Below, in pieces: positions 1 to 40,188 of a stretch of DNA of 40,188 nt. The notes beneath the pieces are model-generated. The model was not told where the DNA came from, made no database searches, and saw only the letters and a program-made list of their open reading frames with translations. Made by a program: the position numbers and the translations under genes. This DNA is from a virus. How positions within the stretch are numbered: the stretch's first letter is position 1; every line of letters starts with the position of its first letter. The stretch spans positions 1 through 40,188 of IMG/VR virus record IMGVR_UViG_3300037258_000847, one strand, 5' to 3'.

Positions 1-457
1 TGCTGATCGCGCTCTCGGTCAGCCCCGTCTTCCTTGAATATGTCGATACGAGGATTTTGAGATTCTGCCGGAGAACCGTCGAATAAAACATATCTTCTGC
101 CGCTTCTACGGTTGATGGTTGTTCAAGCGCGGTACCGCCTTCAACGCGCCAAACGTTATCTACATTATGGAGCATTCCCTGTCGACTCGGGAAGTTCACC
201 TCCAGATGTTGCGGCGGCAAATCCGCAATATAATTGCGAAGTCTCTTGCTCAAACGATACCATTCTCCTCGGATACGATCTTCGTAGAAGGTCTTGTGCA
301 ATGATTTTTCGTCAACAATGTCCCCCTCTTGCAGTCCGATCAGACATATTCTGTCTGGACTGTGCATCCGTAAATCCTTGAGCCGCTCTCGGAGATTGGT
401 CGTGAAGCCGATCTTTACGCACGGGCGATTGCCTGGACGAAGAAAATAGATCGTCAT
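1..457 (-). CDS. T5orf172/GIY-YIG-like protein, C-terminus cut by window edge
   Basis: An open frame starts with ATG at 457 and runs without a stop to base 1 (152 complete codons). The N-terminus reads MTIYFLRPGNRPCVKIGFT, followed by a RERLKDL segment and later a GEWYRL motif. This pattern (YFL..VKIG.T.N...RL..L, then H..F...R..GEWY) is that of the T5orf172/MUG113 branch of GIY-YIG-like domains found in phage DNA-binding and nuclease-like proteins. The last visible residues (KILVSTYSRKTGLTESAIS) look like the start of a helix-turn-helix, so the whole protein may be a nuclease-like domain joined to a DNA-binding domain. It diverges from the early operon, a common place for a regulator. The family call is fairly sure; the function is inferred. 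Confidence 0.75.
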   Translation of the reverse strand, partial: MTIYFLRPGNRPCVKIGFTTNLRERLKDLRMHSPDRICLIGLQEGDIVDEKSLHKTFYEDRIRGEWYRLSKRLRNYIADLPPQHLEVNFPSRQGMLHNVDNVWRVEGGTALEQPSTVEAAEDMFYSTVLRQNLKILVSTYSRKTGLTESAIS

Positions 458-483
458 CGCTTACCCCGCATTGGCCGACTATG

Positions 484-500
484 CCCCATTTACAATGGGG
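484..500. repeat. Perfect inverted repeat over the early promoter, possible operator
   Basis: CCCCATT (484-490) and AATGGGG (494-500) form a perfect 7-bp dyad around a 3-base centre. The dyad covers the -35 box of the rightward promoter, and it lies 27 bases upstream of the leftward gene starting at 457. A repressor bound here would block early transcription. No T-run follows, so it does not look like a terminator. Confidence 0.5.
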
Positions 501-517
501 AATTACTTACCTATATT
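489..517 (+). promoter_or_regulatory. Probable early promoter (sigma70 type)
   Basis: TTTACA (489-494) and TATATT (512-517) are separated by exactly 17 bases, close to the sigma70 consensus. Transcription would start near 524, about 35 bases before the first gene at 559. It is the best promoter seen at the head of the rightward operon. Confidence 0.6.
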
Positions 518-558
518 CCGTTCACGTCGGAGCCGAAAGGGCCGGAACGGAGCGAGCG

Positions 559-1152
559 ATGGCATCCCCCACAACATGGTTCGTCTACAAGTTGGACTCG
601 ATGTCGCTCGCCGACTGGCGAGCCTTCGGCGTCGGCGGTGCCCCGATCTCCAACAGCCGAGACGTGCACCTGCTGGCCCGGGCGATCTTTATCTTGGAGA
701 AGTCCCGTTTCGGCGGCGATTGGCTCTACAGCAGCCACGAATACTGGATCACGCCGTGTCCCGGCCATTCACCGTTCGTGACGATCAGGGGCGGCAACCA
801 GTTCACCGAAGGTTTTTTGATCTCGCCGGTTCGGCTGGATTATTTGCGTTGCGATTGCGACGTCGTTCACTTGGGCAATGTCGGGCCTGATCCGCAGAAA
901 CATACCATACCGTTGACCTTCGACCGCTTCCACAACGCGCTGCGGATCATGCGGTCGATAGACCTGCACGAGTTGCAGGCCGTCGGAATGTTTGTCGGAG
1001 CAGAACGCCGAACGGCAGAAAATGCCGACGCTTGGAGAGGTTGGGGTAGCTTCTGCGAACACCCCTACAACTATTTCATCAAATGCAGCGACGAGGACGC
1101 CATGAAGATTTGGGGCATCGTCGAATCGCGCCAAGACAAGGAGAAGACGTGA
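559..1152 (+). CDS. Hypothetical phage protein, first gene of early operon
   Basis: Encodes 197 residues from the ATG at 559 (MASPTTWFVYKLDSM). That ATG has a GGAGCGAG ribosome site just upstream. An in-frame start at 481 is less likely because it lies in front of the predicted promoter. The protein is soluble, rich in aromatic residues and histidine, and has no signal peptide or membrane segment. I do not recognise a domain. It is the first gene after the early promoter, and its stop overlaps the GTG of the next gene (GTGA), so the two are probably translationally coupled. Confidence 0.6.
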   Translation: MASPTTWFVYKLDSMSLADWRAFGVGGAPISNSRDVHLLARAIFILEKSRFGGDWLYSSHEYWITPCPGHSPFVTIRGGNQFTEGFLISPVRLDYLRCDCDVVHLGNVGPDPQKHTIPLTFDRFHNALRIMRSIDLHELQAVGMFVGAERRTAENADAWRGWGSFCEHPYNYFIKCSDEDAMKIWGIVESRQDKEKT

Positions 1153-2087
1153 GCAACGCAGCCGAGATGGACGACCGCCTCAAGATCGGAGGAAACAGCC
1201 CTCCCCTCGCCCGTTCGATCGCCGCCGAGGAAGGCGACTTCGCCCTCGTCGTGACGGCGTTCCTCGAGGACGAGTACGCCAAGCAGCCGAAGATCGTTCA
1301 GTCCCTTCTCGAGGAAGCGCGCGCCCTCATGTGCGATCCGGAGACCGGCAAGCTGAAGAAGATCGACGACGAGACGAAGGGCAAGGTCACGTCGCTGATC
1401 AAGCGGATGCGCGACACCGCGAAGGCGCTAAACGCCTGGCACGACAAGGAAAAACAGCCATACCTTCGCGGCGGTCAGGCAGTGGACCAGTTTTTCTTTG
1501 GCTGGATCGACAAGCTGACGCGCCGCGACAAGAAGAACAAGGCCGGCGCCGCCGACGTCCTCAACGACGAACTCACCGACTACGACACCAGGATTCTGGA
1601 AGCGGAGCGGGAGCGCCGCCGGCTCGCGGCCGCAGAGGAGGCCAGAATAGCGCAGGCCGCCTACGATGCGGCGGCCAAGGCGGAGCGCGAGGCCGAGGAT
1701 GCCCGCCTCGCCGCGGAGCGGGCGCGCAAGCCTGAGATCGCCGAGCAGAAAGAGACCGTGGCCGAGCAGAAAGAGGCCGTGGCAAGCGAGGCCAAGGTCG
1801 ACGCCGCGCTCGCGGCTGGTCGAGCTCAGGAGGCCCACATCGCGACGCTCGTCAAGCCGGCCGACATCATGCGGACGCGCGGGGCCGACGGCACGCTGTC
1901 GACGATGGCGACGGAACCGTTTGCCGTGGTCGAGAACGAGGCCCTGCTCGACAGGGACAAACTCTGGCCGTTCATCCCGCTTGCCGCCAAGGAACAAGCC
2001 TACCGGGCTTGGGCAAAAACGGTCGGCTACAACCAGCAAATGGCGGGAGGGACTTGCGGCCGGAAGCCGAAGTCGACCGTTCGATGA
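1149..2087 (+). CDS. Coiled-coil phage protein of the recombination region
   Basis: Encodes 312 residues from the GTG at 1149, which overlaps the previous stop and follows an AGGAGAAG ribosome site; an ATG at 1167 is the alternative start. The N-terminal part is helical. A short conserved-looking block (QPYLRGGQAVDQFF, near residue 110) is followed by a long Ala/Glu/Arg-rich coiled coil of about 110 residues. A compact C-terminal part ends with a WPFIPLAAKEQAYRAW segment. Proteins of this shape occur beside ERF or RecT annealing proteins in alphaproteobacterial phages, as here. Its exact role is unknown; a structural or partner role in DNA recombination is only an inference from position. Confidence 0.7.
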   Translation: MSNAAEMDDRLKIGGNSPPLARSIAAEEGDFALVVTAFLEDEYAKQPKIVQSLLEEARALMCDPETGKLKKIDDETKGKVTSLIKRMRDTAKALNAWHDKEKQPYLRGGQAVDQFFFGWIDKLTRRDKKNKAGAADVLNDELTDYDTRILEAERERRRLAAAEEARIAQAAYDAAAKAEREAEDARLAAERARKPEIAEQKETVAEQKEAVASEAKVDAALAAGRAQEAHIATLVKPADIMRTRGADGTLSTMATEPFAVVENEALLDRDKLWPFIPLAAKEQAYRAWAKTVGYNQQMAGGTCGRKPKSTVR

Positions 2088-2299
2088 TCGAACTCAAAGC
2101 CGTTCCCGGTGGCTGCGAGGAGGCATCGATACTTTCCCGCGGCTTTTACATCCCGTGCAACAGGCCGGCGGTCAATATCGTCCGCTGGAAGGGGCGGACC
2201 GACAGGCCGATACGCATGTGCTTTGGCTGCTCCGATCACAACGTCAGGAATCGCGGCGGCGAGATCGTCGAGGCGTTCAAGGCTGAGGTCGTCCGATGA
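2084..2299 (+). CDS. Small cysteine-containing phage protein
   Basis: Encodes 71 residues from the ATG at 2084 (ATGA overlap with the previous stop). Longer in-frame starts upstream fall inside the previous gene. Cysteines in PGGCEE, IPCNRP and MCFGCSDHN suggest a small metal-binding or zinc-ribbon-like fold. No other domain is recognised. It sits in the coupled early operon. Confidence 0.6.
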   Translation: MIELKAVPGGCEEASILSRGFYIPCNRPAVNIVRWKGRTDRPIRMCFGCSDHNVRNRGGEIVEAFKAEVVR

Positions 2300-2529
2300 G
2301 CGAAGACAAAACCGGCGGCCCCGCCTTCCCTACCATCGTGGATGATCGGGCGATCAGTAACGACCTGAAGTTTGTGACCATTCAAGGCATGACGCTCCAC
2401 GATTGGTTCGCCGGGATGGCGTTGCAGGGATACATCGCGGCCAAGGTGCCTTCGGACGCCACTTATCGCGACTTGGCTAAGAGGGTCTACTTGGCGGTAG
2501 ACGCGATGATCGAGGAGCGCAAACGATGA
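2296..2529 (+). CDS. Conserved small phage protein (GMTLHDWFA type)
   Basis: Encodes 77 residues from the ATG at 2296, overlapping the previous stop by 4 bases. The start (SEDKTGGPAFPT) and the block GMTLHDWFAGMAL, followed by a helix ending AVDAMIEERKR, match a small protein repeated in many tailed phages and prophages of proteobacteria. Its function is not known. Family recognition is from memory of the pattern. Confidence 0.75.
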   Translation: MSEDKTGGPAFPTIVDDRAISNDLKFVTIQGMTLHDWFAGMALQGYIAAKVPSDATYRDLAKRVYLAVDAMIEERKR

Positions 2530-2897
2530 CTGCCGAACTCCCGAACAAGTTCAGCGAACTGCGCAAAATCGTCGAGCGGATCGAGCGGATCATAAAATAT
2601 GATGCGCCATCGGCGCGTGGCTTACCGGATGGATACGCATCCAAAGTATCTTCTCTCTCAATCAGCCGAACGAGCTGGGTGCTGCAAGACACCGATTCAT
2701 TGAAGGCGGCCAACAACATCAAAGAAGCCGCAATTAATTCGGAGCGGATACGCGGTGAACGTGAGCGCGACAGCGATTTGAAAAAGCTGTCCGTCGAACT
2801 TGAATCTTTGCGCGCCGTCCTTTCGTCGATGGCGGCTGATGCTTGCATCGAGATTGGGGTTGTCGGTCGCGCGATGAAAGAAGAGGCCGTCAGGTGA
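2526..2897 (+). CDS. Hypothetical helical protein
   Basis: Encodes 123 residues from the ATG at 2526 (ATGA overlap). The sequence is almost wholly helical, with charged heptad-like stretches (SERIRGERERDSDLKKL), so a coiled coil is likely. There are no membrane segments or recognisable motifs. Base composition is less GC-rich than in the neighbours, which suggests a later addition to the operon. Confidence 0.6.
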   Translation: MTAELPNKFSELRKIVERIERIIKYDAPSARGLPDGYASKVSSLSISRTSWVLQDTDSLKAANNIKEAAINSERIRGERERDSDLKKLSVELESLRAVLSSMAADACIEIGVVGRAMKEEAVR

Positions 2898-2902
2898 CAG
2901 CG

Positions 2903-3211
2903 ATGACGGATAAGCAGACGCTTGAGCAAAAACGGACTCAAGCCCTAGAAAACCTCGTGATGTTTTATTTGAAGGACAATAAATACGGAGCAAAAGAATT
3001 GAGAGGTCCGGTGTCCGCAACGAACAGCTTCAGGATCGAGTTTGATAAGCCGCCTACGCAAGCTGAGATTGAGCACCTGATCCTCATCCTTAATGCGCAC
3101 AAGCCTGTCCTTCCAACAGAGCGGGAAGACAGAACACCGCTTGAGGTGGTCAATGAAGCGCTTGCAAAAGCAGAGCAACAGCCGCTAGAGCGTCGGGAAG
3201 TAAAAATATGA
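2903..3211 (+). CDS. Hypothetical protein
   Basis: Encodes 102 residues from the ATG at 2903 (MTDKQTLEQKRTQ). A GTG at 2894 overlapping the previous stop would add three residues and is an equally possible start. The N-terminal half is helical and a strand-rich middle follows (SFRIEFDKPPTQAEIEHL). No known domain is seen. It is coupled to the next gene through an ATGA overlap. Confidence 0.6.
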   Translation: MTDKQTLEQKRTQALENLVMFYLKDNKYGAKELRGPVSATNSFRIEFDKPPTQAEIEHLILILNAHKPVLPTEREDRTPLEVVNEALAKAEQQPLERREVKI

Positions 3212-3510
3212 AAACCATCGTAGCCCTCGTCGGCACCAAGTTTCGTGGCCAAGGTATGGTCGATCTTCTGGCGCGGCTTCCGAACGGGGAGCCGCTGATT
3301 CTGAGGCGCGAGCCGAGCAATCCGTACGACCGGAACGCCGTGCAGGTTTGGGCGCAAGGGCATCATCTGGGTTATTTGAAAGGTTCGCAGAACAAGCCCC
3401 TCGCGATGGCGATGGACAACGCCGCGAAAACGATACCGGATTATTCCATTCCGGCGAATCTGTCGGTCAAGGAAGGCAAGTCGCAGCCGATGGTGGAATT
3501 TGAACTTTAA
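3208..3510 (+). CDS. HIRAN domain protein
   Basis: Encodes 100 residues, nearly all one HIRAN domain. The start VALVGTKFRGQG gives the first strand, and REPSNPYDRNAVQVWAQG (about residues 34-51) is the hallmark REP.N.YD.NAV.V block, followed by HLGYLKG. HIRAN domains in HLTF/Rad5-type proteins bind DNA ends or damaged DNA. A stand-alone copy in a phage early operon, four genes before a nuclease and next to an annealing protein, suggests a role in recognising DNA ends or damage. The domain call is strong; the role is inferred. Confidence 0.88.
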   Translation: MKTIVALVGTKFRGQGMVDLLARLPNGEPLILRREPSNPYDRNAVQVWAQGHHLGYLKGSQNKPLAMAMDNAAKTIPDYSIPANLSVKEGKSQPMVEFEL

Positions 3511-3525
3511 GACCAGCCCCGACAT

Positions 3526-3545
3526 GACGTGACGAGACGTGACGG
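3526..3545 (+). repeat. 10-bp tandem repeat in the leader of the DUF3850 gene
   Basis: GACGTGACGA is followed directly by GACGTGACGG (9 of 10 identical). It lies in the only sizeable gap of this part of the operon, 28 bases before the start at 3574. It could be a protein-binding site or a replication scar; nothing more can be said. Confidence 0.5.
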
Positions 3546-3573
3546 GTCGAGACTAGAAAATCTGGAGGATGAA

Positions 3574-3846
3574 ATGACGACGCATGAACTAAAATCGTGG
3601 CCCGACTTTTTCGGGCCGATCGCGGACGGAACGAGGACGTTCGATCTCCGTCTCAACGATCGCAAGTATGCGGTCGGTGATGTGTTGCGCTTCCGCGAGT
3701 ACGACGACCGCAAGGGCACCTACACCGGGCGCGAAGTCCAGAAGCTGATCACTTCAAGGCTCGAAGGGATAGGACCGGGATGCATCGCCCCGGTCCGCGG
3801 CCTGGACAGGAAGTACGTTATCCTCAGCTTGGGAGCGGTGTCGTGA
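3574..3846 (+). CDS. DUF3850 (PUA/ASCH-like) protein
   Basis: Encodes 90 residues from the ATG at 3574, preceded by CTGGAGGA. The ORF can extend to 3529, but the ribosome site and the family start (M..HELKSWP.FF) fix 3574. The motifs HELKSWPDFF, GTRTFDLRLNDRKYAVGDVL, FREYD and YTGRE follow the DUF3850 pattern, a PUA-like fold related to ASCH domains thought to bind RNA or modified nucleic acid. Its stop overlaps the GTG of the next gene. Confidence 0.88.
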   Translation: MTTHELKSWPDFFGPIADGTRTFDLRLNDRKYAVGDVLRFREYDDRKGTYTGREVQKLITSRLEGIGPGCIAPVRGLDRKYVILSLGAVS

Positions 3847-4760
3847 CGAAGGCAAAACTCAAAGAGCAAGACTCTGGCGATCTCCTGCAAGGGGTCGCGC
3901 CGAAAGCTGAGCAGTCAAAGCCGGCGAAGAAGGCCGAGGTCGCGGAGCCGAAGCCGAAGGGCACCGCGGTCGCCAAGGTCGAGCAGTCTGAGGCGGCACC
4001 TACGAGCCTTCTCAAAATCATCCTGCAGTTGGCGGCGAATCCAGATTTTGACGCCGACAAGCTGGACAAAATTCTCGCGGCGCAAGTGCAACTTGAGGCC
4101 CGCGAGCAGGCCAAGGCGTTCAACGTCGCGCTGCGGTTGGCGGAGGTCGCCATGCCGCGGATCGTCAAGGACAAGAAAACCGACAAAGCCAGCTACGCTT
4201 CGTTAGAGAACGTCAGCAAGAGCATCGACAGCATCGCCCACGCCAACGGCCTTTCGATGTCGTTTGGTACTGCGGACTCGCCGCTCGCGGGACATTACCG
4301 CGTCGTCTGCGATCTGTCGCACGATGAGGGCCATGTTCGGCGTTATTTCTGTGACCTCCCGGCCGACACGTCTGGAAGCCAGGGCAAAAGTAACAAAACT
4401 CCGGTCCAAGGCATCGGCTCGACGATGAGCTACGGTCGGCGGTACCTCAAGGTTCTGATGTTCGACCTCACCATCGTCGGCGAGGACAACGACGGCGCCA
4501 AGCGCAGGGTCGCCGCGCCGACCAACCAAACGGCGTTGTCCGGGGCCGACGACGGCGAACTCGACGGCGGCGTCCCGACGATCGACGGCGCGCAGGTCAA
4601 GACGATGCTGGCCGAGATCGAGGCCTGCGGCGTCACCGCGGCCAAGTTCTGCAAGCATTACGGCATCACCGCCGTGATGCTGCTGCCGGCCCACCAGTTC
4701 GACGAGGCCATCCAATCCTGCAAGGACTACGCGGCGAAGAACAAGGTCAAGAAACAATAG
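3843..4760 (+). CDS. erf: ERF-family single-strand annealing protein
   Basis: Encodes 305 residues from the GTG at 3843 (GTGA overlap). A Lys/Ala/Pro-rich leader of about 50 residues is followed by the ERF core. The core shows KASYASLENVSKSIDSIA, then NGLSMSF, then PVQGIGSTMSYGRRYL and the EDNDG motif. The ERF family anneals complementary single strands in phage recombination and repair, usually with a 5'-3' exonuclease. The YqaJ-like nuclease at 5278 is the evident partner, separated by two small genes. The C-terminal tail (about residues 225-305) is variable. The family call is strong. Confidence 0.92.
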   Translation: MTKAKLKEQDSGDLLQGVAPKAEQSKPAKKAEVAEPKPKGTAVAKVEQSEAAPTSLLKIILQLAANPDFDADKLDKILAAQVQLEAREQAKAFNVALRLAEVAMPRIVKDKKTDKASYASLENVSKSIDSIAHANGLSMSFGTADSPLAGHYRVVCDLSHDEGHVRRYFCDLPADTSGSQGKSNKTPVQGIGSTMSYGRRYLKVLMFDLTIVGEDNDGAKRRVAAPTNQTALSGADDGELDGGVPTIDGAQVKTMLAEIEACGVTAAKFCKHYGITAVMLLPAHQFDEAIQSCKDYAAKNKVKKQ

Positions 4761-4789
4761 CTTCTGATAAATAAGTACGAGGAAATTCG

Positions 4790-4996
4790 ATGAAGCGCCA
4801 TGAGATCACAAAAAAAGAACTAGACGAATGGGTAGCCGGTCATTGGGTACAGTTTGCTGGCAGTTTTGGTCAAAACTCTCACAAGAAACTAGAACTGAAT
4901 CTTGAAGGTCTTTACCGGGTTACGGACCATGACGACATCAAATACATTGGCGGTAACGTCCATACGGCGATTAACGAATACAATCGCGCAAGCTGA
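4790..4996 (+). CDS. Small hypothetical protein
   Basis: Encodes 68 residues from the ATG at 4790 with GAGGAAATTCG upstream. It is AT-richer than the flanking recombination genes and has a 29-base gap before it rather than an overlap, so it looks like an inserted small gene. The sequence (KKELDEWVAGHWVQF, YRVTDHDDIKYIGG) suggests a small alpha/beta domain. No family is recognised. Confidence 0.55.
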   Translation: MKRHEITKKELDEWVAGHWVQFAGSFGQNSHKKLELNLEGLYRVTDHDDIKYIGGNVHTAINEYNRAS

Positions 4997-5024
4997 TGCG
5001 CCATGACTGACAGGAGTTTTGACT

Positions 5025-5261
5025 ATGGCTGAAAACCAATACGACCCGCGTGATATTGTGCGTAGGGAGGCGTGCATCATCGCTGATGGCGACTTCGCTC
5101 AATTAAAGATGGCGGCGTACCGCGTGCGTGATCCAGAAACGGGAGAGTTTAGCGCACTCCAATTCCACGCCACATTTAACAATATGGTGCTCGCCGTCAT
5201 GGGAGATCAATCAGCCAAACTCTTTGCCAAGTTTGTGACTGATACACTTGGTCCGCAATGA
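5025..5261 (+). CDS. Small hypothetical protein
   Basis: Encodes 78 residues from the ATG at 5025, which has AGGAG at a spacing of 8 bases. The TTG at 5019 lies too close to that site. The protein is soluble with a central strand pair (AYRVRDPETGEFSALQF) and a C-terminal helix. No family is recognised. It lies between the annealing protein and its exonuclease. Confidence 0.6.
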   Translation: MAENQYDPRDIVRREACIIADGDFAQLKMAAYRVRDPETGEFSALQFHATFNNMVLAVMGDQSAKLFAKFVTDTLGPQ

Positions 5262-5277
5262 CGCGGCGAAAATACCG

Positions 5278-5982
5278 ATGAGCAAAATCGCAACCAAAAA
5301 TAAACTGCCACAGGACGAGGTCGAGTTCTTCGATGCCGAGACTGTCCCGCAGCGCTCCGACGATTGGTTTGCGCTGCGCCGAGGACTCGTCACCGTCTCG
5401 AAACTGGCGACCGTCATGGCGGCAGGGAAAGACGGTGAGGCCAGCGCGACCCGCGACAAGTACATGAAGATGCTCGCCGGCGAGATCGTCTCCGGCCAGG
5501 TCGCCGAAACATTCCGGTCCGAAGCGATGGAGCGCGGCAACAGGATGGAGCCGGAGGCCAGGGAATGGTACGCGCGGACGCATTTCGTCGAACTCACGCA
5601 GGTTGGCTTCGTCCGCCGCACGATACGCGTTTTCGACGTCATCGGCGCCCACAATCCGTCGATGGACTTCGTCGTCGGATGCTCACCAGATTCCCAAGTC
5701 GACAAGCGCAAGGGGTTGGAGATCAAGACCGTGGCTCCGCACCTCTTGGTCGACGTCGCCAAGCGCGGCGCCGGCGGCTTCCCTGCCGAGCATCGCGCCC
5801 AACTCCAAGGAACGATGTTGGTCACCGGCTGGGACGAGATGGACCTCGTCCTTTACTACACCGGCTGGCCGCGGCCTCCGGTGTTCGCCGTCGCGCGCGA
5901 CGACGTCTACATCTCGCGCGCGAAGGCGGCCGTCGAGGAGTTCTACTTCCAGCTTGGGCGTTTGGTGGAGCAGGTCCGATGA
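5278..5982 (+). CDS. YqaJ/lambda-exonuclease-like recombination nuclease
   Basis: Encodes 234 residues from the ATG at 5278; a start at 5248 is possible but has no better ribosome site. Motifs of the PD-(D/E)XK YqaJ family are in order: QRSDDWFALRRGLVTVSKL (residues 25-43), the ERGNRMEPEA helix (85-94, carrying the acidic residue of motif I), GCSPD with D138, and LEIKT with E148 and K150, then a Q-containing helix (RAQLQGTM). This is the expected metal-dependent active site. The enzyme should resect double-strand ends 5'-3' to give single strands for the ERF protein upstream. Very likely correct. Confidence 0.9.
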   Translation: MSKIATKNKLPQDEVEFFDAETVPQRSDDWFALRRGLVTVSKLATVMAAGKDGEASATRDKYMKMLAGEIVSGQVAETFRSEAMERGNRMEPEAREWYARTHFVELTQVGFVRRTIRVFDVIGAHNPSMDFVVGCSPDSQVDKRKGLEIKTVAPHLLVDVAKRGAGGFPAEHRAQLQGTMLVTGWDEMDLVLYYTGWPRPPVFAVARDDVYISRAKAAVEEFYFQLGRLVEQVR

Positions 5983-6221
5983 CGACGCGAGTCAGGATCG
6001 CCATCATGATCGCCCTCGCGCTGTTCGGCGCCGTCGACGGCGCGGTGATCGTTCTCCACGAACGGATCGCGCACTTCATCCTCAACGCCCGCGACGGCTG
6101 CTGGCCTTGGTCGCCGGCCGACGTCGAGTATCACGACGGCATGACGATCTGCCCGGGCCAGACCGCGCACGGAACGGTCATCATCGAGTTCGGATTGCCA
6201 GAGGAGGGAAGCGACATCTGA
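5979..6221 (+). CDS. Small single-pass membrane or secreted protein
   Basis: Encodes 80 residues from the ATG at 5979 (ATGA overlap). One hydrophobic segment near the N-terminus (IAIMIALALFGAVDGAVIVL, residues 7-26) acts as a signal anchor. The remainder should be periplasmic, with two cysteines (DGCWPW and TICPGQ) that could pair. Function unknown. It is coupled to the next gene by TGATG. Confidence 0.6.
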   Translation: MTTRVRIAIMIALALFGAVDGAVIVLHERIAHFILNARDGCWPWSPADVEYHDGMTICPGQTAHGTVIIEFGLPEEGSDI

Positions 6222-6784
6222 TGAGCAGGCGCGACCAACCCATCGCTTTTTTCTGGCTGTCGGTCGATGTCGTCGACCAGCACGGCGTCTTGACGAAGTG
6301 CCTCGCGATGGTTCCGCAGCCGCGCTACGTCAACGTCGCCAAGCGGCAGTTCGGCGAGGCCGGCAGCGAGCACGTCCTCGATCCGACGTCGGAACGGTCG
6401 ATGGCGTCGCACAACGCATACTTCGCCCAACTCAAAGAGTATTTCGACAACCTCCCAGAGACATATTCTCCGCGCTATCCGACGCCAGAGCATTTTCGCA
6501 AGTGGCTTCTGGTGCAGACGAACTGGTTCGACGAGTCGGAGTTCAACCTTTCGAGCGAGGAGGCGGCAAAAGCGTTGGGCGACTTCATCCGCCGCAGGGA
6601 TGCCTATGCTTGGATGCACCCGTACGGCAAAAAACTGATCGTCCGCAGCCCGAGGTCGCAATCGCGCGCGGCGATGGGCAAGGAAGATTTTGAGAAGTCC
6701 AAGCACGACGTGCTGGAACTTGCCGCGCAGATGGTCGGCGTCGCGCCTGGACAGATGGCCAAGGAGGCCCGCAGGCATGGCTGA
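6221..6784 (+). CDS. Conserved phage protein of alphaproteobacteria
   Basis: Encodes 187 residues from the ATG at 6221 (TGATG overlap). A helical region with SMASHNAYFAQLKEYFDNLP is followed by a lysine/tryptophan block (EHFRKWLLVQT), then SQSRAAMGKEDFEKSKHDVL near the C-terminus. I recognise this pattern as a protein common in phage early regions of Rhizobiales and relatives, without an assigned function. There is no signal peptide or membrane segment. It lies between nuclease and ASCH-like genes, so a DNA-related role is possible but unproven. Confidence 0.7.
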   Translation: MSRRDQPIAFFWLSVDVVDQHGVLTKCLAMVPQPRYVNVAKRQFGEAGSEHVLDPTSERSMASHNAYFAQLKEYFDNLPETYSPRYPTPEHFRKWLLVQTNWFDESEFNLSSEEAAKALGDFIRRRDAYAWMHPYGKKLIVRSPRSQSRAAMGKEDFEKSKHDVLELAAQMVGVAPGQMAKEARRHG

Positions 6785-7424
6785 CATCCCGATCATCTTC
6801 AGCAAGGCCATGATTTTGGCGCTGCTCACAAAACGAAAGACGATGACGCGCAGGCTGCTCTACTCCGAACGTAAGGCAAAAACCGGACTGACACCTTCGT
6901 CGGCAAAGATTATTCCCGCCTATCCGCCGCAGCGCGTCGGGCGGTGGCCAAATACTACTCCAGCACATTATTGGACCGTCTCTGGTTGGGAGCGGGTAAA
7001 GATAGGTGACCGCCTATACGTGAAGGAACGCCTTTGTTCTCACGGTCATTTCGGATTTCCGTTGTCGTTCGGGCCTCAGATTCGCGACGGCGACAACGCG
7101 CGGGTGTGGAGCTATTTCGCCGACGGGATAGTCACGCCCGAAGCAACTGGCGGTCGTCCTTCGATCCACTGCCCGCGATCATTCTCCCGCATCACGCTAG
7201 TCGTCTTCGCGACGAAGATTGAACGGCTGCAAAGCATCTCTTACGACGACGCCGTGACGGAAGGCGTTGGCATTTTCCCAAACTCGATGTCGGCGCAGAA
7301 ACGATTCAGGGAACTATGGTGCTCTCTGCACGGCGACGAATCTTGGGCGGCGAACCCAGACGTCGTCTGTCTGTCCTTCGCCGTTCACCAGAAAAACATC
7401 GACGAGATGAAGGAGGCGGCGTGA
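6777..7424 (+). CDS. ASCH/PUA-like phage protein
   Basis: Encodes 215 residues from the ATG at 6777, overlapping the previous gene by 8 bases. The start (DIPIIFSKAMILALLTKRKTMTRR) is the hallmark of a phage family with an ASCH-like fold (IIFS.PM..ALL.G.KT.TRR). It is followed by KIGDRLYVKER and a C-terminal block with SISYDDAVTEGV and ELWCSLHG. ASCH domains resemble PUA domains and are predicted to bind RNA or modified bases. It is the second PUA/ASCH-like protein in this operon. Confidence 0.8.
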   Translation: MADIPIIFSKAMILALLTKRKTMTRRLLYSERKAKTGLTPSSAKIIPAYPPQRVGRWPNTTPAHYWTVSGWERVKIGDRLYVKERLCSHGHFGFPLSFGPQIRDGDNARVWSYFADGIVTPEATGGRPSIHCPRSFSRITLVVFATKIERLQSISYDDAVTEGVGIFPNSMSAQKRFRELWCSLHGDESWAANPDVVCLSFAVHQKNIDEMKEAA

Positions 7425-7780
7425 CTGATCGCATCCATTGCTGCGTCGCACATTGCAGGCGATCGTTTAAGTCGAAGGCTGACGATCCGGCTGACGGCGA
7501 GATCATGTGCGGCCGGTGCTGGCGCACGGTCGACAAGCCTCTAAGAGACCGTTACCGGCGCTTGCGAAAGCGGAGCGCTCGCGCCGTTCGGATGACGCAG
7601 CTCAAAAAGATGCAGGCCAAGGCAGCCTTCAGAATCCAAGTCGACGAGCTGCATCGGTTATTCGTGGCTGCGTTTGACCGTCAATGGGCGGCGATCAAGG
7701 AAGAGGCCACGTTCAAGAGCAACATGCTGATCGAGGGCACGGCCGGAGAGTTGGCAGAGCGGCGGAGCATGGCATCGTGA
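7421..7780 (+). CDS. Small zinc-finger-like protein
   Basis: Encodes 119 residues from the GTG at 7421 (GTGA overlap). Cysteine pairs in IHCCVAHCRRSF and IMCGRCWRTV can form a four-cysteine zinc site. A basic helix (RDRYRRLRKRSARAVR) and a long helical C-terminus follow. A nucleic-acid-binding role is likely. Similar short CGRCWR proteins are seen in phage early regions; the function is unknown. Confidence 0.7.
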   Translation: MTDRIHCCVAHCRRSFKSKADDPADGEIMCGRCWRTVDKPLRDRYRRLRKRSARAVRMTQLKKMQAKAAFRIQVDELHRLFVAAFDRQWAAIKEEATFKSNMLIEGTAGELAERRSMAS

Positions 7781-8112
7781 GCCGGATCGCGGACGCCGCC
7801 TACGGCGACAAGCCGTATCCAGAATCGCCTGGGTTCAAGGAGGGGACGACGTCCCGCGACGCCGCGCGTGCCATCCTCAGTCGTGCCGAAACGTTGCGCC
7901 ATCTCGTCATGGCCGAGATCACCGCCGCCGGCCGTTCCGGCCTCTCCGCCGATCAAGTCGCGGCGAGGCTCGGCGAGTCCGTCCTGTCGATCAGGCCGCG
8001 GTTGAGCGAGCTTTCCAAACCCGTTCCGCCACGCCTGCCGCTGATCGTCCCGACCGGGGAGCGCCGCACCAACGACAGCGGCATGAAGGCAAAAGTCTGG
8101 AGGGCAGCGTGA
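7777..8112 (+). CDS. Winged-helix DNA-binding protein
   Basis: Encodes 111 residues from the GTG at 7777 (GTGA overlap). After a short leader comes TSRDAARAI, then a helix (ETLRHLVMAEITAAG) and GLSADQVAARLGESVLSIRP, followed by RLSEL. This is a winged helix with a clear turn-helix. The end (GERRTNDSGMKAKVW) forms the wing. The architecture is common in small phage regulators. It may act on early promoters; the target is unknown. Confidence 0.75.
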   Translation: MSRIADAAYGDKPYPESPGFKEGTTSRDAARAILSRAETLRHLVMAEITAAGRSGLSADQVAARLGESVLSIRPRLSELSKPVPPRLPLIVPTGERRTNDSGMKAKVWRAA

Positions 8113-8453
8113 AGACTGCGTTCTCGGTTCAAGAGCAGCTCGACGAGGTCGAGCGGGCCATCTCCGCGCTGCGCACGTCGTCGCCGAGATCGATCGGCGT
8201 CCTGAAGTTCATCGCGACGGATCTCCGCCACCGCCTCAACGGCCAGCGCGACGGCGTCGTTTTGATCAATCTCAGACGCAAGATCGAGCGGGCCTTGGCG
8301 GCCAAGACCAGACAAGAGGGAATGGGATTTCCGGTTGGAGTTCTCGCCGATCTTGGAAAGGAAACTCTCGCCGGGTGGCCGACCATCGATCGGTCGCTAA
8401 ATCTGATGGACGGCAGAACGCCAGAGTTAACGAACGAAGATTGGAACGGGTGA
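8109..8453 (+). CDS. Hypothetical helical protein
   Basis: Encodes 114 residues from the GTG at 8109 (GTGA overlap). The N-terminal 75 residues are predicted helical (VQEQLDEVERAISALR, then a second basic helix LINLRRKIERALAAK) and the C-terminus is loose. No family is recognised. It is part of the coupled early operon, one base before the DGQHR gene. Confidence 0.55.
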   Translation: MKTAFSVQEQLDEVERAISALRTSSPRSIGVLKFIATDLRHRLNGQRDGVVLINLRRKIERALAAKTRQEGMGFPVGVLADLGKETLAGWPTIDRSLNLMDGRTPELTNEDWNG

Positions 8454-8454
8454 A

Positions 8455-9459
8455 ATGAGCAACCAAAGGGAGACGAGGATGACAGCGCATGTCGTGCCGT
8501 TGAAGCACGCGCCGAAAGCCATGAGGACCAAGATGGACACGATGATCTTGTCCGTCGACGGAGTCGGGGAGTGGATACTTCCGCCGTTCCAGCGCCAGCT
8601 TCGGGTGAACGAGAAGGTCCGCACGATAGCCGCCGAACTGGCGCGGCCGGGCGGCGATGTCCTCGGCGGCGTTTTGACCATCGGCGTCGTCGAGCGAGGT
8701 CCTGACAAGGGAACCTACCTGCTCGACGGCCAGCACCGTATCGAGGCGTTCAAGATTTCCGGGATCAAGGAGGTCATGGCCGACGTCCGCGTCTGCATAT
8801 TCGACGACCTCGCCGAGATGGGCGAGGAGTTCGTCAAGCTCAACTCCTCCATAGTCAGCATGAAGCCGGACGACGTCCTGCGCGGACTGGAGAAGTCGGT
8901 CGCCGCGCTTAGTTTCCTCCGCGCCCAATGCGACTTCATCGGCTACGACCAGATACGGCGCCAGAGCACGTCCCCGATCGTCAGCATGTCGAGCGTCTTG
9001 AAAGCTTGGTCGGCGTCGAGCAACGACACGCCGACGGTCCGGGGATCGACAATCCAGATCGCCAGGGAGACGACCGCGGAGAACGCGCAGTTGTTGGTCA
9101 TCTTCCTCCGGGCATGCGATGCGGCATGGGGGCGCGACCCGGCGTATTGGCGGCTGTGGATGTCGCTGAACATAACGCTCTGCATGTGGCTGTGGCGCCG
9201 CATGGTTCTGGACCGCACCCGCAGCGGCAACCAGCGCGTCAGCGTGCTGACCCCTGACCAGTTCAAGAAGTGCCTTATGGGGCTGTCGACGGACACCAAC
9301 TACATCGACTGGCTATTTGGTCGCACGCTCACCGACCGCGACAGGTCGCCGGCCTTCAGCAGGATCAGGTCTGCGTTCGCGAAGCGGATCATAGCCGACG
9401 GCGCCGGCAAGCCGACGCTGCCGGCGCCGCCTTGGTACACCACCCGGGGCAACCACTGA
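8455..9459 (+). CDS. DGQHR-motif (ParB/DndB-like) protein
   Basis: Encodes 334 residues from the ATG at 8455, with GGGTGA before it; an ATG at 8479 is an alternative. The key block is LPPFQRQLRVNEKVR followed by YLLDGQHRIEAFKISG, with D91-G-Q-H-R95. DGQHR marks the ParB/sulfiredoxin-like fold seen in DndB of the phosphorothioation system and in DGQHR proteins of mobile elements. Later blocks (MKPDDVLRGLEKS, GYDQIRR, SPIVSMSSV, LNITLCMWLWRR, TDRDRSP) extend well beyond the small fold. The family sits in phage early regions of alphaproteobacteria. A nuclease or DNA-binding role is probable; the substrate is unknown. Confidence 0.78.
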   Translation: MSNQRETRMTAHVVPLKHAPKAMRTKMDTMILSVDGVGEWILPPFQRQLRVNEKVRTIAAELARPGGDVLGGVLTIGVVERGPDKGTYLLDGQHRIEAFKISGIKEVMADVRVCIFDDLAEMGEEFVKLNSSIVSMKPDDVLRGLEKSVAALSFLRAQCDFIGYDQIRRQSTSPIVSMSSVLKAWSASSNDTPTVRGSTIQIARETTAENAQLLVIFLRACDAAWGRDPAYWRLWMSLNITLCMWLWRRMVLDRTRSGNQRVSVLTPDQFKKCLMGLSTDTNYIDWLFGRTLTDRDRSPAFSRIRSAFAKRIIADGAGKPTLPAPPWYTTRGNH

Positions 9460-9463
9460 TCCG

Positions 9464-9982
9464 ATGCCGCGCCTCTACCGTCCCCACGTTCCACTGGAAG
9501 TCCGCTACTGCGTGGCTCTGCGGCAGACAGACGGATTGTCGCCAGGGCGTGCAGCTGAAGAGGCCAAGAAGGCAAGGAAGGCTCGCAGCCTTCGATGGGC
9601 GCTCGATCAGGAATTGACGATACTGGCCAAAAAGCTAGGTTGCCGCGAAACAGACCTGCGGCTCGATCACGATCCCCCGCTGGCAGCCAGGCCGAGATAC
9701 CGGCGCGGCCTCGGCAAGAAAACATACTACGAGCCGCCGGCGAACGATGCGGATTACCTGCTCTACCGCCCGCACGGACCAGAGTTTGCCGGGAGCCACC
9801 TTATAAAAACCTACGTCAGAGGCGAGCACGGCCAATATCCCGACAGGGTTCTGATAAAGCGAGAACGCAAGCGCCGCGAAGGCAAGCGTGCCAAGCCGAA
9901 ACGGAAGTGGTCTTCCCCGCCGCTGCGAAGCGCGAGCCGTTGGCCGCCGAAGAGGTCGCGAAAGATCGGAAAGGTTATCTGA
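9464..9982 (+). CDS. Putative degenerate HNH-like protein
   Basis: Encodes 172 residues from the ATG at 9464. The segment RLDHDPPLAARP followed by YYEPPANDADYLLY and GSHLIKTYVRG follows the layout of a phage HNH-type family (D-H-D-P-P-L, P..ND, later H..KT). A complete HNH triad is not obvious, so activity is doubtful. The C-terminal 45 residues are very basic (RKRREGKRAKPKRKW), which suits binding to nucleic acid. Its stop and the next start overlap (TGATG). Confidence 0.5.
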   Translation: MPRLYRPHVPLEVRYCVALRQTDGLSPGRAAEEAKKARKARSLRWALDQELTILAKKLGCRETDLRLDHDPPLAARPRYRRGLGKKTYYEPPANDADYLLYRPHGPEFAGSHLIKTYVRGEHGQYPDRVLIKRERKRREGKRAKPKRKWSSPPLRSASRWPPKRSRKIGKVI

Positions 9983-11601
9983 TGCCGTCCCGCACAAGAT
10001 CTCGCCGACACTCCTGGCACAAGCTGCCAGGAATTTCAAGGCACAACGCCGGTCGCAAGCCGTTCTACAAAGAACATCGGCTGACTCTCATCAATCCGGT
10101 GTTAAATGAGTCGCCATACGATGGGATACTGGAGAACAACGACTTCCTTTTCTCGGCGGCCGTGAGAGAGATGACGCTTGAACGCGCATCAAGTTTCGAC
10201 GAAATCGCCGGCGAGAAAGTATTTCAATCCATCCGCTGGCCAAACGGATCTCGTTGCCCGCGATGTGGCGCCGCAAACGCTTATGAGCGCGCCCGCAGCG
10301 ATCGTGGGGCGATGTGGGATTGCCGCGACTGTGGGACTAAATTCTCGCTTACCAGCGGAACGCTTTTCGCGTCGAGGAAAGTTAGCATCAGAGTCGTGCT
10401 AATGTTGATGGCCATGACCGTGGGGGCCAGTCCTGCTCCGAGTTTGCAGGAGGCGGCACAAGCCTTGAACCTCACTTTCAAATCGGTTTGGGCGCTGATG
10501 GTAAAGATCAGAGCGGCCGCAAACATCGATGTGCCAGAGAAGCCGGCTAAGAGTTTCGAGATCGGCACGAATCGCTATCAAAACGGCGCCCTGTACAGTA
10601 CGCGGACGTGGTGGACGCGGGCCGAGAAAGATGCTCTGAGAGATTTCATCGAGCGGGGATGTACGCCAGAGGTCGTCGCCCCGGCGCTCGGGCGAACCGC
10701 ATCCTCGATGGCCTGGTACGCGCGCGATATGGACAGCCTAACGCTTCCGGCGCAATGGACATCTCTCATCAAATCGAAGCGCATCGCAACCCCGCGTCGC
10801 GTCGCTCTATGTTATCCGTTCATCGCCATGCAGCGGCCTGAGCATGCGGACCTGCTCGCGCTCAACGCGCTAGTTCCGCGAGCCTATCCCGAGCACATGC
10901 GCGCCGACATCTGCCAGGAAATGATGCTGGCCGTGATCGAGGGTGCCGTGACGATCGACGAAATCAAGGCCAACCGCGACAAGTCGGCGTGGTTCCTGAA
11001 GAAGTTCTACATGGCGAACTATGAGGCGTCGGGACGAGCGGTCTCTCTGACCGGGCACGAGGACGACGACCGTTCCTATGACGAGGCAGCATCGTCCGTC
11101 TCTGCAAAGGAATGGCATGCCGGCGAGGTCCACGAGCGCACCAAATATGTCGGCGCGATGACCGAGAGATTCCAGCGGCCGACTCAGATCGAGGACGCTT
11201 GGCGCAGTCAAATAAACCGCGTTCAGCGAGGCTTGGTGGCGCAAGGGAAGTATTATAACTTCGGCGAGACTGCTGACCTCGTAGAGCGAGACGGCTATCG
11301 CTTCAGCGACGATCCAAACCGCCGTCGCTCACATGCTTTTGAGCGGGCCGAGGAAAGATTCGGTCTGCGACTGGATGGCGCCGCCGTCAAAGCCATCATC
11401 ACGCTCATCGAAAGCGGCCATGGCCGAAGCATTCAAAAGGTCAGCGAACGGAATGTGCGCATGCTCATTGCGTTCCGCGGCAAAGAATTGCCAATAGTCT
11501 ACGATCCCATGACCAAAACCCTGATCACGGTTCTGCCGAGGCTTCCGCAGCATACAGACGCGCCGATCAAGATTTCTGGATGGAGAGCGCCTTCATGCTG
11601 A
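9982..11601 (+). CDS. Composite protein: transposase-type zinc ribbon, SANT-like HTH, sigma-like segment
   Basis: Encodes 539 residues from the ATG at 9982 (TGATG overlap); the ORF upstream of 9982 is a shadow of the previous gene. Residues about 85-170 match the N-terminus of IS1595/ISXO2 transposases: C92-x2-C95 and C114-x2-C117, then KFSLTSGTLFASRKVSIRV, then an HTH ending TFKSVWALMVKIR. The catalytic DDE domain is absent. Residues about 205-245 (TWWTRAEKDALRDF, then ALGRTASSMAWYARDM) look like a Myb/SANT-type helix-turn-helix. Residues about 275-345 (HADLLALNALVP, then ADICQEMMLAVIEG) resemble sigma70 region 2. The C-terminal domain (about 435-530) holds HAFERAEERFGL and ELPIVYDPMTKTLITVLP and is unassigned. 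The zinc ribbon is firm; the other assignments are inference. Probably a DNA-binding phage regulator. Confidence 0.7.
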   Translation: MPSRTRSRRHSWHKLPGISRHNAGRKPFYKEHRLTLINPVLNESPYDGILENNDFLFSAAVREMTLERASSFDEIAGEKVFQSIRWPNGSRCPRCGAANAYERARSDRGAMWDCRDCGTKFSLTSGTLFASRKVSIRVVLMLMAMTVGASPAPSLQEAAQALNLTFKSVWALMVKIRAAANIDVPEKPAKSFEIGTNRYQNGALYSTRTWWTRAEKDALRDFIERGCTPEVVAPALGRTASSMAWYARDMDSLTLPAQWTSLIKSKRIATPRRVALCYPFIAMQRPEHADLLALNALVPRAYPEHMRADICQEMMLAVIEGAVTIDEIKANRDKSAWFLKKFYMANYEASGRAVSLTGHEDDDRSYDEAASSVSAKEWHAGEVHERTKYVGAMTERFQRPTQIEDAWRSQINRVQRGLVAQGKYYNFGETADLVERDGYRFSDDPNRRRSHAFERAEERFGLRLDGAAVKAIITLIESGHGRSIQKVSERNVRMLIAFRGKELPIVYDPMTKTLITVLPRLPQHTDAPIKISGWRAPSC

Positions 11602-11930
11602 CCGGAAGGCCTTCGATCTCTGCTGAGCAGTTCGCCAAGTTGCTCGCCGCGTTTCTGGCCGGAGCGCCGTCCGCAACTGCGGCGCTGCAGATCGGTTGCC
11701 ATCGTAATCCGGCAATAAATTACTACAGTAGGTTTCGCGCCAAGTTCTTGACGGCGGTTATTAATGACGCAGAAAAATCTCTTGTCATCGCGTTGAAAGA
11801 AGCAAAAATTAACGCCAACGTCGTTCGCCGCGATCTTCGGAAAACTGAGCATGTTTGCCGAGAGTTACGTTCTGAACTCGACAGTCTGGATAAGATTGTG
11901 GCCGAACTCGAAAAACAGTGCGAGGCGTAA
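11595..11930 (+). CDS. Small HTH and coiled-coil protein
   Basis: Encodes 111 residues from the ATG at 11595, which overlaps the previous stop; an ATG at 11580 is the alternative. The N-terminal half (GRPSISAEQFAKLLAAFLAG, then SATAALQIGCHRNPAINYYS) looks like a transposase- or resolvase-type helix-turn-helix. The C-terminal half is a coiled coil (CRELRSELDSLDKIVAEL). It probably binds DNA as a dimer. Coupling to the composite zinc-ribbon gene suggests a shared task. No exact family is recognised. Confidence 0.6.
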   Translation: MLTGRPSISAEQFAKLLAAFLAGAPSATAALQIGCHRNPAINYYSRFRAKFLTAVINDAEKSLVIALKEAKINANVVRRDLRKTEHVCRELRSELDSLDKIVAELEKQCEA

Positions 11931-11949
11931 ACGCCTTGAAAGGAAAACA

Positions 11950-12921
11950 ATGAGCGGCAAGTCAAACATTGAATGGACCGAACAGACGTGGAATCCGGTT
12001 GTTGGTTGCTCAATCGTCTCGCCGGGCTGCACGAACTGCTACGCCATGAAGATGGCGGCGCGGATCGAAACGATGCGGTCGTCGCACTATGACGGCGCGA
12101 CCAAGAAGGTGAACGGCAACGCCGTCTGGACCGGCAAGCTAGCGCTCGCTCCTGAATCGACGCTGATGGCGCCGCTGCGCCTCAAGACGCCGACGACCTA
12201 CTTCGTCAACTCGATGGGCGATCTGTTCCACGAGGATTGTCCAGACGAATGGATGGACCGCGTCTTCGCCGTCATGGCGCTGTGCCCGCAGCATACGTTT
12301 CAGGTGCTGACGAAGCGCCCGGATCGGATGCGCGATTACTTCGCAACGTGGCCTATGAAACAAGTGCCAGATCGGATCACGGAGAAGGCGGCTGACATAG
12401 CGCACAAATATCGGCGTGGCTGGCAGGGAAATGCGGGGGTGATCGAACGGCCGCTGCCGAACGTCTGGCTCGGCGTCTCCTGCGAGCGCCAAGAGGAGGC
12501 CGACGAACGCATCCCTCTGTTGTTGCAGACGCCGGCCGCAGTCCGGTTCATCAGCGCTGAACCGTTGCTGGGTCCGATTGATCTAAATGCGATCCCACTA
12601 GTACAGCCTTTCAATTCAATATGGTGGGACACAAAAACTCGGGGCGGAAAGCCCCCGCAGTTCAACGGTCTTGATTGGATTATAATTGGTGGTGAAAGCG
12701 GCCCGCGCGCGCGACCGATGCAGATCGAGTGGGCCGACTCCATCGTCGCCCAATGCCGCAACGCCGGTGTCGCCTGCTTCGTGAAGCAGCTCGGAGCGGC
12801 ACCTCTGAGCGACGGCTACCCGTTGTACCTGCGGTCAAGCAAGGGTGGCGACCCCGACGAGTGGCCAGAATCCCTTCGCGTTCGCGAATTTCCAACTCAA
12901 ACAAAAGGACAAATTGCATGA
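11950..12921 (+). CDS. DUF5131 (phage Gp37/Gp68) family protein
   Basis: Encodes 323 residues from the ATG at 11950 with GAAAGGAAAAC upstream; the ORF before it is a shadow. The start (NIEWTEQTWNPVVGCSIVSP) with C20, C27 and C30 followed by YAMKMAARI is the signature of the DUF5131/Gp37Gp68 family. Later hallmarks are FVNSMGDLFHEDCPDEWMD, FQVLTKRPDRM, PNVWLGVSCERQEEADERIP, RFISAEPLLGPI and WIIIGGESGPRARPM. The cysteine cluster is reminiscent of radical-SAM enzymes, but the reaction is not known. The family is common in phages and defence-rich regions. Confidence 0.92.
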   Translation: MSGKSNIEWTEQTWNPVVGCSIVSPGCTNCYAMKMAARIETMRSSHYDGATKKVNGNAVWTGKLALAPESTLMAPLRLKTPTTYFVNSMGDLFHEDCPDEWMDRVFAVMALCPQHTFQVLTKRPDRMRDYFATWPMKQVPDRITEKAADIAHKYRRGWQGNAGVIERPLPNVWLGVSCERQEEADERIPLLLQTPAAVRFISAEPLLGPIDLNAIPLVQPFNSIWWDTKTRGGKPPQFNGLDWIIIGGESGPRARPMQIEWADSIVAQCRNAGVACFVKQLGAAPLSDGYPLYLRSSKGGDPDEWPESLRVREFPTQTKGQIA

Positions 12922-15239
12922 CGCTTCCCCGCTCCATCCCGACCCGCGAGGTCAACGGCTTCTCGTTTCTCCGCGAGGTCGACTTCTTTGAGTACCGCAA
13001 CCGGCTGGCCCGCTTCGTCGGCGAGGACGGCTACGAGAAGCCGACCGCCGAGACCGCCGGCACACAGATCCCGCGCGTCGTCGGCTTCCTCGACGAGGTC
13101 GCCGCCGCGCAGGAAGTCCTGACGTCGTCGGAGACCGACAGCGTCTGCGTCGTCGGCGAGGAAGGCGTCGGCAAGTCGGCGCTGCTGCTGTCGCTGCTCA
13201 ACAAGGCCGCGCTCGGCGAGCTGTCGCCGGCGCTGCTGCAGAAGTGCTACTTCGTGTTCGACCTCAACGCCTTCTTCAGGCTGTCCGCGGCGGACCAAGT
13301 CTCGCAGTTCGACGCCGCGATGGACCTGCTGTCGAAACGCGACAGCCTCTTGGTGATCGACCGCGTCGACGACTTCGTCGCCAACTGCGGTCCGGACCGC
13401 GCCCGCCGGCTGATGAGTTCGCTGATCGATGCCCTCGAGCATGACCGCGTCTCCGCGATCGTCACCGCGCAGCCGCAGAGCCGCGACGCGCTGGCGCAGA
13501 CCAGCACGCTGTTCTCGCGGTTCTTCGACGAGATCAGGGTCGGCGAGCGCGGATCGGACGAGGCAAAGGCCATCCTGCGGCAGGCCGTCCCCGGCCTGGA
13601 GCGGAGGCACCGCGTTGTGATCGGCGACGACGTCGTCACCGAGATCGTGCGCCTCGACCAGCGCTACGAGGGCCGGCTCCAAGGCCAAAGCCCGAACCGG
13701 CTGATCGAGTTCGCCGACCGGCTCGCCGCCGGGATCAACATCGCGCAGTACGGCAAGCCGGTGGACCTGCTCCGGCAGGAGATGGCGCTGGCGCAACTGC
13801 TCGGCGAGGAGGAGAGCCTGAAGGCGTCGCTGCGGCCGAGCGCGGCCAAGATCAACGATGTCCGCGACCGCGCCGCCGCGCTGCGCGATGTCATCGACCC
13901 GCAGATCGCGGCGTGGACGGCGAAGTTCGGCGCCGTGCGCAAGGCCAGGGCCGACCTCATCGAGGCCCGCAATTTGCTGGCGCCGCTTCAGGACAGGTAC
14001 GAGCGCTGGCAGGCGCAGCGGGAGAACGAGGCGTTGCGCCGAGAGGCGCAGGCCGCAGGCAAGACGGTGCAGACCTATCCTCCGGTCGAGGTGACTCCGC
14101 TCACCGGCGACGAGGCCAAGATGCGGGACAATTACATCAAGGCGGAGCGCGTGCTGCGGGAGCAGCTGGCGTCGCTGGAGAAGGAAATCTACGCCGACAA
14201 GCCGCACGCCACCGTCGCCGACGTCCGGGCAAAGTTTGCAAAGGCCACCGGCGTCGGCGGCGCCGACAACGAGGAGGTCCGCCTGCTCGGCCTGGAGAAG
14301 TCGCTGGGAGCGAACGTCTACGGCCAAGACGCCGCGCTTCACGCCTTGGCCGGCACCTACCGCATCCGGGAAACCGGGCTGAGCGACCCGACGCGGCCGG
14401 CCGGGGTGCTCCTGCTGCTCGGCTCGACGGGCTGCGGAAAGACGGAGGCCGTCGAGAGGCTGGCCGAGTTCGACGGCGCTCCGCTCATCGACTACAACAT
14501 GGGCGACTTCATCGACAAGTCGTCGGTCTCCAAGCTCATCGGCGCCGCGCCTGGCCTCGTCGGCTTCGGCGAGACGAAGACGCTTCCGGCCGCCGTGCGG
14601 GAGCAGCCGAAGAGCATCCTGTTCCTCGACGAGATCGAGAAGGCCCACCCCGACATGCAGAAGCCGCTGATGCAGATCAACGACAAGGGCAAGATGAAGG
14701 ACGAGCGCGGCAACGTCGTCAACTTCAAGGACTGCATCGTGGTCATGGCCAGCAACGTGCTGACCGCCGACGATTTCGGTCCCGGCGAGATCGACGACGA
14801 CAAGGTGGTCCGGCAGAAGCTGCTGGCCAAGGTCAACCCGCAAACGGGGCAGCCCTACTTCATGAAGGAGGTCATCGGCCGCATCGACAAGGTCGTCGTC
14901 TTCAACAACGTCACACCGGCGCTGGCGAAGACGATTCTCCGCAAGAACGTCCGCGACATCAACGCCGGGATCGCCGCCAAGGGCTACGTCGTCGAACTCT
15001 CCGACGCCGACGCCGACGCCATCGTGGCGACGTACTTCGACGCCACGCAGGGCGGACGCAGCATCAAGCAGTTCAGCAACAACGTGCTCCGCCCGCTGAT
15101 CACGGAGCGCCTGCTGACCCGAAAGGCCGCCGAGGCCCAAGACGACGACGCGCTCAAACCGATGATGCTCCACATCTCGGGCCGCGACGTCTCGATCGAC
15201 GGGGCGACGCTCGAATCCATCGAGAGGCGGGCGGCGTGA
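12918..15239 (+). CDS. ClpA/ClpB-like double AAA+ ATPase
   Basis: Encodes 773 residues from the ATG at 12918 (ATGA overlap). The first AAA+ module has Walker A GEEGVGKS (G80-S87) and a Walker B-like LLVIDRVDD, where the usual acidic DE is changed to DR. A helical middle region (about residues 290-460) follows. The second module has LGANVYGQDAALHALA, Walker A GSTGCGKT (502-509), Walker B LFLDEIEKA (D571, E572), a VMASNV sensor and a GGRSIKQF sensor-2 region. This second half is typical of ClpA/ClpB unfoldases. The Clp N-terminal substrate domain is missing. The protein should be a hexameric unfoldase or remodeller powered mainly by the second ring. It is coupled to two membrane proteins downstream. 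Confidence 0.85.
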   Translation: MTLPRSIPTREVNGFSFLREVDFFEYRNRLARFVGEDGYEKPTAETAGTQIPRVVGFLDEVAAAQEVLTSSETDSVCVVGEEGVGKSALLLSLLNKAALGELSPALLQKCYFVFDLNAFFRLSAADQVSQFDAAMDLLSKRDSLLVIDRVDDFVANCGPDRARRLMSSLIDALEHDRVSAIVTAQPQSRDALAQTSTLFSRFFDEIRVGERGSDEAKAILRQAVPGLERRHRVVIGDDVVTEIVRLDQRYEGRLQGQSPNRLIEFADRLAAGINIAQYGKPVDLLRQEMALAQLLGEEESLKASLRPSAAKINDVRDRAAALRDVIDPQIAAWTAKFGAVRKARADLIEARNLLAPLQDRYERWQAQRENEALRREAQAAGKTVQTYPPVEVTPLTGDEAKMRDNYIKAERVLREQLASLEKEIYADKPHATVADVRAKFAKATGVGGADNEEVRLLGLEKSLGANVYGQDAALHALAGTYRIRETGLSDPTRPAGVLLLLGSTGCGKTEAVERLAEFDGAPLIDYNMGDFIDKSSVSKLIGAAPGLVGFGETKTLPAAVREQPKSILFLDEIEKAHPDMQKPLMQINDKGKMKDERGNVVNFKDCIVVMASNVLTADDFGPGEIDDDKVVRQKLLAKVNPQTGQPYFMKEVIGRIDKVVVFNNVTPALAKTILRKNVRDINAGIAAKGYVVELSDADADAIVATYFDATQGGRSIKQFSNNVLRPLITERLLTRKAAEAQDDDALKPMMLHISGRDVSIDGATLESIERRAA

Positions 15240-15985
15240 GCGACCCCCGCGAGGAGATCGAGCGCGAACTCGCCATCGGCGAGGCCAAGGCGGCGGCCGC
15301 GGCGAGGCCGTCCCGGTTCAACCGGCTTTGGGACCGCGCCGACCGCGTCGTGGCGCCGCTGGTCCGCGCGGCGGTCTGGCTGATGCCGAAGACCTTGCGG
15401 GCCTGCGGCAGGACGGCTCGGTGGGCGACCTACGTCAAGGATCGCGACGGCGCCAGGACGACGTTCAGCCCGCGCCGGACGGCGTTCAGCGCGGCCAAGG
15501 TGATCCTCTTGGCGGCCGTCGTGCCGCCGTGCATGGGGGCGTTCTACTACTACGCGACGTGGACGACGTATCACGACATCTACGTGCCGAGCGCCGGCGT
15601 CTTCATGAGCCAGAACTTTGTCCGGCCCAGCGATCCGGGCCACGTCGTCGCGCCGCGCGACGAGATATACACCGTGCTCGGCAAGGAGATCGACGCCGAG
15701 GGCGACGTCGTCACGGTCCGCTTCGACCTCGACATGAACTGGTACTTCTTTTTTTTCCGCGACGCGCTGCGCCCCGACCTCGCCGCGGCGAAGATGGACT
15801 CGCAGTCGCCGTACGGGGTTAAATGCGACTTTGAGGCGACCGGGTTCTACACCCGCCTGCCGCGGTACTGGCGGCTCTGGTTCGTGAAGTGGGTCGATCT
15901 CCGCGCCGAGATCGTGGACGTCATCGGGTGCCAAGAGGTGGACAAGATGCCGGCGGCGTTCGAGCGGAAGGGGGAACGGCAATGA
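15236..15985 (+). CDS. Single-pass membrane protein coupled to the Clp-like ATPase
   Basis: Encodes 249 residues from the GTG at 15236 (GTGA overlap with the ATPase stop). About 80 cytoplasmic residues, with an acidic start and then a basic patch, precede one membrane segment (AAKVILLAAVVPPCMGAFYY, about residues 88-107). The remaining 140 residues should be periplasmic and include YHDIYVPSAGVFMSQNF, DEIYTVLGKEIDAEGD, FDLDMNWYFFFFRDALRPD and a pair of cysteines (VKCDFE and IGCQEV). No known family name is available to me. Strict coupling to the ATPase argues that the two form one machine at the inner membrane. Confidence 0.7.
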   Translation: MSDPREEIERELAIGEAKAAAAARPSRFNRLWDRADRVVAPLVRAAVWLMPKTLRACGRTARWATYVKDRDGARTTFSPRRTAFSAAKVILLAAVVPPCMGAFYYYATWTTYHDIYVPSAGVFMSQNFVRPSDPGHVVAPRDEIYTVLGKEIDAEGDVVTVRFDLDMNWYFFFFRDALRPDLAAAKMDSQSPYGVKCDFEATGFYTRLPRYWRLWFVKWVDLRAEIVDVIGCQEVDKMPAAFERKGERQ

Positions 15986-16191
15986 AGTTTGCGCTCGGAT
16001 TTTTGGTCGGCGCCACGGCCACGGCATGGACGACGTGGACGGCCGCGACGTACAGTTACCTGCCGGAGATTTTTGTCATCGAGCGCAGCGAGGAGCGCGG
16101 CGGCCACGTGTTGTTCTTGGACAAGCAGTTCACCGCAGCGATGAAAGCGCAACGGCAACGCCTTTACGACGAAGGCATCTTGCACGATTGA
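15982..16191 (+). CDS. Small membrane-anchored protein
   Basis: Encodes 69 residues from the ATG at 15982 (ATGA overlap). The N-terminus (KFALGFLVGATATAWTTWTA) is a signal anchor. The short exposed part ends in a basic helix (FTAAMKAQRQRLYDEG). It completes the coupled trio with the Clp-like ATPase and the 249-aa membrane protein. Function unknown. Confidence 0.65.
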   Translation: MKFALGFLVGATATAWTTWTAATYSYLPEIFVIERSEERGGHVLFLDKQFTAAMKAQRQRLYDEGILHD

Positions 16192-16201
16192 ACTGGCAGA
16201 T

Positions 16202-16357
16202 GTGAGCAGTGACCGCGAGGAGATTGAAAAATGTTTAACACCGCACCCGATGCTCCCCTACTGGATACTTCCATTGGCTTATTGGGGAGGATGGGCTTGC
16301 ATCGGTTTGATCGGCGTAGCCGTTGCGTATTTTCTTTATCGTGCGGTCTGGCGCTGA
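16202..16357 (+). CDS. Small two-part membrane peptide
   Basis: Encodes 51 residues from the GTG at 16202: a charged head (SSDREEIEKCLTPHP) and one or two tightly packed hydrophobic segments (MLPYWILPLAYWGGWACIGL, then IGVAVAYFLYRAVWR). The clean amphipathic head plus membrane tail makes this frame more convincing than the overlapping 62-aa frame at 16231-16419. It starts 11 bases after the previous stop. Possibly a lysis- or exclusion-type membrane peptide; that is a guess. Confidence 0.55.
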   Translation: MSSDREEIEKCLTPHPMLPYWILPLAYWGGWACIGLIGVAVAYFLYRAVWR

Positions 16358-16421
16358 TAAGCGAAAAGAGAACGGGAGAAAACTCGTCTGATGATACTGG
16401 CATTATAGGGAGCAGTTGAAA

Positions 16422-16697
16422 ATGTTCGTAGCAATCACACTTTGGTATTTTTTTGGGACGGTATGCATGGTGAACGGCCCCGCAGATTGTGAGCGCATCG
16501 TATTTGATACTCCGCGCGTCGCTGCTTTTTACAAAGAGGTCGCACCTTCTTCTTTCCGCAGTTTTGGCGAATGCGTTGCCGCGTTAAGCAAATGGACAAA
16601 TACCGCGCCGGTCAAGGTCATGGGGTCGGAATGGGTCGAGGCTGGTTGCACCAATAAACATCAACCAAATGCGGCGGGCAGTTCAGATGGCCGCTGA
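16422..16697 (+). CDS. Small secreted cysteine protein
   Basis: Encodes 91 residues from the ATG at 16422, with AGGGAGC well placed upstream. The N-terminus (FVAITLWYFFGTVCMVNG) is a signal-peptide-like segment. The exported part contains cysteines in ADCERI, GECVAAL and EAGCTNK. The layout resembles the small secreted proteins at 16734 and 19111, so these may be diverged members of one accessory family. Function unknown. Confidence 0.6.
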   Translation: MFVAITLWYFFGTVCMVNGPADCERIVFDTPRVAAFYKEVAPSSFRSFGECVAALSKWTNTAPVKVMGSEWVEAGCTNKHQPNAAGSSDGR

Positions 16698-16733
16698 ATT
16701 TCGCACTCATGGGCAACAACAAAAGGACGGGCC

Positions 16734-16941
16734 ATGATTTTTGTTCTCAAGGGCGCGCTGCTGCTCTGCGTTGCCCCAGTTGTGAATTGCGGGAGCGTTG
16801 AAACCGCCTTTGACTACATGCTGCGCTGCAGGTCGGTCTACAAAATTCTATATTGACGTGCCGAGAGATCGCGACGACCCGCTCTCGCCCACCTGCTGGG
16901 TTGCACCGGAAAATGCCGAGCCTGATCCGCCGACAAGCTAA
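16734..16941 (+). pseudogene. Frameshifted small secreted protein
   Basis: The ATG at 16734 opens a signal-peptide-like protein (IFVLKGALLLCVAPVVNCG) that reaches a TGA at 16854-16856 after 40 codons. In the -1 frame the reading continues from the AAAA run at 16842-16845 as FYIDVPRDRDDPLSPTCWVA and ends at the TAA at 16939-16941. Both halves are cysteine-containing and together give a protein of the same size as its neighbours. A single indel in the A-run, a sequencing error or a frameshift signal could explain it; the heptamer is not a classical slippery site, so an indel is most likely. Confidence 0.5.
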
Positions 16942-16956
16942 ACAAAGAGTGCGACG

Positions 16957-17226
16957 ATGACTGTGGCGCAAAAACTGACTTTAGGGATGGAGCCGAGCGA
17001 GCGCCGCGCACTTGATATCATCGGGCTTGTCAGCGAGCAGGCTGATGAAATCGAGGCGCTGCAAAAGGCTCTGGACGAAATGACGCGACGATGCCATGCG
17101 GCTGAGTACGGCCAGATCAACGGGCACTTCCTGTTTTCGCCAAATCAGCTATTGAGTTATGTCGAAAAGATAAAGGCCGCCTGGGAAGTATCTCGCGATC
17201 GTGGGCAAGGAGCGGTAGAAAAATGA
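16957..17226 (+). CDS. Hypothetical helical protein
   Basis: Encodes 89 residues from the ATG at 16957. The sequence is acidic and helical (SEQADEIEALQKALDEMTRR), with a second part containing FLFSPNQLLSYVEKIKAAWE. There is no signal peptide. It is coupled through ATGA to the lipoprotein gene downstream. No family is recognised. Confidence 0.55.
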   Translation: MTVAQKLTLGMEPSERRALDIIGLVSEQADEIEALQKALDEMTRRCHAAEYGQINGHFLFSPNQLLSYVEKIKAAWEVSRDRGQGAVEK

Positions 17227-17678
17227 TCAGTCGAACGGCAGTCTTAATCAGCACGCTTGTGGTTTCTGCTTGTGGGTATCTCCCACCATCACCAGCCGCA
17301 AAAGGCATTGCGGAGGCTTTTGAGAAGGGAGTGGTATACTTGACTCAGCAAAATAGCAACCCTAGAACCGCGCCGCGTGACAGGCCGGTGCGACAGGGCG
17401 ACGGCTCACGGGCCGCCGCCCTTCTGTCTCGTCGGCGGCACAACTGGGAATACGGCACCAGGGCGGAGCGACGTAAGCGCCTTGAAGATGCCATTCGCTT
17501 CACGGGCGAGTTCATGAAGACCCTCGATCACTGGGCGAAACCCTATCCCTGGAGCGAAGTTCAAGGCGAGGAAGAATCGCGCCGGAATTTCGGTTCCGAG
17601 CGGGACTTTCAAGAAACCGGGGATTCCGATGACCATTTGTCCGTCGCGTTCGATGATGATTTGGAAATTGGCGACTGA
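17223..17678 (+). CDS. Lipoprotein N-terminus running into an antisense gene, probably truncated
   Basis: The ATG at 17223 (ATGA overlap) gives a classical lipoprotein signal: ISRTAVLISTLVVSACGYLP, with the lipobox cysteine at residue 17. About 45 residues of low-complexity exported sequence follow. From base 17406 on, the frame is antisense to the well-supported leftward gene 17406-18218, and the amino acids become arginine-rich and unstructured. The most economical reading is a small lipoprotein whose 3' end was replaced when the leftward gene arrived. A lysis spanin role was considered, but there is no supporting partner. Confidence 0.45.
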   Translation: MISRTAVLISTLVVSACGYLPPSPAAKGIAEAFEKGVVYLTQQNSNPRTAPRDRPVRQGDGSRAAALLSRRRHNWEYGTRAERRKRLEDAIRFTGEFMKTLDHWAKPYPWSEVQGEEESRRNFGSERDFQETGDSDDHLSVAFDDDLEIGD

Positions 17679-18218
17679 CTCTGGAATGTTTGGCCCTAGA
17701 AGATCGCGAAGCGGCACGCTCGCTCCGGCAAGCACAGGCAACAAGGCTTGATGCTTGTCGGCTATGTCGAGATCGTGAATGGCGCGAAGTGCGATGTTGC
17801 CGCCCTTGTATGGTTTCAGAGCTTCGATGTATTGCACCACGTCTAGCCCAGCGCGGTGAATTTTTCTCGCCTTAATTGTCTCCGACAAATCGGCGGGAGT
17901 ATTGCAAAACGGAAAATAAACCTCCTTCGCGCTCTTGCCGTTGATGGTGACCAGATCGCACATCAGCAAGTCCAACGCGGTGCGAAGATTGTGCACCACA
18001 TCTCCGATCGTCGCGGAGAATTTCGTCGGGACTGGTTTTCGGATTCTCGCGTTCCAAGATTGCGTCCCCATCTGTTCGTACAAGCCACCTGGAAACGGCT
18101 CGACCACGATGGCGCAAGGCTTGCTGTTAAGGTAGGCTACCGCTTCGCGGTCGAACTCTTGAAGATGTTCGGCGGCTCGTTCGAGTTTAAGCTTCGACGC
18201 CTCAAACGGTGCGATCAT
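17406..18218 (-). CDS. Conserved hypothetical protein (FEASKLKLERA type)
   Basis: Encodes 270 residues from the ATG at 18218; the 42 codons upstream are in the shadow of another gene. The start (FEASKLKLERAAEHLQEF), the central GDVVHNLRTALDLLMCDLV and the IHDLDIADKHQALLPVL motif match a conserved bacterial family of unknown function that recurs in alphaproteobacterial genomes. It is soluble and has no known catalytic motif. It stands alone on this strand, its start overlaps the divergent gene at 18217 and its 3' end lies over the lipoprotein gene. It is probably a recently acquired accessory gene. Confidence 0.7.
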   Translation of the reverse strand: MIAPFEASKLKLERAAEHLQEFDREAVAYLNSKPCAIVVEPFPGGLYEQMGTQSWNARIRKPVPTKFSATIGDVVHNLRTALDLLMCDLVTINGKSAKEVYFPFCNTPADLSETIKARKIHRAGLDVVQYIEALKPYKGGNIALRAIHDLDIADKHQALLPVLAGASVPLRDLLGPNIPESVANFQIIIERDGQMVIGIPGFLKVPLGTEIPARFFLALNFAPGIGFRPVIEGLHELAREANGIFKALTSLRPGAVFPVVPPTRQKGGGP

Positions 18219-18405
18219 GGCGAAACGCTCTAAGGGAAATACCGAAATCGAACTCGTTCCCGATGCGTGGCCGCGCTTCGAGAAATTCATCACCGAAATA
18301 GTTAAAGCCCCGCCGCAGCATCGGGCCGCGACCGGCAGGAGCATGACTCCGAACGGCGGCCCGGCGCAATCGAAGAAACGCCGAAAGCCGTCTGATCGCC
18401 TTTAG
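18217..18405 (+). CDS. Small conserved phage protein
   Basis: Encodes 62 residues from the ATG at 18217. This start codon shares the CATG palindrome with the start of the leftward gene at 18218, so the two genes diverge from the same four bases. The pattern EIELVPDAWPRFEKFITEIV followed by PPQHR matches a small protein frequent in alphaproteobacterial prophages. The C-terminus is basic. Function unknown. Confidence 0.6.
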   Translation: MAKRSKGNTEIELVPDAWPRFEKFITEIVKAPPQHRAATGRSMTPNGGPAQSKKRRKPSDRL

Positions 18406-18932
18406 TTTTTGGGCCTCATATTTCCGGGGGACAGCGGTTCGATATTCATTGGCGTTCCCACCGGCATCATATCTTCGGCGACCAGGCAATTGACTGATCT
18501 AAAAATCTCTCTGGGTTTGCCCCATGGATCGCGAGATAAAACGCGTTCACTACATTGGCCGATATGACCGAGGATTGTTACTTCGCACCAACTGAGCGAC
18601 TGGCAGTGCAAGAGATAATCGCGCAGCCTCTGGCTACCGTTTTCGGTTACAAGCTTGACGGTCATGTAATCGGGATTTTGAGAAGGATCTGGATAGTCAA
18701 GCGCGGTACGCGAATAATAGAGGCGACCGTCATCATGAATAAGAGTGCTGTAAAAACCGGAAACGGCAATTTTAGTTTCGCTGTCTAAGTATGGTTGTCC
18801 CTCATGGAGGCTCAACTCTCTTATCGAAATCTGTTTATATCCGAGCTGTTCTCCGAACGCATTATCGTATTCGGCCAGCGCAAACGCGCTGACGACCGCC
18901 AGCATAAGCGCCATTCGGCGTTTTGGATCCAC
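18402..18932 (-). CDS. Secreted hypothetical protein
   Basis: Encodes 176 residues from the start at 18932. A signal peptide (MALMLAVVSAFALAEYDNAF) precedes a strand-rich domain with repeated short beta runs (ETKIAVSGFYSTLIHDDGRL, WCEVTILGHIGQC) that could be OB-like. Three cysteines, at CQSLSWC and GQC, could form a disulfide. Its stop overlaps that of the convergent gene at 18405. It is an accessory gene of unknown function. Confidence 0.6.
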   Translation of the reverse strand: MDPKRRMALMLAVVSAFALAEYDNAFGEQLGYKQISIRELSLHEGQPYLDSETKIAVSGFYSTLIHDDGRLYYSRTALDYPDPSQNPDYMTVKLVTENGSQRLRDYLLHCQSLSWCEVTILGHIGQCSERVLSRDPWGKPREIFRSVNCLVAEDMMPVGTPMNIEPLSPGNMRPKN

Positions 18933-19013
18933 GGCTCTCGATCCCTCTCACCGTTAGGTGAGCCCCAGAAAAAGCGCATCGTTCTTTTCCGATGGCGACT
19001 ATAACAAGACGTG

Positions 19014-19054
19014 CTAAAATAGAAACGGCCCGCGGTGCCAGCCTGGGGGGCCGT
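19014..19054 (-). terminator. Hairpin with leftward T-tract
   Basis: ACGGCCC (19025-19031) pairs with GGGCCGT (19048-19054). Read leftward, the stem is followed by TTTCTATTTT, the form of a Rho-independent terminator for transcripts coming from the right. A near copy lies at 19353-19390. In the rightward sense no T-run follows. Confidence 0.5.
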
Positions 19055-19080
19055 GGTAGCGATGTCTGTGATTCCGCTCG

Positions 19081-19100
19081 CGCGTAATCCTTAATACGCG
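19081..19100. repeat. Short perfect inverted repeat
   Basis: CGCGTA (19081-19086) and TACGCG (19095-19100) form a perfect 6-bp dyad with an 8-base centre, ending 10 bases before the start at 19111. It sits directly in front of the AGGGGG ribosome site and could be an operator or an mRNA hairpin limiting access. Confidence 0.4.
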
Positions 19101-19110
19101 TCAGGGGGAA

Positions 19111-19356
19111 ATGATGATGATATTTGCGTTATTTCTTTGCGTTGCGACGATGGGAACCTGTGAAATACAGAACCCGCCGCGAATGACATCTGCAGGCATG
19201 ATGCCCGGAATTACGTACAACACGCTTGCCGCTTGCGAGCAGAGCATTGGTAGCAAGCTCGGGCCGCCAGATAAGAGTGGGCATTTTCAGGCGGCTGGTG
19301 GCATGTACTACGAATGCCGTGGCAAACACGTTGATACATGGCAACCACCGCGCTAA
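19111..19356 (+). CDS. Small secreted cysteine protein, isolated cassette
   Basis: Encodes 81 residues from the ATG at 19111; in-frame ATGs at 19114 and 19117 follow AGGGGG at better spacing, so the true start may be either. A signal peptide (MIFALFLCVATMGTCEIQ) precedes a short exported part with cysteines in LAACEQS and YYECRGK. The hairpins at 19014-19054 and 19353-19390 flank it, making a stand-alone cassette. It resembles the proteins at 16422 and 16734 in layout. Confidence 0.6.
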   Translation: MMMIFALFLCVATMGTCEIQNPPRMTSAGMMPGITYNTLAACEQSIGSKLGPPDKSGHFQAAGGMYYECRGKHVDTWQPPR

Positions 19357-19390
19357 AATGAAATCGGCCCGGACTGCCATCCGAGCCGAT
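19353..19390 (-). terminator. Hairpin with leftward T-tract, copy two
   Basis: ATCGGCCCGGA (19363-19373) pairs with TCCGAGCCGAT (19380-19390) with one mismatch around the loop CTGCCA. Read leftward it is followed by TTTCATTTTAG. It would end transcripts from the leftward gene at 19552-19809. It starts 7 bases after the stop of the 19111 gene, so it may act in both directions. Confidence 0.6.
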
Positions 19391-19463
19391 CAAATATAGA
19401 GTAGAGAATCGCAGATACCTTCCGCGCGGAAATCTTATACCGCGCGCGGAGGCGCTTGTCACG

Positions 19464-19670
19464 ATGGACGATCAACTTTCTTCTGAGTTTTTGGCTTGGC
19501 TTCTCAAAGTGCACGCAGAAGAAAAGCAACGATTGAAACCGCTGCTAGACGCTACTTTTTTTGCGGACCAAAACCTTCGGCAACCAGAAGGGCGCAAAGT
19601 GCGCGGGCGCACACCCCATTCATTAGATACGGACCAAACGTCTCAGATTTCGTCGCAAGCATCAGAATGA
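19464..19670 (+). CDS. Doubtful small ORF
   Basis: Encodes 68 residues from the ATG at 19464, preceded by GGAGGC. The first 35 residues look natural (SSEFLAWLLKVHAEEKQRLK). The last 40 are antisense to the better supported leftward gene 19552-19809 and look random. It may be a truncated gene whose 3' end was lost, as suggested for the lipoprotein at 17223. Confidence 0.3.
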   Translation: MDDQLSSEFLAWLLKVHAEEKQRLKPLLDATFFADQNLRQPEGRKVRGRTPHSLDTDQTSQISSQASE

Positions 19671-19809
19671 AATGGGATAGGGCCGTACTCTTTCCATTGA
19701 GGCTCAGTATCTCATCGCCGCTGTCGTAATGTGATTTGGCGTGGACAACAGTTAGTTCGTTGATCGCTGGACGATATTTTTGGAAATTAGCTTCAGTTTC
19801 GCTTGTCAT
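19552..19809 (-). CDS. Conserved small hypothetical protein
   Basis: Encodes 85 residues from the ATG at 19809, with AGGAG upstream at good spacing. It has helical, ordered sequence (FQKYRPAINELTVVHAK, SLNGKSTALSHFILMLATKS, then FGPYLMNGVCARALCALLVA ending EGFGPQKK). I have seen this kind of C-terminal pattern in alphaproteobacterial hypothetical proteins, but I know no function. The terminator-like hairpin at 19353-19390 lies downstream. Confidence 0.55.
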   Translation of the reverse strand: MTSETEANFQKYRPAINELTVVHAKSHYDSGDEILSLNGKSTALSHFILMLATKSETFGPYLMNGVCARALCALLVAEGFGPQKK

Positions 19810-19853
19810 GACATTCGCTCCTAGTTTGCTTGGCAGCTTCTAGGATAGCGATG

Positions 19854-19883
19854 GCGGGGACGGGCGTCATTGCCCGTCCCCGC
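19854..19883. terminator. Strong perfect 12-bp hairpin
   Basis: GCGGGGACGGGC (19854-19865) and GCCCGTCCCCGC (19872-19883) pair perfectly around GTCATT. It lies between the transposase stop and the leftward gene start. There is no T-run on either side, so the terminator reading is tentative; a transposon-end or mRNA-stability role is also possible. Confidence 0.45.
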
Positions 19884-19918
19884 TATCAAATGGCAGTTCA
19901 AATTGAATAGGGTCGTCG

Positions 19919-19951
19919 CGTTCGTCTGGCTGTTTCTTGGGCCAGCGAACG
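19919..19951. terminator. Hairpin after the transposase gene
   Basis: CGTTCGTCTGGC (19919-19930) pairs with GCCAGCGAACG (19941-19951) with one bulged T, giving 11 base pairs around a 10-base loop. It starts 19 bases after the transposase stop in the direction of transcription. A T-run is lacking. It is probably a transcript-end structure. Confidence 0.4.
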
Positions 19952-19969
19952 AAAGGACGCGCCTTCGGC

Positions 19970-20908
19970 TTAGGCGTGTTTTTCGTTAGTACTCCGATAG
20001 GTCAACCGCTTGCCGGTGATGCCCTTGAGCAGGCGGGCGGTGCGCTCTTTGTCGTCCACGCCAAGCGCCATGCGCTCGTTGTACCGGAAATCGAACTCGG
20101 CAAGATAACGCTTCAAATGTTGCTGGCTGACATGGTGATAGGTGCCGATGATCCCGCGCTTGAGGATCGAGAAATAGCCCTCAATCGTGTTGGTGTGCAC
20201 GTCGCCGCGAACGTACTCGTCGGCGCTGTGGTTAATCGTTTCGTGGTGGGCAAACTTTTTGCCAGCGTGATAATATTGGCCACCTTCGTCCGTCATCAGC
20301 GCCGACTTGCTATGGAGTTGTTCGGCCAAGATCGGGCCAAGCGTCTTACCGTTGACCTCTGGAACATGGAACGAGCGGACCTTGCCGCCGCGTTCGACGA
20401 GAGAGAATGCCGCTTCCTTGCCAGCGCCGCCGATGTTGCGCTTGTTGCGTTTGCCGACGTGCTTGTTCTTTTCCTTGCCTCCAATCCAAGTTTCGTCGGC
20501 CTCGACGATCTTGCCTTCGCCGCCCATCGGGCCGGGGAACTTGCCTTCGCGCATGGCTTCCCGAACGCGGTGCATCATGAACCACGCCGATTTGTAAGTG
20601 ATGCCGAGCATCCGGTGCATCTGATGCGCCGAAATGCCCTTTTTGGACGAGCACATCAGGAACGCGGCCAACAGCCACTTGTTGATCGGGATATGCGAAC
20701 GCTCGAACAGCGTGCCGACCGTCACCGTGAATTGCTTCCGGCATTCCTTCGCGTTGCACTGCCATTGACCCGGACGGCTCGCCATGGCGGTCGCGTTGCC
20801 GATGCTGCCGCAGTACCCGCAAACCGGCTTGTCGCCCCACAGATGGGCCTCAAGCCATTGGCGAGCCTTCGTAGCGTCTTGGAAAATCGGGTTGTTCAGG
20901 GCAGACAT
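19970..20908 (-). CDS. IS1595-family (ISXO2-like) transposase
   Basis: Encodes 312 residues from the ATG at 20908. The N-terminal zinc ribbon (VCGYCGSIGNA, then QCNAKECRKQFTVTVGTLFE) is followed by a helical region with KKGISAHQMHRMLGITYKSA. The DDE_Tnp_IS1595 domain shows VEADETWIGGKEKNKH (first D), ALMTDEGGQYYHAG (second D) and HTNTIEGYFSILKRGIIGTY (last acidic residue), so the enzyme looks intact and full length. Clear terminal inverted repeats were not found by eye in the flanks, so the element's borders are uncertain. It sits at the junction of the early and late arms. Confidence 0.92.
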   Translation of the reverse strand: MSALNNPIFQDATKARQWLEAHLWGDKPVCGYCGSIGNATAMASRPGQWQCNAKECRKQFTVTVGTLFERSHIPINKWLLAAFLMCSSKKGISAHQMHRMLGITYKSAWFMMHRVREAMREGKFPGPMGGEGKIVEADETWIGGKEKNKHVGKRNKRNIGGAGKEAAFSLVERGGKVRSFHVPEVNGKTLGPILAEQLHSKSALMTDEGGQYYHAGKKFAHHETINHSADEYVRGDVHTNTIEGYFSILKRGIIGTYHHVSQQHLKRYLAEFDFRYNERMALGVDDKERTARLLKGITGKRLTYRSTNEKHA

Positions 20909-20939
20909 GGCGCAATCTCCGAAAAGCCAGTAAAATAAG

Positions 20940-20966
20940 CCTATAGGAGACCGTTTGCTGAGTCAA
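20940..20966 (-). promoter_or_regulatory. Weak candidate promoter of the transposase
   Basis: On the leftward strand TTGACT (20966-20961) is followed by TATAGG at a spacing of 15, or TAGGCT at 17. It lies about 30 bases before the transposase start. The -35 box is good and the -10 box is poor. Confidence 0.3.
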
Positions 20967-21010
20967 GTATATAATTCCCTTTGAGAAGGGGAGAGCTAAC
21001 CAAGGTTAAT

Positions 21011-21274
21011 GTGAGCCCGATGTCGATTTCGGAACTCGCTACGCTTTACATGGATCACCATGTGATGGTGACCTGGTATCCAGGACCGCCGCGTCAAATC
21101 CGCACTTTGGTCGTCGATGGCTCTGAGGGCGTTTTTCCTAGCAGCAATGATTCGTACTATATTTTTGCTGCCGCGCTCAAACGCGCCGACCGTATATTGG
21201 ACGACAAGATGGCCGAACTTAACCGCGAGGCTACGGCGCCTGGTATCGCGGATACTAAATCCTACAAGAGATAA
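21011..21274 (+). CDS. Hypothetical protein
   Basis: Encodes 87 residues from the GTG at 21011; the ATG at 21020 and a TTG at 20981 are alternatives. The sequence has a small strand-rich core (HHVMVTWYPGPPRQIRTLVV) and a C-terminal helix (AAALKRADRILDDKMAELNR). No family is recognised. It is the last rightward gene before the late operon and ends 26 bases from the end of that operon. Confidence 0.5.
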   Translation: MSPMSISELATLYMDHHVMVTWYPGPPRQIRTLVVDGSEGVFPSSNDSYYIFAAALKRADRILDDKMAELNREATAPGIADTKSYKR

Positions 21275-21299
21275 GCGCGATGACAACGATTTGGTACCC

Positions 21300-21428
21300 T
21301 TACTCGTCTGGCGGCGTCTCGAGCCAAGGATGACTTGGCGGCTTCCCGGAATTGGATTCCTCGGCCAACGACAGCAGCAGCGCCGCCGCAACGACGCCGA
21401 GCGCGGCGATGATCGCGAGAACGCTCAC
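21300..21428 (-). CDS. 42-aa membrane peptide at the end of the late operon
   Basis: A GTG at 21428 overlaps the stop of the YkuD-like gene (GTGA). The peptide starts with a membrane segment (SVLAIIAALGVVAAALLLSL) and ends with a short polar tail (AEESNSGKPPSHPWLE). Length and topology suit a lysis-associated or small anchor peptide. It is the last gene of the leftward operon. Confidence 0.5.
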   Translation of the reverse strand: MSVLAIIAALGVVAAALLLSLAEESNSGKPPSHPWLETPPDE

Positions 21429-22285
21429 GCCCCGGCGTACCTTCTGGCGCGCCGCCAGTAGCGGGCGTGGACGTACCTGCGGCGCGCGCGCCGCGCGCGC
21501 GGCTCGTCATCCGTCGCAACGACGGACGCCGGATCGACGATCCTGACGACGACAACCTTGTCGGCCACCGGCGATATCCTCGCCCCGTCGGCGTCGACGT
21601 GAAGGAAGGCGCGGCCGCCGTCCATCATCGCCAGTACGGCGCCGCGGACGAAGGCCCAGTCGTCGCGCTCGACGGCGAGGCAACCCTCCGTGACCAAGCG
21701 GCCGTTGGGGTCGGCGTGGATCTCGACGCCCTCGCGGTAGCGGTGCAACCTCGGGTCCCAGACCGTGGCGTCGTGGTTTATGGCGATGGCACCGTGCCTG
21801 GCTCCCCACCTGCCGACGTCGCGGGTGAGCGGCCAGTCGCCGTAGGGCAGGCTCCAGCCCGCCCCGCCGGAGCCGAACCTGACCCGGCGGCCACCGACGT
21901 CGAGGGTTCCCACCATCCTGGCCGGAGCCGGGGCGGCGACGAGGCCGTGAAGCTCATCGGCGAGGCCGTCGGTCAGGCCTTGGACTATTCCGACGAGAAG
22001 GCCGACGGGGGCGGGAAGCGGCGGCGGCGCCGTCTGGCGCCTCGTCGGGGACGCCGAGGCGTGCCTGCGGGTCTTGTGGCGGGAACGCGCCACGGCGCGC
22101 CTCTGAGGCGCGGCCGTCCACTCTGCGCGACGTCCAGGCTTGCCCCTCGAAACGTCCAGCGGGTAGGGCGGGATCGCGGCGACGTCAACGAAAGTCTGGC
22201 GATCCTGGACCGCCGGATGCCGGCTGGCCAATGCTGGCGTAGCCGTGACCGCCAACGCGACGGCGACGATGATTGCCTGCTTCAT
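21425..22285 (-). CDS. Secreted YkuD/L,D-transpeptidase-like protein
   Basis: Encodes 286 residues from the ATG at 22285, with GAGAGGGGAAC upstream; the 55 codons before it belong to another frame. A signal peptide (KQAIIVAVALAVTATPALAS) precedes a basic, proline-rich linker of about 80 residues. The catalytic-looking domain shows HGAIAINHD, GVEIHADPNGRLVTEGCLAV and W. The histidine in EIHA and the cysteine in TEGC are placed as in YkuD-fold enzymes, which cut or exchange peptidoglycan cross-links. The fold assignment is moderate. The C-terminus is strongly arginine-rich. It belongs to the lysis/cell-wall set of the late operon. Confidence 0.55.
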   Translation of the reverse strand: MKQAIIVAVALAVTATPALASRHPAVQDRQTFVDVAAIPPYPLDVSRGKPGRRAEWTAAPQRRAVARSRHKTRRHASASPTRRQTAPPPLPAPVGLLVGIVQGLTDGLADELHGLVAAPAPARMVGTLDVGGRRVRFGSGGAGWSLPYGDWPLTRDVGRWGARHGAIAINHDATVWDPRLHRYREGVEIHADPNGRLVTEGCLAVERDDWAFVRGAVLAMMDGGRAFLHVDADGARISPVADKVVVVRIVDPASVVATDDEPRARRARRRYVHARYWRRARRYAGA

Positions 22286-22718
22286 GTAGTTCCCCTCTCG
22301 ATGCCCAACTGTGGCCGCAGGCCGTGCTGCCTCCGGCTTCCACATGCCCGTAGTCCGAATTGCACCAGTCGCCGCCGCTGAAAAGATTATGTCGCTTGGC
22401 GATCGCCGACATCGCCGCGCGTCCAGGAAGGCGGCAACGAGCGTCAACAACGCCGCGGCGAAATTGGCATAAATCTATGGCCATCGAGCAAGAGTGTTTG
22501 TGATCTTGGGCGCAGACGCCGGGTCTGTAGCCACCCATAAATTTTATGGACGAGCCGGCAGCTTCCAGATCGCGGATCAATGCTTGGAATTGAGCGGCAT
22601 ATTTTGAGGAAACGGTGGCCTTGGCGCCGGCGGCGGACGTGATCGTTTCTGCCCTTGCGGATGCCGTGAGGACGACAGCGCAAAGCAAAGCCGCGGCGAG
22701 CGGCTTGATCGGCGTCAT
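22185..22718 (-). CDS. Secreted M15-like D,D/L,D-peptidase
   Basis: Encodes 177 residues from the ATG at 22718. A signal peptide (MTPIKPLAAALLCAVVLTAS, then ARA) is followed by an M15-type zinc peptidase core: IKFMGGYRPG, then DHKHSCSMAIDLC giving the metal ligands His and Asp, then DYGHVEAGG with the third His. This fold cleaves peptidoglycan peptides. The last about 33 residues, from 22285 down to 22185, overlap the next gene in another frame and look random, so the original stop may have been lost by a small deletion. Six cysteines suggest disulfides in the periplasm. Confidence 0.7.
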   Translation of the reverse strand: MTPIKPLAAALLCAVVLTASARAETITSAAGAKATVSSKYAAQFQALIRDLEAAGSSIKFMGGYRPGVCAQDHKHSCSMAIDLCQFRRGVVDARCRLPGRAAMSAIAKRHNLFSGGDWCNSDYGHVEAGGSTACGHSWASRGELHEAGNHRRRRVGGHGYASIGQPASGGPGSPDFR

Positions 22719-22730
22719 GATTTCAGGAGA

Positions 22731-22967
22731 TCAGCGTTTCCGATGCCGCGGCAATGGCGCCGGGGCAGGCGGTTGGTAGAAGACCGGCCGGACGAGTTCG
22801 AACGGCGACGCCACGACTTGGAACGCGCCAGTCACCATGACCGCGGTTCCGTTGGCGATGGTGAGGACGAAGGCCTCGACGGGACCGGCAGGCTGCTGAA
22901 CTGGTTGCGCCGAAGCGGCGGCGCCAAGAGAAAGCAGGACGGCGGCAGAGATCAGGAATCGTTTCAT
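22731..22967 (-). CDS. Small secreted protein
   Basis: Encodes 78 residues from the ATG at 22967 with GGGGGATTT upstream. The signal peptide (MKRFLISAAVLLSLGAAASA) ends in a good AxA site. The exported part has a hydrophobic stretch (VEAFVLTIANGTAVMVTGAF) and a basic proline-rich end. Function unknown; it is one of nine secreted proteins of the late operon. Confidence 0.6.
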   Translation of the reverse strand: MKRFLISAAVLLSLGAAASAQPVQQPAGPVEAFVLTIANGTAVMVTGAFQVVASPFELVRPVFYQPPAPAPLPRHRKR

Positions 22968-22984
22968 CGGCGAAATCCCCCGTG

Positions 22985-23017
22985 GATGGTCTGACGATTC
23001 CCGGAACTTAGACCATC
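22985..23017. repeat. Inverted repeat upstream of the small secreted gene
   Basis: GATGGTCT (22985-22992) and AGACCATC (23010-23017) form a perfect 8-bp dyad with a 17-base centre. It lies in the 90-base gap between 22967 and 23058. A second hairpin, GCCACCC (23030-23036) with GGGTGGC (23046-23052), lies beside it. Together they could end or restart transcription inside the late operon. Confidence 0.4.
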
Positions 23018-23057
23018 GCGGTTCGGGATGCCACCCCGGTCCCAAGGGTGGCTTGGA

Positions 23058-23468
23058 TCAGCGGCGCGGCCGCGCCGGCGGCCGGATGCCGCCGTTGAGG
23101 TTTTTCCAGAAATCTCGCCACGTCATGGCGTCCGGAACCGTCGGCGCTTGGACGTGGCGGACCGCCGAGAGGCTGGTGCTGGCGAAGATGCAGAAGATGA
23201 TGAGGACCGCAGAACCGCTCGGCGTGATCCCGCTGACGACGATCCCCATCGCGTTGTACATGAGGGAGATGCTGAAGAGGACGAGGACGACGCGCTGAAC
23301 CAGCCGCACCAAAGCGAAGAAACATCTGATCCCGGCCCCTTCGGTCACCGCAAAGGCCAAGAGCGGACCGATCAAAACGGCGGACAGAACCTCCATTATG
23401 ACCACGGTCGCCCTGATCTGCTCCGGGCTGAGGAAGTAGGCCACGACGTCGAACATCTCATTCTCCAT
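23058..23468 (-). CDS. Membrane protein of the lysis region
   Basis: Encodes 136 residues from the ATG at 23468; an ATG four codons later is an alternative. Three membrane segments are visible: ATVVIMEVLSAVLIGPLLAF, a second within FFALVRLVQRVVLVLFSISL, and SAVLIIFCIFASTSL. The C-terminus is basic. Its place directly after the holin-like gene (11-base overlap) suggests a holin, antiholin or pinholin partner; no family is recognised. Confidence 0.6.
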   Translation of the reverse strand: MENEMFDVVAYFLSPEQIRATVVIMEVLSAVLIGPLLAFAVTEGAGIRCFFALVRLVQRVVLVLFSISLMYNAMGIVVSGITPSGSAVLIIFCIFASTSLSAVRHVQAPTVPDAMTWRDFWKNLNGGIRPPARPRR

Positions 23469-23769
23469 CGAGCTTGCGCTCCATCGGCGACCACTTGAAT
23501 CGCGCCGCGCCCTTGATAATCGCCTGGCAGATCGGCATGCCGCCGAGGCCGATGATGAACGACGTTCCGGCGCTCGGCTTCGCCCCGACGTAGAGCGGCG
23601 CGAAAGGTCCCAAGTAAGCGGCGGCGCCGGTGCCGACGACTATCGTGCAGAAAAGCGACCACACGTTCGGCCGCGACCCGGAACTGACCAGACCGGCGAG
23701 CATGCCGCCGGTGAAGCCGGCGAAGATGTCGGTCGGGTTGACGCCGATGTGCAGGAGAAACGTTTCCAT
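23458..23769 (-). CDS. Probable holin
   Basis: Encodes 103 residues from the ATG at 23769 (METFLLHIGVNPTDIFAGFT); the codons upstream are a shadow. Hydrophobic segments FAGFTGGMLAGLV, VWSLFCTIVVGTGAAAYLGP and SFIIGLGGMPICQAI, joined by short polar turns and ending in a charged tail (RFKWSPMERKLDGE), give the layout of small phage holins. The glycine-rich GTSFIIGLGGM block is typical of one such group. It lies between the lipase and another membrane protein in the lysis region. Confidence 0.65.
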   Translation of the reverse strand: METFLLHIGVNPTDIFAGFTGGMLAGLVSSGSRPNVWSLFCTIVVGTGAAAYLGPFAPLYVGAKPSAGTSFIIGLGGMPICQAIIKGAARFKWSPMERKLDGE

Positions 23770-23809
23770 GGCCCTGTCGTTCCAACCCCTTGTGCCAGCA
23801 AGTCGCATA

Positions 23810-24472
23810 TCACGATTCTGCCGCACCTGCGGCATGTCCTGGGACAACCGCGTGCACCGCCGCCACGTAATTGGCGATGTTGTGACATTGGAAGGCGTCG
23901 ACCATCGGCGCGCCGACCGCGGTCAGGGGAACTTGCCGGAACGGGAATCCGGGAATGGTGAACGGGACGTCTGGAACCGGATCGTTCCCGAATCTGTAAG
24001 CGCACAGCGGAACCGAGGTGGCGACTTTGACGAGGCCGTCGCCACCTCCGCGAGGTGGCGCAAAGGCCCCGATCTTCACCGGCGGCAGGCCGTCCTGGAT
24101 CAACATGGCGCCGATCAGGATCGCCTCTATGGCGCCAAGGCTGTGGCCGCAGATCGCGTAGGGACCGCGCGACGCCACCAAGGCGATCCTCGTCAAAGCG
24201 CTCACTGCGGCGGCGTAAAATCCGGCGTGGATGAAGCCGAGAGAGACGTTGCTGAGGCCCTGCTGGTCGGCGACCGTGACGCTGAAGAGGTCGAGCATCC
24301 AGCCGAGCCTGTTGTGCGTGCCCTCAACGGCGATGATGTTGAGGCCGTCGGCGCGCGTGGTGAGGAACACGCGCATGGCTTGGTTGATGTCGGCGATGTA
24401 CGGCACCGCGGCCGGCGCGTAGGTCGCGGCGCAAAGATCAACCAGCTCCGCGTCCGTCGGAAGCGCGAGCAT
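23810..24472 (-). CDS. Class 3 lipase-like hydrolase
   Basis: Encodes 220 residues from the start at 24472. It has the alpha/beta-hydrolase layout of lipase class 3: IIAVEGTHN, LGFIHAGFYAAAVSAL, the nucleophile elbow CGHSLGA with S111, a GAFAPPRGG strand, RFGNDPVPDVP with the probable catalytic aspartate (D164 or D168), and CHNIANYV with H197. It has no signal peptide, so release would depend on the holin. A lipase in a phage lysis region recalls LysB of mycobacteriophages in logic, but the sequence type is different. Target lipids are unknown; outer-membrane lipids are a guess. Confidence 0.85.
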   Translation of the reverse strand: MLALPTDAELVDLCAATYAPAAVPYIADINQAMRVFLTTRADGLNIIAVEGTHNRLGWMLDLFSVTVADQQGLSNVSLGFIHAGFYAAAVSALTRIALVASRGPYAICGHSLGAIEAILIGAMLIQDGLPPVKIGAFAPPRGGGDGLVKVATSVPLCAYRFGNDPVPDVPFTIPGFPFRQVPLTAVGAPMVDAFQCHNIANYVAAVHAVVPGHAAGAAES

Positions 24473-24496
24473 CCGGCCCTCCGCGCGGTTCGCTGA

Positions 24497-25027
24497 TTAC
24501 TTCGGCAGCAGCGTGAGCAGGCCGCCGAGCGACGGCAGCGCCGGAAGGGCTAGGCCGCCGGTGCCGGCGACGAGGCCGGTCGTGATGCCGAGCTGGAGCA
24601 GGACGGCGTTCACGTTCATCAGCAACGGAGCGCAGGCGATGTTGAGGCCGGCCAGCGGCCCGTTCGACGACTGCAGGTTGGAGATGAAGGACTGCACGTC
24701 GCGCGCCTTCTGCAGGGCTTGGAAGAGGCCGGGGCCGGCGGGAAGCGGGCTGTTGATCGGGCTCTGCACCAGGGCGAGGAGCGCGGTGTAGCACTGCGCC
24801 GACGTCACGTCGGGGGGCGTCTGCGCGTTGGCGTCGGCGAGCGCAGCCGTGAGGTCAGCGGCGCTGAACTGCTGCAGTAGCAGGAGAGGGTTCTGCTGCA
24901 CCTGCGTCGAGGTGAGCTTTCCGGACGACGACGATGCCGCCGACTTCTTGGCGGTCTCCGCCGAGGCGGGAAGCGAGAGTACGAGCACGGCGAGCAGGAT
25001 GCTGGCCGTCTTGGCGAGGTTGGTCAT
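24497..25027 (-). CDS. Secreted hypothetical protein
   Basis: Encodes 176 residues from the ATG at 25027 with AAGGAG upstream; the arginine/proline-rich codons before it are a shadow. The signal peptide (TASILLAVLVLSLPASAE) is followed by a serine-rich stretch and a helical domain (PLLLLQQFSAADLTAALADA), with two cysteines (AQCYTAL and IACAPL). The C-terminus is rich in Gly, Leu and Pro. Not recognised; it is part of the secreted run. Confidence 0.6.
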   Translation of the reverse strand: MTNLAKTASILLAVLVLSLPASAETAKKSAASSSSGKLTSTQVQQNPLLLLQQFSAADLTAALADANAQTPPDVTSAQCYTALLALVQSPINSPLPAGPGLFQALQKARDVQSFISNLQSSNGPLAGLNIACAPLLMNVNAVLLQLGITTGLVAGTGGLALPALPSLGGLLTLLPK

Positions 25028-25061
25028 GTTGGGGCGACTCCTTGTTGCTCTCTGGAACGGG

Positions 25062-25682
25062 TCAGACTTTGGCGGCGGCCGGCGCGGCCGGGGCTGGAAT
25101 CTCGGCCGGGGCGGCGGCGATGGCCGCGCTGACAACCGGCGCGGCGGCGGGAACCTGCGGGATCATGTCAACGATGCGGTCGGCGAGGGACTGCGGCGTG
25201 ATCCCGAAATGCTTGACGGCGTCGCCGGCGGCGTTGCTGGCCGCGCTGACCGCGGCGGCCAATGCCTCGTTGTTGACCGTGATGGTCTTTCCCCGGACGG
25301 AGACGGCGCCGTCGGCGACGAGCGACGCCGCCTGGCGCTGGGCCGCGGCGGTGATCGAGGCGCGGTGCTCGGCATCGATGTTGATGTTGAGCTTGGTTTT
25401 CAGCAGCCAGAAGATCCAGCCGAAGGCCGTCCCGACCAGCGCCTCGACGGCGGCGGTGACGTACGGCGCCAGCAGTTGCCCGAAGATCTGGCCGATGGCG
25501 ATCGTGTTGTCGTCGGCCGGCCTGACGATCACCGGCGAGCCGATCGGAGTGACGCCGGGAACGGCCTGCACCGTGAGTTCAGGCGACGGCGCGACGTTGT
25601 GCGATGCCTCGGCAAACTGCGCCGAAGCCGGTCCGACAAGGGCCGCGGCCAAGACGATCCCGATGACGACTTTCCTGATCAT
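25062..25682 (-). CDS. Secreted or membrane-associated hypothetical protein
   Basis: Encodes 206 residues from the ATG at 25682; the upstream codons are a shadow. The signal peptide (IRKVVIGIVLAAALVGPASA) is followed by a further hydrophobic stretch (AAVEALVGTAFGWIFWLL) that may cross or enter the membrane. A helical region (ADRIVDMIPQ) and an Ala/Pro-rich tail end the protein. Function unknown. It lies three bases after the next upstream gene. Confidence 0.6.
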   Translation of the reverse strand: MIRKVVIGIVLAAALVGPASAQFAEASHNVAPSPELTVQAVPGVTPIGSPVIVRPADDNTIAIGQIFGQLLAPYVTAAVEALVGTAFGWIFWLLKTKLNINIDAEHRASITAAAQRQAASLVADGAVSVRGKTITVNNEALAAAVSAASNAAGDAVKHFGITPQSLADRIVDMIPQVPAAAPVVSAAIAAAPAEIPAPAAPAAAKV

Positions 25683-25684
25683 GA

Positions 25685-25903
25685 TCAGCTTCCCTGAGAC
25701 CGGTGCCTGGCCATCACGGCCGCGCACTCCTTGCTGATGACCTTGCGGTGGGCGTCGAGGCAGGCGCGGACTGCGGAAGGGCCGCCGCCGATCGCCGCCG
25801 AGCAGTAGTTGAGGGCGTCGCCGGTGCAGGCGCCGATCTCGGCGTCGGTGGCAGAGACCGCGGCCAACATCGCGGCGGCGATTATGATGCCCCGGAGATT
25901 CAC
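25685..25903 (-). CDS. Small secreted cysteine-rich protein
   Basis: Encodes 72 residues from the GTG at 25903 (GTGA overlap). The signal peptide (NLRGIIIAAAMLAAVSATDA) is followed by a compact four-cysteine domain: GACTGDALNYC, then VRACLDAHRKVISKECAAVM. The C-x8-C ... C-x12-C spacing, each within a helix, suggests a small disulfide-bonded helical hairpin. Function unknown. Confidence 0.65.
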   Translation of the reverse strand: MNLRGIIIAAAMLAAVSATDAEIGACTGDALNYCSAAIGGGPSAVRACLDAHRKVISKECAAVMARHRSQGS

Positions 25904-26103
25904 GGCGCCGGCGCTGCGCGCGCGGCACGGGCGGCGTCCACGGCGTCGATCACGGCCTTGGCGCCGGCGGCGTTGAACTGCGTGACGACGCCCTGCGGGA
26001 TCTCGCTCTGGAAAAACTTGGGGACGTCGGCGCCGATGTCGGCCTGCACGACCGCGGCCAGCGCTGCCGTGCCGACGGAGTAATCGTCTTGGGATGCGGT
26101 CAT
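25900..26103 (-). CDS. Small hypothetical protein
   Basis: Encodes 67 residues from the ATG at 26103 with GGAGAA upstream. It has no signal peptide. The helical sequence (AALAAVVQADIGADVPKFFQ) ends in an Ala/Arg/Pro-rich tail. No family is recognised. It lies between the GH25 lysin group and the secreted run. Confidence 0.5.
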   Translation of the reverse strand: MTASQDDYSVGTAALAAVVQADIGADVPKFFQSEIPQGVVTQFNAAGAKAVIDAVDAARAARAAPAP

Positions 26104-26169
26104 CGGGAGTTCTCCGCGCGTTGATTCTGTGAAGTGCCCGCACTTCCTATAGCCCGCCGTTTGCGGCTC

Positions 26170-26340
26170 TCATAGCCCCAAAACGACCCGCCGCCTCTTG
26201 CCCTTCCTCGGGCGAGGCGGCGGTTCCGCGGCGACGCGCTCGATGCGAACGACGGGGAGGATGATTATCAGGGCGGATTCGGCGCCGACCTTCGGCTTGT
26301 TCAATCTGCCGCCGCGCGGAAACTGCAGAACGCCCGCCAT
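26170..26340 (-). CDS. Small basic protein
   Basis: Encodes 56 residues from the ATG at 26340 (MAGVLQFPRGGRLNKP), with a strand (SALIIILPVVRIERV) and a very basic end (RPRKGKRRRVVLGL). The strand plus basic tail recalls tiny accessory proteins beside phage lysins. The overlapping 109-aa frame on the same strand is less natural. Its start lies immediately next to the stop of the upstream membrane peptide. Confidence 0.45.
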   Translation of the reverse strand: MAGVLQFPRGGRLNKPKVGAESALIIILPVVRIERVAAEPPPRPRKGKRRRVVLGL

Positions 26341-26427
26341 TCAGTGGCCCAGCAGGATGATGCCGGAACCCTGCATGGCGGCGGCGATCAGGATGAGCGA
26401 GATGCGGAATGCCAGAATCGCGGTCAC
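26341..26427 (-). CDS. 28-aa membrane peptide after the endolysin
   Basis: A GTG at 26427 overlaps the lysin stop (GTGA). The peptide (TAILAFRISLILIAAAMQGS plus a short end) is almost wholly one membrane segment. Its coupling to the lysin and its size recall tiny lysis-helper peptides, but it could also be a leader for the next gene. Confidence 0.4.
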   Translation of the reverse strand: MTAILAFRISLILIAAAMQGSGIILLGH

Positions 26428-27188
26428 GCGACGGGCGCCGGAGACACGCATCCCCATTTTTCAGCCAATTTGGCAACGGTCATCGCGCCGACCACGGTGG
26501 AGTTGTCGCAGTACCCGGAAATGCCGGGTATCGTGTGAGGCCCGGGACCGCTGTTGTCGCCGTCGTCTTGCCAGTATTCTGGACCGCTTTCGGCCCACGG
26601 CAGCGGTATCTCGTTGGCCCGGTAGGTGCCGTACTGGCAGGCCCAAAGCCGGCGGGTGGCAAAACTGTCGACGACGGCGGAGGATGCCCTCTGCAGCTGC
26701 TCGCGCGGGGCGTCGCCGCCGTAGACCTTGATCGGAAACTGGCACCAGTCCTCGACGGCCTTGCAGAAATCGTCGGCCCACAAGGCCGGCTGCTGATAGC
26801 CGGAGGCGCCGATGTCCTCCCAGTCAAGGCAGAGATCGTCGCCGGCCTGGAAGCCGGCGGCCTTGACCGCGGCGATGAAGTTGGCGGCCTCCGCGGCGGC
26901 GCCGGCGGTTCCGTTAAAATGGTAGAAGCCGAAGCGCGGCGGCAGCAACAACGCGGCGCCGTCGACGTCGGTGACCGAGATCTGGCCGCCGGTCATCCAG
27001 GCCGCGCGTCTGGCCGCGCAACGGGGATCCCAGCCCGTCTTCAGCGGGCCTTGGCTGGCCTTGTGATCGAGGAAGGCGATGCCTTGCGCCTTGACCTGCG
27101 CGAAGCCGGCGAGCGGCCGGCCCGGCACATCAATGACGTCGTCGCCATGAAATATGTCGATGCAGTACGGGCGGTTGGTCATCGGCAT
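26424..27188 (-). CDS. GH25-like endolysin
   Basis: Encodes 254 residues from the ATG at 27188 (TGATG with the previous stop); ATG 27182 is an alternative. GH25 features are in order: CIDIFHGDD with D11, IAFLDHKASQG, PRFGFYHFN, and LCLDWED with D122 and E124 as the catalytic pair, then IKVYGG and a WACQYGTYRA strand. There is no signal peptide, so it should need a holin. GH25 muramidases cut the sugar backbone of peptidoglycan. It lies after the fibre genes, the usual place for a phage endolysin. Confidence 0.85.
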   Translation of the reverse strand: MPMTNRPYCIDIFHGDDVIDVPGRPLAGFAQVKAQGIAFLDHKASQGPLKTGWDPRCAARRAAWMTGGQISVTDVDGAALLLPPRFGFYHFNGTAGAAAEAANFIAAVKAAGFQAGDDLCLDWEDIGASGYQQPALWADDFCKAVEDWCQFPIKVYGGDAPREQLQRASSAVVDSFATRRLWACQYGTYRANEIPLPWAESGPEYWQDDGDNSGPGPHTIPGISGYCDNSTVVGAMTVAKLAEKWGCVSPAPVA

Positions 27189-28675
27189 CACCCGCCGTGA
27201 CAGTGGTAGGCAAACGACGACGCCCCGGCGGCGTGCGTGATGCCCAACGCAGACGTGCTCGTGGTGTAAACTACCGAGGCGGGGGCCGCGACGCCGCCGG
27301 CGCCGTAAATGACCGTGCACACCGGGGCGCTGTCAAACGGCCAACCGAACGCGATGACGATCCCGGTCGAACCCGCTCCTTCGGTGACCATGCCGTCGAA
27401 GTCGTTGCCGGTGATGGTGGGGGAGGTGCCGCCGCCGGTGTTGATCGACGTGCCGACGTGGGTTGATCCGTTGAAGCTCCCGTCGCCGATGAGCGTCCCG
27501 TTCGTGGACCCCGGAAAGAATCCCGGACCTTGGACCAGGGTCTGCATCATGCCGCCGCTGCTGACCTGCCACTGCGGCCCGGTCACCGTGTGGCCGTTGA
27601 GCGCGAACGGGGAGGCGGAGTACGTCGTGAAGGTGAGGTCGCCCAGCTCCTCCGCGTCGGCGAAGGCCTGGCTGTACGACAGGTTGTTGATGATGTTGCC
27701 GACCGTTCCACCTCCGGTGGCGGCCCGGAAGTTGCCGTGGTGGCTGGCCTGCATGTGGCTCGAGCAGTTGGTCGACGCCGTGATGGTGTAGGGCGCGACG
27801 ATCTGGACGTATCCGAAGCGCGAAGCATACATCTGCACGCCGGAACTCGCCGACGAGCATGCCCCGAAAACGACGTTGCCGACGGCGGCATAGGTGAAGA
27901 CGTCGGTCGACGCGATCTCCAGGGCGCAGTTCTGCACTTGAAGGTTTTCGACCAGCATCTGACCGTATCCCAAGGCCTCGAAGCAAGCCGTGCCGCCGCC
28001 GCCGTCGACGACGACGTTGCTCGGCGTTCCGGAATCGCCGTTTATGGTGATCAGAATCGGCCGCCCCGGACTCTGACCGGTGACGGTGTTGGTGCTGGTG
28101 CTGTAGGTGCCGTCGGCCACGGAGAGGGTGACGGCGGAGGCCGTGGTCATCGCGTAGGCGTTGGTGATCCCCTGCCCGATCGACTTGCAGGCGCTGGCCC
28201 CGGTGCCGGTGCCGCACGACGTGCTGTCGGTGCCGGCGCCGTTGTCGACGTCGATCGTCGGCGCATTGGAGAGGGCGCCCTTGGTGATGATCCAGTTCGT
28301 GCCGTTCGACGTGATCTCCTCGGTCTGGCCGGGCAGGAGCACGTTCGGGTTGGTGCCGGTGAGGAGTCCGGTGATCGCCATTATCTTCGCGAACGAGGTG
28401 TCGGTGTTCGTGATCTTGACGACGTAGTTGCCGCCGCCGCTGCAGGTGTACCCGCTCGCCGCCGTCGCCGTGATCGCGTAGACCGCGCCGCCGCCAGCCA
28501 TGAGATGGATGCCGCAGTCGTCGTTGCTGCTCTGGCCGACGGTGTAGGCCGAGGTGACGGTGCGCTGCGTGTCGGTGACCGACACCGTGCAGTTGACCGT
28601 GGCGCATTGTGCCGACGCCGGACCGACGGCCCCCATCGAGACGAACAGCGCGACCAACCAACCGAGAATCATCAT
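27188..28675 (-). CDS. Fibre-position beta-helix protein with signal peptide
   Basis: Encodes 495 residues from the ATG at 28675. The N-terminus (MILGWLVALFVSMGAVGPAS, then AQ) is a Sec signal peptide. About 140 residues rich in Thr, Ser and Gly precede a right-handed beta-helix-like region (VTLSVADGTYS, RPILITINGDSG, GYGQMLVENLQVQNCALEI). A small C-terminal beta domain (SAPVCTVIYGAGGV) suggests a trimer tip. It has more than a dozen cysteines, several in close pairs (CATVNC, SCGTGTGASAC). Position says tail fibre or receptor-binding protein; the signal peptide and cysteines say exported protein. Confidence 0.65.
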   Translation of the reverse strand: MMILGWLVALFVSMGAVGPASAQCATVNCTVSVTDTQRTVTSAYTVGQSSNDDCGIHLMAGGGAVYAITATAASGYTCSGGGNYVVKITNTDTSFAKIMAITGLLTGTNPNVLLPGQTEEITSNGTNWIITKGALSNAPTIDVDNGAGTDSTSCGTGTGASACKSIGQGITNAYAMTTASAVTLSVADGTYSTSTNTVTGQSPGRPILITINGDSGTPSNVVVDGGGGTACFEALGYGQMLVENLQVQNCALEIASTDVFTYAAVGNVVFGACSSASSGVQMYASRFGYVQIVAPYTITASTNCSSHMQASHHGNFRAATGGGTVGNIINNLSYSQAFADAEELGDLTFTTYSASPFALNGHTVTGPQWQVSSGGMMQTLVQGPGFFPGSTNGTLIGDGSFNGSTHVGTSINTGGGTSPTITGNDFDGMVTEGAGSTGIVIAFGWPFDSAPVCTVIYGAGGVAAPASVVYTTSTSALGITHAAGASSFAYHCHGG

Positions 28676-28688
28676 GGCCTTCTATACC

Positions 28689-30011
28689 TCAGTTCGCGTG
28701 AAGTTGTGCGGTACCTTGGACGGAGACCGCCGTGAACGTGCCCGCCGCCACGGCCCACGCCACGTAGTCGCCGGCGGTGATCGACGCGCTGCTGACCGTT
28801 CCGTCGGCCACGGTCCCGCTGGTCGTGATCGTCGCCGTCCCGATCGTCGTCGGCGCCGAGCACGTCGTGCTGACGCCGCACTCGTAGAGCGTGATCGTGG
28901 CCGTCGTGCCGGTGAACGACAGCGCGGAGAACTCGATGTTGTCGACGGTCGACGCCTTGGAGACTTTGTAGAACCCGGCTTTGCCGCTCATCGTTGTCGT
29001 GAGCACGGCCGGGAAGTCGATGAAGGTGACCGCGTTGGAGTTCAGGTTCGATCCGGAGATCGCCAGCCCGGTTCCCGCGGCGGTGTAGGCTGCCGTTCCC
29101 AGCGCGGCGGTTCCGCAGTCGACACCGATGGCAGCGCCGACGACCGGAACTCCGGCGCCGCACGGATAAGTCTGCGGGCTTGTTGTCAGCACGCGGATGG
29201 CGACGCCGGCGATGATGCCGGAGGAGCCGCCGGAGACGAGACGGACGGCGACGCCGGCGATGATGCCGGAGGAGCCGCCGGAGACGAGACGGACGCCGTT
29301 GCCGGCCCTGATCCCGGCCGGAAGGATCGGCGCCAAGACCGCTTGGTATGTCACCCCGCCGATCTGGTCGAACTGGCCCGACGACGTGTTCCAGATGGCG
29401 CCGCCGTTCGGTGAGTTCGGGGCGACGCCGACGCCGATGTTCAGGCCGGCCCATTGGGCCGTCGACGGTGCCGTGGCCTGCGGCGCCGTCCATTGGTTGG
29501 CATGGTCGACGTTGATGCCGACCGTCACGTTGTTGGACGCCGCCGAGACCGTGATCGACCCGTCGGCGTTGGCGACGCTGCGCACGGGAAACGGCTGGCA
29601 GGCCAGCATGGCGCTGTTGTTGGCGTACAGGGCGAAGCCCGCCGCGCATCCGGCTATGGGATCGCCAACCGCCAGGGACAGGTTGCCGGTGGCGATGATG
29701 ACGCCGCCGACGCAGATCGTGGTCGTGCCGTCGCAGCGCGCCGCGCCCAGCGTGGTGTTCGTCGCCGCGTTGATGCCCCAATAATACTGGTTGCCCACCC
29801 CGGTGATGGTGATCGGGGCGACGCCGACAATGTTGGCGGGGTTGATCGGCACGAAGCCGGAGTTGTCCAGCTTCTGCTGGAAGCAGAACTGCCACTGCCC
29901 CGGCGTGGGCACGGCACCGTAGGCGATGTATTGGCAGCCGGACTGCGCCGCCGCCGAACTTGCCCACAAGCCGGCGACGAAGCAGAGCGCGGCGGCGATC
30001 TTTTTCATCAT
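28689..30011 (-). CDS. Fibre-position protein with signal peptide and internal repeat
   Basis: Encodes 440 residues from the ATG at 30011 (ATGA overlap); codons before it are a shadow. The signal peptide (MKKIAAALCFVAGLWASSAA, then AQ) is followed by GCQYIAYGAVPTPGQWQFCF. A middle domain contains TVSAASNNVTVGINVDHANQ and GLNIGVGVAPNSP. Two exact copies of the unit VRLVSGGSSGIIAGVA follow, coded by the 48-bp repeat. The C-terminal domain holds CGVSTTCSAP. Many cysteines come in pairs. Beta-rich, glycine-rich sequence suits a fibre or adhesin. Confidence 0.6.
   Translation of the reverse strand: MMKKIAAALCFVAGLWASSAAAQSGCQYIAYGAVPTPGQWQFCFQQKLDNSGFVPINPANIVGVAPITITGVGNQYYWGINAATNTTLGAARCDGTTTICVGGVIIATGNLSLAVGDPIAGCAAGFALYANNSAMLACQPFPVRSVANADGSITVSAASNNVTVGINVDHANQWTAPQATAPSTAQWAGLNIGVGVAPNSPNGGAIWNTSSGQFDQIGGVTYQAVLAPILPAGIRAGNGVRLVSGGSSGIIAGVAVRLVSGGSSGIIAGVAIRVLTTSPQTYPCGAGVPVVGAAIGVDCGTAALGTAAYTAAGTGLAISGSNLNSNAVTFIDFPAVLTTTMSGKAGFYKVSKASTVDNIEFSALSFTGTTATITLYECGVSTTCSAPTTIGTATITTSGTVADGTVSSASITAGDYVAWAVAAGTFTAVSVQGTAQLHAN
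29199..29294. repeat. Perfect 48-bp tandem duplication inside the fibre-position gene
   Basis: Bases 29199-29246 and 29247-29294 are identical. The unit codes for 16 residues and keeps the reading frame. Perfect identity means a recent duplication or active slippage. Confidence 0.95.
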
Positions 30012-31279
30012 CACAAAACCCACTCGAAGACCGCGACGCCTTGGGCGCCGGCACCGCCGGTCGCGCCGGCGCCGCCGCCAGAACCGTACGCCTGGCCCGC
30101 CCTCGCGCCGGTGCCGGACGACGCTCCGCCACCGCCCCAGAACGAGGCGCCTCCCTGACCTTGGGCCGTGCTGGACGACCCCGTGCTGCCGTCGCCGCCA
30201 GCGATGCGAAGGTCGCAGTTCGAGCTGGCCGTGCCGCCGGCGCCGTCCGTGGCGGTCGTCGTGCCGCCGCCAGGCCCGGCGGTCCACGTGGTGGGGCCGT
30301 CAGAAAAAGAACTCGCCGAACCGGTGGCGGTCGCCGCAGGGCCGGGGCCGATGAATCCGGAAAGGTTGACGCTTGGGCCGATCCCGGAGAACGTTGCCGT
30401 GCACGTGGCTCCGGCCCCGCCTCCGCCCCCGGTGCTGATGTTGGCACCTCCGCCGCCTGGGCCGGTGAGGGTCATCTTGTAGGCCGTCGCCGTCGTGCTG
30501 TTCGACGGCGTCGTGAACGTGAACGATCCCGTGGCCGTGATGGACGCCGTGTTGAACTGCGGAACGGGGATCGTGGGCGGGTTGGAGGCCGCCGCGGTGA
30601 CCCGGCCGTCGGCCGCGACGGTGATGTTCGCGTTGACGTAGCTCCCCGCGCCGACACCGCTGGCCGCGATGGTCGCGTTGGGCAACGTTCCCGCCAAGGA
30701 GCCGCCGAGGGTTCCGACGTTGGCCGCGGCAACGCCGGGGGCCATGCCGGGATTCGGCAGGTTTCCGGTCAGCACGCCGCCGACGGCCGGCGTGCAGGTG
30801 TTGATCCAGTTCGCCCCGCCGGTGTCTGGATCGCTGGTGTTGCCGTCGACGGTTGAAATCCAGACGCAGCCCGGGGTGGAGGCATTGCCCAGCATGGCCC
30901 ACGCCGGATAGCCGCCGATCGCCGTCGAATAGCTGGGATCGTAGAGAACCTGCGCGCCGGCGCCCTGCCACCGCGTCCACTGCGAGAGTTGGCAGAGGAC
31001 GCCGTTGAAGTCCTGCCCGGAGGGCGGCACGCCGCCGACGTTCGGCGGCAGGAAGGTGACCGGCGGGAACCCGTCGCTCCAGGAGGCGCGCCCCGGCGTG
31101 ATGGATATCTGAGACGGGATCGGCATCGGACAGGTGATGTTGGAACCCGGCGCCGTGCTGCCCCACGTCGTCGGCACCTTGGTCGGGATGGAAGAGTAGT
31201 TCATCGCGTGCGCGGTGCCGATGGCGGTCCACGCCGCCAGCAGGGCGATGATGACGTTGCGCGCTGTTCGCATTCTCAT
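30011..31279 (-). CDS. Glycine-rich fibre-position protein with signal peptide
   Basis: Encodes 422 residues from the ATG at 31279; ATG 31273 is an alternative. The signal peptide (RNVIIALLAAWTAIGTAHA) is followed by ITCPMPIPSQISITPGRASW, a domain with GQDFNGVLCQLSQWTRWQ and YPAWAMLGNASTPGCVWIS that is usual in phage tail-fibre N-terminal regions. A Gly/Ala/Ser-rich shaft (TGPGGGGANISTGGGGGAGA) ends in a polyglycine-type tip (FWGGGGASS, then FEWVL). The same fibre region in other phages normally lacks a signal peptide. Cysteines are paired here too. Confidence 0.7.
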   Translation of the reverse strand: MRMRTARNVIIALLAAWTAIGTAHAMNYSSIPTKVPTTWGSTAPGSNITCPMPIPSQISITPGRASWSDGFPPVTFLPPNVGGVPPSGQDFNGVLCQLSQWTRWQGAGAQVLYDPSYSTAIGGYPAWAMLGNASTPGCVWISTVDGNTSDPDTGGANWINTCTPAVGGVLTGNLPNPGMAPGVAAANVGTLGGSLAGTLPNATIAASGVGAGSYVNANITVAADGRVTAAASNPPTIPVPQFNTASITATGSFTFTTPSNSTTATAYKMTLTGPGGGGANISTGGGGGAGATCTATFSGIGPSVNLSGFIGPGPAATATGSASSFSDGPTTWTAGPGGGTTTATDGAGGTASSNCDLRIAGGDGSTGSSSTAQGQGGASFWGGGGASSGTGARAGQAYGSGGGAGATGGAGAQGVAVFEWVL

Positions 31280-31284
31280 CCCCG

Positions 31285-31962
31285 TTACGTCGGCGCCGAA
31301 ATCGACACTGAAACCCCAGACGTCCTCGGGAGCACTCCCGAGAGCGCTATCGCACGCTGCACCGGACTGAGCACGAAATCGAAGGTGTAGGTCATCGTCA
31401 GGTTGAGTCCGTCCGCCACATAGCACTTTCCCAACCCGGCGAACAAGTTCAGGAGGAGCTGGTTGATCGACGGGATCGACCCGTCGCAAATGTTCGCCAG
31501 CGCCTTCGCCAGCACCAGCGGGCGGTAGGCGGCGTCGGTGAGGGTGAAGTTGTTGGTGACGGTTTCGCCGGAGAAGAACGGCCCCTGCCCGAAGCCGGTG
31601 CGCTCCGTCGGATCGCCGGCCTCCTGAAATCCCAGGTAGTCGCCGCCGACGACGGGGAGGGCGAGGACGCGGCCGACGCCGACGATGCGGCCCCACACGT
31701 CGAGGCCGTACCCCACCGCAGTGTCGACGTTCCACATCGTGTCGTAGAACAGGTCCATGTTCTCGGTCTCGTCGACGTACTGCGCCATGTTGGTGCAGAG
31801 CTGGTCGATGATCGAGCTGTTGCTGTATTGACTGATCATCGTCGTCCAGACGTCGAACGGCGCGACGTCGCCGATCGGCGAGAACCCGATGACGAAGCCG
31901 CCGATGAAGTTCTGTCCCGGCGCGGCTCCCAGGTTGTACCTCGGATAGGGAGGCCCGCTCAC
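31285..31962 (-). CDS. DUF2612 baseplate/tail protein
   Basis: Encodes 225 residues from the GTG at 31962 (GTGA overlap). Motifs [43 protein letters not shown]-type YLGFQEAG, then [20 protein letters not shown] and [15 protein letters not shown] fit DUF2612, a family found after baseplate J in contractile phages. It probably links the baseplate periphery to fibres. Confidence 0.85.
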
Positions 31963-33842
31963 GAGAAGACCACGCTGATGTTGGAGGCCGCTATGGTCGG
32001 CTCCTGCGCGATGCCAACCGGAACTATGTTCTGGTTCGCCGCGACGTCGACGATACGGACGTTGGCCCGGAGCGACGCGCTCGACGCCGTCGTCGCGAGG
32101 GACGTGACGTAAACTCCGGCGCCGCCGGGCGTGCCGCTGGTCTGGCTCAGGATCGCGGTGTTGGTCGGCACCCCGGTGCCGGTGATGATGTCGCCCACGG
32201 CGATGGTTCCGGTGACCGCCGATGCCGTGAGGTTGGCGCCGGAGGCGTTGCCGGTGAACGCCGCCCCGGCCACGGTCTGCGAGGCGCTGACGGTGTAGGT
32301 GCCAACGCCGCCGGACCCGCTGACGAAGGCCGTGATCGTCGTGCCGACCATGATGTTGGACGCGGCGTCGAAGCCGGTGATCCAGTCGCCGACGGCGATG
32401 GGGCCGCCGGACGTCACCGCCGTCACCGTCAAGGTCGTGCCGGCGATCCATCCGACCACTATGTTGCCGGTGTTGGCGGAGCCGACCGTGGCGGACTTCA
32501 CCGAGGCCCAAGACCCCAGCGCGGCGACCGGCACGGTGTACTGGCTGGCGTAGATCGTGGAGGCGATGCGCGCCCGCGGCGGCACCGGAAGGTTCGTCGC
32601 CGGGTTCGACGTCATCGCGGTCGAGGTGACGTTCTGCGGCAAGCTCACCGTGTAGGTGCCGGCGTTGCCGACGCCGCTGATCAGCGACGCGATCTTCGTG
32701 CCGGGGACGATGCCGGCTCCGGAGACGGACTGGCCGACGGCGACGGTGCCCGACGCCACGGCGGTGACGGTCATCACCGTCCCGGAGATCGATGCGGTGA
32801 AAGACGCGCCGGAGTTGGCCCCGTTGAAGGCGTTGATGATGGCGTTCTGCACCTGCGTGACGGCGTCTGCCGGCACCGACGCGCTGTTCTGGATGACGAT
32901 GTTGAAGTAGACCGGCAGCGGACTCGGTATCTGAAACAAGATGTTGTAGGACGGGTACGGCGGCGAGTAGGCCGGGTTTTTGTCCTCCACCGTGACGAAG
33001 GTCCCGCCGTTCATCGCGATTCCGGGCGGCTTCTTCGACCATATCGCCTGCGCGACGGCGGCGGCGGAGCCGCCGGTGACGGCGACGTAGACAGAGTTGG
33101 GGATGATCAGAACGCCGCCGATGTCCAGCCCGTCCGGGGTCGGGTTGTCGATGACGTAGGCGTCGAGGACGCCGGGCACGCCGAGCACGGCGCCCAAGAT
33201 GGCGGTGTTGGAGTTGACGGCGTTGGCCGCGACGGACTGCTGCCGCCTCTGCTCGAACTGCTGCGACGTTTCCGTGTTCTGGCCGACGACGCCGGAGACC
33301 AGAGTGGCCGAATCCCATCCCGGGATGGACTGGTAAATCTTGACCGAGGCAGGGATTGGGATCGGCCCCGGGACCGTGCAGGCGAACGCCAGCGTTATCG
33401 TGCCGCCGCCGGCCGGGAGCGTGCCGGCCCCGGTGCACTGGTAAAGGTTACCCGAGGGATCGATGACGACGCCGTAGCTCGCCGGCCCGGCCGGGATCGC
33501 GGCGCTGGTGCCGTTGCAGTTGATCTGGAGCACCGTCGGCTCCGCCGGCAGGCGCTCGAGGAAGCTGAGCCGGGCGATGGCGTCCTGCATCCTGCCCGTC
33601 GAATAGGCCGGATCTATCTGCGTCGCGTAGTAGAGGACGTATTGGTTCGAGTCGTTGATCGCCGCCGCGGTGCTGGATGCCAATTGGCCCTGCGGGGTCG
33701 AGCCATTCCAGTTGAATGTGACGTTGAAGGCGACGTTGTAGTCCTGTTGGACGCCGGCAAGGATCGCCGGCGCCGACGGCGCCTGCGGGCCGTTGGCCCC
33801 CCACGATATGGCTGGAACTGAAGTCGTTCCGACGTTCGCCAT
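31959..33842 (-). CDS. Baseplate J-like protein with inserted beta repeats
   Basis: Encodes 627 residues from the ATG at 33842. The N-terminal part (about 1-330) has gpJ features such as [35 protein letters not shown] and [16 protein letters not shown]. Residues about 345-600 carry three divergent copies of a beta unit with SGT..VTAV.SG.IAVG and GTYTVS, typical of phage adhesin-like insertions. The C-terminus ([20 protein letters not shown]) returns to the baseplate pattern. It forms part of the baseplate wedge; the inserts may be exposed at the periphery. Confidence 0.85.
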
Positions 33843-34222
33843 CAGCCGGTTCCCTGCGGTTGGACAACCGAGAAGTTGGCGTACGAGGTCTGGCCGGAGA
33901 CCGCAGTGACCTGGACTTGGCCGGCCAAGGCGCGGTTGTCGAACGATGCAATGAAGACCTGCGCCGACGCGACGTCAGGCACCGTTTCGGCCGCGGCCTC
34001 GAGCTGCGCCTTGAGGAGCGCGATCGACGGCGCCTGGCCCAAAATCTGCGTCTTCCAGGGCACGCCGATGGTCGTGTCCCAGTAATACTCGCCGAGGAAC
34101 AGCTTTATCGCCGAGGCGGCGTCTTGCGCCAAGCTGTACGGTTCCGAGGCCACGGCGATGTTGCCGTTGGCGTCGACGACGAGGTCCCAAGTTCCGATGT
34201 CGAGCAAAAGCGTCGATGCCAT
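33842..34222 (-). CDS. gp25/gpW-like baseplate wedge protein
   Basis: Encodes 126 residues from the ATG at 34222. Motifs [50 protein letters not shown] and the C-terminal [13 protein letters not shown] follow the gp25-like wedge family, which joins the sheath start to the baseplate. Its position directly before the J-like gene is standard. It is joined to that gene by a short overlap. Confidence 0.85.
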
Positions 34223-34229
34223 CTTGCCC

Positions 34230-34868
34230 TCATCCCACCGGAGGCCCGGTCTCGCCCGGGGCGGCGGTGACGGCGTGGGTGTGCATCGTCGCGCTGATAC
34301 CGTTCACCGTGAAGTCTCCCCCGGCGGCCGTGGTGACCGCGATTCCGGTCGCCGAGGTCTGTAGCACATTTCCCGGCTTGTCGGCGAAGGCCAAGGTGCC
34401 GTCAGATTTGAGCCAGATCGTTGCCGCCGGCACCGCGTTGAGGCAACCGCCGACGTAGACGCCGTCGGCGACGTTGTAGCGGCGCCGCGAGCCGGGGGTG
34501 ACCGATTGGCCGAGGTTCTTGGCGACCGTGGACGAGTCGCGGTCGGCGCAGATCACGTAGCCGACGTCGCCGACGGCGGGGTCGGCGATGATCGCCCAAG
34601 GCCCGAACTGGAAGCGCCAGCACTGGAGGCCGAAGATCGTGCCGTGCGCGACGGCGTACCCGTTGCCGTCGATCTGGCTGACCAGCGGCAGGACATCGAC
34701 GGTGGCCGGCGACGCCGGCGAGCCGGTGCCCGGATGCACGGCGACAACCTTGACCAGCTTCATGATGTCCATGCGGGCGATGATCTGCTTGACGACGCGC
34801 GCGATGGCGTTGAGGTCGGAGGCGCCGTCGTCGGGACCGACTTGGCCGTAACCGAAGGCGTCGCTCAC
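34230..34868 (-). CDS. gpV/gp45-like baseplate spike protein
   Basis: Encodes 212 residues from the GTG at 34868 (GTGA overlap). An OB-like region (VKVVAVHPGTGSPASPATVD, then WAIIADPAVGDVGYVICADR) is followed by a beta-helix segment (LKSDGTLAFADKPGNVLQTS). The tip-type end GISATMHTHAVTAAP carries H-T-H, the iron-binding motif of phage spike tips. It should be the trimeric membrane-piercing spike. Confidence 0.85.
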   Translation of the reverse strand: MSDAFGYGQVGPDDGASDLNAIARVVKQIIARMDIMKLVKVVAVHPGTGSPASPATVDVLPLVSQIDGNGYAVAHGTIFGLQCWRFQFGPWAIIADPAVGDVGYVICADRDSSTVAKNLGQSVTPGSRRRYNVADGVYVGGCLNAVPAATIWLKSDGTLAFADKPGNVLQTSATGIAVTTAAGGDFTVNGISATMHTHAVTAAPGETGPPVG

Positions 34869-35914
34869 GATTTCACCGCCGGCGGAACGCCCGCGTTGAC
34901 GCCGACGGGCTGGCACACCGCGGTCGCCATCCAGTCCCCGTCCGGGATCAAGGAATCAAGAGCGAGGTCCAGGCTGAAGACGTTCCACGTCTTGTTGGCC
35001 TGCGGGATGTCGCTTTGGACTCGGATGTTGCCGCCTAAGACGACGTCCGGATTGAAGACCATCTTCACGACGAGGAACCCGTTCTGCGCGAAGGAAGGAT
35101 AGCCTATCATGCCGGTGTCGGGCGAGATCAGGGGAACGTTGGTTTGAGAAGTGCGGGAGCCGCCGATCGGCCAGATCGCCAATTTCGTTCCGCCGTCGAC
35201 GAGCTGGGCGTGGATGAAGGCGTGCTCGGCGGCCTGATAAAGTTGCTGGAGCAGTGTGCCGGGAAAGTACGGGTTGGAGATCGAGCCGGTGACGCCGTTG
35301 TTCTCGAACGGAACGCCGAGCTTCTGCGCGAACCCCTGCATGATCGAGACTATCGAGGTCGGCCCGGTGAAGCTGCTCGGCGCCGCCGACTGGACGGCGT
35401 CGATGAGTCCGCCGTACGCGGTGATGCGGAAGGGGACGTCTGGCATGCTGTTGTAGTCGCCGAAGGCGAACCAGAACGTGCCGCCGAAGACGACCGGGAA
35501 CCCCGTCGGTGGCACCTGCACCGCGTTGAGCGACGAAGCGTCGGAAACGCTGGAGGCGCCGGCGCTGACGATGATGCTGTTCTTGGAGACGGAGTTGATC
35601 ACGACCCCGAGCGTGGCCAGCTGGTTCATCAAGCTTTGCGAAAGCCCGTATATCGATATGTCGGCGAAGCTGGCGCTCGGAGCGCTGGCGTTGCTGATCC
35701 TGACCCGCGACCGGTATCCCAAGAAGTTGTAGGTGCCAGGCTGCGCCGTGCTCTGGGCCTCGGCAAACGACGTTATCTGGTTGTTTTGGGCGTCGGACGG
35801 AACGCTCACCAAGAAATTCAGCAGCTTCTGCGTGAAGCTGGGCTGGCTGGCGAACGTCGCCGGCGCCGTCGATAGCGGCGGCGACGGCGCGTTGATCGTG
35901 ATCTGCTGCGTCAT
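34865..35914 (-). CDS. Baseplate hub protein
   Basis: Encodes 349 residues from the ATG at 35914; the first part of the longer frame is a shadow. Strand-rich domains (YRSRVRISNASAPSASFADI, FGGTFWFAFGDYNSMPDVPF), a central helix (SIVSIMQGFAQKLGVPFEN) and LLQQLYQAAEHAFIHAQLVD, then a beta domain ending near LDSLIPDGDWMATAV, match the hub (gp27/gpD-like) proteins that hold the spike. Its place before the gpV-like gene supports this. Confidence 0.75.
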   Translation of the reverse strand: MTQQITINAPSPPLSTAPATFASQPSFTQKLLNFLVSVPSDAQNNQITSFAEAQSTAQPGTYNFLGYRSRVRISNASAPSASFADISIYGLSQSLMNQLATLGVVINSVSKNSIIVSAGASSVSDASSLNAVQVPPTGFPVVFGGTFWFAFGDYNSMPDVPFRITAYGGLIDAVQSAAPSSFTGPTSIVSIMQGFAQKLGVPFENNGVTGSISNPYFPGTLLQQLYQAAEHAFIHAQLVDGGTKLAIWPIGGSRTSQTNVPLISPDTGMIGYPSFAQNGFLVVKMVFNPDVVLGGNIRVQSDIPQANKTWNVFSLDLALDSLIPDGDWMATAVCQPVGVNAGVPPAVKS

Positions 35915-36222
35915 GCCGCGGCGGCCAAATCGGATTCGGAAAGGTAGAGGAGAAGAAAGCGCGTCCCGATTTGGTTGAAGACCGGGTCGCTGGCACCCTG
36001 CGTGTCGTACCACGAGAAATCGCCGTCGAAGCCGAGGTAGGCCGACCGCACGATGCGGTTGCGGTTCTGGCAAAGCACGCTGTTGATGACCGGCTCCCCG
36101 GCGACGGCCACGCTCATGAAGAGTCCATAGGCGTACTGCGCGATCGTGATCGTCACCGACTGGCTGCCGAGCTGGCAGGTCAGCTGTTGATTGGGGACGG
36201 CCTGCGCTTGGATGGTCTGCAT
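35911..36222 (-). CDS. Baseplate plug protein
   Basis: Encodes 103 residues from the ATG at 36222. The small beta protein (QQLTCQLGSQSVTITIAQYA, SVLCQNRNRIVRSAYLGFDG, RFLLLYL) has the pattern of the phage baseplate plug family (Pam3 gp18-like). It overlaps the hub gene by 4 bases and follows the Dit-like gene, the normal order. Confidence 0.75.
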   Translation of the reverse strand: MQTIQAQAVPNQQLTCQLGSQSVTITIAQYAYGLFMSVAVAGEPVINSVLCQNRNRIVRSAYLGFDGDFSWYDTQGASDPVFNQIGTRFLLLYLSESDLAAAA

Positions 36223-36223
36223 C

Positions 36224-36826
36224 TCAGCCTATCCCCGCCGAGGTGACGGCGCTTTGGGTCGATTGGTCCGTCGGCGGCGCCGCAGCGTTGCCGACGCCGA
36301 CCTGCCCGGCCGTGACCGGACTTTGCGTGGATTGGAATTGCGCCGTCGCCGTCTCCAAGACTTCGGTGAGCCAGAGGTCGACGACGACGAGGCCGACGTT
36401 CGCCGCCTCGCGGTCGTAGTCGCGGTGCGTGAAGTTGTAGCCGAGGAAGACGTTCTCCGGCGTCACGACGTCGTACAATTCCGTCGTGCTCATGACGGCG
36501 TCGACGGACTGCAGCATCTCCTGCCGGTTCAGCGTGCCGGCACCGGCGGAGAACCGGCAGCGGATCTCGGACGGCATCTGAACCTTGTTATAGGTCTGGA
36601 ACGACCCCTGCTCGACTGGATAGGTGGAGACCTTCCAGTCCTGCGAGTAGTTGAAGCCGATCTGGCTGTCGTACGTCAGCACCGGGAAGCCGTCGAGGTA
36701 GATGCCCCACTGCGGCGCGAAGAATCCGAGTATCTCGGAGACGACGTCGGCGAGGAGCAGAACGACGTCGTTGGCCCCGTAGCTGTTGAGCGGCGGCACG
36801 CCGGGAACGTCGGGGATGTCTGTCAT
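36224..36826 (-). CDS. Dit-like tail/baseplate protein
   Basis: Encodes 200 residues from the ATG at 36826 (ATGA overlap with the tape measure stop). Its core (IYLDGFPVLTYDSQIGFNYS, then WKVSTYPVEQGSFQTYNKVQ) matches the N-terminal domain of Dit-like/baseplate proteins that connect tube and baseplate. Residues near 110-160 carry VVTPENVFLGYNFTHRDYDR. The C-terminus is a flexible Ser/Thr/Gln-rich tail. Confidence 0.75.
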   Translation of the reverse strand: MTDIPDVPGVPPLNSYGANDVVLLLADVVSEILGFFAPQWGIYLDGFPVLTYDSQIGFNYSQDWKVSTYPVEQGSFQTYNKVQMPSEIRCRFSAGAGTLNRQEMLQSVDAVMSTTELYDVVTPENVFLGYNFTHRDYDREAANVGLVVVDLWLTEVLETATAQFQSTQSPVTAGQVGVGNAAAPPTDQSTQSAVTSAGIG

Positions 36827-38304
36827 CAAACCAGCCCCGTGTTGATGCCGCTGAGCATGGAATAGCGCTTGATGGAGTCTGGGATCTGGTCGGCCACCGC
36901 GGCTGGATCGGCCTTGCTGGACGTGACGGTGATGCTTCCGATGGTGACCGAACTCGTCTTGTTGCCGGCACCGCCAGACTTGCTGCCGGCGTCCAAGACG
37001 TGCGTTCCTTCCCCCTTCATCATGCCGCGGATCAGCGCCATTATGACCGCGTTGTCGTTCAGGTTTGGCACGTCTCCAGCCCCGAGTCCGGTCGACTTCA
37101 TCATCTGGCCGAGGTAACTGCTGTCAGGGTTTCCGACCCATCGCTTCTGGATCTGCGCCAAAGTCAGGCCTTGGTATTGATCGTGGAGAAGGCGTCCCGC
37201 CGCGTTGGCACCGGTGTCCCAGTCCGGAAAGATCGCGAAGCCGCCGGCATCCTGACCTGTCGCGCCGTAGGAACGCGTCGTCGCGGTGTATTTCACGTTT
37301 CCGGGATTGTTGTTGCGGTCGCCGCGGGTGCCGGTGCTGGCAGTTGCGGGCGGCCCCGGCGTTGATGCCGAAGGCGACGGCCCGAACGTTTCCTCGGCCG
37401 CCTTGGGACCGACGATGACCTTGGTGAAGTCGTACCAGAAGCCGCGGTCGTTCTTGATGCCGGCTCGGGCGTCGGGAGCCTTGTAAAGCTCGCCGCTGAA
37501 GATGGCGCCGATGGTTTTGAACAGGGTCAGCAGCGCGTTGGCCGCAAATGTCAGCGCGGGGAAGCCGTATCTGGCAAGGTTGTCCAAAGCCGTGCTCAAC
37601 TGCGCTTGTTTCGATTGAAGGTCCTCCGCGTCGGCGACGCTCTCTTTCGTTGCTGCCCCCCATTTCTCGATTTCCTCGCGGAATTTCGCCAAGTTTTTCA
37701 TGCCTTCGAGCAGCAAGAACATCATGTTCTCGTTGCCGCCGACGCCTGGAATCTGCTGAAGCCAAAATCTCTGGTCCCGCGGCGATTGTCCTTGCAGAGA
37801 TTCCATGATCTTCATCAGCGCTTGGTCTGGTGACTCCCGTCTCCAATCAACGCTGGCCGTATTAAGAAGTCGCGCGAACCCCGAACTCGGCCTCGCGTTG
37901 CCCATCCGCATCTGCTGGAACATGTCGTTCAGGCCGGCGAACGCGGCGTCGGCGTCGCCTTGGTTGCCGCCGACCTCCTTGACCATGTTCCCCCACACCG
38001 ACAGTTCGTGGGTTGCCATTCCTATCGAATGTGCGAGGCGTCCGGTGTGGGCGTCCATCGTGGCTATCTTGTCGATGAACGACGCCGCCTCTCCTCCGAT
38101 GAAGCCGGCCACGAGTCCGGCCGCTCCGCGCCTCAGAAAGCTGAACACCTCAGAGATTTTTGCGCCGCTGATCTCGAAGTCTCGCCCGAAACTCTCCAGC
38201 GACCGCCTGCTCTTGTTGAGGTCTTGTTCAAGCGTCCTCTGCCCCTCCTCGAAGTTGGAGGGATCGAGGCCAACCATGACGACCAGCTCATCGATGACCG
38301 ACAT
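36826..38304 (-). CDS. Short tail tape measure protein with lysozyme-like C-terminal domain
   Basis: Encodes 492 residues from the ATG at 38304. The first part is helical with a coiled-coil start (FEEGQRTLEQDLNKSRRSLE) and hydrophobic segments (FLRRGAAGLVAGFIGGEAAS, ALTFAANALLTLF) typical of tape measures. Residues about 328-435 (RGDRNNNPGNVKY, GGFAIFPDWDTGANAAGRLL, LTLAQIQKRW) match the NNPGN-type muralytic domain found in tail-associated proteins. Such a short tape measure implies a short tail, and the C-terminal domain would open peptidoglycan on entry. Confidence 0.85.
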   Translation of the reverse strand: MSVIDELVVMVGLDPSNFEEGQRTLEQDLNKSRRSLESFGRDFEISGAKISEVFSFLRRGAAGLVAGFIGGEAASFIDKIATMDAHTGRLAHSIGMATHELSVWGNMVKEVGGNQGDADAAFAGLNDMFQQMRMGNARPSSGFARLLNTASVDWRRESPDQALMKIMESLQGQSPRDQRFWLQQIPGVGGNENMMFLLLEGMKNLAKFREEIEKWGAATKESVADAEDLQSKQAQLSTALDNLARYGFPALTFAANALLTLFKTIGAIFSGELYKAPDARAGIKNDRGFWYDFTKVIVGPKAAEETFGPSPSASTPGPPATASTGTRGDRNNNPGNVKYTATTRSYGATGQDAGGFAIFPDWDTGANAAGRLLHDQYQGLTLAQIQKRWVGNPDSSYLGQMMKSTGLGAGDVPNLNDNAVIMALIRGMMKGEGTHVLDAGSKSGGAGNKTSSVTIGSITVTSSKADPAAVADQIPDSIKRYSMLSGINTGLV

Positions 38305-38305
38305 C

Positions 38306-38500
38306 TCATCCCGCCTTCTTCGCCGCGCGCTTGTCCAAGACGTTTTTGTTGTACGCCTCCACGGCGGCGAGTTCGATCAGATCGTAGAGGTCGCGGAGGC
38401 CGTAAACGGTCTGCAGCTCATGCAGCGTCGCCAGCCCGCTCCGGACTACGAGGTAGACTCTGGCTGCGACGTTGACCGGTCGGAGGAGTCCGGCGGGGGC
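38306..38500 (-). CDS. -1 frame extension of the tail assembly chaperone
   Basis: This frame lies between the chaperone and the tape measure. It has no ATG, GTG or TTG until very near its end. It codes for ordered helical sequence (VNVAARVYLVVRSGLATLHE, then TVYGLRDLYDLIELAAVEAY) and stops at 38306, two bases before the tape measure start. It overlaps the chaperone gene in the -1 frame. It is best explained as the extension made by programmed frameshifting, as for the G/GT pair of lambda. The fused product would be about 215 residues. Confidence 0.7.
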   Translation of the reverse strand, partial: APAGLLRPVNVAARVYLVVRSGLATLHELQTVYGLRDLYDLIELAAVEAYNKNVLDKRAAKKAG

Positions 38501-38952
38501 TTCATCATGATCTTCTTGTAGAGCGCGGATACTGCCGCGCTCACGGAAAAATTTAGGTGCAGCGTGAGGACCTCCCCCCTCAGCCACATCCTCGTGGCCA
38601 CCTCCGCGATGTCGTCCTCGCTGACAAGGTCGAACGCCATGTGAGGATTCTTGGGGTCGCGGACGATCTTCACGCACTGCAAAAGCTCGTCGAGCAGCGG
38701 GATCATGGTGCCGGGATCGCTGGTGCCGCGGAGGAAGGTGTTGATGCCGAGGATCGCGATGCCTTCCATGCCGATGCCGGACCAGTCCAGCGGGAGCTGG
38801 CCGGCGCCGTTGTTGGCGGCGAACATCATGCGGAGGCCCCAGTTCTCGGCCCTCGCGGAGTCCCACTCCGTGATCCTGTAGAGCTTGTCCTTGTCCCGGT
38901 TCCGCGTGCCGGGAAACTCGGGGACGCGGACGATGACCGTTTCCCTGCTCAT
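38446..38952 (-). CDS. Tail assembly chaperone
   Basis: Encodes 168 residues from the ATG at 38952. It lies between the tail tube and tape measure genes, the fixed place of the chaperone that coats the tape measure before tube growth. The sequence contains VPEFPGTRNRDKDKLYRITE, ENWGLRMMFAANNG and IPLLDELLQCVKIVRDP, a pattern usual for this position in DUF3383-type myophages. The last 15 residues are the low-complexity end used when no frameshift takes place. The role is assigned by position and the frameshift layout. Confidence 0.75.
   Translation of the reverse strand: MSRETVIVRVPEFPGTRNRDKDKLYRITEWDSARAENWGLRMMFAANNGAGQLPLDWSGIGMEGIAILGINTFLRGTSDPGTMIPLLDELLQCVKIVRDPKNPHMAFDLVSEDDIAEVATRMWLRGEVLTLHLNFSVSAAVSALYKKIMMKPPPDSSDRSTSQPESTS
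38494..38500 (-). promoter_or_regulatory. Candidate -1 frameshift site (GCCCCCG)
   Basis: Read leftward the zero-frame codons AAG CCC CCG contain a run of five C. Slipping back one base gives GCC CCC and enters the frame of the extension. It is not a perfect X-XXY-YYZ heptamer, so this is the best candidate in the overlap, not a certain site. Confidence 0.45.
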
Positions 38953-38956
38953 GGGA

Positions 38957-39385
38957 TCACGCCGGGGCCGGGAGCACCGACTGCCAAGTGACCTGGAACT
39001 TCATCGCCTGGAGGACGCGCTTGGCGTCAGGCGTCGGCTTGTAGCCGCTCAGCCCGCCGTTCGTCATGATGTACTTCTTGCCCAGCGACGGCAGCAGGAT
39101 GCTTCCGTTGATCGGATAGACCGTCTTCGCGGCCTGCTGCGCGCCGAATATCTGCTCGAAGATCGAGATCGACGGCGAGTCCGCCATCAGGTTGAAGTTC
39201 TGCATCACAGGGACGAACACGAAGCCGAACGACAGGTTGCCGTCGACCCCCATCTGCGCCTCGATCGACTTGATCTGGTCGGTGTCGTAGATGTCGTCAA
39301 CGGCGAAGTTCTGCAGCTGCTGCGGCGTCGAGAACAGGACCGCCTGCGTGAAGGTCAAGACGGCGTCTGCTGACGTGATCGACAT
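38957..39385 (-). CDS. Tail tube protein
   Basis: Encodes 142 residues from the ATG at 39385 with GGAGCG upstream. The start (SITSADAVLTFTQAVLFSTP, then QNFAVDDIYDTDQIKSIEAQ) and the middle block GVDGNLSFGFVFVPVMQNFN with ADSPSISIFEQIF match the tube proteins that pair with DUF3383 sheaths. Its size and position after the sheath gene are standard. Confidence 0.85.
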   Translation of the reverse strand: MSITSADAVLTFTQAVLFSTPQQLQNFAVDDIYDTDQIKSIEAQMGVDGNLSFGFVFVPVMQNFNLMADSPSISIFEQIFGAQQAAKTVYPINGSILLPSLGKKYIMTNGGLSGYKPTPDAKRVLQAMKFQVTWQSVLPAPA

Positions 39386-39397
39386 CTCGGACGCTCC

Positions 39398-40188
39398 TTA
39401 TTGGACCAGCACGCTGCTGAGGTTGATCGACTGCACGGAGTTGCGGTCGATCCAGTAGAACGTGATCGGCCACGGCCCGCGCGCGGCCTGAACGGTCTGG
39501 TCCGGGATGATGATTTGCAGGTAGTAGCCCTGCGTCTGGAGGGCGGTCGCGATGGGCGCCCCGGCGTCGTTGTTGACCTGCGCGATCTGACCCGGGGTCA
39601 GCGTGTTCGGGGCGAAGGCTCCGAAGGCGAGGCCTTGGTTGATGACGGTCTGGCAGGTTCCGTCGATCAGGCTGACGCCGGCGCTCGTGAACGGCACCGA
39701 CAGCGAGTTCTGGAACAGCGTCAGCAGTTGGACTTGGAAGAACGTGTTGAGCCAGACCTGCGTCTGCCAGCTGTCCGCCCACTTGAACGGGCCGGTGATC
39801 TGGCCGGTCTGGAACCAGATGAAGTTGCTGCTCGCCGCCGCGTAGGCGCCGTAGAAGTTGTAGCCGTTGGCGGTGAGGTTCGCCGCCGTCGTCGGGTCGG
39901 TGACGTTGGCGGTGATGCCGGCTTGGGCGCGGAAGTCGAAGTCGGTGCGGCCGTTGGTCTGCTCGTAGTTGATCGCCGCCGCCAAGCCGAGCGCGAAGGC
40001 GCAGAGGCCGGTGTCGATCGTGGCGGCGACCTCCGAGATGAGCAGCGTGCCGGAATCGCCGTTGGCCTTGAAGATCTGGCCCAAGCTGCTCGCCGCGTCG
40101 GTCGAGGCCGCCGGGCTGGCGTCTGGATCCCAGCAGAAGTAGCCGAATCGGTTGCCGCCGAGCGCGGTGTTCTTCCATGCCGCGAAGG
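39398..40188 (-). CDS. Tail sheath protein (DUF3383 type), N-terminus outside window
   Basis: The frame is open from base 40188 to the TAA at 39398-39400; 263 codons are visible. The C-terminal block (FKWADSWQTQVWLNTFFQVQ, then FQNSLSVPFTSAGVSLIDGT, GLAFGAFAPNTLTPGQIAQV, and RGPWPITFYWIDRNSVQSIN) is the C-terminal signature of DUF3383 contractile-tail sheaths. Apparent starts inside, such as a TTG at 40084, are not real. It marks the phage as a myovirus-type. Confidence 0.85.
   Translation of the reverse strand, partial: FAAWKNTALGGNRFGYFCWDPDASPAASTDAASSLGQIFKANGDSGTLLISEVAATIDTGLCAFALGLAAAINYEQTNGRTDFDFRAQAGITANVTDPTTAANLTANGYNFYGAYAAASSNFIWFQTGQITGPFKWADSWQTQVWLNTFFQVQLLTLFQNSLSVPFTSAGVSLIDGTCQTVINQGLAFGAFAPNTLTPGQIAQVNNDAGAPIATALQTQGYYLQIIIPDQTVQAARGPWPITFYWIDRNSVQSINLSSVLVQ

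Follow-up and report, generated by a model that had tools for sequence, protein, structure and literature searches.

Putative Sec-exported tail fibres with paired cysteines in a group of contractile-tail phages

Why should consecutive genes in the tail fibre position of a tailed phage start with export signals? To our knowledge, the assembly of tailed phages is held to be wholly cytoplasmic. The question is raised by a window of 40,188 nt of viral DNA (IMG/VR record IMGVR_UViG_3300037258_000847), in which three genes, P0001, P0002, and P0003, follow a DUF2612 gene (Table 1). The initial annotation had placed the three ORFs and the DUF2612 gene before them, and all were confirmed; the DUF2612 gene is the final structural gene without a leader ahead of the fibre genes. 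Two readings had been proposed, either appendages that are exported before joining particles or secreted lysogenic-conversion adhesins. The analysis bears out export and favours the first reading. With a probability of roughly 0.7, the sequences indicate that the three proteins are receptor-binding tail fibres of the phage itself that have been turned into Sec substrates; they would fold and be oxidised in the periplasm and dock on virions at lysis. Sec export is well supported by the sequence comparisons, and docking of the exported fibres onto virions is what we infer.

Table 1. Positions of the fibre genes, their predicted leaders, and the preceding baseplate genes in the window.
Feature	Coordinates	Strand	Evidence
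Baseplate J-like wedge protein (context, leaderless)	31959..33842	-	phrog_6 E=3.2e-38; scorer 1.3
DUF2612 baseplate-associated protein (phrog_587)	31285..31959	-	PF11041 E=1.7e-48; phrog_587 E=3e-59
P0001, leader-bearing tail fibre 1	30011..31279	-	phrog_12796 tail fiber E=3.7e-26
P0001 predicted signal peptide, Sec/SPase-I-type, 25 codons, end A-H-A	31205..31279	-	score 7.0
P0002, second fibre, leader-bearing	28689..30011	-	family alignment; sequence
P0002 predicted signal peptide, Sec/SPase-I-type, 22 codons, end A-A-A before QSGCQYIAYG	29946..30011	-	score 7.0
P0003, third fibre	27188..28675	-	phmmer match of body to L013 fibre
P0003 putative signal peptide, 22 codons, end A-S-A	28610..28675	-	score 3.5; sequence

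Signal peptides were evaluated with a home-made scorer based on the h-region, charge, and the -3/-1 residues, which gave 5.3-7.2 for ten known E. coli signal peptides. P0001 (MRMRTARNVIIALLAAWTAIGTAHA, then M at the predicted cleavage site) and P0002 (MMKKIAAALCFVAGLWASSAAA, then Q) contain a positive n-region, a hydrophobic h-region, and an A-x-A c-region, and both fall within this range at 7.0. The leader of P0003 (MMILGWLVALFVSMGAVGPASA, then Q) also has a hydrophobic core and ends in A-S-A; it reaches only 3.5 because its n-region contains no K or R. A clear signal peptide had been claimed for each of the three proteins, which holds for P0001 and P0002 and was slightly overstated for P0003. 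The 11 structural genes that lie upstream of the fibres in the window all scored 2.2 or less. When the same scorer and start search were applied to the neighbouring baseplate proteins, 0/206 DUF2612 and 0/189 baseplate-J homologues reached 4.7, which amounts to 0/395 false positives overall.

The identity of P0001 as a fibre comes from its N-terminal domain. The phrog_12796 profile (positions 1-169) aligns to residues 26-198 and thus begins exactly at residue 26; the conserved fibre N-domain spans residues 26 to about 165, and the C-terminal part is glycine-rich. By tblastn, P0001 matched tail fibres of Bcep1 and of Acinetobacter, Xanthomonas, and Klebsiella phages, and homologues from cultured phages begin with Met precisely at the end of its 25-residue leader. 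For phiAO1 and RCIP0114 the annotation places the first residue at the one aligned with P0001 residue 26, and the order of a DUF2612-type gene followed by the fibre is found in both phages as well as in Bcep1. The phrog_12796-type fibres of Bcep1/Bcep781, Xanthomonas KPhi1, Acetobacter phiAO1, Klebsiella RCIP0114, and Acinetobacter phages have a homologous N-domain in common with P0001, and they resemble it in their position after a DUF2612-type gene and in their glycine-rich C-terminal parts. The five cultured examples examined are leaderless, however, whereas P0001 starts with a signal peptide of 25 residues and contains two additional Cys pairs. For both P0001 and P0002, predicted cleavage puts the mature N-terminus where leaderless homologues begin with Met.

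An AlphaFold model of the mature P0001 N-domain was of good quality only from about residue 60 to 140, and its Foldseek matches were to tailspike depolymerases. The Acinetobacter enzymes 24qi, 5js4, and 8opz match a 54-57-residue region of the model (probability 0.95-1.00, E 0.04-0.29), a short sub-domain which is all they have in common with P0001. No informative Pfam model and no NCBIfam model at all was found for any of the three proteins, and a scan for close relatives with P0001 alone as query gave nothing usable. P0002 and P0003 had no tblastn match among 50,697 cultured phage records, and neither did the family-2 (P0002) N-terminus.

Among 188 distinct P0001 homologues, a Sec/SPase-I-type leader whose A-x-A end coincides with the conserved fibre start was found in 28, and the other 160 are leaderless; a clear score gap separates the two groups, save for a few weak off-register matches. 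Position -3 is Ala in 27/28 leaders and position -1 is Ala or Gly in 27/28. The leaders are very divergent in sequence and the mature start is fixed, with the N-terminal P-x-K motif retained in 27 of the 28 fibres. Leaderless fibres start a median of 3.5 nt from the DUF2612 stop. In 25/28 leader-bearing loci it is the leader that starts at this site (-4 to +15 nt), and the fibre start lies 50-86 nt from the stop. In the window, the P0001 start codon is 5 nt past the DUF2612 stop, with an alternative start 6 nt downstream. The placement of the genes does not resemble a moron gene with its own transcription unit, as judged from starts that lie a few nt from the preceding stops and the 1-nt overlap of the P0002 start codon with the P0001 stop.

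The leaders are not confined to fibre 1. Signal peptides were found in 83/103 family-2 members, whose N-terminal motif in the family alignment is QSxCxYIxYGxVPTxxQWxxCFxxKxD. The gene after fibre 1 has a leader in 18/21 loci when fibre 1 is leader-bearing, compared to 21/141 otherwise. Where a leader-bearing fibre 1 is followed by a family-2 gene, that gene is leader-bearing in 20/20 cases. An apparent association between fibre-1 and family-2 leaders is weak (p=0.044). Homology in the body links P0003 to fibre 1: positions 101-472 of its mature chain align with residues 181-584, in the C-terminal body, of a fibre 1 from locus L013 that has a leader (phmmer E=9.8e-48). Because the window breaks off within the sheath gene, it does not include the head genes of this phage. 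In a related contig (G010), a complete head-tail late operon encodes terminase, portal, protease, major head protein, sheath, and baseplate, and ends with a fibre 1, a collar-like fibre, and a family-2 fibre, all three leader-bearing; 3 other related contigs, out of 16 searched, likewise contain a terminase. A tailocin or eCIS was rejected on the basis of the head genes in G010.

Related prophages are present in named strains. In Bradyrhizobium oropedii Pear76 (L121) both fibres are leader-bearing, and leader-bearing family-2 fibres were found in Rhizobium freirei PRF 81 (L104), Bradyrhizobium sp. STM 3843 (L101), and Methylobacterium sp. NEAU 140 (L098). The pattern extends beyond Rhizobiales prophages, with one case in a Sulfuritalea MAG. 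In a survey of 266 genomes from one genus the fibre 1 domain was found in just four, too few for host statistics, and the phylogenetically independent contrasts on well-supported branches were only two, mostly agreeing but too few for significance.

Further evidence comes from the cysteines. Mature P0001, P0002, and P0003 contain 6, 10, and 12, all even numbers; the initial annotation called the proteins rich in closely spaced cysteines, for which "paired" is the better description. Across fibre 1 homologues, a pair at profile columns 37 and 58 occurs in 12 leader-bearing fibres and a pair at columns 112 and 136 in 14, always with both residues present or neither, and cysteines at these four columns are absent from 160/160 leaderless fibres. 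Even and odd Cys totals stand at 18:3 in fibre 1 with a leader versus 43:79 without (p=2e-5), and in family 2 at 57:7 versus 6:9. A general Cys richness of these phages was rejected, as DUF2612 and baseplate J from the same loci display neither a Cys increase nor a parity bias. The N-domain cysteines are missing from 6/28 leader-bearing fibres, and disulfides are therefore not essential. As an indirect, evolutionary test, paired cysteines tied to the leader point to folding in an oxidising compartment. Export is strongly supported by recurrent leaders, an exact cleavage register, and leader-tied paired cysteines together.

Late in infection, the fibres would cross the inner membrane unfolded via Sec, lose the leader, and, once in the periplasm, fold, assemble into trimers, and acquire disulfides, while fibreless particles would assemble in the cytoplasm. 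Lysis would remove the membrane barrier and bring the fibres into contact with the particles, and docking of the conserved fibre N-domain on the baseplate could then follow. Giving a signal peptide to a protein destined for a particle built in the cytoplasm creates a topological problem, which only the lysis step solves. The likely benefits, on which we can only speculate, are disulfide-hardened fibres and receptor-binding proteins held apart from cytoplasmic ligands and assembling tails. Virion proteins with cleaved signal peptides are known from the Ff filamentous phages, whose pIII and pVIII are Sec-exported. In this the Ff phages are like the phage in the window; their particles, however, are built at the membrane and extruded, whereas the window belongs to a headed contractile-tail phage, with head genes known from the relative G010. 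Late phage proteins that are Sec-exported before lysis include Lys44 of Oenococcus fOg44 and gp47 of JG068 (PMC6116005, PMC3765740). Such exported or SAR endolysins are lysis enzymes, and SAR segments are uncleaved, while the window proteins are fibres.

Other explanations of the leaders have to be weighed against exported virion fibres. If the fibres began downstream, the leader would be an untranslated chance sequence, and Met26 does lie exactly at the leader end in the window, with Met at the mature start in 8/28 leader-bearing homologues. A true downstream start had been set beforehand as the refuting test, and the refutation fails because the leader start codon coincides with the site where leaderless relatives begin (25/28). 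At least 14/28 homologues have no ATG, GTG, or TTG at the fibre start; together with the covarying cysteines and the absence of chance signal peptides from the control genes, this leaves misassigned starts scarcely credible. The same Met could be the source of a cytoplasmic form if export were inefficient, part of the fibre staying in the cytoplasm for assembly and the rest being periplasmic. Such dual localisation would avoid the topological problem; it is nevertheless very improbable, since the Met is lost in most family members and the Cys pairs suggest that it is the oxidised form which is under selection. Only slightly better are the prospects of a hydrophobic N-terminus that is kept in the virion as an uncleaved docking or anchoring segment, either a membrane tether or a baseplate plug. 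Uncleaved signal-anchor-release segments do occur in phage proteins, as in SAR endolysins (PMC6116005), but the A-x-A at a conserved boundary, the divergent leaders before a fixed mature start, and the link between leader and Cys pairs speak against it, and leaderless homologues dock without such a segment.

More weight, though still that of an unlikely reading, is given to secreted adhesins or receptor-blocking decoys derived from tail fibres, released to the surface or medium and not part of the virion. Suggested roles for such proteins, in lysogens or infected cells, are adhesion, superinfection exclusion, and the blocking of receptors on debris. The export signals are as real under this explanation, and four more genes with leaders lie beyond the fibres in the window (25062-25682, 24497-25027, 22731-22967, and 22185-22718), so exported proteins that are not part of the virion are encoded in this region as well. 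Against it, coupling to the baseplate gene is within -4 to +15 nt, conservation of the N-domain, including its first residues, is like that of virion fibres, and both fibre-type C-termini and an S74 chaperone were identified. Moreover, no second leaderless copy of the fibre N-domain was found in the loci retrieved, so that a phage secreting decoys would be without its fibre. The virion-type N-domain of P0001, the tight coupling, and the lack of a second copy are the reasons for favouring exported appendages, which would join the particles.

In the openly licensed literature searched, we found neither a report of tailed phages with Sec-exported fibres nor a precedent for tailed-phage fibre genes with genuine export signals and paired cysteines, which is not proof of absence. 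We consider it fairly probable that a widespread group of contractile-tail phages has a two-compartment virion, with head and tail made in the cytoplasm and disulfide-bonded Sec-exported fibres in the periplasm, joined only at lysis. The reading is directly testable because the genome collection includes named strains with related prophages whose fibres have leaders. If it is true, virion assembly would gain a post-lysis step, and fibres could be hardened by disulfides. Phages released into one lysate could share fibres, host range would depend in part on the lysate, and fibre annotation that discards "secreted" proteins would have overlooked receptor-binding proteins.

The late operon of this 40,188-base IMG/VR virus record runs on the minus strand from 40,084 downward, in the order sheath, tube-like protein, tape measure, hub, baseplate J, DUF2612, three fibre genes (P0001, P0002 and P0003) and lysis region. 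The sheath gene is interrupted by the end of the record, and head genes are absent within its 40,188 bases. The three fibre genes were found where the initial annotation had placed them, with DUF2612 directly ahead, and a GH25 lysozyme follows them in the lysis region. Behind the lysozyme lie four small genes with strong signal peptides (22185-25682).

Coordinates of fibre genes, other late-region genes and repeats (window unless a locus is named)
Feature	Coordinates	Strand	Remarks
P0001	30011-31279	minus	fibre 1
P0002	28689-30011	minus	family 2
Tandem repeat in P0002	29194-29317		48 bp, 2.6 copies (VRLVSGGSSGIIAGVA)
P0003	27188-28675	minus	
GH25 lysozyme	26424-27188		254 residues, 8 cysteines, no signal peptide
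Small gene	about 25697-25903	minus	signal-peptide-like start (VNLRGIIIAAAMLAAVSATDA), four spaced cysteines; by sequence, like a cysteine-rich repeat protein
Signal-peptide gene	25062-25682	minus	score within 6.8-7.4
Signal-peptide gene	24497-25027	minus	score within 6.8-7.4
Esterase/lipase-like protein	23810-24472		phrog_21992, E=1.5e-25
Signal-peptide gene	22731-22967	minus	score within 6.8-7.4
Signal-peptide gene	22185-22718	minus	score within 6.8-7.4
~80-residue domain, baseplate J	31959-33842		three stretches
~80-residue domain, locus L246	5328-6308		
~80-residue domain, L246	745-1476		
~80-residue domain, locus L245	7748-9205		

P0001 is a tail fibre with an extra N-terminal piece. By tblastn it matched 129 cultured-phage records, for the most part tail fibre proteins, and among the matches listed all begin at residue 26 or beyond. 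The phrog_12796 (tail fiber protein) profile match likewise begins at residue 26, a Met directly after A-H-A. The gene itself starts at this residue, and adjoins a DUF2612-type gene, in Acetobacter phage phiAO1 and Klebsiella phage RCIP0114; the upstream leader was absent in all five cultured phage examples inspected. Signal peptides were judged with a home-made scorer, on which ten classical E. coli signal peptides score 5.3-7.2. A clear signal peptide had been claimed for each of the three proteins; this holds for P0001 and P0002 (7.0 each, inside the classical range) but goes slightly too far for P0003, whose putative, weaker leader scores 3.5 because its n-region lacks Lys or Arg. None of the 11 structural genes upstream in the window scored above 2.2. 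The mature chains of P0001, P0002 and P0003 contain 6, 10 and 12 cysteines, respectively.

Among 188 distinct N-domain homologues gathered from IMG/VR, GTDB genomes and named phages, the leader is present in 28 and absent in 160. The 28 leaders are strongly divergent in sequence, score 5.5-7.6 and have a predicted cleavage site at most 3 residues from the conserved fibre start, with Ala at -3 in 27/28 and Ala or Gly at -1 in 27/28. A few leaderless rows score 4-5.4, but there the predicted "cleavage site" falls far within the domain. With the same scorer and start search, none of 206 DUF2612 and 189 baseplate-J homologues reached 4.7.

Gene spacing and start codons at the junction indicate translation of the fibre 1 leader. 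The median distance from the DUF2612 stop to the fibre start is 3.5 nt in phages without a leader. In 25/28 leader-bearing fibres it is the leader start codon that occupies this place (-4 to +15 nt), which displaces the conserved fibre start to 50-86 nt; distances are larger in the remaining three (L029, L009 and L127). Met occupies the conserved start in 145/160 leaderless versus 8/28 leader-bearing fibres. The suggestion that the true starts lie downstream of the leader fails, as at least 14 of the 28 have no possible start codon there.

Cysteine content follows the leader. It is 1.67 per 100 residues in leader-bearing versus 0.50 in leaderless fibres (p=2e-9), and even:odd totals are 18:3 versus 43:79 (p=2e-5), statistics that are limited by relatedness: the leader needs at least nine changes on the tree, and only two independent contrasts stand on well-supported branches. 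N-domain columns 37 and 58 (12 leader-bearing proteins) and 112 and 136 (14) carry Cys always at both positions or at neither. Column 70 carries Cys in 8, accompanying an inserted "ITC" in the subset of rows aligned for comparison. Cys occurs at these five columns in 0/160 leaderless fibres. L010, the nearest relative of P0001 (68% identical), has no leader and none of the four cysteines, yet is nested among leader-bearing fibres, as is L195, which also lacks both. The DUF2612 and baseplate J proteins encoded at the fibre loci display neither a Cys increase nor a parity bias. The leader-linked cysteines thus read as probable disulfide formation in an oxidising compartment.

The P0002 family, whose N-terminus reads QSxPxxxYGxVPTAxQWNxxFxxKQDxLGYTP, has no match among 50,697 cultured phage records; one member carries an S74 chaperone domain. 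A leader ends at the motif in 83/103 distinct members, a conservative count since at least two of the 20 scored leaderless (L039, L259) appear leader-bearing by eye. Leaderless members usually have Met immediately ahead of the motif. Cys totals are 57:7 even:odd in leader-bearing versus 6:9 in leaderless members, and leader differences in the few close pairs compared are mostly synonymous (12 synonymous versus 4 not), in keeping with a translated leader. Every family-2 gene behind a leader-bearing fibre 1 was also leader-bearing (20/20), and the next gene of any kind was so at 18/21 such loci versus 21/141 otherwise. In L013, the leader-bearing fibre 1 has a C-terminal body homologous to the body of P0003 (E=1e-47), which makes P0003 a fibre by descent.

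An independent scan seeded with DUF2612 yielded 73 distinct loci with mechanical gene calls; a leader-bearing gene was among the first three downstream in 32 of the 49 loci with at least three downstream genes called, whereas 5/186 upstream gene calls were leader-bearing. Contig G010, from a phage with a head, has the full set: terminase, portal, head protease, major head protein, sheath, tape measure, hub, baseplate J and DUF2612 are followed by fibre 1, a collar-fibre-like protein and a family-2 fibre, each with a leader. An ~80-residue repeated domain (phrog_21413/phrog_38233), found in the window's baseplate J, recurs in G010 in a minor head protein and in one further late protein, as a mobile decoration shared among structural proteins.

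These data strongly suggest that the fibres would be exported through Sec, cleaved at A-x-A, and folded and oxidised in the periplasm. Fibre-derived proteins acting as secreted adhesins or decoys are possible. We infer that the exported fibres would dock onto virions at lysis, because the N-domain and its first residues are conserved (P-x-K in 27/28 leader-bearing fibres), the genes are coupled to the baseplate gene, and the fetched loci hold no leaderless N-domain copy. The N-domain model resembles tailspike structures across a short region. No description of Sec-exported fibres of tailed phages was found in the literature searched. Tail fibres themselves are of a known kind, and it is their assembly route that may be new.
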